DNA of 58,615 bases from contig JAKYXN010000036.1 in assembly GCA_022538095.1 (NCBI GenBank), positions 1-58,615 on the forward strand, read 5' to 3'. A program made the translations under genes and the position numbers. The number at the start of each line of letters is the position of its first letter. The first letter of the stretch is position 1. Under the pieces are notes generated by a model. It did no database searches, had not been told where the DNA came from, and saw only the letters and a list, made by a program, of their open reading frames with translations. Shown piece after piece: positions 1 to 58,615 of this stretch. This stretch comes from Puniceicoccaceae bacterium K14. GTDB lineage: Bacteria > Verrucomicrobiota > Verrucomicrobiia > Opitutales > Opitutaceae.

Positions 1-47
1 GGCTTTGTTCTTTATCATCGAAAACTTGATATAATTTTTGCATCCTA

Positions 48-2369
48 TTGCAAATCAATTACTTGAGAACTTACACATTTTGTCCACACGGCCTAATGAA
101 AAACACAGTGGTAGAGGGAGTCGTTCGTAACTACTCGGATTTGTATAACGAAACGAATACTTTCGACTTGCCCTATAGGTCAGATTATAAATTGCCGCTT
201 GCTGACAATGCGCCTATTCCGATGAATCAGGTCTTCTCTCTTTGTGAAGACGGAATCAGAATGTACAACGGCACAAAAAGTGTGACAGTTGAAAATTGCA
301 CAACAAAGAGAATGAGAAGTGGTATTAGGTTATATTTAGCCGAAGGAGGAACCATAACAGACTCTTACGCGATCGATAATGAATCGACGAACTTCAACTT
401 GCCTGCTGGGGGGACAATTACGAATTCATCCGGAAATTTCGGATACGGCCCTATATCGGACTTCAGGTTAGGAAGAAATAATCAGGATATTGAACTGACA
501 ATCGTTCCATCTCCCGATGCCATAGGACCTCATAATATTGCTGACGTTCAAGGAAATGGCCATGATATTGTATTTCACCGGACTGAGGGTCCTTTGGACG
601 AAAACACAACACGTGCGATTGTCGTAACTGGAAGCAATTCTACCATTGTTAACGAAACAGAGTATCCAGTCATTCTTGAAGCGACGGCGAGCGGGAACAA
701 AATCATTAGTTTCGGACCTGTAACTGACAACGGGTCTGGAAACGTCGTTTGTACCGATTTGGAAGAGTGCGATAATCTTGATTGTGGAGGGGACGATCCA
801 TTCTCAGTAATCGAAGCTGAAGATTTCTGCGATCAATTCGGAATCCAGACTGAGGATACGGAAGATGTAGGTGAGGGGCTGAATGTAGGCTATATTCACG
901 ATGGAGATTGGCTTAAGTTTAACGCGATAGATTTTGGCCGAGGCGCAATTGCTTTTGATGCTCGCGTAGCGTCTAAGTCAACCGGAGGAGATATTGAAAT
1001 ACGTTTGGGAAGCGAAACGGGAGAACTCGTTGGTACCCTTTCAGCTCCATCAACCGGAAACTGGCAAACTTGGGAGACCGCTTCAGTCGACTTGCTTGAA
1101 GAAATCGAGGGAGTTCATGACCTATTTCTCGTTTTCAGCGGGGGGATTAATATCAACTGGTTCACTTTCGCAAGGTCGGCTGACAATGTAAACCTCGCGC
1201 TCGACGGCACGGCAACGCAGTCCTCGACGGATTGGGGAGGAGAAGCAATTCGAGTAAACGACGGTAATAATAGCGGTCTTTGGGGTGATGGATCAATCAC
1301 GCACACTGTAAACGAGCTTAATCCTTGGTTGGAAATCGACCTAGGGTCTGTTCAAAGCATCGACGAGATTGAGATCTACCCACGCATAGACAGCTGTTGC
1401 CTAGATAGACTCGCTCTATTCACAGTGTCAGTCTTAGATGCTGACAGAAACGAAGTATTCGCGCGATCATACACCAAGGCAAAGATTGCCCCCTTCGTAC
1501 TCCAAGCGCGAGGCGCAGAGGGACAAGTCGTAAGAGTTCAACTTGACGAAGAAAATCCTCTTTCGCTCGCAGAAGTTGAAGTCTACCCTTATGTGGATAA
1601 AGATACCGACGAGGACGGAATGCTCGATGGCGTGGACCCCGACGATGACAACGATGGCCATGCGGATGAAGACGACCTATTCCCAACCAACTCAACCGAG
1701 TGGGCGGATTTCGACGAAGATGGAATTGGCGACAACTCTGATACCGACAACGACAACGATGGCGTCGTGAACAGTGAAGATCAATTTCCTCTAGATCCAC
1801 TCGAATGGGTTGATACCGACGGGGATGGAATCGGAGACAATATAGATGCTGACGATGACAACGACGGATATGATGATACAGTTGACCTCTTTCCATTGGA
1901 CGCCAATGACTGGGCGGATTCCGATGTCGATGGCATCGGCGATAACTCAGAGATTGCTCCAACGCCAATTAACTTGTCCACACGTGGATACGTGCTCGAT
2001 GGAGATAAAGTTATGATCGCTGGTTTTGTGCTTGATGGCACCGATCCTGAAACTGTCTTGGTTCAAGGCGTTGGCTCGGAGCTCGAGGGTGAACCATTCT
2101 TAATAGAGGGCAACATAGTGGATACGGTAATCACTTTGTACGATCTTGATGGAGCGGTGGTCGCCACTAACGACGACTGGGATTCTGACTCTGCTGAAGA
2201 GGGCGTTAACGCAGCAGCGAACGCTACGACAGGAGCATTTGCCCTTCTACCTGATAGCAAGTCCTCCGCATTTGTGGTCACTCTTGAGCCAGGTATCTAT
2301 ACCATACATCTCGAAGATAAGGACACGTTAGGTGGAGTCGCGCTGATTGAAGTTTATTCAGTGAAATAG
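48..2369 (+). CDS. Secreted beta-helix protein with CBM6, F5/8C and thrombospondin type 3 repeats (5' end probably missing)
   Basis: Seen: about 250 N-terminal residues with short G/N/T-rich repeats typical of a right-handed parallel beta-helix; a CBM6-like module at about residues 254-372 (IEAEDF start, HDGDW motif); an F5/8 type C (discoidin-like) module at about 380-515 (LEIDLGSVQSIDEIEIYPR); Asp-rich thrombospondin type 3 repeats at about 518-632 (DxDxDGxxD units, calcium-binding in this family); and a C-terminal domain from about 640 of a kind common in Verrucomicrobia exported proteins. The role is probably binding or cleavage of an algal polysaccharide outside the cell. Odd: the frame opens with TTG just after an in-frame TGA at 27-29, and there is no signal peptide. 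The true 5' end therefore probably lies upstream in another frame, so this may be a frameshifted or truncated gene. Confidence 0.7.
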   Translation: MQINYLRTYTFCPHGLMKNTVVEGVVRNYSDLYNETNTFDLPYRSDYKLPLADNAPIPMNQVFSLCEDGIRMYNGTKSVTVENCTTKRMRSGIRLYLAEGGTITDSYAIDNESTNFNLPAGGTITNSSGNFGYGPISDFRLGRNNQDIELTIVPSPDAIGPHNIADVQGNGHDIVFHRTEGPLDENTTRAIVVTGSNSTIVNETEYPVILEATASGNKIISFGPVTDNGSGNVVCTDLEECDNLDCGGDDPFSVIEAEDFCDQFGIQTEDTEDVGEGLNVGYIHDGDWLKFNAIDFGRGAIAFDARVASKSTGGDIEIRLGSETGELVGTLSAPSTGNWQTWETASVDLLEEIEGVHDLFLVFSGGININWFTFARSADNVNLALDGTATQSSTDWGGEAIRVNDGNNSGLWGDGSITHTVNELNPWLEIDLGSVQSIDEIEIYPRIDSCCLDRLALFTVSVLDADRNEVFARSYTKAKIAPFVLQARGAEGQVVRVQLDEENPLSLAEVEVYPYVDKDTDEDGMLDGVDPDDDNDGHADEDDLFPTNSTEWADFDEDGIGDNSDTDNDNDGVVNSEDQFPLDPLEWVDTDGDGIGDNIDADDDNDGYDDTVDLFPLDANDWADSDVDGIGDNSEIAPTPINLSTRGYVLDGDKVMIAGFVLDGTDPETVLVQGVGSELEGEPFLIEGNIVDTVITLYDLDGAVVATNDDWDSDSAEEGVNAAANATTGAFALLPDSKSSAFVVTLEPGIYTIHLEDKDTLGGVALIEVYSVK

Positions 2370-2384
2370 ATTTCCTACTTTTGT

Positions 2385-2412
2385 GGCCTAGCCGTATGAC
2401 AACGGCTAGGCC
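2385..2412 (+). terminator. Hairpin after the CBM6 protein gene
   Basis: A perfect 11-bp stem (2385-2395 with 2402-2412) closes a 6-nt loop 15 bases after the stop codon. No T-run follows, so it is a strong hairpin but not a classic intrinsic terminator. Confidence 0.5.
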
Positions 2413-2491
2413 TTGCGGGAATCGACAAACGTGACAATTGCTTAAAAACTTATACAGATTGTTTTTTGGGAGTCTGGCACGGCGCTGATAA

Positions 2492-2544
2492 GTAGTTGAA
2501 TAGCCTATTTCTATAGAGATAGTATATCCTGAATATTCAACTAC
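2492..2544. repeat. 11-bp inverted repeat with an inner near-palindrome
   Basis: GTAGTTGAATA at 2492-2502 pairs perfectly with TATTCAACTAC at 2534-2544. Most of the first half of the spacer, from 2505, is itself a near-perfect 18-nt palindrome (CTATTTCTATAGAGATAG). It could be an operator, a structured leader or the trace of an old insertion. Confidence 0.45.
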
Positions 2545-2734
2545 GGAGCATAAATCTGCCTAAATGATTGTGCTACCAAGTTCATTTTCTTGGGTGCAAT
2601 ATGATTCAGGCTGTACCGATTGCGGAAAAATGCGCCTCTGGAAGTAAAGAGGCTTGTTCAACTACAGGATTTGCAACAACAAAGGCGACTCGTCCCTGCG
2701 TTTTATAGTAAAAGAAAATAACAATGAATGATAT

Positions 2735-2741
2735 GAGGAGG
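2735..2741 (+). promoter_or_regulatory. Strong Shine-Dalgarno site GAGGAGG
   Basis: GAGGAGG lies five bases before the ATG at 2747 and fixes that start. Sites this strong are rare in this window. Confidence 0.8.
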
Positions 2742-2746
2742 CCACT

Positions 2747-4764
2747 ATGAGCCACAAGTTACGCTTTCGGCAAATCCATCTGGATTTTCACACTTCGCCA
2801 GCGATACCAGATATCGGAATTGGATTTAATAAACAACAGTGGCAAGACACCCTGAAAAAGGGGCATGTCGATTCAGTTACTACCTTTGCTTCATGTCACC
2901 ACGGCTGGAGCTATTACGATACTAAAATCGGCAAACGACACCCGAAATTGGATTTTGATCTCCTACGTGCACAATTTGATGCTTCGAAGGAAATTGACGT
3001 CAATGTCCCGATTTATCTGACTGCCGGGGTTCATAGCAGGATGGGAGACGAGCATCCAGAGTGGCGGGAGGTAAGTGCTGAAGGAAGCTATGCTGGTTGG
3101 ACCCAGAGCCCGTTGCAGGCCGGTTTTAAGAGTATGTGTTTCAATACTCCTTATCTGGACCACCTTTGTGAGCAGATTCGTGAAGTCGTCGCTTTGTTTC
3201 CGAATTGTGATGGGATCTTTTTGGACATCATCAGTCAGGGGCCCTGTTGTTGTCAGTTTTGTATTGAGTCCATGCATCAAAAAGGGTTTGACCCCTCGAG
3301 TGATAAAGATCGCAAGGCGCATGCGAAGCAAGTTCTAGAAAATTACTATCTCCAGACCACAAAGGCAGCGACGGATGAAAATCCTGATATGGGGATATTT
3401 CATAATAGCGGCCATATTAACCGAGGAGATAATGACATCCTCAAGTACTTTAGTCACTTGGAGTTGGAGTCTCTGCCCACAGGTGGTTGGGGCTATGATC
3501 ATTTTCCAATGTCTGCAAAATACTGCAAAAAGATCGACAAGGATCTCTTGGGGATGACCGGAAAATTCCACACTACATGGGGTGAATTTGGCGGTTACAA
3601 GCACCCCAATGCACTACGGTATGAATGCGCTGCCATGCTGGCTTTTGGCTCAAAGTGTAGTGTAGGGGACCAGTTGCATCCAAATGGAATGTTGGATGAA
3701 AGCACATACGACATCATTGGAGCCGGCTATAAGGAAGTTGAAGAAAAAGAAGCTTGGTGCTCCGATACAGTGAATGTCGCGGACATCGCAGTTATTTCTA
3801 GTGACGCGGTAAACCAATGCCGCGACTCAGCAGCGGACGTTGGGTCAGCCGTTTGTTACTCGAAAGCCATTATCTATTCGATTTGATTGATGGCGATATG
3901 GCGTTTGATGGATACAAATTGTTGATCATGCCGGATGATATCCGAGTTTCTGCGGAACTGAAAATCAAGCTAGATGCCTTTTTAGGTAGAGGAGGTAAGC
4001 TGATGCTTACCGGAGAAAGTGGCCTGAATGAAGATGGAACAGAACTCCTTTTTGATATCGGCGCTAAGTATGTGGGGAAAAATGAATTTGAGCCGGACTA
4101 TTTGGTGGCAAATGATGAATTGAAACCGGACGTTACCCAATCTCCGTTAGTGATGTATCATGCTTCGCAGATAATTAGAGCCGAAACAGGCCAGTCGTTA
4201 GGTAAGGTTTGTAATTCCTATTTCAATCGGACCTATAAGCACTTCTCTTCTCATCAACACACACCGAACAATCCAAACGATTGCCAGTATGACTGTGGGA
4301 CGTTGAAAGGGAATATTTTGTATCTGGCGCATCCGGTATTTTCCATATACCGTGGACTGGGAGCTGTGGCTTACAAACAGTACGTCGTTAGAGCTATAGA
4401 TATGATCTTGGGTGATGAGAAATCGCTGGTCACTAATCTGCCGTCGACTGCTCGAGTGAGCTTAATGTATCAGGAAAAAGAGGACCGATCGATTTTGCAT
4501 TTACTTTATGCGAACACCATCAATCGGGGCGGAGCGATGCAGCTATCTGGAGGGAACTTGGAGTCGCAAGCTGGTTCGGTCGAAGTTATTGAGGAATTGT
4601 TACCTTTGCACGATGTCGACATCACGTTAAAATTGGCGAAGCCTGTGACTAAAGCGACCCTGGAACCTCAGGGCAAGGAGTTAGAAGTATCCATAGATGG
4701 AGACAAGATAACTCTAAAGATTGATGAATTCAGATGTCACCAGATGGTAGTTTTGGAAAATTGA
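2747..4764 (+). pseudogene. GHL6-type glycoside hydrolase with beta-galactosidase trimerisation domain, one frameshift
   Basis: Two overlapping frames, 2747-3886 (379 aa) and 3817-4764 (315 aa), make one protein of about 670 residues. The first part resembles the hypothetical glycosyl hydrolase family GHL6 (TIM-barrel, related to alpha-amylase/fucosidase-type folds; FLDIISQGPCCCQFC near residue 163). The second begins in the GH42-type trimerisation domain (YKLLIMPDDIRVS, GGKLMLTGESGL) and ends in a beta-sandwich tail. The frame changes by one base at the G-run 3842-3844: adding one G there gives a continuous reading (ADVGVSRLLLESHYLFD) that fits the family. The gene is either inactivated by slippage or carries a sequencing error. 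It has a strong RBS and probably belonged to the glycan-use region with the next gene. The substrate cannot be read from sequence. Confidence 0.75.
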
Positions 4765-4872
4765 GGGTTTCTATATTGGTAGCTGTTGCGACCTGCCTCG
4801 GTTTTTAGCTACGCAATCAGTGTTTATAAGATGTATGCACACTATGTGGATACGCATATGATGTTAAATTGT

Positions 4873-4890
4873 CGATACGATTTCGTATCG
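4873..4890. repeat. Palindrome CGATACGA-TT-TCGTATCG
   Basis: Perfect 8-bp arms around TT. No T-run follows. It could be a protein-binding dyad; no downstream gene start is close on either strand. Confidence 0.4.
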
Positions 4891-4937
4891 CTCAAGTCAC
4901 CGCACTGTACCTTCATCTAGTCAGTACGGAGAGTAGT

Positions 4938-5075
4938 GATGTTATGCGAGTAGATTGGTGTGTTCGAAGGAATTGATTAGACGTAGAGTGTATTAGCTCG
5001 GGCTTGATGCTGTCTTGGTTAGTTATCCTATGATTAACTGAGCTGCGAGTGGAGATTTTTGCTAGACTGAGATCA
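4938..5075 (-). pseudogene. Decayed 3' end of a second Na/Pi cotransporter gene
   Basis: The stretch aligns almost without gaps to the 3' end of the intact cotransporter gene at 13123-14817. GTTCGAAGG 4962/13176, TGTATTAGCTC 4989/13202, CTGTCTTGG 5010/13223 and TTTTTGC 5056/13268 all fall on one diagonal (offset 8212-8214). Read on the minus strand it keeps traces such as INSFEH, matching VNTFER of the intact PhoU-like tail, but has several stops. It looks like the relic of a paralogue or of a duplicated segment. Confidence 0.7.
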
Positions 5076-5117
5076 TGCTCGAGTCTTATGAAAAAGCATG
5101 TAGGGAAAGAGAGGCAT

Positions 5118-7526
5118 TTACCTGACTACTTCGATTTTCTTTTCCAGTTGATTGCGGATTATAGTGAGGGTGATGGGAGCGTTCCCTACTTTGTCGATAG
5201 CAGTGAGGAATTCAGAGATATTTGAAACTTGTTTGCCATTTACTTTTTGGATGACGTCATTTGCTGACATTCCTGAGCTGGAAACAACAGAACCTGCGGG
5301 AGCATCGGTTACCACAATACCGCCTTCTTCTTTGGAGATGCCGTAGGCAGAGAATTCCTCGCCTGATAGATTTTGCAGGCGCCCGCCCATCCAGAATGAG
5401 TTGCTTACTTCGCCGGTGCCTTTGGTGTCAGAAGAGAAAACGACCTGTAGCTCGGGTATTATGGGCGTGCGAGCGATTGCTTTTAATGAAGGTTTTTTGA
5501 CTCCAAATTGGTCCATCGGAAAGTTAGTGAAGCCAATTTCTCGGGGAAGTGTGTTTTCTTTGACTCGGAAGTCTCCGTTTTTTGGATCAATGAATTCGAG
5601 AAGCGTGACGATTGATTTTTCATCCCACCCAAGACCTTCTGGGGACTCTTTCATCGATTCGTCGTTGGAGTAGAAAATGTTTTCGTCGACGCGATTTCCT
5701 TGGAAATTTACGCGTATATCGCGGTGCGGAACCATGAAGATATTTTTGTAAACTTCATCTTTGCTGTTCTCGAACCAGACGTGTGGATGGAATCCATTAT
5801 TGACTGTAATGTTATTCCAAGCGTGTCGACCAAAGCCTTCGCGGAACTTAAGTCCCCCGCGAAGCATGAGGTTGTTGTAAATGTGATAATTGCTTGATCC
5901 GTCATCGAGGTCGATGTCCCAACCGTGATCGCAACGCCAGCGACTATCGCGGATGACCGTCGTTTTGAATGCATCTATGAAGGGTAACTCTGGGTTGGCA
6001 TCGACGGCTGGTTGTGTTGAGTCATGGTGATCATTACTCCAAAATCGATCACGTCCCCAAGAGTTGAAAGAACCGTGGTCGTGCGTTTCCAGGACTGTAT
6101 CGAAAACATCGCAGCGCTCGATTAGGTGTCCACCCCAGGTCCCTTCACTTACGTTTATTCCAGCCCGAGCGCAGTCATAGATTGACGTATCGCGAACTGT
6201 AATTTCCATGGCCATCGATATTTGCACGCCTGCAGGTTGGCGTTCCACGCGGCCAATTCCATGTATCAAACAATCTTCGACAGTGCTGAGTGATGGGTAG
6301 TTGTTGTTTTTGGGGCCGACGGTTAAGTCGATTTTTGACAGGTCATTCTTTTCAGCATATTCGAATAGTGGATCGCGGACAGCGTTAGGATCGCCGACGA
6401 AGCAGACTCCACTTGCTCCAGCATCGTGAATGTGGCAGCCTTTGATGAGAGTATGACGGTTGTAATTATTAACGAATATTGCGTTACCGCCAACTTGATC
6501 GAATTCACAATGAAGTAGGCTAATGTTTTCCGTACCTGAAAGTGTGACAGCACCGCCTCGGTAGATCGCCCAGTCGGATCGCAAGAGAGGCTCCTTGGTA
6601 TCCATGAAGGTACGAGCCGCGTGACGAAAAACGAACCCTTCCAGCGAGATATCTGTTACAGGAGAAGTTTCGCTGCCATCGAATTCAATGAGATGTCTGA
6701 GGCGAACAACTTCTATCGTTGCCGTTTTCAGATCTGTTTTTTCTCCGGGGAAATAGTATAGCGTATTTTCGCTTGAGTTGTGAAACCATTCTCCTGGAGC
6801 ATCGAGTTCTTCGAAGATGTTTTCCACCATCCTAAAGTCTTTGTGCATGCCCATTTGGCGGTTATTCTGCCAGCCACCTTCGTAAGTGATTTCGCCATTG
6901 CTATCTTTTCCGGTGATGCGGTAGTGATAGCCTCCCCATCGCGATTTGTGCATCGCGTGTATGTATCCGTTTATTGGATTTTTCCAATTCTTTGCTCTAT
7001 CCTTGGCAAATGCATCTGAAGAGAAGCCTTGATAAGCCGCAGTCTTTTTTTTCGGATCGTAGTTTGGGTAGCGTGCCATGCGTTGGTTTTTCCCGTTAAC
7101 GAAAAGTTGATCGATAGATATGCCTAATGGGGTCGTTGTTTTATAGATGCCATCACGAAATTTCTCCCATTTAAGATCGAGTTTGGATCCGCCACTTAGT
7201 ATAACTGTTCCTTCTTCTCTAGCTCTATAAGTTACCTGGTTTTCGGCATTGCCTGAATCTTTTGAGTCAAAGATTATAGTATCGTCTAAGTAATAAATCC
7301 CTGGTTCTACGATTACTTCTATTGATTCAACGCCTAATTTGGCTGAGTTTCTTATGTGCTCACGGGCTCCGTGAAGTGAAGAAAAAGGGGATTCGCTTGT
7401 TCCGGAGTTACTATCGTTTCCGCTAGGGGATACGAAGAAAGTGGCTGCCGATGCTGCAAGTCCGGTGGATAATGTTATTGTGGAAGCAATTCGAATGGCG
7501 TTATTTAGAAGAGAACTCATGCGCAT
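5118..7526 (-). CDS. Exported parallel beta-helix protein (GH141-like) with C-terminal PDZ domain
   Basis: 802 residues. A signal peptide of about 27 residues is followed by FFVSPSGNDSNSGT, the usual opening of exported right-handed beta-helix proteins, then a long helix with repeated N/G-rich turns and many Asp/His/Trp residues (HDHGSFNSWGRDRFW, CDHGWDIDLDDGSSNY). This layout resembles GH141 (fucosidase/xylanase-type) enzymes; the GH141 call is by pattern only. Residues about 728-802 form a PDZ domain (GGIVVTDAPAGSVVSSSGM, NDVIQKVNGKQV, ITLTIIRN). The start is ATGCGCATG, so residue 3 is an alternative Met. It converges on the frameshifted GHL6 gene and diverges from the sigma factor gene, suggesting a shared sugar-use role, possibly on fucose- or xylose-containing glycans. 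Confidence 0.8.
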   Translation of the reverse strand: MRMSSLLNNAIRIASTITLSTGLAASAATFFVSPSGNDSNSGTSESPFSSLHGAREHIRNSAKLGVESIEVIVEPGIYYLDDTIIFDSKDSGNAENQVTYRAREEGTVILSGGSKLDLKWEKFRDGIYKTTTPLGISIDQLFVNGKNQRMARYPNYDPKKKTAAYQGFSSDAFAKDRAKNWKNPINGYIHAMHKSRWGGYHYRITGKDSNGEITYEGGWQNNRQMGMHKDFRMVENIFEELDAPGEWFHNSSENTLYYFPGEKTDLKTATIEVVRLRHLIEFDGSETSPVTDISLEGFVFRHAARTFMDTKEPLLRSDWAIYRGGAVTLSGTENISLLHCEFDQVGGNAIFVNNYNRHTLIKGCHIHDAGASGVCFVGDPNAVRDPLFEYAEKNDLSKIDLTVGPKNNNYPSLSTVEDCLIHGIGRVERQPAGVQISMAMEITVRDTSIYDCARAGINVSEGTWGGHLIERCDVFDTVLETHDHGSFNSWGRDRFWSNDHHDSTQPAVDANPELPFIDAFKTTVIRDSRWRCDHGWDIDLDDGSSNYHIYNNLMLRGGLKFREGFGRHAWNNITVNNGFHPHVWFENSKDEVYKNIFMVPHRDIRVNFQGNRVDENIFYSNDESMKESPEGLGWDEKSIVTLLEFIDPKNGDFRVKENTLPREIGFTNFPMDQFGVKKPSLKAIARTPIIPELQVVFSSDTKGTGEVSNSFWMGGRLQNLSGEEFSAYGISKEEGGIVVTDAPAGSVVSSSGMSANDVIQKVNGKQVSNISEFLTAIDKVGNAPITLTIIRNQLEKKIEVVR

Positions 7527-7799
7527 GGGTATTTAAAGGTTTGTGGGCTCGCCCAATTCGAAGAGAGAACTAAGGGGTTGATAGGCGGGTCCTCTGAAAA
7601 TGTTGTCATTGATAAAATGAGACAGAAAGCAATTGATGGCATCATGAAAAATGCAATGTAAAAGTTGAAAATAGGAGATGTTTGTAGCCTGTTTTTGTAA
7701 GAAAGGAAGTTCTCGAAAAATAATTAATTTTTCTTTAATGGATATGTGAAATTTGTGTGTCTCTTCTTATTAAGAGGCAGTCTATTTTCCCGTTTTTTC
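7527..7799. promoter_or_regulatory. Divergent promoter region between the beta-helix gene and the sigma factor gene
   Basis: Both genes read outward from here. An AT-rich hairpin, GAAAAAT (7715-7721) with ATTTTTC (7727-7733), lies before the sigma factor start. No clear sigma-70 -35/-10 pair was recognised. Confidence 0.4.
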
Positions 7800-8342
7800 A
7801 TGTCCCAGAGTAATTCAGAGCGTTCACGTTGGTTTGTTGATGAGGTTCTCCCACAAGAGAGAGAATTGCGTTCATGGCTGTCAGCTCGATTCGGATCTGC
7901 TGGTGAAGTAGATGACATGATCCAGGAAGTTTTTTCGCGAATTCTAAAGGCTCATGAGTCAGGGCCTATCGCAAATCCGAGAGCTTTTTTATTCGTCACT
8001 GCTCGAAATCTAGCGCTAAACCAACTCAGGCACATGCGTTATGAGCGTCCGGGAGGAGCCAGGGAAATTGACCCCTTGAGTATCGTCGCTGATGTGAATA
8101 GCCCACCCGAAGCAGTTGCCAAAGAAGAAGAACTCCAGCAGTTAATCCAAGCCATCCAATCGTTGCCAAAGCGCTGCCGCCAGGTGGTAACTCTACGAAA
8201 AATTTACGGATTATCGCAGAAAGAAGTAGCTAAGCGTCTTGGAATATCTGTGCATACAGTGGAGGCTCAGGGAAGCATCGGATTGCGCAAGTGCATTGAG
8301 TACTTTAGGTCACACGGGTATTTGTCTCATCTAGAAAAATGA
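7800..8342 (+). CDS. ECF RNA polymerase sigma factor (FecI-like)
   Basis: About 180 residues from ATG 7800 (MSQSNSERSRWF). The frame also opens at 7746, but that would add a hydrophobic stretch not expected in a sigma factor. Region 2 is recognisable (DDMIQEVFSRILKA, ARNLALNQLRH) and region 4 carries the helix-turn-helix (LPKRCRQVVTLRKIYGLSQ then KEVAKRLGISVHTVEAQ). It directs RNA polymerase to a small set of promoters. The stop overlaps the FecR start by four bases (ATGA), and a TonB receptor with an STN domain follows, the standard arrangement for cell-surface signalling. The likely target is the receptor gene and perhaps the neighbouring glycan enzymes. Confidence 0.88.
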   Translation: MSQSNSERSRWFVDEVLPQERELRSWLSARFGSAGEVDDMIQEVFSRILKAHESGPIANPRAFLFVTARNLALNQLRHMRYERPGGAREIDPLSIVADVNSPPEAVAKEEELQQLIQAIQSLPKRCRQVVTLRKIYGLSQKEVAKRLGISVHTVEAQGSIGLRKCIEYFRSHGYLSHLEK

Positions 8343-9394
8343 ATCGATCTAATAAAAATGATTTTAGTAATTCCGATGCGGAGCGGGAAGCATCCGATTG
8401 GATTTTGTGTATCGATAGAGGTCTGAGTGCAGAAGAACAAGATGCGTATTCGCAGTGGCTCGCCTCGAATCCGAGCCATAAGAAATTGGTCGCTCTCCAT
8501 TCTTGGGGTTGGGATGAATTAGATCGCTTAGCGGGATTGCAAACGACTCAGAAAGCAGAGGTGGATCCTGATTTGTTAGCTCCGGGAAATCGCTACGCTC
8601 GCCGGCCTCATTTTTTGAGGCTACTATCATTAGCGGTTCCGATTGCCGCGGTGATTGCTTTTATATTAACAACGTTTTGGCCAGCGCGTATTCAGAAAGA
8701 GACTTCATTTGCCACAAAATCGGCGGTGGAATTGATTGCTCGAATTGAGAGAGTGGCTCTTGAAGATGGATCGGTTATTGAGCTCAATAGAGGGGCTGTG
8801 ATAGAGACTGAGTACACGAGTTCTGTTCGTCGTGTCCGCCTCTTGAGTGGGGAAGCTAATTTTACGGTAGAAAAAGATCCAAGCCGCCCGTTTGTTGTTA
8901 ATGTTTCTGGGTTGGATGTTATTGCAGTCGGGACTCAGTTCAATGTACGTCTCACCAATAATGCTGTAGATGTGATCGTTAGCGAAGGGATAGTTCGTCT
9001 TGATGCTGTCGAGGCTGCGACTACGGCTGATAATATAGATGTAGTTAAAAATACTTTACTAGAATTTGGAGATCGAGCGATAATGACGCTGGGTGATGAG
9101 GCTTCCGTAGAGTTTTCTGCCTTGGATGAAGCGCAACTGTATGAGGAGTTGCGTTGGCAACCTCGTCTGATGGATTTCGATGATGTTCCAATGAGCGAGA
9201 TTATTGCAGAGTTTAACCAAAGTAACGAAGTCCAGTTGGCGCTAGGCGATCCTTCGCTAGCAGAAATGCAGCTAAGTTACTCTTTTTGGTCTGACAATGT
9301 AGAAGGCTTTGTTCGTTTGATGGAAAGTAGTTTTGGAATTCGAGCTGAGTGGCGCAATAGTACTGAAATTGTGCTATTTGAGGAAGGTGAATAG
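8339..9394 (+). CDS. FecR-family anti-sigma regulator
   Basis: 351 residues, translationally coupled to the sigma factor. The N-terminal DUF4880-type cytoplasmic helices (about 15-65; ASDWILCIDRGLSAEEQDAY) bind the sigma factor in this family. One membrane segment lies at about 94-114 (LLSLAVPIAAVIAFILTTFW). The periplasmic FecR domain (about 125-235) has DGSVIELNRGAVI, RLLSGEANFTV and VGTQFNVR. The C-terminal part (about 270-350) resembles an STN/DUF4974 fold (LMDFDDVPMSEIIAEFNQ). The family relays contact with the receptor's STN domain across the periplasm to release the sigma factor. No truncation or key loss is seen. Confidence 0.9.
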   Translation: MNRSNKNDFSNSDAEREASDWILCIDRGLSAEEQDAYSQWLASNPSHKKLVALHSWGWDELDRLAGLQTTQKAEVDPDLLAPGNRYARRPHFLRLLSLAVPIAAVIAFILTTFWPARIQKETSFATKSAVELIARIERVALEDGSVIELNRGAVIETEYTSSVRRVRLLSGEANFTVEKDPSRPFVVNVSGLDVIAVGTQFNVRLTNNAVDVIVSEGIVRLDAVEAATTADNIDVVKNTLLEFGDRAIMTLGDEASVEFSALDEAQLYEELRWQPRLMDFDDVPMSEIIAEFNQSNEVQLALGDPSLAEMQLSYSFWSDNVEGFVRLMESSFGIRAEWRNSTEIVLFEEGE

Positions 9395-9409
9395 CTTTGT
9401 CATTTATTT

Positions 9410-9892
9410 ATGATACGATGTTTTCAATCTCTAGCGACGATGTTATTCGTTGTTGTTATGTTAGGACTTTCCGCTTGTACAAACCAAGAAAAGGAGAAGC
9501 TTGATATACCTGAAGGGTTTGCGTCACAGACATTGAAGGAGTTTGCTAAGCAGGCAAATGTAGAGATTATTTTTGACGCGCCGAGCGTGACTAATGTACG
9601 AACAAACCCGGTCGTTGGTAGAATGACTGCCGTTGATGCTTTGAATACTATGTTGTCTGGAACGGCTCTAGTTTTCAAGCGCGATAGTGAAACGGGAGCC
9701 TATGCAGTAACGGTTGCAAAAAACTCCGAGAGTGCTACGTTGTATTTTCCTTATCCCACTAATGACAATTGCATAGACTCGTTCGCTATGCAGTTGCCTT
9801 TCTCTCAAACTACAAATAATCAAAATTTTTTTAGCGGAAATAGCGTCGTGGCGGTTTGTTTGATACAACACCCCAACAACACCGATGTATGA
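9410..9892 (+). CDS. Orphan STN-domain lipoprotein
   Basis: 160 residues. A lipoprotein signal ends at Cys23 (VVMLGLSAC). An STN domain follows at about 33-105 (LDIPEGFASQTLKEFAKQA, VVGRMTAVDALNTMLSGT). The STN part closely resembles residues 33-105 of the TonB receptor encoded next (QTLKEFAKQANVEIIFD against KTLKHFAKQADVAIVFD). The remaining 55 residues have no recognisable domain. It is either the 5' relic of a duplicated receptor gene or a real soluble partner that competes for FecR. The position between FecR and receptor, the intact frame and the lipobox argue that it may be used. Start ATG 9410 has no good ribosome-binding site. Confidence 0.65.
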   Translation: MIRCFQSLATMLFVVVMLGLSACTNQEKEKLDIPEGFASQTLKEFAKQANVEIIFDAPSVTNVRTNPVVGRMTAVDALNTMLSGTALVFKRDSETGAYAVTVAKNSESATLYFPYPTNDNCIDSFAMQLPFSQTTNNQNFFSGNSVVAVCLIQHPNNTDV

Positions 9893-9916
9893 CGTTTTCT
9901 TTTCGCTTGCTTATAA

Positions 9917-12900
9917 ATGCGCTTACTACCTCAAGCACGTTGGCGAACTTTGGCGTTTTCTGCAGTTCTAATGATGTCGCTTTCTATTTTTGCAAAGGGC
10001 GAGCAATCCCGTTTGTTTGACTTAGAGGCAGGTCAAGCTGCTAAGACGCTCAAGCATTTTGCCAAACAGGCGGATGTGGCAATCGTATTCGATTCTCGGA
10101 GCGCAAAAGATGTTCGAACAGAAAGTGTTGCAGGGTTCATGACACCTCGAGAAGCGTTAAGTCGCATGCTCGTTAAAACCTATCTGGTCTTCGATCAAGA
10201 TGACGAGACCGGAGCCTTCGCAGTGAATCGCGCAAAAGTTTTTCAGGGGGATTCCCTGGAGACTTCAGGCGATGAGGCGAATGAGAACCTACAACAAACT
10301 AAAATAATGAACGACAATTCACCCAAAGGAAAAGCACGCGGTCTATTGAAGGGGCTGCTCTCTCTTTCCGTGGCAACGACAAGCTTGACGGCTGAAGAAG
10401 GAACTACTTACGAGCTCGATGAATTTGTAGTCTCCGGATTTCGGAATAGCATTACAAAGGCGCAAGAAATCAAACGATCTTCGGATTCGATGTTGGATGC
10501 GATTAGCGCTGAAGATATAGGAAAGTTTCCCGATCAGAATTTGGCGGAATCTCTACAACGTATCAGCGGAGTGGCTATATCCAGAGAACGTGGTGAAGGG
10601 CAATCGATCTCCGTTAGAGGTCTTCCTTCTGACTTTACTCGAGTACAATTTAATGGACGCACATTGCCTTCATCTAATGGTAGCCGGAGCTTTGATTTTA
10701 CTATCCTTCCATCTACTTTCATAAGCGCATTGGAAGTTTCTAAGACACCAACTGCGGATACTGAAGAAGGAGGGATTTCTGCAACTGTTAATGTGAAAAC
10801 GTTGAGGCCATTGGATTTTGGCCGTAGAGCGATTTCCTTGAGTCTGGCGAATGTTCATGAGGAGAACGCTGGAGAGAATGATATAAAGGCGTCTTTGCTT
10901 TATAATGACGTTTTCAAGGACGGGACTTTTGGCCTTACCTTAGGCGCTCATTACGATAAGCGGACAGTTGAATCGCATGTATTCCAAGGATTTGGAGTGG
11001 AATCGGGCACGGAGAACTCAAGAGGTCCAACATCTGAAATTGACTACAATGTTGACGGTGATTTTGATGACGTGATTCGCTTTGCTCATGCGACAAATTA
11101 TTCGGCTCTTCCAGAGACGCGCGAGAGAAAAACACTTCTCGCGACGGGTCAATGGAAGCCTGTTGGAGGGGTCGATTTTTGGGCCGAATTTTTGATGTCT
11201 GAATTCGAAGTGGATGGAGAGTTTCCTTTGAATTCGTTCCGATGGACTAATATTCGTGGAGAAGTAACGGATAGTAATATAGTCGCAAATCCGTTAGAGG
11301 GAGATGCTGCTGCGGGATTCGCAGATTTTCTTGAAGTCGATGGGGTTGATAACAGAAATAACTCTCGTCAAGATGTCTTCACTGACGAATTAACGACCTT
11401 TGCTCTTGGCGGAAAGCGAGAGTTTGACGATTGGATCGTCGAGGCAGAGCTTAGCTATAGTGAGTCGGAGAAAGTCAGTTCCTCGCTTTCCCACGAGGTA
11501 ATTGGGCGAGCATTTGCTTCATACGATGTTACAAGTGACGTAAGCGATATTCCGACGCTCATTTATGCGGACGGTTTTGATCCATTAGATGGCACTAATT
11601 TTAGAGGCATCGGTGTGAATGGAAATCTTGATCAGCAAACGCTTGATGAAAACACAGATTTCAGAGTCGATGTTGATCGAATCCTTGATGTGAATTTGGG
11701 CGAATCGTTGATCCTAACAAGTTTTGAATTTGGAGCGAAGTACAGCACGCGCGAACAGTTCCAGGGGAGACGATTTTTGTCTGTATCCCCTGAGGCGGTC
11801 GCATCTTTAGTAGGCGAAGGGTACGATCCAGATATTGAAGGGGGTAGTTACGACGCGAGTCGATTCATGCAGGTGGTATCTCCCAGCGATTTTTTGGATG
11901 GATACGGTGGGTCTTCAGTGTTCCCAAGTAATTATTTATCTAGTAGTTTCGGTCTGTTGCTTGAGGAAACCTCATTGGCTAGCCTAATTGCTGCTGGCAC
12001 CATTGCAGAGGGAGGGCCTCAAGAGTATACAGTAGAGGAAGACGTGTCAGCGGCCTATGTGAAGCTAAACTTCAGCGATTCTGAAAACAAATTGAGTGGT
12101 AATATCGGATTACGCTATGTATCCACTGATCAAACATCTATCGGATTTATCCCTGATTTCGATACGCTATCCTTTAATCAAGGTGGAGCTGTTACAAATG
12201 TTGAATCAAGTATCGATTCGATATCTCGATCATATAGTGAGATTCTTCCTAGTTTGAACCTTAAGTATAGTTTGTCGAACGAGTGGCAACTGCGTTTTGG
12301 GTTAGCGCGTACTCTGTCTCGTCCAGACCTCAGCGTGTTGTCTCCAGCGACCTCGGTAAATATAAACGTTAGATCTATTTCGTCCAGTAATCCCAATGTT
12401 GACCCTTATTTGGCTGATCAAGTGGACTTGGCTTTGGAGTGGTACCATGGTGACGCTGGCTTGTTGAGTATATCGCCGTTCTACAAAAAATTAGACTCAT
12501 TCATTGTTTCTGCGTCACAGGAAGAACAAATTACCTATTTCGACGAATCTGAATCTGTACAAAAAACGGACACATTCTCACGGTTTCTTCCCGACAATGG
12601 AGAAGGTGCGGATCTTTATGGATTTGAAATTTCGTGGGCTCGTACCTTGGATGAAATTTTGAAAGGTTTGGGAGTGCAAGCAAACTATACTTATGTATCC
12701 GCAGATGATGTACAAGGTGTTGAAGATGGTCCTTTCTTGCCAATAACGGGGCTATCTGAAAATAGCTACAACTTGATCACTTACTACGAGAACAAGCGTT
12801 TTGGGGTACGTTTAGCGTATAATTTCCGCGACGATTTTATTGTGAACAATACTAGCTTCTTTGGAGATGGCGAGTTCACTAACTCTTATTCACAGTTCGA

Positions 12901-13060
12901 TTTATCAGCTAATTACAATGTGAATGAGAAAGTTAGCCTCTTTTTGGAGGCACTCAATATTACTGATGAAACTTTAGAAAGAGTGAATTCCTTTGGATTG
13001 TTGCGAAACTTGGAAGACAATGGGCGTCGAGTTGTTTTCGGAGTGAGAGCAAAACTCTGA
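9917..13060 (+). CDS. TonB-dependent outer-membrane receptor with N-terminal STN domain
   Basis: 1047 residues. A signal peptide (about 1-27) is followed by an STN domain (about 33-105), a linker, a second hydrophobic stretch at about 143-157 that looks like an old internal signal peptide beginning at Met131, then a TonB-box-like TYELDEFVVSGFR. The plug domain follows (SLQRISGVAISRERGEGQSISVRGLPSDFTRV) and a 22-strand-type barrel ending in an aromatic-rich closing segment (RRVVFGVRAKL). The plug resembles the TIGR01782 group used for oligosaccharide uptake. The STN domain and the upstream sigma/FecR pair predict substrate-induced transcription. The substrate is likely a glycan or glycan-bound nutrient, judged only from the neighbouring glycoside-hydrolase-like genes. 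A terminator follows. Confidence 0.92.
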   Translation: MRLLPQARWRTLAFSAVLMMSLSIFAKGEQSRLFDLEAGQAAKTLKHFAKQADVAIVFDSRSAKDVRTESVAGFMTPREALSRMLVKTYLVFDQDDETGAFAVNRAKVFQGDSLETSGDEANENLQQTKIMNDNSPKGKARGLLKGLLSLSVATTSLTAEEGTTYELDEFVVSGFRNSITKAQEIKRSSDSMLDAISAEDIGKFPDQNLAESLQRISGVAISRERGEGQSISVRGLPSDFTRVQFNGRTLPSSNGSRSFDFTILPSTFISALEVSKTPTADTEEGGISATVNVKTLRPLDFGRRAISLSLANVHEENAGENDIKASLLYNDVFKDGTFGLTLGAHYDKRTVESHVFQGFGVESGTENSRGPTSEIDYNVDGDFDDVIRFAHATNYSALPETRERKTLLATGQWKPVGGVDFWAEFLMSEFEVDGEFPLNSFRWTNIRGEVTDSNIVANPLEGDAAAGFADFLEVDGVDNRNNSRQDVFTDELTTFALGGKREFDDWIVEAELSYSESEKVSSSLSHEVIGRAFASYDVTSDVSDIPTLIYADGFDPLDGTNFRGIGVNGNLDQQTLDENTDFRVDVDRILDVNLGESLILTSFEFGAKYSTREQFQGRRFLSVSPEAVASLVGEGYDPDIEGGSYDASRFMQVVSPSDFLDGYGGSSVFPSNYLSSSFGLLLEETSLASLIAAGTIAEGGPQEYTVEEDVSAAYVKLNFSDSENKLSGNIGLRYVSTDQTSIGFIPDFDTLSFNQGGAVTNVESSIDSISRSYSEILPSLNLKYSLSNEWQLRFGLARTLSRPDLSVLSPATSVNINVRSISSSNPNVDPYLADQVDLALEWYHGDAGLLSISPFYKKLDSFIVSASQEEQITYFDESESVQKTDTFSRFLPDNGEGADLYGFEISWARTLDEILKGLGVQANYTYVSADDVQGVEDGPFLPITGLSENSYNLITYYENKRFGVRLAYNFRDDFIVNNTSFFGDGEFTNSYSQFDLSANYNVNEKVSLFLEALNITDETLERVNSFGLLRNLEDNGRRVVFGVRAKL

Positions 13061-13089
13061 GCCTGTCTGTAGTAGCAGTTACATATTTG

Positions 13090-13124
13090 AAGGCAGTATG
13101 GGCTTGGCCTGTGCTGCCTTTTTT
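13090..13124 (+). terminator. Intrinsic terminator after the TonB receptor gene
   Basis: AAGGCAG (13090-13096) pairs with CTGCCTT (13114-13120), followed by a T-run. It abuts the stop of the convergent cotransporter gene. Confidence 0.7.
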
Positions 13125-14817
13125 AGTCTGCGTGGGGGAGGGATTCTATTATGTTTTGTGAGTGATTGGCGATACGTTCGAAGGTGTTGACGATGTCAAA
13201 ATGTATTAGCTCTGCTTTGATACTGTCTTGGCTTTTTATCATGCGATTGACTGATCTGCGGCGTAGGTTTTTGCGCTTTGAATTGATCAGCTTCTCGAAA
13301 TCGAGGGAGATTTCCATGTCTTGGGCACTGACTTCCGATTCAAGTTTCGAGCGATAAAAATCGATAAAGCGGTTTACGGTTTCCCCAAATTGGATGACGT
13401 CTTCTTCTGAGCGCTTGGGCTCGTATCGATCTCTTCGGTACCGTTTGACTGCTCGAGTTGTGAGACGATGGCAGCAATCGCAAATTTCCTCGAGTTCGTT
13501 GACAACTCGGATGTAGGAACTTGCGAGTGTACGAGTGCTGTCGGCCATTTTGTCGGAAGAACAGCTAATTAGGTAATCAGTGAGCTCATCGGTGAGACCG
13601 TTGGCTTCTTCTTCCATGGCGTTGAGCTCTTTTACGTTCTTCGAAAGATCTTCTTCGTGATGTTCGTAGAGGTAGAGGAACTTGTTGAACATTTCATGGC
13701 TCAAGGAGCCGAGCCGGCCGATAGCGCCTTTGGCTTCTTGGAAGTTTAATTCGCCGATTCCTACGGAATGAACTTTTAGGTAGTGATAGGTTTTAGCGTT
13801 GGGGTTTGATTCGGCTTTTTTTGTAGTCAAAATAGCAAGACGAGCGATTTGGGGAACAAAGGAAACGAGCACCAAGATATTGATGAAGTTGAACATGGAG
13901 TGGAAGAGAGCCAATTTATTGGTCAGGTCCGTGTTGCTTTCAAATTTTTCCCAAGGAAGGAAATTTAAGGATGCATCGTATAGCCAGTGGATAAAATTGC
14001 TGAATGGAACAATTAGAATGATCATCCAGATGACGCCGATGATGTTAAAAAGGAGGTGGGCCCGTGCGGCTCGTTTGGCGCTTGTATTTGCTGGGATTGA
14101 GGCGAGAAATGCGGTGAGTGTCGTTCCAATGTTTTCGCCGAGGATAATCGCTGCGGATTGCTCGAAGTTAAGCCAACCTTGATTGGCCATGGTAAAGGTG
14201 ATCGCCATGGCTGCGGAGGAGGATTGCACGGTGACGGTGAGAAGGGTGCCGATGAAAATGAAGAGTATAAGGGAACCGAATCCGTATCCAGAAAGGTTAG
14301 TCACGAATTCCATAACTTCTGGATTGCTCTTAACATCTGGAACGGCGTTTTTGAGTTCGCCGAGCCCTAGGAAGAGAAACCCAAAGCCGGCCATAAAGTT
14401 TCCGAGTGCACGCCTACTTACTTTCTTGGTAAAACTGAGTGCGACTCCTATGCCAATCGCGGGGATCGCGAACGCGGTTAGTTTCAATTTGAATCCGAAA
14501 AGGGTGACGATCCATGCGGTGATAGTGGTGCCGAGATTTGCCCCCATTATCACCCCGACTGATTGAACGAGACTCAAAAGGCCTGCGTGGGCGAAGCTGA
14601 CGACCATGACGGTTGTTGCCGATGAGGATTGAACTAGGCAGGTAATCAAAAAACCGGTTAGAATTCCGGTGTAGCGATTGGTTGTCATCGACCCGAGGAT
14701 TGAGCGGAGTCGATCCCCGGAAAGCTCAAGGATGGATTCGCTCATCATTTTCATCCCGAAGATGAAAATTCCGAGGCTGCCTAGTAGCTGTAGTAAGAGG
14801 TATAGGTAATCTGGCAT
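13123..14817 (-). CDS. Na/phosphate cotransporter (NptA/PNaS family) with PhoU-like tail
   Basis: 564 residues. Two inverted membrane repeats carry the signature QSSSA motifs at 63-68 (QSSSAT) and 198-203 (QSSSAA), with GANLGTT near 92 and GENIGTT in the second repeat, all typical of sodium-driven phosphate carriers. About eight or nine membrane segments occupy residues 1-350. The C-terminal 200 residues are helical and PhoU-like (LGSLSHEMFNKFLYLYEHHEEDL, RVVNELEEICDCCHRLTTRAVKRY), a common regulatory tail in this family. Function: Na-coupled phosphate movement across the inner membrane. Two palindromes sit upstream. A decayed copy of this gene's 3' end lies at 4938-5075. Confidence 0.9.
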   Translation of the reverse strand: MPDYLYLLLQLLGSLGIFIFGMKMMSESILELSGDRLRSILGSMTTNRYTGILTGFLITCLVQSSSATTVMVVSFAHAGLLSLVQSVGVIMGANLGTTITAWIVTLFGFKLKLTAFAIPAIGIGVALSFTKKVSRRALGNFMAGFGFLFLGLGELKNAVPDVKSNPEVMEFVTNLSGYGFGSLILFIFIGTLLTVTVQSSSAAMAITFTMANQGWLNFEQSAAIILGENIGTTLTAFLASIPANTSAKRAARAHLLFNIIGVIWMIILIVPFSNFIHWLYDASLNFLPWEKFESNTDLTNKLALFHSMFNFINILVLVSFVPQIARLAILTTKKAESNPNAKTYHYLKVHSVGIGELNFQEAKGAIGRLGSLSHEMFNKFLYLYEHHEEDLSKNVKELNAMEEEANGLTDELTDYLISCSSDKMADSTRTLASSYIRVVNELEEICDCCHRLTTRAVKRYRRDRYEPKRSEEDVIQFGETVNRFIDFYRSKLESEVSAQDMEISLDFEKLINSKRKNLRRRSVNRMIKSQDSIKAELIHFDIVNTFERIANHSQNIIESLPHAD

Positions 14818-14893
14818 GGAATCGAGGCGTTGCAGCTAGGACGATGATGGTCCTTTTGTTAAAATTAGCCTGCGACCAAACACAGTGAGTTTG

Positions 14894-14929
14894 AATTGCG
14901 CAATTGCGAAATGTAACGATTATGTTACA
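14894..14929 (-). promoter_or_regulatory. Two palindromes upstream of the Na/Pi cotransporter gene
   Basis: AATTGCGCAATT (14894-14905) is a perfect 12-bp palindrome, and TGTAAC-GATTAT-GTTACA (14912-14929) is a 6-bp dyad with a 6-bp spacer. Both lie 77-112 bases before the cotransporter ATG, so they may be operators. They do not match a Pho box of tandem CTGTCAT type. Confidence 0.45.
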
Positions 14930-14947
14930 CGACGTATATTTGCTCTT

Positions 14948-15649
14948 CTAGAGTAGTACCCAGTTTATCGAAGCGGTGTTTGGGTAGAGCTCGATTTCTA
15001 CTGATTCTCCGGTTTGTGGTTCAATGGCGAACCACCCGAGGTTTGTTCGGAGTAAAATGAGGCAATGATAGTTTTGGTCGCCCTCGACGCCGCCAAAGTC
15101 ATACTTCTGCTGGGTTTTGACGATGCCGCAGGCTATGTCGCCGAGGTTGGCTCTGCCGCCTTGGAAGTTACTCAAAGCTAGTTGCTGACGAAAGAGGTGT
15201 GCGATGTTGTCGCAGTCCATGCCTTCGCCGATAAGTGAGATTCCCAATTCGTCGAAGTAGCCTGAAATATAGGGAAGAAATTCATTATGCAGCCACCTGT
15301 GGTCTGGTAGATTGTAGCGTGAGTCGCTGAGTTCGATTTGTGATGGGGAGAAAGCGTAGTCAAATACTAGCTCTGAGTAGAGCTGGTGGGCTTTAACAGT
15401 GGATTCGTCTGGGGCGGTTTCACGAAATGCTTGCTTGGGGTAAGCGAGGGTCGTAGCGGGAGCGTTTTCTGCGATGCCGGAATTTAGTGACATGGAATGA
15501 GCTGAACTCGGGCTGCTTAGCCGATCTACCGCATAGACCATTGCAGGTGGTCTCCCGTTTGCCTGGATGGAAGAGGACTGGATCGTTGTCTGGCAACCGC
15601 TTAGAAAAACGGCGGCGAGTAGTACGATAGTTGCGAGGGTCGACTTCAT
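14948..15649 (-). CDS. Lipoprotein with a possible transglutaminase/cysteine-peptidase-like core
   Basis: 233 residues. Lipobox LSGC with Cys19 is the clear signal, so the protein is anchored to a membrane. The middle is low-complexity. The C-terminal half has a Cys (MDCDN, Cys146), a His (YHCLI, His195) and an acidic patch (FAIEPQTGE, Glu210) in the order and approximate spacing of papain/transglutaminase-like triads; this reading is inference. It lies upstream of and on the same strand as the Na/Pi cotransporter, but 130 bases with two palindromes separate them, so co-transcription is uncertain. No specific family is recognised. Confidence 0.65.
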   Translation of the reverse strand: MKSTLATIVLLAAVFLSGCQTTIQSSSIQANGRPPAMVYAVDRLSSPSSAHSMSLNSGIAENAPATTLAYPKQAFRETAPDESTVKAHQLYSELVFDYAFSPSQIELSDSRYNLPDHRWLHNEFLPYISGYFDELGISLIGEGMDCDNIAHLFRQQLALSNFQGGRANLGDIACGIVKTQQKYDFGGVEGDQNYHCLILLRTNLGWFAIEPQTGESVEIELYPNTASINWVLL

Positions 15650-16233
15650 GATTTACTCCTGAGAATCGACTCTGGTGGGCGTGGCTAAAACGGCTGGCCC
15701 CTTTTTAAATTGTATTCATGAATGGATATCCTCTTTTGCTGAACTATGGTGTCCTATTTGTTCACTTGTTGCAATTGGGTGGAACGTTCTTCTGTTGGCG
15801 AGCTGCGATTCTGGTCTCTTGCTTAGCTGATTGCGTGTTTTCCATAGTCTGTTTGCCCTTAATGAGAGTCTTCGTTCGTTGGTTGTGTTGTAAGAATACA
15901 AAGGAATTTTTTAAGGGTGTTATATATGATTTATTAATTCATATTTTTTAAGTTAAAATGTTCTGTTGATGGTTTGTGCGAATGCCATCTTATGATGGAG
16001 CCCAATATTGAGATTGTATCGGGTAAACTTAATTGGGATTAAAAACTAGTATATATACTTAATTAAATCTTGACTGAAGTAGGTATGCTTAGGCATATCT
16101 TGCGTACCCCCTAGGCTTATTTACTTAAGTTAGCCCATTTAATCTACTTTCTGGCAGTAGGTTATTACTCAATGAGAAATAGGTGTTTTTATTGGGTGGG
16201 GATATAACCATAGTAAAAACTAAAACAAAACAT
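15650..16233. other. AT-rich intergenic region, no convincing gene
   Basis: A 77-residue hydrophobic frame at 15718-15951 has no RBS or family resemblance and is not called. TTGACT at 16070-16075 has no good -10 partner; a small palindrome TATGC-TTAG-GCATA lies at 16084-16097. This is probably the promoter region of the gene at 16234. Confidence 0.5.
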
Positions 16234-16689
16234 ATGAAAAAATCGATATTAGCAATTGCGGCACTGTTTTCAGCGCTTTTATTTCAATCAAGCTTGAGAG
16301 CGGAATTCTACGCTACAGAGAGCGTCACAGGAAATCAATATAGCGGCTATACGCTTGAAGTTTCCGCATATCAACGTGTTGCAAGTAACGAAGATCCTGA
16401 TGATCTTGAGGATATTGATGAAGTATGGGTGTATGCATGGGCACACGAAGGTGCTCTAGCGGCCCATTTGATCAATCCACCCGTACCTACGTTCGACCAT
16501 GAATACGGAACACTCGTATTTTCTTTCGAATCTTCTACGATACCATTCGATAGAGCGACGGTTTACTTTCTAAAAAATGGTAGTTTCGTTAAAACAAAGC
16601 ATATCAATAATATTCAATCTGCAGGTGGATGGTATGACCCAGACGATGCTGATACTGTTGCTACCACTGTGTTGGTCGACATTGACTAA
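16234..16689 (+). CDS. Small exported protein of unknown function
   Basis: 151 residues from ATG 16234 (MKKSILAIAALFSALLFQSS). The frame extends to 16183, but that would put 17 extra residues before a textbook signal peptide. Predicted cleavage is after SLRA. The mature part is about 125 residues, acidic (a DPDDLEDIDEVW stretch) and rich in aromatic residues and beta-type patterns (TLVFSFESST, ATVYFLKNGSF). I do not recognise the family. It stands alone, with a good terminator 58 bases after the stop, so it is likely a single-gene transcript. Confidence 0.75.
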   Translation: MKKSILAIAALFSALLFQSSLRAEFYATESVTGNQYSGYTLEVSAYQRVASNEDPDDLEDIDEVWVYAWAHEGALAAHLINPPVPTFDHEYGTLVFSFESSTIPFDRATVYFLKNGSFVKTKHINNIQSAGGWYDPDDADTVATTVLVDID

Positions 16690-16746
16690 TTGGATTGATT
16701 GACTTAATTCTTGATCCAAGCATTAATTATTATTCTAATGCTTTCT

Positions 16747-16776
16747 CGCGTACCCAAAATCTGGGTGCGCGTTTTT
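16747..16776 (+). terminator. Intrinsic terminator after the small exported protein gene
   Basis: A 10-bp stem (CGCGTACCCA with TGGGTGCGCG, one G-T pair) is followed by TTTTT. Confidence 0.8.
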
Positions 16777-17135
16777 GTTTCATAGCGTCAACAAATATTG
16801 TATTTACCGCATTGGTAAATATAAGTATTCTTCAATGGGGTTGAGGTGCGTTCTCAAAATAGTGGTTTTTACGACGCGTTTGAGTTCATGAATCCTGCAA
16901 GTTGATATGGCCTTTAAAGTCTTATTCGGGAAACACTTTCTGCAGATTTAAGGTTTTTGATAGGGTCTTAACTGAAAGAGACCGATAAGAAAATTGATTT
17001 GCAAGCATCCGGAATGAGAAAGCTGCCATAACGTATGGTTATGAGTCAGCTAAGTATCTTTATGGGGTAACTGTGAAATTTAAAGGGTTGTGCCTTGGTA
17101 TTGTTTGGCTAGTGATCGGTTTTCTCTAGATACGC
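16777..17135. other. Intergenic region upstream of the SLC12-type transporter gene
   Basis: No gene is seen. A hairpin TATTTACC-GCATT-GGTAAATA (16801-16821) could be an operator. The transporter start has no clear ribosome-binding site. Confidence 0.5.
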
Positions 17136-19286
17136 ATGGCAAAAGAAGCGCACAAATTTGGGACTTTTAGTGGGGTCTTTGTCCCTAACGTTCTCACGAT
17201 ACTGGGAGTTATTATGTTCCTGCGTTCGGGCTGGGTTGTGGGCCAAGCGGGACTTACGAATGCGATTATCATGCTTTGTATAGCGAATTTGGTAACCTTG
17301 GTTTCGTCGTTGTCCATGTCTGCCATCGCTACGAATACGAAAGCTCAGGGGGGTGGAGCTTACTATTTGATTTCGAGGAGTCTGGGACTGGAATTTGGCG
17401 GAAGTATTGGAATGCCGTTATTCTTGGCCCAGGCGATTTCGGTGGCCTTTTACGTAGTGGGCTTCACGGAATCGGTGCAGTATTTGTTCCCCGAAATTGA
17501 TTCTAGGCTTTTTTCGATTGGAACGCTGGGCGCACTGTTTGTAGTTGCGTGGTTTGGTGCGGGTTTAGCGATCAAAGCCCAACTCTTGATTTTGGTTACG
17601 CTTGGGTTGTCACTGCTTTCGTTCTTCGGCGGCTTGAGTGTTCGGGAGGATTGGGGGACGAATTTGTCTTCTGGATACTTGGAAAATCAGGGCTTCTGGA
17701 CGGTGTTCGCCATCTTCTTTCCTGCTGTGACTGGAATCATGTCTGGAGTGAGTATGTCGGGAGATTTGAAGGACCCGTCGCGTAGTATTCCGAAGGGAAC
17801 AATCTACGCGGTGATTTTCACATTTTTCGTCTACCTGGCGCAGTTGATCTGGCTGGCCTTGTCCTTCGACCGGGAGACTTTGCTAACGGATAGTTTGGCG
17901 ATGAAGCAAATCGCCCTCGTCCCGGGTTTAATTTTAGCGGGCCTGTGGGCGGCGACTTTGTCTTCCGCTCTGGCTAGTTTGGTGGCTGCGCCTCGTACCA
18001 TGCAAGCATTGGCCAAGGATCGTGTTTTGCCTCGATTCCTAGCGAAGGGACATGGTCCTGCGAATGAGCCTCGTTTGGCTCTGATTGCTAGCAGCTTGAT
18101 TGCGTTAGTGTGCGTGGCTTTAGGGGATTTGAACATAATTGCTCCGCTGATCTCGATGTTTTTCCTTTCTACTTATGGAGCGGTAAATTTGGTGGCGGCG
18201 GTTGAAAGCTGGACGGGAGATCCGTCGTATCGCCCGACGTTTAAGACGCATTGGGTGCTATCTCTCATTGGAGCCTTGGCGTGTTTTGCTATTATGATTC
18301 TGCTTTCGCCATTGGCGACTGTGCTATCTGCTTTTATAATTTTGTCGACCTATACGATTCTTGCTCGGCGAGTTTATAAGACTGCTTGGGGGGATGCTCG
18401 CAGTGGATTTTGGTTTTCAATGGCGCGCATGGGCTTGTTGAAGTTTGCGTCTTCGCGCGAGCACACGAGAAACTGGCGTCCGGCGATTTTGGTGCTGATG
18501 AGCAATTTGAAGAATAGTGATTCGTTGCTCGATGCCGCTCGCTATTTGGAGGCGAATCGTGGGGTTTTATTCTTGGCCCACATTTTGTTGGGGGATTGGA
18601 AAGAGCTGAGCAAACGACAGCGAAGTCTGACCAGATTGACAGATGAGAAGATCTTGGACGAGCGAATGTCTGCATTCACGAAAGTGGTTGTTTCAAGCGA
18701 TTTTGAAGAAGGGATTTCTACACTGATTCAGGCAACTGGATTGGGGAAATTGAAGCCAAATACGCTTTTGATTGAATGGGGTAGCGGCTGGTTGCGTGAT
18801 AGCGACTTTGGACGAACGGTGCACCAGGCCTTGGAGATGGAGACTAATTTGTTGGTTTTTTCCAAAGCGAAATTACCCGAAAATCAGCTCTACTCAAACA
18901 TAGACGTTTGGTGGTCTGCTCGAGCGAACGGAGCTATGATGCTAACCTTGGCTTATCTCGTCCAAGGAAACCGTCGTTGGCGCGATGCTCGGATCCGGAT
19001 TTTGAGGATTATCCGCGACGAGAAGGGACGAGATGCGGCGGACGATGCTTTTAAGGGCTTGTTGAAGGATTCGCGAATTGAAGCGGATACAGAGATAATT
19101 GTAGGGTCTGAGCCGCCGCTGGAGATAATTGCTCGGGAGTCCGGATTGTCGTCGGTGACCTTTGTGGGGGTCTCGGTACGAACGCTTGAGGAAGAGGCTG
19201 GACCGCTTTCCAGCTACGAAGGGATCGTAGAGAAGATGCAGGGCCAGGTATTTCTTACTAAGAATTGGCACGATTTGGAGTTTTAG
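17136..19286 (+). CDS. SLC12-type cation-chloride cotransporter (APC superfamily)
   Basis: 716 residues. Twelve or so membrane segments lie in residues 10-420. The family signature is the first segment (FSGVFVPNVLTILGVIMFLRSGWVVGQ, in pieces) with TNTKAQGGGAYYLISRSLG near residue 68 and GIMSGVSMSGDLKDPSRSIP near 200. The C-terminal 290 residues are cytoplasmic (RNWRPAILVLMSN), as in eukaryotic-like Na-K-Cl carriers. Expected role: coupled movement of chloride with Na or K, useful for osmotic balance in seawater; amino-acid transport is the alternative. The gene stands alone between two intergenic regions. Confidence 0.85.
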   Translation: MAKEAHKFGTFSGVFVPNVLTILGVIMFLRSGWVVGQAGLTNAIIMLCIANLVTLVSSLSMSAIATNTKAQGGGAYYLISRSLGLEFGGSIGMPLFLAQAISVAFYVVGFTESVQYLFPEIDSRLFSIGTLGALFVVAWFGAGLAIKAQLLILVTLGLSLLSFFGGLSVREDWGTNLSSGYLENQGFWTVFAIFFPAVTGIMSGVSMSGDLKDPSRSIPKGTIYAVIFTFFVYLAQLIWLALSFDRETLLTDSLAMKQIALVPGLILAGLWAATLSSALASLVAAPRTMQALAKDRVLPRFLAKGHGPANEPRLALIASSLIALVCVALGDLNIIAPLISMFFLSTYGAVNLVAAVESWTGDPSYRPTFKTHWVLSLIGALACFAIMILLSPLATVLSAFIILSTYTILARRVYKTAWGDARSGFWFSMARMGLLKFASSREHTRNWRPAILVLMSNLKNSDSLLDAARYLEANRGVLFLAHILLGDWKELSKRQRSLTRLTDEKILDERMSAFTKVVVSSDFEEGISTLIQATGLGKLKPNTLLIEWGSGWLRDSDFGRTVHQALEMETNLLVFSKAKLPENQLYSNIDVWWSARANGAMMLTLAYLVQGNRRWRDARIRILRIIRDEKGRDAADDAFKGLLKDSRIEADTEIIVGSEPPLEIIARESGLSSVTFVGVSVRTLEEEAGPLSSYEGIVEKMQGQVFLTKNWHDLEF

Positions 19287-19478
19287 GTTTCATCCGCGGC
19301 CGATTTTGGGTGCTTTCGACAGGTTGACTGCTTCCAGGCTTGCATTTGTCGTCAAGCTAGACTTTTTACTGCGATTCTGCCTAAAGCAACCTCGACCGAG
19401 AGGTCTTTGACCATGTCACAGTCGTTAACCAATGCATGATTACTAGGCAGGATCATCTTCGAACCTTGGGTTCTAATT

Positions 19479-21281
19479 ATGAGTCAGTCGCCAATACAGC
19501 AAATACCAAGCGATGCTCCCTTCACGCCGGAGCAAGCGCAGTCACTAAATTCAATTTTAAGCACCGCAAGCACAGAGCAGATTTTCTGGTTGAGAGGTTA
19601 CCTTGCTGGTGTTTCTCCAGCTGGAGCCGTTGCCGCTCCTGCTCCAACCGCGTCAGTGCCCTTAACAATCCTTTTTGGTTCAGAATCTGGAAACGGAGAA
19701 GGCCTTGCAGAAAAATTCAAGGGTCAAGCAGCTAAAGCAGGCTTTGCAGCGAAGCTTGTTGATATGGCCGACCTTTCTATCGATGGCTTAGCAAAGATCG
19801 AAAATCTCCTTGTGATTGTAAGTACTTGGGGTGAGGGCGATCCGCCTTCTCGTGCGGAAGATTTCTATGACAAGTTTATGTCGGATGCGGCTCCAAAGTT
19901 GGAGAAGACACGCTTTTCCGTGTGCGGCTTGGGTGACACGTCGTACGTCGATTTCTGTAAGATGAGCAAGGATTTCGACAAGCGCTTGGAGGCTCTCGGA
20001 GCTGAGCGTATTGCTGATCGCGTTGATTGCGATGTCGACTTTGAAGGCCCCTCCCAAGCTTGGGCAGATGGGGCGATTGCTAAATTGAAGGAGATTTGCA
20101 AACCCGAGGGCGGAGCGGCCCCTGCTGGCGGACTCGCTGTGGCGGCTTCTGCTCCGACAATTCAGTACGGTAAGAGCAACCCGTTTCCGGCTCCATTGCT
20201 GAATAAGATCGACTTGAATGGGACGGGCTCGGCTAAGGAAACGATTCATGCTGAGATTTCGATTGAAGGCTCAGGGCTTACTTACGATGCGGGTGACGCG
20301 TTGGCAGTTGTGCCTTTAAACTCAGATGATCTTGTCGACGAATTTCTCGCGATCACGAAGATCGACGGTCGGGAAAACGTGGCGTTCCAAGACGAACTAT
20401 CTGTTCAGTTCCGCAAGGTTTTGAAGGAAAACCTTGATCTACGCACTGTATCCAAACTTTTGTTGAAGAAGTACGCCAAGATTAGCGCGAATGACGACCT
20501 TCTTGAAAAGGTCGAGGATGCCACTTGGGTAAAGGAATATACTTGGGGCCGCGATTGGGTGGATGTTATCAAAGACTTCCCGACACATGGTATGCGAGCA
20601 GGCGATTTCATTCGGTTGCTACGTGCGCTTTCTCCTCGCCTGTACTCGATTGCTTCGAGTGTGAAAGCTCATCCGGGTGAGGTTCATTTGACTGTGGGAG
20701 CAGTTCGCTACGAGGCGTATGGTCGTAAGAAAAAGGGAGTTTGCTCAACGTTCATCGCTGATGAGTGGGCAGAGGGCGAAGTGGCAGGAGTTTATTTCCA
20801 CCACAACAAGAACTTCAAGCTTCCTGCAAATACGGATACAGACGTGATTATGGTTGGTCCAGGTACAGGGATTGCGCCTTTCCGCTCGTTCGTAGAGGAG
20901 CGCGTTGCCACAAATGCTGCGGGTAAGAATTGGTTGTTCTTCGGTGACCAAAAGTACACCTACGATTTTCTCTACCAAACTGAGTGGCAGGATTACTTGA
21001 AGAATGGAAATCTCGCAAAGCTGGATTTGGCATTTTCTCGTGACCAGCCGGAAAAGATCTATGTCCAGGACCGCATGCGCGAGAATGGTAAGGAGCTTTG
21101 GGAATGGATCAATAAAGGGGCTTACTTCTACGTGTGTGGCGATGCGAGCCGCATGGCGAAGGATGTACACCAAGCCCTTCTTGATATCTTCCAGGAGCAC
21201 GGTGGCATGAGCTCGGATGAGGCGACAAAGTATCTTAAGCAGATGCAGAAGGATCGTCGTTACGGACGAGACGTTTACTAA
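19479..21281 (+). CDS. cysJ: Diflavin reductase, sulfite reductase flavoprotein alpha-subunit-like
   Basis: 600 residues, the usual length for CysJ. Order: a short N-terminal helical part (PFTPEQAQSLNSILS), a flavodoxin domain (about 62-200; ILFGSESGNGEGLA, VSTWGEGDPPSRAEDF), an FAD-binding domain with RLYSIASS near 387 and KKKGVCSTFIAD, and an NADP-binding domain (VGPGTGIAPFRSFVEER, YVCGDASRMAKDVHQAL) ending RRYGRDVY. It passes electrons from NADPH through FAD and FMN to a partner, normally the CysI haemoprotein. No cysI or other sulfate genes lie in this window, so the partner is unknown from this evidence. A clean terminator follows. Confidence 0.9.
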   Translation: MSQSPIQQIPSDAPFTPEQAQSLNSILSTASTEQIFWLRGYLAGVSPAGAVAAPAPTASVPLTILFGSESGNGEGLAEKFKGQAAKAGFAAKLVDMADLSIDGLAKIENLLVIVSTWGEGDPPSRAEDFYDKFMSDAAPKLEKTRFSVCGLGDTSYVDFCKMSKDFDKRLEALGAERIADRVDCDVDFEGPSQAWADGAIAKLKEICKPEGGAAPAGGLAVAASAPTIQYGKSNPFPAPLLNKIDLNGTGSAKETIHAEISIEGSGLTYDAGDALAVVPLNSDDLVDEFLAITKIDGRENVAFQDELSVQFRKVLKENLDLRTVSKLLLKKYAKISANDDLLEKVEDATWVKEYTWGRDWVDVIKDFPTHGMRAGDFIRLLRALSPRLYSIASSVKAHPGEVHLTVGAVRYEAYGRKKKGVCSTFIADEWAEGEVAGVYFHHNKNFKLPANTDTDVIMVGPGTGIAPFRSFVEERVATNAAGKNWLFFGDQKYTYDFLYQTEWQDYLKNGNLAKLDLAFSRDQPEKIYVQDRMRENGKELWEWINKGAYFYVCGDASRMAKDVHQALLDIFQEHGGMSSDEATKYLKQMQKDRRYGRDVY

Positions 21282-21305
21282 CTAGCCGAAATTTGGACTT
21301 TTTAC

Positions 21306-21341
21306 AAAATCCGATTCCTTTCAGGGGAGTCGGATTTTTTG
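21306..21341 (+). terminator. Intrinsic terminator after cysJ
   Basis: A 12-bp stem (21307-21318 with 21326-21337, one G-T pair) is followed by a T-run. It may also serve the convergent gene. Confidence 0.85.
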
Positions 21342-21355
21342 TATTCAACGTTTGA

Positions 21356-21868
21356 TTAGTCAGATTTTCCTCTGGAACCGGCAAGTAGATAAAGCAATGC
21401 GCATGCACGACGTTTGATAGTCGATTTTCTAGCGACAGGCTTTTCTGCGGCCTTTTCATTCTGAACAGAAAGAGACTCCGTTTTGGGTGTTTGGGGAACA
21501 TCGACTGTCAGTTCGTCAATTTTCTTCTGGCGGTTGCCGATTTTCAAGAAATTTGTGAGAAAGGGGAAATTTACCGAAGTGATTCGTTGTTTCAAAAAGC
21601 GAGTTGAGCTTGTGAATGGCGGAAGGATGTAGTTCTTCCAGATTCCAGTTTCGTAGGAATCGGCCCCTTGTAGCGTTAGCTGAATGCCGTCAAAGTCGTA
21701 TTTTGTGATTTCGATCGGGTTGTATGAAAGGGATCCGTCGGTGATGAGTTGAGTGGATAGCTTTGAATTACTTGCTTCGGATGCGTATAGGGTGCAGGAA
21801 AGGCTTGAGGCCAATAAGACTAGGGCGAGTAAAGGAAGAAGAGCCTTGATTTTAGAACCTACTTTCAT
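21356..21868 (-). CDS. Exported protein of unknown function
   Basis: 170 residues. A hydrophobic signal (LLPLLALVLLASSLSCTLYA) is followed by a polar body. SLSC is a poor lipobox, so signal peptidase I cleavage after LYA is equally possible. The middle (about 40-110) has mixed beta patterns (ITKYDFDGIQLTLQGAD). The last 60 residues are charged and low-complexity, with a basic end (KRRACALLYLL). No family is recognised. It converges on cysJ and shares its terminator region. Confidence 0.6.
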   Translation of the reverse strand: MKVGSKIKALLPLLALVLLASSLSCTLYASEASNSKLSTQLITDGSLSYNPIEITKYDFDGIQLTLQGADSYETGIWKNYILPPFTSSTRFLKQRITSVNFPFLTNFLKIGNRQKKIDELTVDVPQTPKTESLSVQNEKAAEKPVARKSTIKRRACALLYLLAGSRGKSD

Positions 21869-22098
21869 GCCTAGCTATGACGATGATGTTTGCTAGGTCT
21901 TTAGTCTATTTTGCGATTTTGAATAGTATTTCGCCGAATTTGAGTAGGTTTAGACTAAGCGGTGAGTATATTTTGCTCTATAACATTGGGTATCCTTGGT
22001 AGGATCTTTTATTCACGAACGTGCCCTAGTAATTTAATTAAATTTTCTAGAATCTGTCTGATTCGAGGAGAACGATTCGTCTATCTGCTGAATAGCAT

Positions 22099-22115
22099 AA
22101 CCGCAAACTGCGGTT
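22099..22115 (+). promoter_or_regulatory. Hairpin in the leader of the RND exporter gene
   Basis: AACCGCA-AAC-TGCGGTT forms a perfect 7-bp stem ending 31 bases before the GTG start. The rest of 21869-22146 shows nothing else. Confidence 0.35.
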
Positions 22116-22146
22116 GGCAAAATCAGAACCTTAGATCCGACGTATC

Positions 22147-24447
22147 GTGAAAACTCTAGAAAAACTAATCGCTTCCTTAGTTATAAAGCATCCTTGGAAA
22201 ACGATCTTTACGACGCTTGTCATTGTGGGATTTGTCGGAAGTTATATGCGGTATGTCGCTCCTAGTATTTCTTACAAAGATATGCTCGGTGCAGAGCACC
22301 CAAAGCTTCTAGAATACGAAGCTCTACAGAATGAATACACGCAGGATGATAATTTGTTAGTATTGATAGAGGCCTTGGATGGGGATGCGTTTACCAAAGA
22401 CATTCTTGAGGCTGTACGTGAATTGACCACGGATTTATGGCAGACGCCGTTTTCGATACGGGTCGATTCAATCACGAATTTCCAACATTCAGAGGCGTTC
22501 GAGGATGATTTGCTTGTGAGTGATCTTGTTCGTGAGGATGAAGATTTGGACGACGGGGGAATCGAAAATATCCGTTCCATAGCCCTCAGTGAACCGCTCA
22601 TTCTCAATCGAGGCGTTAACCGAAGTGGTAGAACATTTGGGATTAGTGTGAAATTTGCTTTTCCCAATGAGGATATGAATGAAAAGTTAGACGCAGTTGC
22701 TTTTGTGGAGAATCTTGTGGAAGGATTTCAAAAGAGAAATACTGGTATCCAAACGTATATTGGAGGCTTGGTGGCTTTGGATGCCACAGTGATGAAGATC
22801 TCTCAAGAGGAAACTGGTAAGTACCTCATGGGTGTTATGGGAATCGTGATTGTAATGCTAATTGCAATTTTCCGAACAGTACTTCCAATTGTTATTTCAG
22901 TTTTTGTATTCATCTTTACGATTGTCGGAGCAATGGCTTTTTCAGGAATGATGGGATGGAAGCTTACTCCGTTCACCGCATCAGTTCCTATGATAGTGCT
23001 TATCTTGGCGGTAGCCGATTGTGTGCATTATGTTACTTCATATATTCAACATATTAGAAAGGGAGAGAAGAAGGAGGCGGCTATCGCGAGTGCTCTGAGA
23101 TTGAATATCGGGCCAATCGGCTTAACAAGCATTACGACTGCGATAGGGTTTCTTACTCTGAACTTTAGCGAGTCGGAGTCGATAGCTGCCTTAGGCAATC
23201 AAGTTGCATTTGGTGTTTTGTTTGCTCTTTTCCTTTCGCTCACCTTTTTACCTGCTGTTTTACGTATCCTGCCAGGAAAGAAATATTTGAATACAAAATC
23301 GAAACCTCAAAAAGACTACGGAGCGGTTGTTGATTTCTTATTCGGTAATAAGGTAAAAATCCTTTCGGTGGCCTTTGTCGCTTTGGTTGGCTTGAGTTAT
23401 TCGATGAGGCTAAATGAATTCAATGATGAGATTCCAAAGTATTTTTCTGAAAATTTGCCGTGGCGACAGGCTAATGATTTCTCGGAAAAGGAATTTGGTG
23501 GAGCCTACACATTTGCCTATTCTCTGGATACGGGTGAAGCTGGTGGAGTGTCTGACCCAGAATTCCTTAGCAAGGCGGATAAATTTGTTGCTTGGTTGAG
23601 GAGTCAGCCCGAAGCTGTTTATGTTAACAGTATTACGGATACGGTTAAACGGCTAAATCGAAATATGCATGCAGACGATGCTGATTATTACACATTGCCA
23701 GAAAATAAAGAATTGGCGGCTCAATATGTTTTACTTTATGAAATGTCGCTTCCGTATGGACTCGACCTGAATGATCAAATCAACCTGGATAAATCGTCTA
23801 TTCGGATTCAAATAGTGTTTAGCACGTTAAGCACTAAAGGTGTGCTCGAAATGGAGACACGTATTAATCAATGGCTTGATTCCAATTTTTCTGAAATAGA
23901 ATATAGAGGATCGGGAGTACAACTTATGTTTGCTCATATGATGTCTCGTGATGTCAAAAGCTTGATCTACGGCACGACGATGGGCTTGTTCGTGATTTCC
24001 CTAACTTTGATTTTTGGCTTTCGCTCTCTTAAAATTGGGTTGATGAGTATCGTTCCAAATCTTTTCCCTGTATTTATGGCTTTTGGTACATGGGGACTGC
24101 TTGTTGGGCAAATCGGAATGGGAATGTCCATGGTGTCGGGGATGACAATCGGTATTGTCGTTGATGATACGATTCATTTCCTTAGTAAATACCTCCATGG
24201 GCGTCGCGAATTACTTAAAAATTCACGAGATGCTGTGGCTTACGCATTTTCAAATGTAGGTCCTTCGATCGTAATTACAACTCTTGTTCTGATCGCAGGA
24301 TTTTTTCTCATGGCGGTAACCGCTGAATTTAGAGTGAATTCTGATATGGGGAAAATGACGATTATAGTACTGAGCTTTGCCCTAGTTTTGGACCTGTTGG
24401 TGTTACCAATTTTGCTGATGCTGATTGATCGTGATCGAGCGAACTGA
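22147..24447 (+). CDS. RND/MMPL-family exporter
   Basis: 766 residues from a GTG start. Two halves each have one membrane helix, a large periplasmic loop and a five-helix bundle. The proton-relay-type motifs appear twice: VADCVHYVTSYIQH in the first bundle and VVDDTIHFLSKYLHGRRE in the second. This is the MMPL/patched-like group that moves lipids or hydrophobic compounds, unlike the ~1000-residue drug-efflux RND pumps. No adaptor or outer-membrane channel gene is next to it, so the cargo is unknown. It ends 19 bases from a convergent gene. Confidence 0.88.
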   Translation: MKTLEKLIASLVIKHPWKTIFTTLVIVGFVGSYMRYVAPSISYKDMLGAEHPKLLEYEALQNEYTQDDNLLVLIEALDGDAFTKDILEAVRELTTDLWQTPFSIRVDSITNFQHSEAFEDDLLVSDLVREDEDLDDGGIENIRSIALSEPLILNRGVNRSGRTFGISVKFAFPNEDMNEKLDAVAFVENLVEGFQKRNTGIQTYIGGLVALDATVMKISQEETGKYLMGVMGIVIVMLIAIFRTVLPIVISVFVFIFTIVGAMAFSGMMGWKLTPFTASVPMIVLILAVADCVHYVTSYIQHIRKGEKKEAAIASALRLNIGPIGLTSITTAIGFLTLNFSESESIAALGNQVAFGVLFALFLSLTFLPAVLRILPGKKYLNTKSKPQKDYGAVVDFLFGNKVKILSVAFVALVGLSYSMRLNEFNDEIPKYFSENLPWRQANDFSEKEFGGAYTFAYSLDTGEAGGVSDPEFLSKADKFVAWLRSQPEAVYVNSITDTVKRLNRNMHADDADYYTLPENKELAAQYVLLYEMSLPYGLDLNDQINLDKSSIRIQIVFSTLSTKGVLEMETRINQWLDSNFSEIEYRGSGVQLMFAHMMSRDVKSLIYGTTMGLFVISLTLIFGFRSLKIGLMSIVPNLFPVFMAFGTWGLLVGQIGMGMSMVSGMTIGIVVDDTIHFLSKYLHGRRELLKNSRDAVAYAFSNVGPSIVITTLVLIAGFFLMAVTAEFRVNSDMGKMTIIVLSFALVLDLLVLPILLMLIDRDRAN

Positions 24448-24466
24448 TCGAGCAAAGATAGAATAT

Positions 24467-24895
24467 CTATTTTGTGAATGGAGGAAGGTTCTTTTGTTTG
24501 TGGTAAACAAGTGAGAGAAGGATACAGTGCTTTAGTTCTTTCGTCGGGAGGCGTTCTTCCAGTTTGAAAACGATTGCTCGATTGCCTTCGAATCGGAATG
24601 TTTCGGGATACAGCCTTCGAAAGGTTGAGATAAGTTTCGTTTGGCAGTGGAAGTACATGCAGTACTGACCCGGATCTTTTTTCGGGGCACCAATCCTGAT
24701 GGTGCTCCCATGTTTGGCGATGTAGCTAGGCTCGCCCCATTTGAGAGTTTCGTCGACGCTTCCGATTGAGGGATTCTCTGAGGCGGTTTCGATGATTAAG
24801 GCCCTGAGTGCCGAGAGTTTCTTTGAAATTAAAGGTGGATAGTCGTTGAGTACGCTTTCAACTTCAGGTTTCGTTATTGACTCTGGTGTATCCAA
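24467..24895 (-). CDS. DUF1801 (YdhG-like) protein
   Basis: About 142 residues if translation starts at TTG 24895, giving MDTPESITKPEVESVLNDYP, the normal opening of DUF1801 proteins. The ATG at 24964 would overlap the kinase gene by 62 bases and add 23 unusual residues, so I prefer TTG. Family features: KLSALRALIIETA, then TLKWGEPSY (the conserved W-G-x-P-S-Y), and a C-terminal VFKLEERLP. Some relatives are annotated as iron chaperones, but the function is not established. It follows the histidine kinase closely and may be co-transcribed. Confidence 0.7.
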   Translation of the reverse strand: MDTPESITKPEVESVLNDYPPLISKKLSALRALIIETASENPSIGSVDETLKWGEPSYIAKHGSTIRIGAPKKDPGQYCMYFHCQTKLISTFRRLYPETFRFEGNRAIVFKLEERLPTKELKHCILLSLVYHKQKNLPPFTK

Positions 24896-24902
24896 TTGTC
24901 GA

Positions 24903-26102
24903 TTAGAACGATTTTGCCGGAAGGTGAATATGCATGGTTGTGCCAACGCCCTCTTTCGATTCAACGTTTAGTGATCCTCCCATCTTTTCAGCAAATTGTT
25001 TGCATAAACAAAGCCCCAGCCCCGAACCTTTTTCTCCTTGGGTGCCTTCGGCCGAGTAAGTGCTCTCTATCTTGAAAAGGTTTTCCAGTGTTTTTTCCTT
25101 CATGCCGACACCTGTATCCGAAATCGAGATATGGGTACCTGAATTCTTTGCTTTACACGCGATTTTTACAGTGCCGTTTTCGTGGGTAAATTTGATGCTG
25201 TTGGATACCGTATTCTGGATGATTGAATGAAGCATCGTTTCATCAGCAACGGTGGCTGTAGTCGCTTCGATTTCTGTGACCAATTCGATGTTTTTTGATT
25301 GAGCGTTTTCTTCGAGGATGGGGCGTATTTTAGAAAAGAACTCTTCGAGGTCTATCGTTTTGGGGTTGTATTGAACCGTTCCTTCTTCGAAGCGAGCCCA
25401 CTTTAGCAAGTTTTCTGCGATTGTAAGTGATGTGGCGGCACTTTTCTGAATCGCATGTAACCATTGATCCTTTTCTTCTTCGTCCAACGAGTCGCTTTGA
25501 TCAAAAAGATGATTAATAACTGTATTGAGAGTCGAAAGGGGCGAACGCATGTCGTGGGAGATTATTGAGAAAAGCCTGTTCTTGCTCTGGTTGATTTCAT
25601 TCAGAGTGCGCATTTGGCGTCGCATTTCTAAGTTTATCGTAACTTGACGGGAGAGAGCTTTTAAGCCCTCAATTTGCTCTTTAGTTAGTTCACGCGGTTT
25701 ACGATCAATCGAACAGATAGTCCCAAGAGGGTAGCCGTCATTCGTGATTATCGGAGCGCCGGCGTAAAAACGAATATTTGGATCTCCAGTGACGAGGGGG
25801 TTATCATGAAAGCGGGAGTCCTCTAATGTGTCGTGGACGATCATAACTTCATCCTTGTGTATTGCGTGGGCGCAAAAGGCAGAATCACGTGGGGTTTCGC
25901 GGGCGTCTAGTCCTCGAGCAGCTTTGAACCATTGGCGATTCGGATCAATTAAGCTTATAAGCGCAATTGGTGTATCGCAAAGGACTGAAGCGACCTTTGC
26001 CAAATCATCGAAGGATTCTTCGAAGTCTGTGTCGAGGATATCGTATCTGTAGAGGGCCGCAAGTCGCTCTTGCTCGTTTGCAGGAAGTGTTGGTTTTTCC
26101 AT
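24903..26102 (-). CDS. GAF-domain sensor histidine kinase
   Basis: 399 residues, soluble. A GAF domain at about 20-160 begins NEQERLAALYRYDILDT and has FCAHAI and IRFYAGAPIITNDGYPLGTIC, a subgroup common in cytoplasmic kinases. A HisKA helix carries the phospho-acceptor His183 (SIISHDMRSPLSTL). The HATPase domain shows the N box (SIIQNTVSNSIKFTHENG), G1 (SDTGVGM) and G2 (GSGLGLCLCKQFAEKMGG). No response regulator gene is adjacent. The ligand of the GAF domain is unknown. Confidence 0.88.
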   Translation of the reverse strand: MEKPTLPANEQERLAALYRYDILDTDFEESFDDLAKVASVLCDTPIALISLIDPNRQWFKAARGLDARETPRDSAFCAHAIHKDEVMIVHDTLEDSRFHDNPLVTGDPNIRFYAGAPIITNDGYPLGTICSIDRKPRELTKEQIEGLKALSRQVTINLEMRRQMRTLNEINQSKNRLFSIISHDMRSPLSTLNTVINHLFDQSDSLDEEEKDQWLHAIQKSAATSLTIAENLLKWARFEEGTVQYNPKTIDLEEFFSKIRPILEENAQSKNIELVTEIEATTATVADETMLHSIIQNTVSNSIKFTHENGTVKIACKAKNSGTHISISDTGVGMKEKTLENLFKIESTYSAEGTQGEKGSGLGLCLCKQFAEKMGGSLNVESKEGVGTTMHIHLPAKSF

Positions 26103-26224
26103 TGGGAGGCTTTGTGGTTACTTGCCTTGGGAAGGTGTGATAGAGCGATTATTTGGCAAGTTCTTAGCAAAGAGAGTATGCGTTTTACTTTTTTGAGAGA
26201 TTTCGACTGATTGAAGGAAAGGCG

Positions 26225-26920
26225 ATGAAATTGAAAATTACTATTGTAGGCGAATGTGATGAGGGACGATTAGCTCGCAGTTCAATCGTTCCTGCGTTAG
26301 GCCATGCGGCTTTAGCGATTGGGAAAAAAATTTCATGTCGATGGCTGGCGAGCGAACAGGTTGATGATAAAATTTTGCGCGAGAGCCATGGGATTTTTGT
26401 AGCTCCAGGGTCTCCTTTTGAGGAAGTGAAAGGTATTTTGGATGCTATTCACTTTGCTCGTACTCAAGAAGTTCCGTGTTTGGGGACTTGTGGAGGCTTT
26501 CAACGAATAGTTATGGAATTTGCTGCACGTGAATTGGGCTTGGAATCTATTGCCCATCAAGAATTGGAACCGGATGCGGTGGACCCATTCTTTTCTGCTA
26601 TGAAATGTTCTTTGGTTGGAGAAGAAGCCGTAGTGAACCTAATCGATAATACATTTGTTTCTGGAATTTATGGGACGAATTCTGTTAAAGAGTATTTTTA
26701 TTGTGGATACGGAATTGGTAATTCCTATTTGCCGATCTTAGAAAAAAGTGAGTTAGCGGTATCGGGGTTTGATACAAATGGAGAGGCGAGGGTTGTCGAG
26801 TTAACGAATCATCCCTTTTTTGTGGGCACGCTCTTTGTTCCGCAGGTAAATTCAAGTCATGATAGCCCCCATCCCTTATTGGTTGCATTTGTGAAAGCAA
26901 TATCATCAGGGGCATCATAA
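26225..26920 (+). CDS. CTP-synthase C-terminal-region-like amidotransferase domain protein
   Basis: 231 residues aligned end to end with the glutaminase half of CTP synthase, without the synthetase half. The nucleophile region is GTCGGFQ with Cys89. The segment matching CTP synthase HPxFxxxQFHPE reads HPFFVGTLFVPQ, so the His and Glu of the normal triad (about 205 and 207) are Val and Gln. It matches the stand-alone group annotated as CTP synthase C-terminal region-related (seleno)protein; here the key residue is Cys, not selenocysteine. It cannot work as an ordinary glutaminase; a redox or hydrolase role through the lone Cys is possible. The zinc-ribbon gene follows closely. Confidence 0.8.
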   Translation: MKLKITIVGECDEGRLARSSIVPALGHAALAIGKKISCRWLASEQVDDKILRESHGIFVAPGSPFEEVKGILDAIHFARTQEVPCLGTCGGFQRIVMEFAARELGLESIAHQELEPDAVDPFFSAMKCSLVGEEAVVNLIDNTFVSGIYGTNSVKEYFYCGYGIGNSYLPILEKSELAVSGFDTNGEARVVELTNHPFFVGTLFVPQVNSSHDSPHPLLVAFVKAISSGAS

Positions 26921-26969
26921 TGCGTGTTTGTTATTGCTTCGTCTTGATGTAGGGGACTATGTCTTTGCT

Positions 26970-27434
26970 ATGGCGTTAATCCCCTGTCCAGAATGTGAGC
27001 GCGAGCTGTCCGAACAAGCGATTCAGTGCCCTGGCTGTGGGCATCCGATTCAAAATGGCGAAAGCGCATCAGGTGACAAGTCAGGCATTTGGAGAGCTGT
27101 GATAAAGTCAAAGACGCCTATTAACGTATTTGCGTTAGCGATGATGGCCTGTGCATCGGTATTCGGCTTTAGCTCGACTCAATTAGAGAGTGGCGGTTCT
27201 GAAGCGTTTACTTATTCCTTACATGTGTTTCTCGCCGTTTCTGGCATGTTCTTTGTGTGTCTTTTGTTTTGTCGCAAAGCGATTTATCACCCCGATGATT
27301 TGGTCAAAGCAAAGGAGGCTGGGGTGGATTTGGGAGAGGATAAGCCAGTGTTGGCAGCTGTGCTAATTGCGATCATGGTTACTCTCTACGCTTTTTATGA
27401 AGGAGGTGTATTAGATCACCTTCTTAAGGATTAG
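26970..27434 (+). CDS. Zinc-ribbon membrane protein
   Basis: 154 residues from ATG 26970 (MALIPCPECERELSEQAIQC). The frame opens at 26928, but the zinc ribbon normally starts the protein. The ribbon has two CxxC knuckles (CPEC and CPGC). Three membrane segments follow (about 41-60, 70-92 and 125-145), with a charged loop (YHPDDLVKAKEAGVDLGEDK). Function unknown. It lies about 50 bases after the amidotransferase-like gene and may share its transcript. Confidence 0.75.
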   Translation: MALIPCPECERELSEQAIQCPGCGHPIQNGESASGDKSGIWRAVIKSKTPINVFALAMMACASVFGFSSTQLESGGSEAFTYSLHVFLAVSGMFFVCLLFCRKAIYHPDDLVKAKEAGVDLGEDKPVLAAVLIAIMVTLYAFYEGGVLDHLLKD

Positions 27435-27656
27435 ATCGGCACTAAAAGTATTGGTTAGTATCTCTATTCGGAAGGTAGGGTGAAGTGACTGTTTTTAGCC
27501 TTTGTAGGGTGTTTTTTTTACTCCCCAGAGTTTGCGAAAAAGAACCTTTGTTAAGATTTTTGATGGAATCAAATGTAGTTTTTATGGGACTACTATTACA
27601 AAAACTTATGAATATAAAGGCGTGAGTGAAATATCAAAAAAGTGATTGCGCTTCGG

Positions 27657-27684
27657 TTGACTCTCTGCGGTTTCCGGATATGTT
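27657..27684 (+). promoter_or_regulatory. Likely sigma-70 promoter of the small basic protein gene
   Basis: TTGACT (27657-27662), a 16-bp spacer and TATGTT (27679-27684). Transcription would begin near 27691, which rules out the upstream ATG at 27685 and supports the start at 27718. Confidence 0.55.
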
Positions 27685-27717
27685 ATGCTTTTACGGAAAC
27701 TCAACGTATACGAAGAT

Positions 27718-27939
27718 ATGATCAACCCGTTTACAACCAATCCTGTATCAGGATTGTTCAGCGGCCGAAGGCGCCGGTTTTCTAGCGGCGGGCTTGGGTC
27801 AACTCATAAGAGTTTTGCCAGGAAATTGTGGGATAGCGATCCTGGGATCGCAGGAGCGCATGATGTTCATCCTCCTGAAGGTGTTATGAAAGACGCTCAA
27901 GCGATGGATAAAAATAAATCAGAAACACGAAAGCCTTAA
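27718..27939 (+). CDS. Small basic protein, family member 1
   Basis: 73 residues from ATG 27718 (MINPFTTNPVSGLFSGRRRR). The frame opens at 27685, but the predicted promoter and the paralogue both support 27718. The core TTNPVSGLF, RRRRF, GGLGS, K-S-F-A and K-L-W-D matches the small protein at 36375 (TTNPVAGLF, KRRF, GGLGS, KSIAQKIWD). The N-terminal half is strongly basic and the C-terminal half polar. No known family is recognised, and it is distinct from the Chlamydia/Verrucomicrobia small basic protein TIGR04137 as I remember it. The gene stands alone. The NPVSGL codons form an RNA hairpin (27738-27756). Nucleic-acid or ribosome binding is a guess from charge and from the paralogue's neighbour. 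Confidence 0.72.
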   Translation: MINPFTTNPVSGLFSGRRRRFSSGGLGSTHKSFARKLWDSDPGIAGAHDVHPPEGVMKDAQAMDKNKSETRKP

Positions 27940-28022
27940 AGGCCCCGGAGCCTTTAAGACTTTGGACTATTACATCTTTTCCAAAGAAGAAGCCACTTGC
28001 TATTTTGCAAGTGGCTTTTTTT
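27935..28022 (+). terminator. Tandem hairpins, the second an intrinsic terminator
   Basis: The first stem, CTTAAAGGC with GCCTTTAAG (27935-27958), covers the stop codon and has no T-run. The second, AGCCACTTGC with GCAAGTGGCT (27991-28016), is followed by a T-run and is a textbook terminator. Confidence 0.85.
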
Positions 28023-28059
28023 GAGGTGTGTGTAGGTGAAAATTAAAGACTAAATTTGT

Positions 28060-28725
28060 CTAACGCCGGCTTGCCATGATAAGGTATATGAGATTGCCCA
28101 GAGTTGCCACAAATGCAGCGACATAAGTCCATGCTGCAGCATCTAATGTCTTACGCACGCCAACGGCCTCTTGCTCGGTCACGATGCCAAGTCCGGCTAG
28201 CTCGACTTTGGCTCGTCGACTCGCATCGAATTCGACGGGAAGCGTTACCAATTGAAAGATTGTCAGAACTAGGTAAACGAGGATTCCTAGATTAATGAGT
28301 CCTGCAATTTGGAAAAAGAAGCCGCCAATAATTACAAAGGGTAACATTTGCGAAGCGACCGATGTGATTGGGATAAGCGACATTCTAAGTTGAAGGGCAG
28401 AGTACCCGACTTTGTGCTGTATAGCGTGATCCGCTTCGTGAGCGGCTACGCCGAGCGCAGCGAGACTGTTTCCATGATAATTTTGTTCACTGAGGGCTAA
28501 GCGTCTATTTCTTGGATCGTAATGATCTGTGAGTGTGCCTTTCACGGATACGATTTCAACGTCGCTTACACCTGCTTTTCGAAGCACATAGGCAGCGGCT
28601 TCTTTTCCGCTTATTCCCGATTGCGAAGGAATGGCAGCGTATTTCTTATAAGTTGAGGACACCTGATGTTGAGCCCATAAGCCCAACAGAAACGGTATGA
28701 TAATTAAGAATAAGTATATTGTCAT
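28060..28725 (-). CDS. Membrane zinc metallopeptidase (YugP/Zn_peptidase_2)
   Basis: 221 residues. An N-terminal membrane helix, a domain with GKEAAAYVLRKAG, TDHYDPRNRRLALSEQNY and the zinc motif HEADH at 96-100, then three more helices. This is the standard YugP layout and length. The family is a neutral zinc peptidase of poorly known substrate in the membrane. It is the last gene of the SbtA/Mrp cluster, 33 bases after sbtA, so it may help quality control of those membrane proteins; that link is inference. Confidence 0.88.
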   Translation of the reverse strand: MTIYLFLIIIPFLLGLWAQHQVSSTYKKYAAIPSQSGISGKEAAAYVLRKAGVSDVEIVSVKGTLTDHYDPRNRRLALSEQNYHGNSLAALGVAAHEADHAIQHKVGYSALQLRMSLIPITSVASQMLPFVIIGGFFFQIAGLINLGILVYLVLTIFQLVTLPVEFDASRRAKVELAGLGIVTEQEAVGVRKTLDAAAWTYVAAFVATLGNLIYLIMASRR

Positions 28726-28758
28726 ATTTGTGTAGTGTTTCTTTAGTTGAGATATTTG

Positions 28759-29718
28759 TTAGAAAGAAGATGCGATATAGTAGTATATCGGGATTCCGAT
28801 GATGAGATTGAATGGGAATGTGACTCCCAGTGAAGTGAATACGTAATAACCGGCATTCGCTTGAGGCAGAGCGATTCTGACTGCAGCAGGCGCGGCGATA
28901 TAGGAAGCGCTGGCGGCCAGCGTTCCCAGTAAGGTGCTGCCTCCGATTGAAAGCCCAATGAATTTGCCGATTATCACTCCGATAAAGCCGTTTACCAAGG
29001 GAGCGACGATCGCAAAAGCGATTAGTTTCCCACGGAGGTTTCCAAAGTTCTTCATGCTCCTTCCTGCTGTAAGCCCCATTTCTAACAAGAATATGATGAG
29101 AACGCCATAGAAGGGTTGAATTAAAAAGGGAGCGGCTTTTTCTGCTCCAATGGGACCGGCGGAGGCTCCGATGATCAGACCTGTTGCTAGCAAAAATACA
29201 CTTTTTCCTGTGAGCGTCTCCATGAGTATCGCTTTGAGCTTAGAATCCTTTTCTTTGCTATGGTATTTAGCCAAAGCGAGACCGATGACAATAGCTGGTA
29301 TTTCCATTATTGCCATCATTGCAGTCATGAAGCCTTCGTAGGGAATTGATTTAGTTTCCAGGAAAGTGATACACGCAATGAATGTTACGGCGGAAACGGA
29401 TCCATAGTGAGCCGCTAATGCCCCAGCGTTTGTCCAATCTTTGAAAATGAAAACTTTTGTGAAGTAGAGCGTTGCGATTGACACAGAAGCGCCGATTAAA
29501 ATGGTCGCCGCAGTAGGCATCGATATACTCGATAAATTTGTGTCCGAAAGAGCAATTCCACCCTTAAAACCGATAGCTATCAACAGATATATTGCTAAAC
29601 CTTGGTAGATCTGTTCTGGGATCTTTAGGTCGCTACGGAAGCCGATTGCGGCAACTCCGGCTGCGAAAGCCAAAACAGGTGGCGAATGCAAATTTGATAT
29701 AAGGACAGAAGCAGACAT
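28759..29718 (-). CDS. sbtA: Sodium-dependent bicarbonate transporter SbtA
   Basis: 319 residues with about ten membrane helices in two inverted halves, the length expected for SbtA. Family features: an opening HSPPVLAFAAGVAAIG, AAHYGSVSAVTFIA near 134, MAIMEIPAIVIG, and ASASYIAAPAAVRIALPQAN near 270. SbtA imports HCO3- with Na+ and in cyanobacteria is controlled by the PII-like SbtB; no sbtB is next to it here. It sits four bases after mrpG and may use the sodium gradient built by the Mrp complex. A related dicarboxylate-type substrate cannot be excluded. Confidence 0.85.
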   Translation of the reverse strand: MSASVLISNLHSPPVLAFAAGVAAIGFRSDLKIPEQIYQGLAIYLLIAIGFKGGIALSDTNLSSISMPTAATILIGASVSIATLYFTKVFIFKDWTNAGALAAHYGSVSAVTFIACITFLETKSIPYEGFMTAMMAIMEIPAIVIGLALAKYHSKEKDSKLKAILMETLTGKSVFLLATGLIIGASAGPIGAEKAAPFLIQPFYGVLIIFLLEMGLTAGRSMKNFGNLRGKLIAFAIVAPLVNGFIGVIIGKFIGLSIGGSTLLGTLAASASYIAAPAAVRIALPQANAGYYVFTSLGVTFPFNLIIGIPIYYYIASSF

Positions 29719-29722
29719 AGTA

Positions 29723-30010
29723 TTAGTGCTTGGATGATGGATTTTGCTTAGAGGCTACACGCCCGAGGAGGTGCCCAGCAATGGGTGTGGTTGTGTAGAA
29801 GAAAGCTATGATCAGTAAACATTCGATGAATACGATTAGCTGATTGAAGAATAGAATAGCAGCGATTAGGAGCAAGGTGGCTCCAAACGATCCTGCTTTA
29901 GTAGCTGCGTGGGTACGACTGAGCGCGTCTGGAAGGCGAAGTGTTCCGAGAGCAGCTACTGCAGTGAAGAAAGATCCTGCAATAATTAGAAATGCGATGA
30001 TGTATTCCAT
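29723..30010 (-). CDS. mnhG: Mrp Na+/H+ antiporter subunit G
   Basis: 95 residues from ATG 30010 (MEYIIAFLIIAGSFF). The frame extends to 30082, but that would overlap mrpF. Three membrane helices and the family motif GTLRLPDALSRTHAATKAGSF. MrpG is one of the small subunits needed for assembly of the Mrp antiporter. Two bases separate it from mrpF and four follow before sbtA. Confidence 0.9.
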   Translation of the reverse strand: MEYIIAFLIIAGSFFTAVAALGTLRLPDALSRTHAATKAGSFGATLLLIAAILFFNQLIVFIECLLIIAFFYTTTPIAGHLLGRVASKQNPSSKH

Positions 30011-30012
30011 GG

Positions 30013-30303
30013 TTACTTTGGTTTGGCTTCTAAAAACTTTACAAAGGCTATGGTGCCTAGGAATGCCACGATTGATATGCACAGGGCGACATTGAGATAG
30101 ACACTGTCTTTTACTTCGATTGCGATGAGCGTAATTATGGAGAGCGCAATTCCAGCGACGAGATCGAGAGCGATAGCTCTATCTGCCAGTGTAGGTCCTT
30201 TGATCAACCGAATGAGAGCCATAACGAGGGCTGCTGCGAGGATTGCGTAAGACAGGCTGATGGCTTGGCCTATGGTAGCGGAGCTTTGGAGCTCAGAATA
30301 CAT
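30013..30303 (-). CDS. mnhF: Mrp Na+/H+ antiporter subunit F
   Basis: 96 residues and three membrane helices. The family motif LIKGPTLADRAIALDLV lies at about 33-49, with a conserved Asp in D-R-A-I-A-L-D. It overlaps mrpE by eleven bases, showing tight coupling. MrpF is a small membrane subunit of the seven-part antiporter and has been linked to bile-salt or sodium efflux in relatives. Confidence 0.9.
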   Translation of the reverse strand: MYSELQSSATIGQAISLSYAILAAALVMALIRLIKGPTLADRAIALDLVAGIALSIITLIAIEVKDSVYLNVALCISIVAFLGTIAFVKFLEAKPK

Positions 30304-30616
30304 TGATAACTCTCCTTTCGTATTGATTGCTCACGATGTCTTGTAGTTCTTCATTGGTGTATTGATAAAGTGAATGTAGAGTAATGGTTCTCTCCTTGAG
30401 GTTGGCTTCCAGTGTAAGCGTTCCAGGTGTCATGGTTATCATGTTGGCTAGAACGAAGAATTGTCTCTCGCTCAATTTTCCGACCGAAAGAGTCTCGATT
30501 TTTGGTGAGATCTTAGATGAGTTTCCTAAAACATCACGGGCTACCTTAAGGTTGGATATGATGACCTCTTTCCCGTAAAAAATGAGGAGTTCTATAAATT
30601 GGATGACTCGTTTCAT
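30293..30616 (-). CDS. mnhE: Mrp Na+/H+ antiporter subunit E, short form
   Basis: 107 residues, against about 160 in most MrpE proteins. The C-terminal signature is present: VLANMITMTPGTLTLEAN and a closing NQYERRVINV. The usual two N-terminal membrane helices are missing; only IELLIFYGKEVIISNL, which aligns to the segment after them, remains at the front. No frameshift is visible, because the ORF starts with a 4-base overlap with mrpD. Short MrpE proteins may therefore be normal in this lineage. Confidence 0.85.
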   Translation of the reverse strand: MKRVIQFIELLIFYGKEVIISNLKVARDVLGNSSKISPKIETLSVGKLSERQFFVLANMITMTPGTLTLEANLKERTITLHSLYQYTNEELQDIVSNQYERRVINVF

Positions 30617-32172
30617 GGTAAATCGTTTTCTGAAATATTAAGTGTGTTCGCTGCGAAGCTCGCTTTTCGGATCGTATCGATGTACTCAGTACTTAATACA
30701 GCTTCTATGTATTGGTTTGGCCTTAGTAGCTGGTCAGCTGCAGCCTCGGCGTAGGTGAAGAGTATTTGCGGGTTCAGACCGATAAAAACGGTAAGGAGAC
30801 AGAACATGCCAACTGGGAGGTATGAGTTCCAAGTAGTCTTGTTGAAGGTTATCTTTTCTTCTTCCGGGGCCTTCTTCCAAAAAACCTCGCTCCAGATTTT
30901 TGTCATGGAATAGAGGGTCATCACCCCGACAATAAGAGCGAGTCCTGCTGTGAGATAGTATTCCAAGGACAATGCTTCCTTAACCAAGGAATACTTAGCC
31001 CAAAAACCGGACAGGGGAGGAATCCCACCGAGTGAGAGACAAGGGATCAGGAATAGGATCGCAAGCCAGGGAGCCTTTTTCAAGAGACTGCCGGTCTTGC
31101 TTAAGTCGTTTGTGCCGAATTTTTTTTGTACGATTCCGGCGATGAGCAAAAGGTTTGTTTTTACTATGATGTGGTGAGCTGTGTAGAAGATCGCGCTTGC
31201 GATCGCTAGCTGGGTAAAGAGTGCCAGCCCGAGTGTCATGTATCCAATTTGGCTGATGATGTGAAAGCATAGGATACGTTTCATATCGAAATGGGATGTT
31301 GCTCCGAAGACGCCGACAAGCATCGTCGCGAGAGAAAGGGCGAGAATCGTCCCGCGAATGAAATCTGCTTCCTGGGTGAAGATAAGCGTGTAGTTTCGCA
31401 TGATAGCGTAGACGCCTACTTTGGTGAGCAAGCCACCGAAAAGAGCGGTAATTGCTGAAGGAGGAGTGTGGTAAGATGCTGGGAGCCAAAAGAAAAATGG
31501 GAAGAGGCCTGCCTTTACGGAAAAAGCAACCAATAGTAGGGCAGATGAGCTATTTACCAGAGGCCCTGCAGGAGAGACGGAAAGCTTTAGGGCAATATCT
31601 GCCATGTTAAGTGTGCCCATTTTTCCATACAAAAGCCCTAACCCCGCGAGGAAGAATGCAGAAGCGATTAGGTTGATTGCAACGTATTTGAACCCCCCTT
31701 CGAATTGTGACTTGGTATTGCCAACAGTCATCAATGCGAAGGAAGAGATGAGCATGATCTCGAACCAAACGTACAGATTGAATAGATCGCCGGTGATAAA
31801 CGATCCGTTTACGGCGCCCACAAGGAATAGTGACAAGGGGTAGAACCAATTGCTTCGTAAGCTCGACTCGAGGTCGTCTTTGGAGAAAATTGCGACTGCG
31901 AGGCCTACCAAACATGAGACCGCGACCATTAAGCCGGCTAGTCTGTCCACCACGAAACTGATACCAAAGGGAGCTTCCCATCCTCCGAGTAAAAGAGTCA
32001 AGTGACCAGCAGTGTTGACCTTGAGTAAGATCGCAATGCTCGCGGCGAATGTTGCGGCGAATGTTGCGATTCCTATTCTCGTTTGAGTGTTGGGTGATTT
32101 TGGAGCCAACAACCCGATGAGCGCCCCAATGAAGGGAAGTATTACAGGTAGTATTATTAGGTTTTGATTCAT
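30613..32172 (-). CDS. mnhD: Mrp Na+/H+ antiporter subunit D (NuoN/NuoM-like)
   Basis: 519 residues and about 14 membrane helices, homologous to the proton-pumping subunits of complex I. Visible: NLYVWFEIMLISSFALMTVGN with the key Glu in helix 5, KAGLFPFFFWLPASYHTPPSAITALFGGLLTKVG with the helix 7 Lys, and FHIISQIGYMTLGL. This is normal length for MrpD. Its start codon shares one base with the stop of mrpC. Confidence 0.92.
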   Translation of the reverse strand: MNQNLIILPVILPFIGALIGLLAPKSPNTQTRIGIATFAATFAASIAILLKVNTAGHLTLLLGGWEAPFGISFVVDRLAGLMVAVSCLVGLAVAIFSKDDLESSLRSNWFYPLSLFLVGAVNGSFITGDLFNLYVWFEIMLISSFALMTVGNTKSQFEGGFKYVAINLIASAFFLAGLGLLYGKMGTLNMADIALKLSVSPAGPLVNSSSALLLVAFSVKAGLFPFFFWLPASYHTPPSAITALFGGLLTKVGVYAIMRNYTLIFTQEADFIRGTILALSLATMLVGVFGATSHFDMKRILCFHIISQIGYMTLGLALFTQLAIASAIFYTAHHIIVKTNLLLIAGIVQKKFGTNDLSKTGSLLKKAPWLAILFLIPCLSLGGIPPLSGFWAKYSLVKEALSLEYYLTAGLALIVGVMTLYSMTKIWSEVFWKKAPEEEKITFNKTTWNSYLPVGMFCLLTVFIGLNPQILFTYAEAAADQLLRPNQYIEAVLSTEYIDTIRKASFAANTLNISENDLP

Positions 32173-32516
32173 TAATCCGTGTTACGAAAATTTTCGATGT
32201 CATCGCTTCCTACAGATGCGATTGCTCGTTGAGCCAATGCTAAAGTGAATACGAGTAGGCCAAATCCAATTACGATTGCTGTTAGCACGAGTGCTTGTGG
32301 GAGAGGGTCTGCGAATGGTTGTTCGATTGTCTTTTTTCCGTATTCGATAAACGGAGAATCACCTTTTGTGAGTCCCCCTGCAGTGAAAACTAACAGGTTG
32401 ATCGATTGGCTGATGAGGGCGATTCCAATGACGAAGCGCAAAAGACTTCGCCTGAGGATGCAGTAGACGCCTGTGGCGACTGCAAAGCCAACTATGATTG
32501 CATTGATAAGTTCCAT
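32172..32516 (-). CDS. mnhC: Mrp Na+/H+ antiporter subunit C (NuoK-like)
   Basis: 114 residues and three membrane helices, NuoK-like. Motif GIALISQSINLLVFTAGGL, then DPLPQALVLTAIVIGFG, both family signatures. It lies one base after the MrpAB stop and overlaps mrpD by one base. Confidence 0.9.
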   Translation of the reverse strand: MELINAIIVGFAVATGVYCILRRSLLRFVIGIALISQSINLLVFTAGGLTKGDSPFIEYGKKTIEQPFADPLPQALVLTAIVIGFGLLVFTLALAQRAIASVGSDDIENFRNTD

Positions 32517-32517
32517 G

Positions 32518-35331
32518 TTAAATTGATTTTTTAAAGTCTAGTGGATTGGATTTGGGTCCTTCGATAGTAGTTTGGAATGCGAAGGCGCACTGAGTTGCGA
32601 AGCCGATGACAACAAAGTAGACCCCTACGTCAAAGAGTAGAGGTGTTCCTAGGTGAATGGTCCCCAGAAAAGGCAGTTCGAAGATTGGTAACCAGATCCC
32701 TGTCATGAAAGGATTTCCGGATACAATACCCAATGCCCCGCTGAAAATTGCTAGGAGAACTCCCAGGGCAATCCAACGAATCGGGTCTAACTTGAGCTTT
32801 TTCAAAGCTGAGGCTGTGCCGAATGCGAGTGAGTATAGTATGAGACCCGTAGCGCACATCAGTCCTCCAATAAAACCGCCCCCGGGTTCGTTGTGTCCAC
32901 GGTAGAGTAATGCGAGAGAAATGACGGTGCATATTGGAAGCATTAATTTGGCTCCGTAGTTGAGTATCGGACTTCCGCCAATTGGAGCGAAGTTAGATTT
33001 TTGCTCGGCTTTGCTATTAAGCGGATCCAGACAAACAGAGACGCCAATCGCGGCGATACCGATAACAATGATCTCTCCGAAGGTGTCTAAGGCTCTGAAA
33101 TCAACGAGAATTACGTTTACGACATTTCTCCCTTTGGCGAGAGCGTAACTCCAATCGGCAAGTTGGTCTGAAATTGTTGCCGCAATTTGAAGCTGTGCGG
33201 ACTTGTATGTGAGAAGAAATGCGAAGATTCCGAATATCGACGCGAGTGCAATATCTGCGATTCTCCGTTTCTTGCGGACGCGTTTCTCTACTGTTGGGAG
33301 TTTGATGGCTGCCATTAGTATTAGGATAATCGAAAGGGTTTCGACAATGATTTGAGTTATAGCGAGATCGGGTGCACCGAAGTATGCATAGAGTAGAGCG
33401 ATTCCGAGTCCGGCAAATCCTAGGCTTGCGAGTGCGGGAAGAATTTTTTCGGTAAAGGCTGTATATGTAAGAGCGGATACGATTGTTATACCTAAAATTA
33501 GATGGATTGTCCGAAATTCGCTGGGTTCAGGTAATGACCCAAACACTCCGATTGTTATTACTTTGTATCCAATTATTGCTCCTCCACTTACTAAGATTAC
33601 CCAGAGATAAAAGCGAAGGCTGCCATTTTGTATTTTGGCAGTGAGGTTTTTCGAACTCTCTATGAATTTTCTGAAACCGAAATCGTAGGCTTTTTCTGAA
33701 TCGCGGTCTGCAATGTAAGCGCCGATCGATTCGTTTCTCCAAATCGACTGTCGTGACAGGTAGATGGCTATCCCGAGTGTTAAGGTGATAACGGAAAGGA
33801 GAAGCGGTAGGTTGAATCCGTGCCACAGGTACACCTTTGATAAGCTTTCAATTCCAGTGGCAGTGCTTACGGATGAAGCGATCAATCCCACGGACCAGAA
33901 TTGAGAGGTGACTCCGAGGGCGATTCCTGTGAATGCTAAGATGACCGGTCCAGCTAGCATTAGTAGATTGGCTTCGTGGGGTTGGCCAGGCAAGAGACTA
34001 GACCAACCTTGACTCTCTTGCTTTTCGGTTGCTCGGGCCCAAAAGGGATGAATCCCAACTTTGAACGCCAAGCTTAGCAGGAGAGCGTTGCCTAAAAGAG
34101 CAGTGACCGTGATTGCCGGGCCCAATGCGTCCAGAGTCGAGCTTGCCTTATACACGTATTCTTTACCTATGAAACCTACCATTGGTGGGAATCCGCCTTT
34201 GGAAAGAGCAGCTAGCATAGCGGCAGCGGCTGTCCAAGGCATGGCTTTGCGTAGTCCACCTAAGATGCGGACATCGCGTGTGCCTGTGCCATGGTCGATA
34301 TTTCCTGCGACCATAAAGAGCGTGGCTTTGTAGAAAGCGTGCCCAAGGAGAAATAGAAGGGCTGACTTGATGGCCATCGAACTACCCTGGCCTATGAGCA
34401 TGACAAGCATTCCGAGGACGGCCATTGTGGTGAAGGCAAGTATCCGTTTGAGGTCTCTCTGAAAGAGCCCACGGATGCTCCCATATATAAGCGTAATGGC
34501 TCCCGCGGCGGTGAGACTTACGAGCCAAAACGCGGTGTCTCCATAAATTGGATTGAGTTTTAAAAGCAGAAAGACGCCCGCTTTTACCATGGTCGCTGAA
34601 TGAAGGTAAGCGCTCGCAGGTGTCGGGGCCGCCATTGCATTTGGCAGCCAAAAGTGAAATGGGAATTGGGCGGATTTGGTGAAGGCCCCGAGCAAAATAA
34701 GTGGAAGGGCGAATTGAGCGAGCGGTTTAGAGGCGAGCTCTGAGCCCATGCCGATGATTTCTGAAAGTTTGTAGGTCTCTGCCGCTTCACTTAAGAGAAT
34801 TAGTCCAGCGAGAAGGGCGATACCTCCTAGTCCGGTAACCAGCAGGGCCTGTAATGCTTTTTTTCGCGACTCTGCTTTTTCGTTATCGAATCCGATTATG
34901 AGATACGAGGAGATGCTGGTGAGCTCCCAAAATATGAAAAGGAGAATGGTATTGTTTGCCAGGACGACACCCAACATACTCGCCATAAATAAGAGAAGGT
35001 AGGTGTAGAACTTCGCATGGTCTTTAGGTTTAAGGTAGCCGCCGGCATATAGGACGATGAAGGTGCCGATACTTGTGATCAAAATACCAAAAAGAAGGCT
35101 CAGCCCGTCAAGTTGCAGATCGAAGCTAACGTTGACGGAAGGTACCCAATCCAATGATACGAAAATGGGATCTGCGTCGGTTTGTCCCACGAGGTGCCAG
35201 ATGAATCCAACAAATATAATTGCGGGTATGGCCGCCATAAGCCAGGGAGCGGCTTTACCGCTGCCCTTGCAAATGAGGGGAGAAGCCATGGATCCAGCGA
35301 GGGGTGCGAATATGGAGAGGAGAAGGAGCAT
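32518..35331 (-). CDS. mnhA: Mrp Na+/H+ antiporter, fused subunits A and B
   Basis: 937 residues. Residues about 1-780 are MrpA: a NuoL-like core ([51 protein letters not shown], in two pieces) and the A-specific C-terminal part ([26 protein letters not shown]-like [12 protein letters not shown]). Residues about 790-937 are MrpB ([52 protein letters not shown]). A-B fusion is a known variant. The ATG follows the stop of the stress-protein gene with no gap, so the operon probably starts at the mirrored promoter at 36.3 kb. Confidence 0.92.
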
Positions 35332-36258
35332 TTAGAATAAGTTCCCTGAGGTTTTTAGCCCCATAAGGTTTTCGAGGAAGCTGATGCCGGTCCCTTTTTC
35401 CTTCACGGCGAGTACAGCGCATTTCTTTGAATTTTTGATAATGTCCTCCGCGTTGCTTCCAAGGAGGGTAGCGGTTAGGGCGTCTTTGCCTCGGCAACCG
35501 ACGACTGCAAGGTCGTAGTCTTCGTTGTCTGCTAGAATGCGGAGAGCGATCCCTGGGCAATGGCTTTCTTTCGTTACTGCATTTGCTTGAACACCCCTAA
35601 GATTTTGGTCGCTAAGGAATTTCTTTAACTTCTCCTCGCTGAATATTTCCAAGTCTTTGCGGATTTCTTCTTTTGGTATGTTTGTTTTGTGGTAGCCGGT
35701 CGGAATATTGTAATAGTTAATACAATCGATCTCTTTTACACCGTTCGCTTTGCTGAAAGCAGTTGCGATATCGATAGCGTAGTAGGAATACGAAGACATA
35801 TCTAGACCAAGGCAAACCTTGGAAAAATTGCCTGAGGACTCTGGGGGCACAAAAAGAAGTGAGCAGGGAGCTTTTCGGGCCAGCTTAACAGCGACGCTGC
35901 GGTCGTCCGGAGACTCCCCACTGATGATGAGGTCGATCTTGCTCTTCAGAGAATGCTCAAGCAGGGCAACTGTGGGCTGCTTTTCAAGAATTTCGACTGT
36001 TACGGAACAGTCTGGGTATCCATCGTAATACTTAGAGATGATTTCATCGGCCTTAGTCTTGGCAGATGAACTGATGGGTTCAATAAGCCAAGGATATTGC
36101 TTCTGTAGGTTGCTCGGGATTTCAACCGGTTCACGTGAGTAGATGAAGTGAATGGATTCCGAGCAAGCGAGCTTAGTGATGACGCTCGCGAATTTAATAA
36201 GAGGGGCATCTTTTTCGGTGAGGGAAAGATTGACCAGTAGTTTTTCGAATCTGTACAT
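35332..36258 (-). CDS. Tandem universal stress protein
   Basis: 308 residues from ATG 36258 (MYRFEKLLVNLSLTEKDAPL). The frame extends to 36327, but this ATG lies exactly in the mirrored leader and matches the family start. There are two UspA-like domains. The first (about 1-150) ends SLLFVPPES and lacks the nucleotide motif. The second (about 155-295) has G-2x-G-9x-GS (VGCRGKDALTATLLGSN), so ATP binding is likely only there. It is the first gene of the Mrp/SbtA operon and abuts mrpAB. A role in sensing energy or ion stress is inferred from position. Confidence 0.82.
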   Translation of the reverse strand: MYRFEKLLVNLSLTEKDAPLIKFASVITKLACSESIHFIYSREPVEIPSNLQKQYPWLIEPISSSAKTKADEIISKYYDGYPDCSVTVEILEKQPTVALLEHSLKSKIDLIISGESPDDRSVAVKLARKAPCSLLFVPPESSGNFSKVCLGLDMSSYSYYAIDIATAFSKANGVKEIDCINYYNIPTGYHKTNIPKEEIRKDLEIFSEEKLKKFLSDQNLRGVQANAVTKESHCPGIALRILADNEDYDLAVVGCRGKDALTATLLGSNAEDIIKNSKKCAVLAVKEKGTGISFLENLMGLKTSGNLF

Positions 36259-36282
36259 GATTTTATTTATGAAATTTAAAAC

Positions 36283-36298
36283 ACGAAATATTTTTCGT
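36283..36298. promoter_or_regulatory. Operator-like dyad ACGAA-N6-TTCGT (left)
   Basis: ACGAA-ATATTT-TTCGT, 25 bases from the stress-protein start on the minus strand. Its mirror partner is the dyad at 36335. Confidence 0.6.
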
Positions 36299-36334
36299 AA
36301 AACGGTCGAAATCGGCTTGACTGTCAATTAAAAT

Positions 36335-36350
36335 ACGAAAATAAATTCGT
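36335..36350. promoter_or_regulatory. Operator-like dyad ACGAA-N6-TTCGT (right)
   Basis: ACGAA-AATAAA-TTCGT, 24 bases before the small-protein start. The half-sites are identical to the left dyad while the spacer differs, which suggests selection on the half-sites. Confidence 0.6.
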
Positions 36351-36374
36351 GTTTTAAATTTCATAAATAAAATC

Positions 36375-36581
36375 ATGTTAAGTCTCACTACTAATCCGGT
36401 TGCCGGACTGTTCCGTCGCACAAAGCGGCGTTTTACTCGTGGAGGGTTGGGTTCATCTCGCAAGAGCATTGCTCAAAAAATATGGGACGGTGAACCTGCT
36501 CCTTCTGTCGTATCTTCATCTGAAGCATCCGCTGAGAGAGAATCAGCGTATTCCCGTCTCAAATCTGAAACAAAATATTGA
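36375..36581 (+). CDS. Small basic protein, family member 2
   Basis: 68 residues (MLSLTTNPVAGLFRRTKRRF start). It shares TTNPV[SA]GLF, a basic RRF patch, GGLGS and KSxAxKxWD with the protein at 27718. The C-terminal half (SEASAERESAYSRLKSE) is polar and unlike the paralogue. The start codon lies inside the mirrored repeat. A gene resembling a ribosome hibernation factor follows with overlapping or near-overlapping ends, and a winged-helix regulator comes next, so these may form one transcript. No known family is recognised. Confidence 0.75.
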   Translation: MLSLTTNPVAGLFRRTKRRFTRGGLGSSRKSIAQKIWDGEPAPSVVSSSEASAERESAYSRLKSETKY

Positions 36582-36592
36582 TCCACCATATA

Positions 36593-36931
36593 ATGCATAT
36601 GACTGACAACAGCCTCTCCAAAAATCTTTCAATAAATTCAGTGGGAGCTCGCGTGACCGCTTCAGTTCGTTCTTATCTTGATAAGAAGTCTCAAAGTGTT
36701 TTTCGTCGTTACCCGAATCTTTTGGGTATGGAGATAGATTTAAAGTACGACAAAAATGTGCCTGAGGGGTATCTTGCTCGATCGCGACTTGTCTTGCCTG
36801 GATATGATCGAATCGTGGAGAAGAAAGGTTCGAGTATGTACACTGCCATTGCGAGACTCATGGAGGTTTCCGAGAGACAACTTCGTCGTCGGGCTCGTCT
36901 CTTTAAGTCAAAAACGCGATCTCTTAAATAA
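36593..36931 (+). CDS. hpf: Ribosome hibernation promoting factor-like protein (HPF/RaiA family, short)
   Basis: 112 residues from ATG 36593 (a second ATG at 36599 is equally likely; a TTG at 36578 overlaps the previous stop). It has the HPF/YfiA pattern: TASVRSYLDKKSQSVFRRYP helix, an edge strand VEIDLK-like MEIDLKYDKN, and the ending SSMYTAIARLMEVSERQLRRR with the conserved aromatic/acidic helix and basic tail. It lacks the C-terminal dimerisation domain of long HPF, so it belongs to the short type. Such proteins bind the 30S decoding region in stationary phase. Similarity is moderate, so the function is probable rather than certain. Confidence 0.72.
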   Translation: MHMTDNSLSKNLSINSVGARVTASVRSYLDKKSQSVFRRYPNLLGMEIDLKYDKNVPEGYLARSRLVLPGYDRIVEKKGSSMYTAIARLMEVSERQLRRRARLFKSKTRSLK

Positions 36932-36949
36932 TTTGGTGACGATCAACGC

Positions 36950-36982
36950 AAAAGCTGTTTTCGTTTAACCGAAACGGCTTTT
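36950..36982 (+). terminator. Terminator-like hairpin after the hibernation factor gene
   Basis: AAAGCTGTTTTCG pairs with CGAAACGGCTTT (one bulge and one G-T), followed by a short T-rich tail. It would separate the regulator gene from the upstream pair, or attenuate it. Confidence 0.55.
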
Positions 36983-36993
36983 ATTCGGATAGT

Positions 36994-37377
36994 GTGAAAG
37001 TGATTCTCGACAAACACGTATTTGATGTCATGAAAGCTGATTCGTACATTATAGCTCACATGAAAGTCGAAGCCCTAAGCCCTAAACCAGCAACAAGCCA
37101 GTCATCGTCGTGGACCTTTTTTTCCAATCATGCCCACGTGCTGCTGTCTTTGTATCGTAACCCTGATTCTACTTTGAGAGATGTGGCCAACCAAGTTGGC
37201 ATCACAGAGAGGGCGGTACAAAAAATCGTAGCTGAATTGGAAGCCGCGAATGTTTTGAGCAAAACGAAGGTAGGGCGATGCAATCGATATTCGATTAACA
37301 AAAAGAAGCGCTTACGCCATGCGATTGAGTCGCATCGAAACGTAGGCGATTTACTTCGTTTCATAGAAACGGATTGA
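36994..37377 (+). CDS. Winged-helix (MarR/ArsR-like) transcription regulator
   Basis: 127 residues from GTG 36994; ATG 37030 or 37060 are more compact starts. The conserved core begins WTFFSNHAHVLLSLYRNP at about residue 40, then LRDVANQVGITERAVQKIVAELEAANVL (helix-turn-helix plus wing), and ends HRNVGDLLRFIETD. This is a well-spread family of small regulators with that exact WTF-NHAHVL opening. A candidate target is the ACGAA-N6-TTCGT pair 600 bases upstream; this is inference. A decayed copy of the 3' end of this gene lies at 41969-42007. Confidence 0.82.
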   Translation: MKVILDKHVFDVMKADSYIIAHMKVEALSPKPATSQSSSWTFFSNHAHVLLSLYRNPDSTLRDVANQVGITERAVQKIVAELEAANVLSKTKVGRCNRYSINKKKRLRHAIESHRNVGDLLRFIETD

Positions 37378-37426
37378 TAGGCCGAGCTCCCACTTGAGCT
37401 TGGCTGCTCGGATCAATCCCGTTTAG

Positions 37427-37906
37427 CTACTTGATTCGTATTACTCTCATGTGCTTTTTGAGGGCTCCAGAGAGTTTCTCGTATTCTTCCATGGGAAGCC
37501 ATCCGATGATTGCGTCTGATTTTATGAGAAGGAAAATCATGTTTTTTGTGGTATTCACTTCTTTGGGTTTTTCACCTTCCCCTCTCAGTTCCTGTGCAAT
37601 GTAGTGACGCTCGATCTCAGCGGGACTCATGGATGTAAGGTCTTCAAGAAATTCTTGCTTTACATCCTCTGCTGCTAGATTGACGACTCGGTACGCTTGT
37701 CCATCTATCTTTTTTGTTTTAGATAGGTAGAGGCGTGCTAAGTCAGTTTTACCTATGGACTCAATAGGACTGTCTTTGTTGGCGAGGATTACAAACTCGG
37801 CTTGAGCGTTAAGTGTTGATATCGAGAGGACGAGTACAAGAGCGCTTAGTATGATTAGTCGCAAGTGTAGGATGGGTATTCGTAGTGAGTTATGAGTCGT
37901 ATACAT
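37427..37906 (-). CDS. PstS-like short periplasmic binding protein
   Basis: 159 residues. A long N-terminal hydrophobic signal (about 17-35, ending STLNAQA) is followed by EFVILANKDSPIESIGKTDLARLYLSK. That is the opening of phosphate-type substrate-binding domains, but the protein is only half the usual PstS length. Later parts FLEDLTSMSPAEIERHY and MIFLLIKSDAIIGWLP match the small single-domain versions found next to porins and hybrid kinases. It may present a ligand to the kinase rather than feed a transporter, since no ABC genes are near. It lies 13 bases after the porin gene. Confidence 0.78.
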   Translation of the reverse strand: MYTTHNSLRIPILHLRLIILSALVLVLSISTLNAQAEFVILANKDSPIESIGKTDLARLYLSKTKKIDGQAYRVVNLAAEDVKQEFLEDLTSMSPAEIERHYIAQELRGEGEKPKEVNTTKNMIFLLIKSDAIIGWLPMEEYEKLSGALKKHMRVIRIK

Positions 37907-37919
37907 AGTTTGAAGTAGG

Positions 37920-39194
37920 TTAAAATTTTACGGCGCTGAATACGTTCCAGCTATTGTAGTTGTCTTTAGAGTCTTCTGATTTGAAATCGTTTATGCGGAA
38001 CTCGCTTTTGAACAGTAGGTGAGGTTGCGGCCTCCACATAAATCCAAAGCTATTGCTTGTCGTTGAAGCATCTAGAGTTTCTCCGCTGGTTTTGCGATCA
38101 TCGCCGAAATCGTGTCTAAAGACGAATCCAAAGGTATCGGATGTTTTCAATTTCAATGATATGTACCCACTTTCTAAATCTTGGTCGATTTCGCGTTGAT
38201 GATAATAGTATTCAGACCTTAGCTCTAGTCTCTTGTTCGTGAAGTCCATGCCGAGAACGGCATTACGTTGCGTATCGAAATCTTCTTTCTGCTGATGAAA
38301 TGCTAGAGTAGCTCCGAGCTTCGCTTCGGAAGAGATCTGTTTTTCGGCAAAAATGGCTGCTCCAAAGGAGAAATCGCTTTCAGTTCTTTTGTTCGTAGCA
38401 AACAAATCTGGACCATCAGCTAGCCATGCGAAATATTTTATACCGATATCGTTTACTGTAAGTGTATTCATATACTCGATTCCCACTTGTTGCTTCGGCA
38501 CATAGGAATTGTTGAACGAGATTGGCCTGCTGAGCGTTTCGGTAAGGAAGTGCCAGTGAAGGTTGTACCAATAACCGAAAGGGAGAAAAAATTTACCCAT
38601 TCTGATCTTGGACGAATCTGCCAACTCGTGTTGCAGATACAGACGTTCTACTTTTAGATCTCCCTTTGTCCCGGAACTATTCGACTGAAAAATATGCTCT
38701 ATTTCGATTTCGGCGAAGACGTCCCAGCGTTCTGCAGGGTGGGCTTCTGAGTACAGATATAGCGGGTGGGCATCGAATCCGGAATTTGTCGAATCGCGGC
38801 TATCGTCAGAATAAACGAATCCTAACCACCCTCCAAAGTCGATAGAGGGCTTAAATTTTTCCTCGGTTTCAGTCATTTGGCCGAAGGAAGCTTCGAAGGC
38901 TTCCATTCCAGTCATGTTGGCAGAATTTTCTGTATTTAAAATTTCATGCGTAATACTGGGGTCTGAATCAGGTTCGATTTTAGCAACGCGCTTGGAGAGG
39001 TTTTCCAATTCGTTTTGTTGCGCTTGAAAGAGTTCCATTTGTTCTTGTAGAGCTAGCATAAGAGCTTCGTTTTTTGCTGAGAGCTCTGATATTTTTTCTT
39101 CAAGATCCGATTGTCTTTCTTCGTTGGGATAAGCGGTTACAATGACGCATTGTAGTAATGCGAGCAAAGTGACTAGTTTGTATTTAGTAATCAT
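37920..39194 (-). CDS. Outer-membrane porin-like protein with N-terminal coiled coil
   Basis: 424 residues. A signal peptide of about 22 residues, a coiled-coil segment of about 40 residues (LEEKISELSAKNEALMLALQ) that probably anchors to peptidoglycan or forms a trimer stalk, then a beta-barrel of about 300 residues with alternating strands (WDVFAEIEIEHIF, KIRMGKFFLPFGYWY, LELRSEYYYHQR) closing in NVFSAVKF with terminal Phe. Resembles phosphate-selective porin O/P-type channels, but without enough motifs to name the ligand. It lies between the kinase and the binding protein in one operon (gaps of 40 and 13 bases). Confidence 0.8.
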   Translation of the reverse strand: MITKYKLVTLLALLQCVIVTAYPNEERQSDLEEKISELSAKNEALMLALQEQMELFQAQQNELENLSKRVAKIEPDSDPSITHEILNTENSANMTGMEAFEASFGQMTETEEKFKPSIDFGGWLGFVYSDDSRDSTNSGFDAHPLYLYSEAHPAERWDVFAEIEIEHIFQSNSSGTKGDLKVERLYLQHELADSSKIRMGKFFLPFGYWYNLHWHFLTETLSRPISFNNSYVPKQQVGIEYMNTLTVNDIGIKYFAWLADGPDLFATNKRTESDFSFGAAIFAEKQISSEAKLGATLAFHQQKEDFDTQRNAVLGMDFTNKRLELRSEYYYHQREIDQDLESGYISLKLKTSDTFGFVFRHDFGDDRKTSGETLDASTTSNSFGFMWRPQPHLLFKSEFRINDFKSEDSKDNYNSWNVFSAVKF

Positions 39195-39234
39195 AACGAT
39201 TTTTAGTGGGTATTAAATAATCTTAGGGTGAGCC

Positions 39235-41649
39235 TTAATTTGGCCCATCGCTGGTCCATTTCTTTATAGCATCAGAAAGGCTGTTGGGGTTGATTGGTTT
39301 TGTAACAAAGTCATTCATCCCAGAAGAGTAACATTTATCTTCATACCCTTTTAATGCGTTAGCAGTGAGAGCAATGATCGGAATGTCACGATAGTTTTTG
39401 TTTGAGTTACGAATGGATTCGGCAGCTGAGAAACCATCCATGACTGGCATTTGGCAATCCATGAGAACGAGGTCAAAGGGCTCTCTCTTGAGGGCATCGA
39501 TTGCTTGGCGGCCATCTTCTGTAATTACACAATCTATACCGATTCGTCGCAGAAGCAATTTAATCACTTTTTGGTTTGTAATATTGTCCTCTGCGACAAG
39601 GACTTTGCATTCTTTTTGTATGAGTTCGGCCAATTTACGCTCCCGAGGCTCTTCCTTAGTTAAAGAGCTTTCGTTGTCATCGCAGCATAGTTTTTGTAAT
39701 GTTTCCAGTAGGGCACTTTCTTTGATGGGTCTAGTTAATATGGCATCAAAGTCACTGTGTGTTTTCGCTGTCTCGGAAAATTGCGTTAGTGCGATTATGT
39801 TGATTTTTTTATCGGAACTTACAGGCTTGATTTTATTAGCCAAATCGCTCGTATTAGATTGGTCAATTTTTGTATCCAAGATAATAATCAGATGACTGGA
39901 TTTTTCTAACTGATCGATGTGTGTGTTGATCGATGTGGCGATTTTTTCCTCTGGAGTCTGGGTGGAGGTTTTTATGTCTCTTGCGTTCAGTTGTTCTGAA
40001 ATAAAATTGGCAAAATGAAGATTCGGACTTAATACTAGAACATTGGTTTTCGGTGGAATCGAATAGCTCGGGGTATTTTTGCTTTCTTCTGGTTTTGGGG
40101 CTTTAAACAAGACTTCGAACCAAAAAGTGGATCCATTTCCTGGCTCACTGAGTACTCCTATTTTGCCGCCCATTAGGTTTACTAGCTTTTTGCAAATACT
40201 TAGACCTAATCCAGTTCCGCCATAATTTCTAGTGGTCGAAGAGTCTACTTGGCTAAAGGACTGAAAAAGGGTTTCGATCTTATCCGCTTCGATTCCAAGT
40301 CCAGAATCTTCGATTTCAAACCTGAGTGAGAGGTCTGAATTGTTTCGGTCTTTGATCGTTGCTTTGAGCTTTATATAGCCGTTTGGGGTGAATTTCAGAG
40401 CGTTGCCGATTAAGTTAAGAAAGATTTGGCGGATTCGTAAGGGGTCTCCAATAACTGTATGCGGTATTTGGTGATGGATTTGAGTGATGAGCTCCAAGCC
40501 TTTTTCGTGGGCTGAGACCGATACGAGGTCCATGGCTTCGTGAGCGATCTCCGAAAGATTGAATGGTATTTGTTCTAGCTCTACAGCTCCGGCTTCAATC
40601 TTTGAAAAATCAAGTATGTCGTTTATAATCCGTAGGAGGTTTGAAGCCGATTGCTTGGCTGTTGCGACAATGTCTTTTTGTTCGTCATTCAAATCAAGAT
40701 CTTCGAGCACCGTGAGCATCCCAAGAATTCCATTCATTGGTGTCCGTATTTCATGGCTCATATTCGCTAAGAATTGGCCTTTTGCCTCATTGGCTATGGT
40801 AGCTTGCCTGGCGAGCTCCTGAGATTCTTCTGCTAGTTTTCTTGCGATCTTAGCTTGGTCTTCCAAATCGTTGTTGGCTTGAGCCAAATCCTTAGTTTGG
40901 TTGTCCACAAGACGCTGCATTTCGTTTGCGAAACACTGTACGGTTTTGATGAGCGTTTGGGTTTCGAGGGGACCTCTTGGCGTAATTTCGATTTTCTGGC
41001 CCGTTTGTACGGCGTTGTCTGCCTGAGATGAGAGATCTACGATTGGATCGACTATTTCTCGGACAGTTTTCGTTCTGACGTAGTAAATGATAATTATATA
41101 GGCGAGTGCCGCTAGGGAGACGATAGTGATCGAGACTTTTTTTGCGAAAGCGATTTTCGCTTTATCTCGTGTGGCAAACTCCGTAGCCAGTGCATCCATA
41201 TCATCCAATTGATCGGAGAAAATAGCAGATTGATTGGAGAGCTCTTCTTGTAAAGACTTGTCTACTAGAGCAGTTTCGGCGGTTTCTTTTAGTGAATTGA
41301 GCTCTTGTTCGATCTTTGGAAGATCGTACATTCTTGCGAGGGTAGAGCTATATTTTGCGTTTTCAAAGGACTGGAAAGTACCATTGAGCCCTTCTTCGAT
41401 AAGCAACTGAAGAATTATTAGGTCGTCTTCAGATCCTATGGTTGCGATGTCAAAGAGAAGGGTAAGTCCTCGAGCTTTTTCGGTGAAGGAATTGATGGCC
41501 CGATAGTCTGCCGAGGCTTCGCCAGATTTTTGCTCTTTGTCGAAAATAACCAAAAAAGTAGCCGTTAAAACAACCGCAAGAGATACCGATCCAAGTATTG
41601 TCGCTCTTATAAGATTGGAGATTTTCTTTTTGATCCTTGTTTGTGGCAT
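39235..41649 (-). CDS. Hybrid sensor histidine kinase with one active and one degenerate receiver
   Basis: 804 residues. A membrane helix (about 16-35), a periplasmic helical sensor (about 36-170), a second helix (about 172-191), a HAMP-like linker and coiled coil, HisKA with His299 (FLANMSHEIRTPMNGILG), and a HATPase domain (NLIGNALKFTPNG, DSGLGIEADKIETLF, GTGLGLSICKKLVNLMGG). A receiver-like domain at about 530-650 has no clear phospho-Asp motif (LIIILDTKIDQS). The last domain is a full receiver (VLVAEDNITNQKV, LMDCQMPVMDG with Asp731, ALTANAL, KPI). It probably senses what the downstream PstS-like protein binds. No separate output protein is seen. Confidence 0.88.
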   Translation of the reverse strand: MPQTRIKKKISNLIRATILGSVSLAVVLTATFLVIFDKEQKSGEASADYRAINSFTEKARGLTLLFDIATIGSEDDLIILQLLIEEGLNGTFQSFENAKYSSTLARMYDLPKIEQELNSLKETAETALVDKSLQEELSNQSAIFSDQLDDMDALATEFATRDKAKIAFAKKVSITIVSLAALAYIIIIYYVRTKTVREIVDPIVDLSSQADNAVQTGQKIEITPRGPLETQTLIKTVQCFANEMQRLVDNQTKDLAQANNDLEDQAKIARKLAEESQELARQATIANEAKGQFLANMSHEIRTPMNGILGMLTVLEDLDLNDEQKDIVATAKQSASNLLRIINDILDFSKIEAGAVELEQIPFNLSEIAHEAMDLVSVSAHEKGLELITQIHHQIPHTVIGDPLRIRQIFLNLIGNALKFTPNGYIKLKATIKDRNNSDLSLRFEIEDSGLGIEADKIETLFQSFSQVDSSTTRNYGGTGLGLSICKKLVNLMGGKIGVLSEPGNGSTFWFEVLFKAPKPEESKNTPSYSIPPKTNVLVLSPNLHFANFISEQLNARDIKTSTQTPEEKIATSINTHIDQLEKSSHLIIILDTKIDQSNTSDLANKIKPVSSDKKINIIALTQFSETAKTHSDFDAILTRPIKESALLETLQKLCCDDNESSLTKEEPRERKLAELIQKECKVLVAEDNITNQKVIKLLLRRIGIDCVITEDGRQAIDALKREPFDLVLMDCQMPVMDGFSAAESIRNSNKNYRDIPIIALTANALKGYEDKCYSSGMNDFVTKPINPNSLSDAIKKWTSDGPN

Positions 41650-42003
41650 GCTCTGTAAAGGAACTCAAATCGGCGGAGAGAAGCACTTAGTTTAATTATG
41701 AGTATTAGTAGCCAATGATTTGACTGATTTTTTTCAATTCTCTCATATCTTGATAGATGAATACGCTTACCCCTCTAGTGGGAGATACTTATCTATTTTT
41801 TATTCAATCGCTTACAGGGCAATCGATCATGAAAATCTTTGATTGCGATTCCTCTTGTTCGAGCTTTGAAAAGGCAAATGGGCGAGTCTAAATGCCAAGA
41901 ATAGAACAGAGAGATTGGACCTAAGCTGATTCCAAATTCGAAAAACAGTGCTACGCTAAAGGAGGATTAACGAAGGCGATTTGCTTCGTTTTATGGGCGT
42001 GGA
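41650..42003. other. Intergenic region upstream of the hybrid kinase
   Basis: No gene. It should hold the kinase operon promoter. Its right end carries the fossil of the regulator gene (41969-42007). Confidence 0.55.
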
Positions 42004-42007
42004 TTAA
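41969..42007 (+). pseudogene. Fossil 3' end of a winged-helix regulator gene
   Basis: 39 bases read NEGDLLRFMGVD plus stop, against NVGDLLRFIETD plus stop in the intact regulator (37339-37377). 30 of 39 bases agree, and frame and stop are kept. The rest of the gene is not recognisable. It is a direct repeat of the intact copy, 4.6 kb apart, and overlaps the end of the convergent DUF2007 gene by a few bases. Confidence 0.6.
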
Positions 42008-42315
42008 TTTGCGGGGTTACCGCAGTTCCAGCACTCGCTGAATCCCTCGTCGACTTCTGAATCGCATTTGGGGCAGGTCCAGGCCGCTGTCCTAGATTTT
42101 GAGGACGAATTGAATTCCTTGATGATGGTTTGGGCTTTTTCTTCGTCCGAATCGTTGAGGACCCAAAGCTCCGGCCAGACTTCAGTGAAGGGAATTTCTC
42201 CCATGACACCGGAAGCGTTTTTGTTTCGAACAGTCGTTTGAATGCCTTCTCCCTCAAGCACGGATTGAAAGTGACCAACGTGTGTGAAATCCATGTGAGT
42301 GTAGACTTGTTTCAT
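42004..42315 (-). CDS. DUF2007 protein with C-terminal zinc ribbon
   Basis: 103 residues from ATG 42315 (MKQVYTHMDFTHVGHFQSVL). The frame runs to 42426, but the first 37 residues do not belong to the family. The DUF2007-type fold (PII-like, putative signal-transducing) has GHFQSVLEGEGIQTTVRN and VWPELWVLNDSDEEKAQTII. It is followed by a rubredoxin-like zinc ribbon with CPKC and CWNC. The function of the family is unknown. The gene stands alone and converges on the fossil regulator. Confidence 0.8.
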   Translation of the reverse strand: MKQVYTHMDFTHVGHFQSVLEGEGIQTTVRNKNASGVMGEIPFTEVWPELWVLNDSDEEKAQTIIKEFNSSSKSRTAAWTCPKCDSEVDEGFSECWNCGNPAN

Positions 42316-42500
42316 AATCTGTGAATGTTTGGGGTTGCTTGTTAGAAAAACGAATCCACTCCACAAAGGATTTCGCGGTAAGGAAAATAGTGCAAATTTT
42401 ATTCCTACGATCTTCGGAAAAGCCAATGATTTCGATAGATGAAGAGGGTGGATTACAGGCTCAATACGGGATAGTAGGCAAACTTGCGTGAGTGGGCGTA

Positions 42501-44495
42501 TTAGCCTTCTGTTTTAGATAAGACGATAGGTGAGTTTTCAGCAGTGATTACTTCATTGTAGAATGCTTGAATATCTTCGTAAGCGTCCGCGGGAACTGTG
42601 GCACTGTTTGTGATGAATTTTCTATCGAAGTAGAGTTCGTTACCTTCAATTCGAATGCTTGAGCGGTAACTCGCGTAGTCGCGTACGATCTCAATTGATT
42701 CATTGAATTCGTCGACTTTGAACCCTTCAGGGATATGGAACTTTGCTTCTGATTCTAGCATCTTGGGCCTAAGAAGAATAGGCATAGTGCGTTTTGGTTT
42801 TACAAATGGGTGGTTTTTTAGGCGTCCTAGTATTGTTGGATTGAATACTAAAAATTTGCCTCTCATTGATTTTGAATACTTAGGCAAACCGCAAGCGATC
42901 TTCGTGTGAAAGGTTAGGTCTGAATCACTATTATCGTTTACTGATAAGAGGTCCACTTTGACTATGGAATTATCACTGGCGAGGTGTTTTGCAAAAAGCT
43001 TTTCGTAGTTAGATTCGCCATTTTCTTGAAATGTTCGCCTTTCAACATCTCCTGCATTACCGGAAAACGTTGTATTGATAATTGCTAGTAGTGTGCCATT
43101 AGGCAATAGTTCGGCCTCCACTGATCGTTTCGTGCAATTTTGGAGAGGAGTGACTTCCGGAAGTCTTATGAGTTCAGATAGCCCGGGTTTGCCAACAAGT
43201 GCCCAACCACCTTGCTCTACGAATGGGAGCTCACCAATCGGAGTTAGTTCGGATGTTGGGTCGACAAATAGGATTCGACCGAGATCGGTATCTTCTGAAA
43301 CCGCCGGCTTGTTTATAGTATGATCCACTTCAATTGCAGCAATACAGTGGTTGAAGTAGTAAGTTGATGGTAGCTCTGTATCGACAGCATCATTATTTAT
43401 TGCATTAACTGCGACTGAATAAGAATTAATTCCTACGGACTTAAGCATAGCTCGCATTAGGGCAGTTTTGTCTTTGCAATCTCCGTAGCTCACACGAAAT
43501 GTTTCGCTTGCGGGTCGAGGAGCGTAGCCGCCGCCTTTGGCGACATCCATGGAAATTCCAGCATAAGTAAGTGCTCTCGAATAGTTTCCAATAGCTTGAA
43601 TTTTTTCCCAATCATTTGTTGCATTTTGGGTTAACTCATGGGCTTTTTGGGTAATGTCTTCGTTGGGCTCTGACATTGGGTCCGCTACATTCGATTGGTA
43701 ATTTGCAATAGACTCCCAACTGTCGAATCGTAAAATTGACTGAGATAATTTTGAGTTTTGGGGAGGAGTAATGTCTGCACACAATTGGCTGTTTGTTCGA
43801 GATGATGATGGGGCTTGTTCCTCGTTTTTTATGGATTCGAGATTTCTCATTTCCCATGAAATAGTATTTCCGGTTATAATACCATTGGGAGCTCCATTGC
43901 GTAACGTTTCTCTAACATTCCAGGTTTCTGGGTAGGTAATGCTAAGTTTTGAGAACGCTACAGGTGAATTTTGATGAAAACGCCAGTGGTATTGTGTGAA
44001 TATGGTAAATTCTTCAGTTGTATATTCATAAGCAAATACATCGTTCTTATGAGTTCGAGAGGCCCCGTTTATTGTTCTTGTGCGGGTTTCTCGATACAAG
44101 TGGCCTCCAATTAATCCTTTATCTATTTGGTCTTTTTTCTTGTACTTATAAGCTTCCCCATCTTCGTCTACGCTCCAAGCATTGAAACTTGAAATCTTCT
44201 CCGATTTAGCGTTATACTTTATCGTTGCAATGGCTCGGTCACTGGCCTTGTTGTCGATCACTTTTATTGCATATCGTACGGTTCGGGAGATTCTACGGGT
44301 TGGAAGAATTTCATAAATCCCTTCATCCCATAGAACGATAATCCCAGATTTGCGCTCACCCTCTTCTTTAGGGGGTTCAGGTATGGCATGAGCTTGCTGA
44401 AGCCAACTTGGGATGTTGTTTTTAGCTCCTAGCTGAGTGGAGGAAACTAGTACCAGGAAAAGCGTAAAAATGAAAGAGGCAAAAGGGGTGGGCAT
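42501..44495 (-). CDS. DUF3857/transglutaminase-like exported protein, triad intact
   Basis: 664 residues. A signal peptide of about 24 residues, a DUF3857 domain (about 50-230, beta-rich), a transglutaminase-like core with Cys340 (YGDCKDKTALMRAML), His383 (FNHCIAAIEV) and Asp412 (FVDPT), then a beta-rich tail. The triad is complete, so cysteine-dependent acyl transfer or peptidase activity is possible, though most DUF3857 proteins are uncharacterised. It lies six bases after a paralogue that lost these residues, so the two are probably translated together. Confidence 0.85.
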   Translation of the reverse strand: MPTPFASFIFTLFLVLVSSTQLGAKNNIPSWLQQAHAIPEPPKEEGERKSGIIVLWDEGIYEILPTRRISRTVRYAIKVIDNKASDRAIATIKYNAKSEKISSFNAWSVDEDGEAYKYKKKDQIDKGLIGGHLYRETRTRTINGASRTHKNDVFAYEYTTEEFTIFTQYHWRFHQNSPVAFSKLSITYPETWNVRETLRNGAPNGIITGNTISWEMRNLESIKNEEQAPSSSRTNSQLCADITPPQNSKLSQSILRFDSWESIANYQSNVADPMSEPNEDITQKAHELTQNATNDWEKIQAIGNYSRALTYAGISMDVAKGGGYAPRPASETFRVSYGDCKDKTALMRAMLKSVGINSYSVAVNAINNDAVDTELPSTYYFNHCIAAIEVDHTINKPAVSEDTDLGRILFVDPTSELTPIGELPFVEQGGWALVGKPGLSELIRLPEVTPLQNCTKRSVEAELLPNGTLLAIINTTFSGNAGDVERRTFQENGESNYEKLFAKHLASDNSIVKVDLLSVNDNSDSDLTFHTKIACGLPKYSKSMRGKFLVFNPTILGRLKNHPFVKPKRTMPILLRPKMLESEAKFHIPEGFKVDEFNESIEIVRDYASYRSSIRIEGNELYFDRKFITNSATVPADAYEDIQAFYNEVITAENSPIVLSKTEG

Positions 44496-44501
44496 ATCGA
44501 T

Positions 44502-46484
44502 TCAGGAATTTTCTGGAGCGTTTTCAATCTGTTTTAGGGTGACGCTGTGTTGGTCCTGAATATGCATTTTGTCGTATAGGGATTTAATTACTGGATAGTG
44601 TTTTACCAGTAGCTCATTCATAGACAATTTTAGCTCCCGATTGTAGATAAGTTGATGTGCACTCTTGTTGTAAGATAATTTGACGTCGTATTCAAAAAGC
44701 TTTGCAACTCCAAATGGAACGGGGGCGGAGGCTTCTTCTAGCTCAAAATCCTTGGGAAGAGTTATGGTAATATCATCAATTTCCATGGATTTGAATTTGA
44801 AAAACAGATTAGTTTTTCTCGTTGCTTTGGGCAGTTCGGGCTCGCTGTTCTTTTTAGCAACTGAGGGGTTGATAAAAATTCGGGACCCTACTTTTTCAGC
44901 AAATTGTGGAATGGATACGTTTAGACTTATTATTAGTGGTTCAAGAGGTTTGGCTTCATTTTCGATTTCGATGTCTGTTACAATGGCATTGGGCCAGATT
45001 TTGTGAATTTCGATTAGAAGGTACTCTTTTTGAGCCTCGGTGCTTTTATTATCGAGCTGTTCTTTAGTTTCTGCAGCTGAATGCCCGGTTAAGGTGCTTT
45101 CTAGGTGACCTGTTAGGTTTCCTTCGGAATCTAGATCAAAACTCGCCTTTGTTTTTGAAATGGAGTCAGAGGGCTGCGAAACCGGAGTTTTAGCAAACAT
45201 TGCTTTTTTGTTGTCTGCTATTATGGCGATAGCGCCTTCGTTCCTCCAGTGAAGAGCTCCAAATTTTGGATAACGATTGCCTGGGGCAAAATAATTGAAT
45301 TTTTCTCCATCTTTTATCGCCACGATCCTACTGGGTACAGTCGTTTTTTGAGATTCAATTCTAGTCAAAAAAGGAAATCTATTTTTGTCTTCAGCACTGG
45401 CTAGTCTTGCATCGTATCCAGCGGCTTTGGCTAAAGAGCAAAACAGCACATTTATGTTTTGGTTATTTCCGTAACCAAGTTCCAAGACCTTGCTAGCTGG
45501 GTTATTACTATCGATCTTACTTCGTTCGATTTGTGTTAAGGCGTCGGGGGCTGAGTGATGAACATGTATTATTTCCGTGCGACAATAGTCGTAAATAGCT
45601 TTAAGCTTATCCGTTTCGTTGATTCCCTTCAGTATCTCCGCTGCTTTCGCATTGATTGTTTTTGTGGGCTTGCAAAGCTTTTCTGTTTTCCGGTTTAGTT
45701 CTTTAGCGACTGAATTCCAAAATTGATTTCCTGTTTTCAAATTTGAAGTATGGTAAAACATTATCCAGGCTTTTCCTCGGTTTCCGAGGTCTTGATAGGG
45801 CTCTTTTGGATACGAGCTTAAATTATCTAATTGCATCGAAAAGAAGCCATTGCCGTCTTTTTTGAGGGTTTTCGAATCGCAATTAAATGTGGTCCACTTA
45901 AATCCTGCAGTGCTGTCCACTCGTTGAGTCGGGCGAATGCGTACGTCTATTTTGCGGATGGGCCATTCTTTTTGTAATTCATGAAAGTTCTCGGGACTAT
46001 AGTAGAATTCGTCTAGGATTACTTTGTATTGATATTCTACTATGTCGCCTACCTCAATATTGGGTGGAGAAAACGACTGTATGCGGATGTTTCTGCTATT
46101 ATCTTTGTGAAGGACTTGCGAGTAAATGTCTTTGGGGGCAAGTTCGTGTATTGTGCCATCTGGTTTCACGACTCGAGCGGCTAGACCGCGAAGAGAGGAG
46201 TTACTGGAGTTATAGGATATGCGAATTCTCTCGACTTGTTTGACTCCGCGTTCGTCGTAAACCTTAAGCCTATTGTAGTGCTTTCGATAGCCATTGGGCT
46301 CAATTTCGTCGTCTGCTTCAAGCAACACGTACAAAAACTCTGCACCAGCGTCTGGATCTGACGGGCAGGTTTTAGCGGCTCGATCTTCTTCGGATATTGG
46401 GAGCCATGAAGCTGCATGGCTTGTTGCGATAGCTTGTAAAAGGATGAGGCTTAGGAGAGGGAAGTATTTGGAGGGATTGTTCAT
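44502..46484 (-). CDS. DUF3857/transglutaminase-like exported protein, triad lost
   Basis: 660 residues. Same plan as its downstream neighbour: a signal peptide of about 24 residues, DUF3857 domain (about 60-250; YRKHYNRLKVYDERGVKQVE, PNIEVGDIVEYQYKV) and a transglutaminase-like core. At the Cys position it has YGNNQNINVLFC (Asn341 where the neighbour has Cys340 in GDC), the His position in TVPSRIVAI is not His, and the FVDPT segment reads YFAPGN. It is therefore likely a non-catalytic partner, perhaps a substrate-binding or scaffolding protein. First gene of the pair. Confidence 0.85.
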   Translation of the reverse strand: MNNPSKYFPLLSLILLQAIATSHAASWLPISEEDRAAKTCPSDPDAGAEFLYVLLEADDEIEPNGYRKHYNRLKVYDERGVKQVERIRISYNSSNSSLRGLAARVVKPDGTIHELAPKDIYSQVLHKDNSRNIRIQSFSPPNIEVGDIVEYQYKVILDEFYYSPENFHELQKEWPIRKIDVRIRPTQRVDSTAGFKWTTFNCDSKTLKKDGNGFFSMQLDNLSSYPKEPYQDLGNRGKAWIMFYHTSNLKTGNQFWNSVAKELNRKTEKLCKPTKTINAKAAEILKGINETDKLKAIYDYCRTEIIHVHHSAPDALTQIERSKIDSNNPASKVLELGYGNNQNINVLFCSLAKAAGYDARLASAEDKNRFPFLTRIESQKTTVPSRIVAIKDGEKFNYFAPGNRYPKFGALHWRNEGAIAIIADNKKAMFAKTPVSQPSDSISKTKASFDLDSEGNLTGHLESTLTGHSAAETKEQLDNKSTEAQKEYLLIEIHKIWPNAIVTDIEIENEAKPLEPLIISLNVSIPQFAEKVGSRIFINPSVAKKNSEPELPKATRKTNLFFKFKSMEIDDITITLPKDFELEEASAPVPFGVAKLFEYDVKLSYNKSAHQLIYNRELKLSMNELLVKHYPVIKSLYDKMHIQDQHSVTLKQIENAPENS

Positions 46485-46768
46485 TCCATCTTAGGTTGGA
46501 GGGTGAGCTTGGCTCATTGTTGAAAGGTGAGCTTGGAAAGCGGACTACTGATACTTGCAATTTGGCTTACGTATCAAGTAAGTATTAGCGCTGGGATGCA
46601 TACGTCGTCTTTAGCCCGACTCTTTTCTAGTGGAATGCTCGATGATCGTATCTGTTTTGCAAAAAAGAGCGAATTTTGCGAAGTCGGTTGGAGTGAGTTG
46701 TTGAGTCGGTTGATTCGAGTTTGACCTTGGGGAGTGATCCTGTATGCGGTTTGGATTCCTTTGCTTTT

Positions 46769-48130
46769 ATGAACCGAGTCTACATTAAAACCTATGGTTG
46801 TCAGATGAACGAACGCGATAGCGAGCAAGTTGCGACGTCGTTGCGTGGTCGCGGCTATAGTATCGTGGATAGTGAGTTTGATGCGGATGTAGTCTTATTG
46901 AATACTTGTAGTGTTCGAGACCAGGCCGAGCAAAAGGCGATTGGCAAGGCAGGTTACATCACTAAGAGAAAGCGCAAGGATAAGAATTTACTCGTTGGGA
47001 TAATGGGCTGCATGGCTCAGAATCGTGGTTCGGAGCTGATTGATCGCTTGCCGGATTTGGACTTGATTGTTGGGACTCAAAAATTCCACAAAGTGCCTGA
47101 TCATTTGGACAATTTGATCCAGACGATGCAGGGTCAGGGACCAACCCCTTCGACGTTGGTAGACCTGGACGAAGAGGAAGGGTCGCAGAATACAATTCGC
47201 GATCACTTGCCTGAAAAGAAAGAGGTGAGTACTTTCGTTTCGATTATGCAGGGGTGCAATATGAATTGCGCGTTTTGTATTGTGCCAAAGACTCGCGGAC
47301 GCGAGCGCTCTCGTCCGATTGATGAGATCGTTGCTGAGGTTGAGGAGTTGGCCGATCGCGGCGTGAAGGAAATTACTTTTCTGGGGCAGATCGTGACTAG
47401 CTACGGTCGCCGAGAGTTTCCAGTGGTGGGAGGAAAGTCTCCTTTTGTGCAGCTGCTGGAGCGTACGAACGAGGTAAAGGGAATTGAGCGGATTCGTTTC
47501 ACTTCGCCGCACCCGCGTGGGTTTAAGCAAGATCTGGTGGAGGCTTATCGTGACCTTCCTAAATTGTGTGAGTACATCCACCTTCCGCTGCAATCGGGAT
47601 GCGATAAGACTTTGAAGGCGATGAATCGCCCGTATTCGACGGCTCGTTATCGAGAAATCGTCGATTCCTTGCGAGCAGTCGTGCCGGATATGTACTTTTC
47701 GACGGACATGATTGTTGGTTTTCCGGGCGAGACAGAGGAAGATTTCAATACATCGGCCGCCTTTTTTGAAGACATCGGCTATGACATGGCATACATTTTC
47801 CGCTACAGTATCCGTACGGGAACGCCAGCCGAAGCGATGTTGGACCAAGTAACAGATGCTGAAAAAGAGCGTCGCAACCAAGAGCTCTTAAGGATTTTGG
47901 AAACGCACTCGTTGAAGAGGAATGAATCTTTGATCGGGACGACACAGCAAGTCCTCGTTGAGGGGCCAGCGAAGCGAGGCGACAAGTTCGTGGGAAAGAC
48001 TCGTGGCTATCGAACAACAATTTTTGATGCGGACGAGCGATTGATCGGTCAATTAGTCGATGTGAATATCAATCGAGCGACTGTGAGTTCGATTTATGGC
48101 GATGTTGCTCTTTCCGGCGTCGACAAGTGA
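46769..48130 (+). CDS. miaB: tRNA-2-methylthio-N6-dimethylallyladenosine synthase MiaB
   Basis: 453 residues from ATG 46769 (MNRVYIKTYGCQMNERDSEQ). The frame extends to 46721 from a TTG, but family members start here. The N-terminal UPF0004 domain carries Cys11, Cys47 (NTCSVR) and Cys81 (GCMAQ) for the auxiliary 4Fe-4S cluster. The radical-SAM motif has Cys163, Cys167 and Cys170 (GCNMNCAFC). A TRAM domain ends the protein (QQVLVEGPAKRGDKFVGKT). It adds a methylthio group to i6A37 of certain tRNAs. Two genes follow closely on the same strand. Confidence 0.95.
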   Translation: MNRVYIKTYGCQMNERDSEQVATSLRGRGYSIVDSEFDADVVLLNTCSVRDQAEQKAIGKAGYITKRKRKDKNLLVGIMGCMAQNRGSELIDRLPDLDLIVGTQKFHKVPDHLDNLIQTMQGQGPTPSTLVDLDEEEGSQNTIRDHLPEKKEVSTFVSIMQGCNMNCAFCIVPKTRGRERSRPIDEIVAEVEELADRGVKEITFLGQIVTSYGRREFPVVGGKSPFVQLLERTNEVKGIERIRFTSPHPRGFKQDLVEAYRDLPKLCEYIHLPLQSGCDKTLKAMNRPYSTARYREIVDSLRAVVPDMYFSTDMIVGFPGETEEDFNTSAAFFEDIGYDMAYIFRYSIRTGTPAEAMLDQVTDAEKERRNQELLRILETHSLKRNESLIGTTQQVLVEGPAKRGDKFVGKTRGYRTTIFDADERLIGQLVDVNINRATVSSIYGDVALSGVDK

Positions 48131-48156
48131 GCTTTTCTTAGAATACCTAAATCACC

Positions 48157-48702
48157 GTGCAACTCTCTCTCTTCCAAGCGACTTTCTTTGTAGGCATAGT
48201 TTTCTTAGCATTTGGCGTGTCCTTGCTTTTGAACCTGAATTCGGTGTCTGCGCTGTTGCGTAGCTTCCCACGTTCACGTAGGGCAGCGTATGTCACGATG
48301 ATTATCGGTGGAGCGTGGACTTTGTACGGAGTGACTCAACTTGGGGAGGCAGACTTTGGGAACTTTAAGCAGTACATTTTTATTGGATTTCTTTTGATTG
48401 GAATTGGTGCATTTAAGTATTCGCCTGACTTCCTTTCGGTTCGAGGAGCTTGTATCATCTATTTGTTGATGGCATACGTGCTCTTACAGCCCGCATACAT
48501 GCAATATGAAAAGCCGCTTCGTCTTTTGATGGTGACGCCAGTTTATATGGGTATTGCGCTTTCTGTTTACTTAGCTCACTCGCCTTTTAGGGTGCGTGAC
48601 TTTTTCAACTGGCTCTTCTTGGGCAGTGGTCGCACTCGAATTTTTGGGCTAGCGTTTGCTGGTTATGGCGCGTTGCTTAGTGGCGTCGCTTTTTCGTTTT
48701 AG
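48157..48702 (+). CDS. Small multi-pass membrane protein of unknown function
   Basis: 181 residues from a GTG start. About six membrane helices (FFVGIVFLAFGVSLLLNL, YVTMIIGGAWTLYGVTQ, FIGFLLIGIGAFKY and others) with short loops. No motif points to a function. It lies 26 bases after miaB and two bases before gmk, so the three are probably one operon. Confidence 0.7.
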   Translation: MQLSLFQATFFVGIVFLAFGVSLLLNLNSVSALLRSFPRSRRAAYVTMIIGGAWTLYGVTQLGEADFGNFKQYIFIGFLLIGIGAFKYSPDFLSVRGACIIYLLMAYVLLQPAYMQYEKPLRLLMVTPVYMGIALSVYLAHSPFRVRDFFNWLFLGSGRTRIFGLAFAGYGALLSGVAFSF

Positions 48703-48704
48703 GA

Positions 48705-49319
48705 ATGTCGCAGCCGAAAGAGAAATCATCTATTTTGCTAGTCATTGCCGGACCTGCTGGGAGTGGGAAGTCGACGCTGTGCGAGCGATTGATGACGGAG
48801 TATGAATCGGTCGAGCGTGTTGTTACGAGTACGACTCGATCGCCTAGAGAGGGTGAATCTCACGGCGTAGATTACTACTTTTTCGATAACGCGACATTTG
48901 ATCAAAAGATCCAGGAAAGTGCCTTTATTGAGTGGGCGAAGGTGCATGCGAATCGTTACGGTACTTTGAAGAGCGTAATTGAAGAGAAGCTAGAGCAGGA
49001 TATTGATCTCGTGATTAACGTGGATGTCCAGGGAGTTATCAACTTCAAGAAGGCTGCTTTGGAAAACGAACTCATTGGCCAGCGATTGGTGACTGTTTTT
49101 GTGAATGTGCCCGATTTCGAGGAATTGACCCAGAGGCTAAAAAGCCGTGGGCAGGACGATGATGCGGAAATAGCTCGTCGGATGGAGACTGCAAAATGGG
49201 AATTAGAGCAGTGGAAGCTATTCGATTACGTGATTACTTCGACCTCTAAAGAAGAGGATTATGCCGCGATAGACAGTGTACTGCAGGCGGAAAAACGACG
49301 AACAAAGCGGTTGGCTTGA
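48705..49319 (+). CDS. gmk: Guanylate kinase
   Basis: 204 residues. P-loop GPAGSGKST at 16-24, then the GMP-binding block TTRSPREGESHGVDYYF near 43-59, and the lid-region RLKSRGQDDDAEIARRM. It phosphorylates GMP to GDP using ATP. Length is normal. The start is two bases after the stop of the membrane protein gene. Confidence 0.95.
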   Translation: MSQPKEKSSILLVIAGPAGSGKSTLCERLMTEYESVERVVTSTTRSPREGESHGVDYYFFDNATFDQKIQESAFIEWAKVHANRYGTLKSVIEEKLEQDIDLVINVDVQGVINFKKAALENELIGQRLVTVFVNVPDFEELTQRLKSRGQDDDAEIARRMETAKWELEQWKLFDYVITSTSKEEDYAAIDSVLQAEKRRTKRLA

Positions 49320-49447
49320 GTTTGACTCGAAGCGATTTTTCAACAATTCATTGAAAGCCGAGCAATCAGCCTGGTCGGTTGAGCGTAAGGTTAGGTGTCT
49401 CAAATGCCTTCGTTACTTAGACGAGCTTAATAAGAAGCGGCTAAGAA

Positions 49448-50020
49448 GTGAATGAGAGAGATAACCTTTCCTTACCTATGAGTGCCAGCGCGATAGCAAC
49501 AGATTTAATCCACATGGAATCCTCTTCTATGACATCAAGTACTTCCTCTAGCCAACTCAGCGAGACCGAATTAGTTCAAGCTGGTTATCGCTATGCTCTT
49601 TCAATAGCCAGACATCATCAGGATGCGGAGGACCTGGTGCAACAGGCGTGGTTCAAATTGCAGCGTGCCTATGGTCAAGTGGAGGGAACGCCCGTCCTAT
49701 TTAGGGCGATACGGAATTTGTTTTATGATCAAAAGCGCCGTGCTAAGATCGTGCAATTTGAAGCTTTGGATAGTACCCCAGAGCCAGGAAAATCTGAGTC
49801 TATCGGGGTTTCGATGGACATGGAAATGGTATTGGGGACTTTGCGTGAAGAAGAACGCGAAGCGCTCTTTCTCAACGTCGTGGAAGGATACACGGCGAGT
49901 GAAATTTCAACCAGAACGGGTACGCCACGTGGCACTATTTTGAGCCATATTCATAGAGCCCGGCAAAAACTAGCTAAAGCCTTGGGCGGAGAGTTCCGTG
50001 ACAAGAAGCAAAAGAAATAA
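49448..50020 (+). CDS. ECF RNA polymerase sigma factor
   Basis: 190 residues from GTG 49448; ATG 49478 or 49514 are alternative starts, since the first 35 residues are Ser/Thr-rich and not conserved. Region 2 (YRYALSIARHHQDAEDLVQQ) and region 4 with HTH (LREEEREALFLNVVEGYTAS, EISTRTGTPRGTILSHIHRAR) are clear. The next gene is a probable anti-sigma factor, 20 bases later. It is not linked to a TonB receptor, so it likely answers a different signal than the sigma factor at 7800. Confidence 0.85.
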   Translation: MNERDNLSLPMSASAIATDLIHMESSSMTSSTSSSQLSETELVQAGYRYALSIARHHQDAEDLVQQAWFKLQRAYGQVEGTPVLFRAIRNLFYDQKRRAKIVQFEALDSTPEPGKSESIGVSMDMEMVLGTLREEEREALFLNVVEGYTASEISTRTGTPRGTILSHIHRARQKLAKALGGEFRDKKQKK

Positions 50021-50040
50021 TTTATTGGAGATGTAAATCG

Positions 50041-50655
50041 ATGGACGATAAGCAACTAGACCAATCTATTCGCGACTATTACCTGAAGCAGGAACTTCCT
50101 GCATCAAGTATTCAGCGAATCCTAGAACAAGGAAAAGCAGAAGCTGCTTTGGGCGCTCAAATGGAGGAGCAATCAGAAAAGCCTCGGAATCATTGGTGGC
50201 GGCAAGCGATAACATTCGCAGCGGCAGCCTGTTTGATGATCGTATTGGGCTTTCAAGTCGAAAAAATGCGAACTCCTAGTAACGATGTCGATGAAATTGC
50301 CGGAGTGGTGGCGTCTCGACATAACAACAACAGGAATTTTGATTTTGCTGTAAACAGTTTTGAAGATGTACAGTCGGAGCTCAAGGATCTCGCTTTTACG
50401 GTGCAGCCGGTTCTGAAGCAGAAATTGCTCTCGGCCTATGAAGTAGTTGGGGCTCGTTATTGCCAGGTTCATGGGCAGCAGACAGCTCATTTGCAGGTGC
50501 GAAACCGATCTACAGGGGTACTTTGCTCTTTGTTCGTAGCATCCCTTGATGGAAATTTGAAGGGTGTTGATACAGCGCCGTACGCAGTGGAGCTCGAAGC
50601 AAACAGTATTGATATGTGGTCCGATTCTGGGAGATTATATGCTTTGGTCGATTGA
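50041..50655 (+). CDS. Probable membrane anti-sigma factor
   Basis: 204 residues. A cytoplasmic N-terminal part of about 50 residues, one membrane helix at about 55-72 (RQAITFAAAACLMIVLGF) and a periplasmic part of about 125 residues. No zinc anti-sigma motif (HxxxCxxC) is seen. The role rests on the sigma factor gene immediately upstream, topology and size. A ribosome-binding site, GGAG at 50027-50030, lies ten bases before the ATG. Confidence 0.7.
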   Translation: MDDKQLDQSIRDYYLKQELPASSIQRILEQGKAEAALGAQMEEQSEKPRNHWWRQAITFAAAACLMIVLGFQVEKMRTPSNDVDEIAGVVASRHNNNRNFDFAVNSFEDVQSELKDLAFTVQPVLKQKLLSAYEVVGARYCQVHGQQTAHLQVRNRSTGVLCSLFVASLDGNLKGVDTAPYAVELEANSIDMWSDSGRLYALVD

Positions 50656-50687
50656 TGGAGTACTCGCCTAGGATTTAATAGTTTGAT

Positions 50688-50720
50688 GCCGCCCTGAAAA
50701 GCTTGGGGCGGCTTTTTTTT
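50688..50720 (+). terminator. Intrinsic terminator after the anti-sigma gene
   Basis: GCCGCCC (50688-50694) pairs with GGGCGGC (50706-50712) and is followed by eight T. It closes the sigma/anti-sigma transcript. Confidence 0.9.
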
Positions 50721-50932
50721 GACGGATCAGAAGTCGGCAACCTTTGTAGCTTCCAGATCGCGGTAGGATCCTGGGTGACATTTCAATTGGCTTAATGCCT
50801 TATTCGAACCTCGGACTAGGTACGGGGAAATGGTAAAAAACTGCATTGTTCTTCAGAAAAACACTGAAAAATTTGTTAAAAATGTCGATTGGAATGGCCA
50901 AGTGGCGATAGCTCCTTTCTTTGGTGACTGCG

Positions 50933-51400
50933 ATGAATGATGTTAAAGTCTTGGTTATCAATCCTGTGACGTGTCTTCCTGAAGGGGAGGAGCAGGTTGG
51001 TGCCGAGTGGTTTCTGTCGTTGTTTGCAATTTTTGATGATGCCGCCTGCGATTTTATCATAGCGGATAGTGACAATATTGGCGGCTTGGTGGGAGACTAC
51101 CATGGAATCGTCGTTTGGGATAATGAGGAGTCCGCTTGGGAGGATAATTGGCGAAATGATTGTTTGCTCGACGTTATTGCGATCTGCCAATTCAAAAAAA
51201 TCCCATTCCTGGGTGTAGGTTTTGGGGCAGAGATTTTAGCCAGGGCTTTGGACGGAACGCAAATCGAGCGAAGCGAATTGAAGGAATTTTCGCACAAAGA
51301 ATTATTGTATGGTGTTCCCTTTGGCTCGGAAGAGCCGGCTCAGGTTTTACTCGGTTTTGTGAATCGGCTTAAACGTGTTTTGCCAGAGAAAGTGAATTAG
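50933..51400 (+). CDS. Class I glutamine amidotransferase-like domain protein, catalytic Cys missing
   Basis: 155 residues from ATG 50933 (MNDVKVLVINP); the frame opens at TTG 50921. The fold resembles GATase1: a DYHGIVVWDNEESAW segment for the oxyanion side, then FLGVGFGAEILARALDG, where the usual GxCxGxQ nucleophile motif has Phe in place of Cys and Ala in place of the third Gly or His. It ends after the first third of the normal fold, without the FHPE-type His/Glu segment. It is probably a non-catalytic or binding domain. It stands alone. Confidence 0.62.
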   Translation: MNDVKVLVINPVTCLPEGEEQVGAEWFLSLFAIFDDAACDFIIADSDNIGGLVGDYHGIVVWDNEESAWEDNWRNDCLLDVIAICQFKKIPFLGVGFGAEILARALDGTQIERSELKEFSHKELLYGVPFGSEEPAQVLLGFVNRLKRVLPEKVN

Positions 51401-51430
51401 GAGTTTCTCCAGCAAGTAGAGGCTTTGTAT

Positions 51431-51865
51431 TTACTGGTAGGTTATGCCTTTATGTTTTAGCCAACCGTCGGGATGTCTGCCATCTGGGTCTTTGTGGGTC
51501 CAGTGGATGACGCCGCCTTTTTCATTCCACTCGTATTCGCCAGAGAATACAATGTCATCGCCTTCTTGAATCTTCTCAACTCGCGAAGCGAGGTCTATAT
51601 TGTGGGCTACTAAAAGAGTATGTTTGTTTTCGAGTTCTATTATGAAACGTTGGTGGCGGCTGCCTTTTGTATCATCCGGCAAAACGCTAACTACTTTGCC
51701 TTTACAGCTCACAAGTAGGTCGCCTTGACCTCTCGTAAACGCATCGACTATTTGCGAAGCCGCGTCGCTGGAGGCTGTATCTGAGTTTTGCGCAAATGTT
51801 CCTCTTTCTTTCATGTAAACAAATAGGGTGATGACGCCTAGAATAACCGGGGCAATTTTTCTCAT
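51431..51865 (-). CDS. DUF3465 exported protein
   Basis: 144 residues. A signal peptide or N-terminal anchor (APVILGVITLFVYM), then a small beta-barrel domain with GKVVSVLPDDTKGSRHQRFI, LLVAHNIDLASRV and GEYEWNEKGGVIHWTHKDPD, which is the DUF3465 signature. The function is unknown; the fold recalls OB-type nucleic-acid-binding domains. It lies between the amidotransferase-like gene (convergent) and tex. Confidence 0.85.
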   Translation of the reverse strand: MRKIAPVILGVITLFVYMKERGTFAQNSDTASSDAASQIVDAFTRGQGDLLVSCKGKVVSVLPDDTKGSRHQRFIIELENKHTLLVAHNIDLASRVEKIQEGDDIVFSGEYEWNEKGGVIHWTHKDPDGRHPDGWLKHKGITYQ

Positions 51866-51913
51866 GATCGAATAAGGTTTAGCAAATGAATACAGTAGTA
51901 AGGGGTGGTGAGC

Positions 51914-54214
51914 TTACAGTCCAAGCTTGCCGAATGCGTCACCGAGATCGTTCAAGGTTTGTTTGCCGCGCCTAGTGTTGCTATTGCTATTGTTGTTTCC
52001 TCGTTGGCGATCGTTTCGACGGGGAGGCCGACTACTAGCTTGTGGTGATTTCTGTTTGGCAGCGTGTCCTACTTCGGGGGCGCTTTTCATTGAAAGAGCG
52101 ATTCGCTTTCGGGGGATGTCGACCTCCGTTACCGTGACCTGTACCTTTTTTCCTACTTTTGCGTGATCGTTGGCATCTTTGACGAAAGTGTCTGCCAGTT
52201 GACTGATGTGAACCAATCCATCTTGGTGTACACCGACGTCTACGAAGGCTCCAAAAGCAGTGACATTTGTAATGACGCCAGGGAGACGCATGCCTTCGCG
52301 GAGATCTGATATCTCGTTAACTCCCTCTTGGAAGCTCATGGCTTCGAATTGTTTACGAGGATCGCGGCCTGGCTTTGAGAGTTCCTGTAGAATATCCTTA
52401 AGAGTTGGGAGTCCGACTTCTTCTGAAGTATAATTCTCAAGCTTGATTTTGTCGCGAATTGCGGCGCTAATCATAAGCTCTTTGACGCTCGTACCGAGGT
52501 CTTTGGCCATTTGTTCAACGAGCTCGTAGCGTTCCGGGTGGACAGCGCTCGCGTCTAGTGGGTTATCCGCATCTCGGATACGAAGGAAACCTGCGGCTTG
52601 TTCGTAGGCTTTGGGGCCAATGCCTGGGACTTTGAGGATTTCGTCGCGAGAGCTGAAAGCTCCTTTTGACTCGCGTTGCGTGACGATTGCTCCAGCTAGG
52701 CGGCTGTTGAGTCCGGATACGTATGAGAGGAGTTGTTTGCTTGCAGTGTTGATTTCAACCCCTACGCCGTTTACACAACTAAGGACTACGTCGTCGAGGG
52801 ACTCTTTGAGCTTTCGCTGATCAACGTCGTGTTGATATTGGCCGACTCCGATTGACTTAGGGTCGAGTTTTACTAATTCGGCGAGTGGATCCATGAGTCT
52901 TCGACCAATGGATACGGCTCCCCGCACTGTGATGTCTTTATCAGGGAATTCTTCCCGAGCGACTTCTGATGCGGAGTAGATTGATGCACCGCTTTCATTT
53001 ACGGATACAATCGAAATGCTTTTAGGTAAGCCTATTTTTCGACAGAAGGCTTCAGTTTCGCGGCTTGCTGTTCCGTTGCCAATGGCGATTGCGGATACGT
53101 CAAATTTCTTTACGATGCTTTGTAGCGCATGGGCTGCTTCTTCTCGTTGTCGGTCTCCAAGTGTTGGGTAAATGACGGCATCAAAGAGAAGTTTTCCCTG
53201 AGGATCGAGACAGACGAGTTTGCATCCTGTGCGAAATCCTGGATCGATTGCGATAACCGGCTTTTGGCCGAGGGCGGGAGCCAAAAGAAGCTCACGTAAG
53301 TTAGAGCTGAATACGTTTATTGCCTCTTTGTCGGCTCGCTTTTTGAGATCGAGTCGACCGGCGGTTTCCATGGATATGGAGAGGAGGCGTTTGAAGCTAT
53401 CCTTGGCGGCCAGCTTGACTTGCTCGGATGCCGGAGTGTTGCCGCGGACGAAGCGCTTTTCTAGTTTGTTTAGGGCTATGTCTTCGTCTGGTCGAACTGA
53501 CATGGTAAGTGCCATTTCGTTTTCACCTCGGCGAATTGCTAAGATGCGATGGGATGGCGCTTGGGCAGCAGGTTCGCTCCACTCGAAGTAGTCGCGATAC
53601 TTTGCACCCTCATCTTCTTTTCCAGTCATCACTTTGGATGTGAGAGTTGAATTTTTTAGGTAGTATTCGCGGAGCTCTGCACGAGCTTCCGCATCGTCGT
53701 TTATCCACTCAGCGATAATGTCACGAGCACCGGCGAGAGCTTCCTCGGCGTTGGTTACTTCCTTCTCAGCGTCGACAAAGGCTTCTGCTTCTTGGGCGGG
53801 ATTGAACTGCGATTCTTGTTCCTCGAAAATTTTGTTTGCGAGAGGTTCGAGGCCTTTCTCGCGAGCGATCATTGCTTTTGTGCGTCGCTTGGGTTTGTAA
53901 GGCAGGTAAATGTCCTCCAGTTTTGTTAGGGAGGTAGCCACGCTTAATTTTTTTGAAAGTTCCTCGGTGAGCAATTTACGCTCTTCCAGAGATTTTAGAA
54001 TAGACCCTCTTCGATCTTCGATTGCTTTCAGTTGAGCGAGGCGATCACGAATTTGAGTGATTGCGACTTCATCAAGACCCCCGGTGGCTTCTTTTCTGTA
54101 TCGAGCGATAAACGGTACAGTGCCACCTTCGGCGAGTAATTTGACAGTTGCTGATGCTTGCGACGGCTGGAGTTTGAGCTCTTCGCAAAGAGTTGGGAGG
54201 AAGTTTTCAGACAT
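51914..54214 (-). CDS. tex: Tex-family transcription accessory protein with S1 domain
   Basis: 766 residues from ATG 54214 (MSENFLPTLCEELKLQPSQA); the frame extends to 54271. Helical N-terminal region (FIARYRKEATGGLDE), YqgF/RuvX-like RNase H fold (VIAIDPGFRTGCKLVCLD), helix-hairpin-helix motifs (LKVPGIGPKAYEQAAGFLRI) and an S1 RNA-binding domain (GVITNVTAFGAFVDVGVHQD). The tail after S1 is basic and Asn/Arg-rich. Tex binds RNA and affects transcription and toxin expression in several bacteria. Normal length. Confidence 0.95.
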   Translation of the reverse strand: MSENFLPTLCEELKLQPSQASATVKLLAEGGTVPFIARYRKEATGGLDEVAITQIRDRLAQLKAIEDRRGSILKSLEERKLLTEELSKKLSVATSLTKLEDIYLPYKPKRRTKAMIAREKGLEPLANKIFEEQESQFNPAQEAEAFVDAEKEVTNAEEALAGARDIIAEWINDDAEARAELREYYLKNSTLTSKVMTGKEDEGAKYRDYFEWSEPAAQAPSHRILAIRRGENEMALTMSVRPDEDIALNKLEKRFVRGNTPASEQVKLAAKDSFKRLLSISMETAGRLDLKKRADKEAINVFSSNLRELLLAPALGQKPVIAIDPGFRTGCKLVCLDPQGKLLFDAVIYPTLGDRQREEAAHALQSIVKKFDVSAIAIGNGTASRETEAFCRKIGLPKSISIVSVNESGASIYSASEVAREEFPDKDITVRGAVSIGRRLMDPLAELVKLDPKSIGVGQYQHDVDQRKLKESLDDVVLSCVNGVGVEINTASKQLLSYVSGLNSRLAGAIVTQRESKGAFSSRDEILKVPGIGPKAYEQAAGFLRIRDADNPLDASAVHPERYELVEQMAKDLGTSVKELMISAAIRDKIKLENYTSEEVGLPTLKDILQELSKPGRDPRKQFEAMSFQEGVNEISDLREGMRLPGVITNVTAFGAFVDVGVHQDGLVHISQLADTFVKDANDHAKVGKKVQVTVTEVDIPRKRIALSMKSAPEVGHAAKQKSPQASSRPPRRNDRQRGNNNSNSNTRRGKQTLNDLGDAFGKLGL

Positions 54215-54300
54215 AAAGTGCGTTGCTTTGGAAAAAGTCGGGGACAATGCCGAGCTTGTGACCAATGGCAAGAGCCTTTGTTCTGTGAAAGTTCGTCCTG

Positions 54301-54519
54301 CTACTTGTCTTTTTCTTCGCCGTCTGGAATGACAGCTTTGCCGACACCCGTTGCTACTTTGCCAGTCGTTTTAGCTGCTTTGCCTGTTGTTTTTACTGCT
54401 GTGGTGGTGGCTCCAACGGCGGTGGATGTCACATTGTACACGGCACAAGACGAAAGTGAGAAGCTGGCGAGGAGGATGGCGGGAAGGAGTAAACGCTTAA
54501 ATGTGGGTGATTTTTTCAT
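54301..54519 (-). CDS. Small lipoprotein with KTTGK repeats
   Basis: 72 residues from ATG 54519 (MKKSPTFKRLLLPAILLASF). Lipobox LSSC places Cys25 at the mature N-terminus. The mature part is a Thr/Ala/Gly/Lys low-complexity segment with repeated units (AVKTTGK, AAKTTGK, VATGVGK). No family is recognised; it resembles small envelope lipoproteins of the SlyB/osmotic type only in composition. It lies close to the start of tex on the same strand. Confidence 0.7.
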   Translation of the reverse strand: MKKSPTFKRLLLPAILLASFSLSSCAVYNVTSTAVGATTTAVKTTGKAAKTTGKVATGVGKAVIPDGEEKDK

Positions 54520-54646
54520 AATCATTATTTGAAGAGTTAATAGATGGGAGAAATCGGCATTTGTTTCCCGGGATTTAACGAGGTGTGTCTTGTGTTACAC
54601 GAAAAATTAGCCTAGCGGTAGTGCTTAATCGATAAGAATTTTTATC

Positions 54647-55873
54647 ATGAGCGTTAAAAAAGTAGGTATCTTAACGGCAGGAGGCTTAGCTCCTTGTCTT
54701 TCTTCAGCTATCGGTGGATTGATCGAGCGTTACACTGAGATCGCACCAGATGTAGAGATTATTTGTTATAAGAGTGGTTACTGGGGCTTACTGAAAGGTA
54801 TAAGCTTCCCGGTGACACCTGAGGTTCGTAAAAACGCGAGCGTTTTGCATCGTTATGGCGGCAGCCCAGTCGGTAACTCTCGCGTGAAATTGACCAATGT
54901 TAAGGACTGCGTAAAGCGCGGTTTGGTAAAAGAGGGTGAAGACCCACAGAAAGTGGCTGCCGACCAATTGGTAAAAGATGGTGTGGACGTGCTTCACACA
55001 ATCGGTGGTGACGACACGAATACAGCGGCTGCGGACTTGGCGAAGTATTTGAGTGAGAATGATTACGGCTTGCAGGTCGTAGGTCTGCCAAAGACGATCG
55101 ATAACGACGTGTACCCAATCAAGCAATCCTTGGGAGCTTATACGGCGGCGGAGCATGGGGCAAACTACTTCGCTAACGTAGTCGCGGAACACAATTCGAG
55201 CCCTAGAATGCTCATTATCCACGAAATTATGGGGCGTCACTGTGGCTGGTTGGCCGCTGCAACCGCTAAGGAGTACCACGAACGTTTAAAGCGCCAAAAT
55301 TGGTTGCCAGAGATTGGGTTGAGCAGGGAGCGGCACGAAGTGCACGCGGTATTCGTACCAGAGCTGGAAATCGACTTAGATAAAGAGGCGCAGCGTTTGG
55401 TTAAGGTAATGGATGAGCATGACAATGTGAACATTTTCCTAAGCGAAGGTGCAGGCGTAGACGCAATTGTAGCCCAAAAAATCGCAGCGGGCGAAGAAAT
55501 TGTGCGTGATGCGTTTGGTCACGTTCAATTGGATTTTATCAATCCGGGGCAATATTTTGCAAAGCAGTTTGCTTCCAAGATTGGTGCGGAAAAGGTGATG
55601 GTCCAGAAGAGTGGATACTATTCACGTGCGGCTTCGGCGAATCCTAAGGATCTTAATTTGATAAAGTCGTGCACGGACAAAGCTGTTGAAGCAGCTTTGG
55701 CAGGTGAAAGTGGCTTAATTGGTCACGATGAAGACAATCGGGATATTTTGCGTGCCTGCGAGTTCGACCGAGTTGCAGGAGGCAAGCCCTTCGACGTAGA
55801 TCAAGAGTGGTTTGATACACTTCTAGCCGAAATCGGCCAGGAAAAGGGGCCAAAAGCGGAAGTCTCTCATTAG
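54647..55873 (+). CDS. pfp: Pyrophosphate-dependent 6-phosphofructokinase
   Basis: 408 residues. The substrate-defining motif GGDDT (120-124) has Asp at the second acidic site, which excludes ATP in this family, and PKTIDND (148-154) has the PPi-type Lys. The fructose-6-phosphate-binding MGRHCGWLAA segment is near 205. The enzyme makes fructose-1,6-bisphosphate reversibly from PPi, so it can run glycolysis or gluconeogenesis. It stands alone with a strong terminator. Confidence 0.93.
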   Translation: MSVKKVGILTAGGLAPCLSSAIGGLIERYTEIAPDVEIICYKSGYWGLLKGISFPVTPEVRKNASVLHRYGGSPVGNSRVKLTNVKDCVKRGLVKEGEDPQKVAADQLVKDGVDVLHTIGGDDTNTAAADLAKYLSENDYGLQVVGLPKTIDNDVYPIKQSLGAYTAAEHGANYFANVVAEHNSSPRMLIIHEIMGRHCGWLAAATAKEYHERLKRQNWLPEIGLSRERHEVHAVFVPELEIDLDKEAQRLVKVMDEHDNVNIFLSEGAGVDAIVAQKIAAGEEIVRDAFGHVQLDFINPGQYFAKQFASKIGAEKVMVQKSGYYSRAASANPKDLNLIKSCTDKAVEAALAGESGLIGHDEDNRDILRACEFDRVAGGKPFDVDQEWFDTLLAEIGQEKGPKAEVSH

Positions 55874-55897
55874 AACTTTTGATCATCTGAACTTTGG

Positions 55898-55929
55898 GGC
55901 GGAAGCATTTATAGGCTTCCGCCTTTTTT
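55898..55929 (+). terminator. Intrinsic terminator after pfp
   Basis: GGCGGAAGC (55898-55906) pairs with GCTTCCGCC (55915-55923), followed by six T. Confidence 0.9.
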
Positions 55930-56214
55930 GTTTTTCTGTGTGAATACGGAGAGTTGAAGTCTGAGTCGTCGCGAAGGGTATGCCGTTAGGTGTTGATGAT
56001 TATGAGCTAGTAAGGGGCAAATATGTGGATTTGAGCTAATATTTAACATTTTTGCGCTCTTTTTGTTCTCGCAAATTGGATGTAAGCGCAGGACTGTGTC
56101 TACTTGTTTTACAGAGCTGCCCGTTAGGGTAGTTCGAGGTGCATTCCAGTTGTAACGTCACTGATAGAATCTGCCTTGTTTAAAATTCGACGACGTTGCA
56201 AAATTAGTTAAGTA
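55930..56214. other. Leader/promoter region of the RRM protein gene
   Basis: Almost 300 bases with no gene between the pfp terminator and the RRM start. Long leaders are common for cold-induced RRM and Csp genes, but I see no diagnostic element. TAGAAT at 56165-56170 is a possible -10 without a clear -35. Confidence 0.4.
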
Positions 56215-56652
56215 ATGGAAATATACGTAGGAAATATCTCTTTCGGCGCGTCCGAAGGAGATCTGCAGGATGCTTTCGAGCAATTCGGCGTGGTATCTCA
56301 GCTCAAAATCATCACTGATCGCGAAACAGGACGTTCACGTGGTTTTGGTTTCGTCACAATGGACAATGCTGAGGAAGGAAAAGCGGCTATCGAAGCTTTG
56401 AATGGTCAGGAACTCGATGGGCGTCAGCTATCAGTTCGTGAAGCAACCCCTCGCGCTCCTCGCGAAGGCGGCGGCGGAGGCGGTTTCCGAGGAGGTCCTC
56501 GCCAAGGTGGCGGCGGAGGTGGTTACCGCGGAGGTGGAGATGATCGTCGTGGTGGCGGAGGTGGCGGTGGAAACCGTGATCGCCGTGGTGGCGGAGGTGG
56601 CGGTGGCCGCGGAAGAGATCGCCGTGGCGGTGGCTACGAAGACGGATTCTAA
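56215..56652 (+). CDS. Glycine-rich RRM RNA-binding protein
   Basis: 145 residues. A full RRM at 1-80 with RNP2 (IYVGNI) and RNP1 (RGFGFVTM) motifs, then a tail of about 60 residues of Gly/Arg repeats (GGGGGG, DRRGGG units) as in cyanobacterial Rbp and plant cold-responsive proteins. It binds single-stranded RNA and is usually cold- or stress-induced. The tail coding region (56466-56635) is a GGC/CGT-rich repeat and prone to slippage. The gene is monocistronic. Confidence 0.95.
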
Positions 56653-56679
56653 GCCTTAGCTAAATTTAGAATTTCGAAA

Positions 56680-56709
56680 AGTCTCACCTTTGAAGGTGAG
56701 GCTTTTTTT
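56680..56709 (+). terminator. Intrinsic terminator after the RRM gene
   Basis: AGTCTCACCT pairs with AGGTGAGGCT (one G-T) around TTGA, followed by a T-run. Confidence 0.9.
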
Positions 56710-56777
56710 GTGCAGATGTTTCAGGAGAAATCATTTGTGTTCGTAGGAAAGCATTCCTTTGCTTCAGAAAGATTTTG

Positions 56778-57632
56778 ATGTTTAAGTGCTTATTACTGAT
56801 TTTGGGCGTTTTTTGTTGCTCTACCGCCGTTATATTATTGAAGGCAGCAGAAACGGCTCCATTGCTCGTCGCAGCTTATCGACTACTTCTTGCCTCAGTT
56901 TTTCTTAGCCCGTTCTTTTTGAGAGATTATAAGCGGCACGGAGCTGAGGTTGATTGGAAGAAGTGTTACACTTTCATTCTTCCAGCTCTTTTTTTGAGTT
57001 TCCACTTCGTGACGTGGGCTTGGGGAGCTCGCCTGACTGCGGTTTCCAATGCCTCGTTGATTATCAATTTGGCCCCTGTAGTAATGCCGTTTGCTGCCTA
57101 TGCTATTGTGCGCGAGCGAATTTCTGTAAAAGAAGCTCTTGGTACTCTCTTGGCGGTTTGTGGAGTTGTGATTTTGTCCTGGAGTGATTTTAGGATGGGC
57201 GGAGGTAATCTTTTTGGAAATGGCGTCTGTTTTGTATCTATGGTGGGATTTACAGGGTATCTCGCATTTGGGCTCAAGGGGGCACGATTGCCCACTGTGT
57301 GGCTTTATATTGTTCCTGTGTATGCCATTGCTGGGGTGATGTGTTTGGCTGTTTCACTTGTCGCCTTGGAGTCCGTTTTGGTGCCGAATCCGCAGGAGCT
57401 TCTTAGGATTGTGGTAATTGCAATCGTTCCTACGGTAATAGGACATTCGATCCTTAATTATAGCCTGAAGTCCCTGAAAGGTCAGGTGGTTTCCGTGGTC
57501 AATTTGCACCAGTTTGTATTTGCGACAACTATTGGTTTTTTCGTTTTTGGAGAGCTGCCGCCCTCGATTTTCGCAGTCGCAGCTCTCTTGTGTTCAATCG
57601 GTGGTGTGATCGTAGTCCGAGAGTCGCGGTAG
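56778..57632 (+). CDS. EamA/DMT-family transporter
   Basis: 284 residues from ATG 56778; the frame also opens at TTG 56775. Ten membrane helices in two EamA repeats. First repeat: STAVILLKAAETAPLLVAAYRLLLAS and SNASLIINLAPVVMPFAAY. Second repeat: NYSLKSLKGQVVSVVNLHQFVFATTIGF. Family members export amino acids or related metabolites, or take up small compounds; the substrate is unknown. It stands alone. Confidence 0.9.
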   Translation: MFKCLLLILGVFCCSTAVILLKAAETAPLLVAAYRLLLASVFLSPFFLRDYKRHGAEVDWKKCYTFILPALFLSFHFVTWAWGARLTAVSNASLIINLAPVVMPFAAYAIVRERISVKEALGTLLAVCGVVILSWSDFRMGGGNLFGNGVCFVSMVGFTGYLAFGLKGARLPTVWLYIVPVYAIAGVMCLAVSLVALESVLVPNPQELLRIVVIAIVPTVIGHSILNYSLKSLKGQVVSVVNLHQFVFATTIGFFVFGELPPSIFAVAALLCSIGGVIVVRESR

Positions 57633-58374
57633 GTTGGCAATCTAGGGACTTGTCGCTAATTCTTTGAATGATAAGTCATTCCCCTCGAGCTTAGGCATTA
57701 GGGTGATTAATTCTTATTCCTTTTTCGGCATTGTTTATGCTTTAAATAATAATGAACTCGAAATGAATTCAAGCAACGCTCCAAGAAAGATCCTTAGGCG
57801 CCTTGAATTAGGCCAATTTGACTGGGAAATAGGAGGAATTACTAGTGCATTTTCTGCTTAGATGCAGATCTCGTGCAAGCAAATCACTGGAATTGGCTTT
57901 GTTCAAAATCTTGTAAAAAACGTTGATTACCAGGGTGTTCAATTTTATGTTTTTTTATATTGACATGATTCTGTTGTCTGGAATCACGAAATTTTCTTCG
58001 TGAATTCGCGGTCTGGATAAAAAAAAGTGACTTTTTTTGAACCTGAAAGAAATACCTAGTGCCGTGGGAGCAATTTTGGCGTTCGTGATAAATCACTAAT
58101 TATGTACGGCATTTCGCAAACTGTTGTTCGAAGGGCGTTTGTGGAGAAAATCAACCTGATTATTCTATAGGGGAAAACATTATGCGATATGGAGGATAGG
58201 ATTATTAAAATCGACCTAATTTAGGGTCTATGCCCCTTGTGTTGAGTACTGCTGCTCATTTTTTTTGTGGAAACGGGTTAACTGTTACCGAGACTTATCG
58301 ATAACTAAGGTGGAAGTAGTCACCAGTGATTTTCGAATTTCTCAAACACGCTATTTTTTCTGAACCCTCTTCTA
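57633..58374. other. Long AT-rich intergenic region
   Basis: 742 bases without a supported gene. A 65-residue frame at 57664-57861 and a minus-strand frame at 57884-58096 have no RBS, no family resemblance and no signal. It contains a CACGAA-N6-TTCGTG dyad (57985-58002), several A/T runs, and presumably the promoter of the gene at 58375. TTGACA at 57960-57965 lacks a clear -10. Confidence 0.5.
57985..58002. promoter_or_regulatory. Dyad CACGAA-N6-TTCGTG, third ACGAA-N6-TTCGT site
   Basis: CACGAA-ATTTTC-TTCGTG has the same half-sites and spacing as the two dyads in the mirrored promoter at 36.3 kb. No T-run follows, so it is not a typical terminator. Confidence 0.55.
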
Positions 58375-58615
58375 ATGAGAGCCATATATTACATATTACC
58401 TATTCTTCTTATATTAAACATAGCTCCCCGCTTAACTTTTGGTTCTGAAATTATAGTGGGCTCACGCTCGGATAATGAGGTTCGCGACAACTCCCAAGTG
58501 AGTTGGAGTGGCGGGAGCACCTACCGAGCGGGGGGAGTGTCCTCGGGTCGCGACGGAGCGATCGTGATCGGCTTCAAGCTTCCCGCGCTTTCCTCCGGCG
58601 AGAGCGTAACTGGCG
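58375..58615 (+). CDS. Exported protein, N-terminal part only (window edge)
   Basis: The first 80 codons (MRAIYYILPILLILNIAPRL start) give a signal peptide cleaved near LTFGS, then a beta-rich segment with YRAGGVSSGRDGAIVIGFKL and PALSSGESVTG. That pattern is common at the start of Verrucomicrobia exported proteins with jelly-roll or PEP-CTERM-type modules; naming it is inference. Base composition shifts from AT-rich in the first 35 codons to strongly GC-rich from about 58490. The gene runs off the window. Confidence 0.65.
   Translation, partial: MRAIYYILPILLILNIAPRLTFGSEIIVGSRSDNEVRDNSQVSWSGGSTYRAGGVSSGRDGAIVIGFKLPALSSGESVTG

Follow-up and report, generated by a model that had tools for sequence, protein, structure and literature searches.

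The window, by which we mean the whole stretch of 58,615 bp that was analysed, comes from a MAG of 5.7 Mb in 358 contigs. Two transcription units diverge at the locus. On the minus strand, a gene for a universal stress protein (USP) heads an Mrp-type gene cluster in which SbtA (PF05982) is also encoded; on the plus strand, genes for a small basic protein, an HPF-like protein and a winged-HTH protein follow one another. The inverted repeat with which this study is concerned lies between them. When the HPF-like protein was searched for, strong orthologues were obtained in 11 of 252 family genomes (E < 1e-26; next 2.9e-15), and these give the 11 operon loci to which the counts below refer. The features are as follows.

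35332 to 36258, minus strand: USP with two Usp stretches (PF00582), head of the Mrp/SbtA cluster
36255 to 36299 (perfect part 36255-36287), no strand: left arm, with the USP start codon, the leader and the USP-side operator
36283 to 36298, no strand: USP-side operator-like dyad ACGAA-N6-TTCGT, with a counterpart in 11 of 11 operon loci at 0-2 mismatches
36317 to 36345, plus strand: inferred promoter of the small/HPF-like/HTH operon, TTGACT-17-AATAAA, with TTGAC in this position in 11 of 11 loci
36334 to 36378 (perfect part 36346-36378), no strand: right arm, with the operon-side operator, the leader and the start codon of the small basic ORF
36335 to 36350, no strand: operon-side operator-like dyad ACGAA-N6-TTCGT, 52 bp from the USP-side dyad and overlapping the inferred -10
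36375 to 36581, plus strand: ORF for the small basic protein (68 aa), with counterparts in 11 of 11 loci
36599 to 36931, plus strand: HPF-like protein with S30AE domain (PF02482, 29.9 bits, cut-off 23.7)
37030 to 37377, plus strand: winged-HTH protein, a candidate repressor from its HTH_24 match, its structure model and its association with the dyad

The USP has orthologues in Pelagicoccus mobilis KCTC 13126 (G204) and Pelagicoccus sp. IP29b_bin.57 (G206), with identities of 51% and 49%, respectively. Small ORFs of 59-68 aa occupy the equivalent position at all 11 orthologous loci, and by eye their products have a short common core with a terminal W (AKRIW, VKKLW, GKSFW). No Pfam match was found for the window's small basic protein, and no NCBIfam match for this sequence or that of P. 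mobilis. Lying next to the HPF-like gene in 11/11 loci, it could encode a ribosome-associated partner. The Pfam query for the HPF-like protein began at 36602. Its score against the HPF/YfiA equivalog model TIGR00741 was 22.5 bits, below the cut-off of 40.9, and therefore we call the protein HPF-like. The winged-HTH gene starts at 37030 or at 37060, the longest ORF listed beginning at a GTG at 36994. A weak dyad (1 mismatch) at 37030-37045 overlaps the first of these two possible start codons, and it could be a third operator if the gene begins at 37060. In three genomes (L055, L057, L061), inspection by eye also showed a voltage-gated sodium-channel-like ORF near the HPF-like/HTH operon.

Positions 36255-36287 and 36346-36378 are exact reverse complements over 33 bp, and both ATGs lie inside them, that of the USP ORF at 36258 (minus strand) and that of the 68-aa basic ORF at 36375 (plus strand). 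The perfect 33-nt arms are flanked by unpaired bases, T/T immediately outside and A/A immediately inside. The extended imperfect arms, 36255-36299 and 36334-36378, have 45 nt each and are 93% complementary. Both the perfect repeat with its two start codons and the imperfect symmetry out to 36299/36334 had been described from the letters of the DNA (hereafter, the sequence-only reading), and both are confirmed. The 58,615-bp window has no second inverted repeat that reaches 18 nt within 400 bp. When the 251-bp region was shuffled 300 times with its dinucleotides preserved, the longest perfect repeat per shuffle averaged 8.0 nt and never exceeded 17, so the 33-bp repeat is far above the chance expectation.

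The inferred promoter of the plus-strand operon scores 9/12 to the consensus, and its -10 falls inside the operon-side dyad. On the USP side, no promoter pair of at least 7/12 with a -10 starting in the USP-side dyad was found, and there is no recognisable -35. TTGACT/AATAAA was not listed in a generic promoter scan, since the rules of that scan exclude AATAAA as a -10. The scan listed TCGAAA-17-TAAAAT at 36306-36334, and its total of 3 promoter-like sites is at the shuffle level (2.5), without excess. The mirror covers the operator and the leader, not the whole promoter; the proposal that the whole promoter had been copied and inverted is not supported, since the search of the USP side gave no mirrored -35.

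The genus is represented by a single assembly, which leaves room for the mirrored leader to be an assembly or library artefact of the MAG. Several points argue against this. The first 12 bases of the USP gene are identical to those of the P. mobilis orthologue, and therefore the USP start codon is correct. The two arms are not the same within the dyads, whose central 6 nt are unlike, and the operator core is present in independent assemblies. We rate the chance of an artefact as slim.

Dyad pairs at orthologous loci

The gene order small ORF, HPF-like, HTH is found in 11/11 loci, also in those without a divergent USP gene. The complete divergent arrangement is kept in both Pelagicoccus genomes, and in these two genomes and the present one the divergent gene is the USP gene of the Mrp operon. 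Under a search rule that admitted spacings of 48-60 bp and required TTGAC between the dyads, oriented toward the HTH operon, a dyad pair (CGAA-N5/6-TTCG, 0-2 mismatches each) was found 51-55 bp apart in all 11 loci, and TTGAC begins 19-22 nt ahead of the operon-side dyad in every one of them. Both dyads are exact in 6 of the 11. When the spacing was freed to 35-70 bp, 8 of the 11 gave 52-54 bp, and in G206, G150 and G207 different pairs were picked, at 40, 67 and 40 bp, respectively; G329 and G468 (40 and 37 bp) are omitted from the 11 because they are not operon loci. None of the 60 dinucleotide shuffles of the whole locus matched the observed pair at any of the 11 loci.

These orthologous positions also bear on the question of whether the repeat represents the ends of a mobile or invertible element, such as a MITE or a phase-variable promoter; a short promoter segment with long inverted repeats at its ends would fit such an element. 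A MITE or other mobile element was rejected because the leader is present in a single copy (no further copy of the 25-nt leader was found genome-wide at up to 3 mismatches) and because the core stands at the orthologous place in the two Pelagicoccus genomes. An invertible segment is unlikely, as TTGAC points toward the HTH operon in 11/11 loci, an orientation that was part of the search rule. As a whole, we regard this explanation as extremely improbable.

A locus search with the USP alone gave no loci, and an alignment scan gave 24. In the 22 of these 24 USP loci that are without the HTH motif, 18 of them from other phyla, no exact dyad was found.

The winged-HTH protein and the associated dyad

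The winged-HTH protein passes the cut-off of HTH_24 (PF13412) with 27.0 bits against 21.9. It stays under that of MarR_2 (PF12802), with 25.7 bits against 27, and far under that of the ArsR model NF033788, with 16.3 bits against 55. The structure model (mean pLDDT 73.6) shows a winged HTH, for which the best structural matches (Z 9-10) are ArsR and MarR proteins, mixed and tied, and the best PDB sequence match of the protein is SmtB (E 0.011). Residues H35, H37, H98, E101 and H103 are invariant among three HTH sequences and are candidate metal-site residues only.

Homologues of the protein occur in 48 of 372 genomes of the order and 28 of 387 genomes of the phylum, the two samples being evenly drawn and overlapping. 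From the 67 loci (L122-L188), we counted 45 after dropping duplicates, loci in which no HTH motif was recognised and those in which fewer than 220 nt precede the helix codons. Of these 45, 32 have a dyad with no more than one mismatch 60-230 nt before the recognition-helix codons; among 594 background windows of the same length, 25 have one. The dyad is exact in 14 of the 32, several of which are close relatives. Exact dyads within 290 nt upstream were found at 9 of 28 HTH loci, where 0.1 would be expected from shuffles. The sequence-only reading had held that two dyads imply one regulator for both sides. The pair in 11/11 loci, the HTH gene in the operon and the dyad upstream of its homologues all speak in favour of this view.

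The 13 of 45 loci with no dyad at up to 1 mismatch comprise 4 with an ATGAA form and 9 without a clear site. All 4 distinct loci with the recognition helix AVHAIV carry ATGAAGTCAAC(T/A)TCAT in place of CGAA/TTCG, and ATGAA-N6-TTCAT within 1 mismatch is also present in 7 loci with other helices. The covariation of helix and operator is therefore weak and at most suggestive; the AVHAIV loci, which are related, may go back to a single event.

The neighbours of 47 HTH loci are USP/Mrp genes (9), SbtA (11), IDH (3), NhaA (1), MetK (7) and none of these (16). The queries for NhaA, IDH and MetK were chosen after these genes had been sighted beside HTH genes or dyads, while the counts of USP/Mrp and SbtA, which together adjoin 20 of the 47 loci, are free of such choice. 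Two arrangements were noted, with the antiporter gene and metK named by eye. In G150 (L056:1959-1974, 2451-2466), exact dyads stand before the HTH gene and before an NhaA-type antiporter gene. In L139-L144, all from a single family within the order, the HTH gene lies directly upstream of metK, and one dyad is found 157-158 nt before the helix codon.

Searches for further sites gave the following counts. Exact ACGAAN6TTCGTGT has 3 sites in the genome itself, two in this region and the third inside an ORF. Allowing one mismatch raises the count to 40 (13 + 27), compared with 24 (16 + 8) for the reversed pattern, with palindromes counted on both strands. The sites in this genome thus exceed the control, yet we do not claim a wider regulon beyond the region. 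Across the family, the pattern occurs 11 times, in 9 of 252 genomes, and its reversed form 7 times. Seven of the 11 sites precede the HPF-like/HTH operon, one precedes an IDH gene and three are chance-like.

That the dyad precedes IDH and nhaA genes as well would fit a different regulator, with the HTH gene merely a fellow member of its regulon. On the other hand, the dyad follows the HTH gene through varied neighbourhoods (SbtA, Mrp, MetK), and the variant operator accompanies a changed recognition helix in 4/4 related loci. We consider a different regulator unlikely, and the HTH protein itself remains our candidate for binding the dyads.

The closest known systems are those of the ArsR/SmtB repressors (SmtB, ZiaR, AzuR), which in the portion of PMC8790569 that was available have 12-2-12 inverted-repeat operators with a TGAA-N6-TTCA-like core. 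The likeness would consist in the predicted winged HTH, the operator-like inverted repeat with N6 spacing, the placing of one or two such repeats by the start site and the divergent transporter genes (PMC8790569, same portion). The core is CGAA-N6-TTCG here and TGAA-N6-TTCA in one clade (4 related loci), the latter being the form close to that of ArsR/SmtB in the same source. The neighbours differ, with Na+/bicarbonate transport and ribosome hibernation here instead of metals. We infer that the HTH protein works like an ArsR/SmtB-type repressor; we say "like" and do not assert membership because the curated ArsR cut-off failed despite the similar operator geometry. In cyanobacteria, SbtA/Mrp genes and Na+-dependent bicarbonate uptake are regulated by CcmR/NdhR and SbtB. 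The control of Na+-dependent bicarbonate uptake would be alike in the two cases, and the type of regulator is unlike. Joint control of divergent units would also be shared with the divergent promoters of pLS20, for which the accessible part of PMC4207663 describes paired operators and looping. Unlike those, the operators here are mirror copies that include the leaders, and looping is not claimed for the present locus. In the open-access literature, to which the search was confined, we found none that names this regulator or operator in Verrucomicrobiota; the part of PMC13274419 at hand mentions Mrp genes and no such regulator.

The common leader and its origin

Outward from the dyads and through the ATG, 29 of 30 positions are the same in the two arms of this genome. 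The first 14 nt resemble TGTATT.AATTTC, and at several loci one arm is similar to the other over this stretch. Averaged over the 10 other loci, the two arms agree at 7.6 of these 14 positions, and the distal and proximal arms of different loci agree at 7.5. From these alignments, the 14-nt similarity is a shared element, i.e. a flank of the operator or of the start region. Beyond it, 15 of 16 positions match here, as opposed to a mean of 4.4/16 (maximum 7) in the 10 other loci and 5.0/16 (maximum 10) between loci. Among the genomes compared, which belong to other genera, the remaining leader identity is thus particular to this one.

These values bear on the question of selection on the leaders. 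If the two leaders were held identical by selection, through an sRNA, an RNA-binding protein or a translation signal shared by both mRNAs, an almost complete match through the ATG and the similar 14-nt flanks elsewhere would be natural. Nevertheless, the leader beyond 14 nt is unshared in 10/10 other loci. A purine-rich stretch resembling a Shine-Dalgarno sequence, seen by eye in several small-gene leaders elsewhere, is absent here. No Rfam family reached its gathering score, and the 14 matches obtained are miRNA models far below threshold, as expected of any long hairpin. Selection on the leaders is accordingly a poor candidate in our estimation. The sequence-only reading had raised the identical leaders as a possible control point for both genes and had named, as support, arms that stay identical to each other while drifting between species; across the genera compared, neither a conserved control point of this kind nor such arms were found.

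We prefer an origin by replication. Template switching between imperfect inverted repeats homogenises their arms (PMC8604942, seen in part), and quasipalindrome homogenisation by this route is also described in portions of PMC7202029 and PMC8794818. As in the published quasipalindromes, so far as these portions describe them, an imperfect repeat has become perfect over a continuous tract that ends at shared sequence; the arms are imperfect in the relatives, which are of other genera, and form a continuous perfect tract here. Two differences from those descriptions should be mentioned. The spacer has 34-58 nt here and a few bp in the cases described in the part of PMC8604942 that was seen, and the converted tract here consists of a leader and start codon common to two genes. 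Replication template switching probably homogenised the leaders in this genome, judging from the pattern of the arms. From TTCG to ATG, the leader has 32 nt on both sides here; elsewhere it has 34-51 nt on the small-gene side and 47 and 53 nt on the USP side. This weakly suggests that the USP side took over a copy of the small-gene leader, a direction which rests on two USP leaders and for which the alignment z-scores overlap.

Proposed regulation of the two operons

We think it fairly probable that the locus is a twin-operator divergent region, in which a dimer of the HTH protein represses both operons and the long mirror is a lineage-specific by-product of template switching. The winged-HTH dimer, produced from the third gene of the right-hand operon, would most likely bind each dyad, and at each of them the bound protein would cover the -10/start region of one of the two transcription units. 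One protein would in this way repress the USP-Mrp-SbtA genes on the left and, by autoregulation, its own operon with the HPF-like protein on the right. The spacing of 51-55 bp corresponds to about five helical turns, and therefore both dimers would lie on the same face of the DNA. A signal, perhaps sodium, pH or inorganic carbon, would release the HTH protein, and ion/bicarbonate transport and ribosome hibernation would then be switched on together. As for the mirror, the operator and the ATG, being common to both sides, would be the places for switches; template switching between the operators would have copied one leader over the other, more likely with the small-gene side as donor, and would have stopped at the ATG, where the sequences already agreed.

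A wider generalisation is conceivable, although we regard it as doubtful: an apparently undescribed winged-helix repressor of Verrucomicrobiota might couple Na+/bicarbonate transport (Mrp, SbtA, NhaA) to ribosome hibernation via CGAA-N6-TTCG, with its operators seeding repeated template switching by which operator and leader are copied or extended, as in the 33-bp mirror and in a 42-bp palindrome of G177. To our knowledge, few regulators have been studied in Verrucomicrobiota. If the proposal is true, it names a regulator, an operator and a set of targets, all open to experiment, for Na+/H+ antiport and Na+-dependent bicarbonate uptake, and ties them to ribosome hibernation. It would also be an example from nature of a leader rewritten up to the start codon by a replication slip between operators, and operator-seeded template switching would be a route by which a neighbouring gene is given the same control.

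The palindrome of G177 (C90, near 4353; L083:1506-1547) is perfect over its 42 bp and is centred on the same dyad. It ends about 35 nt before the ATG of a gene that by eye is isocitrate dehydrogenase-like, and it may be a second instance of template switching.
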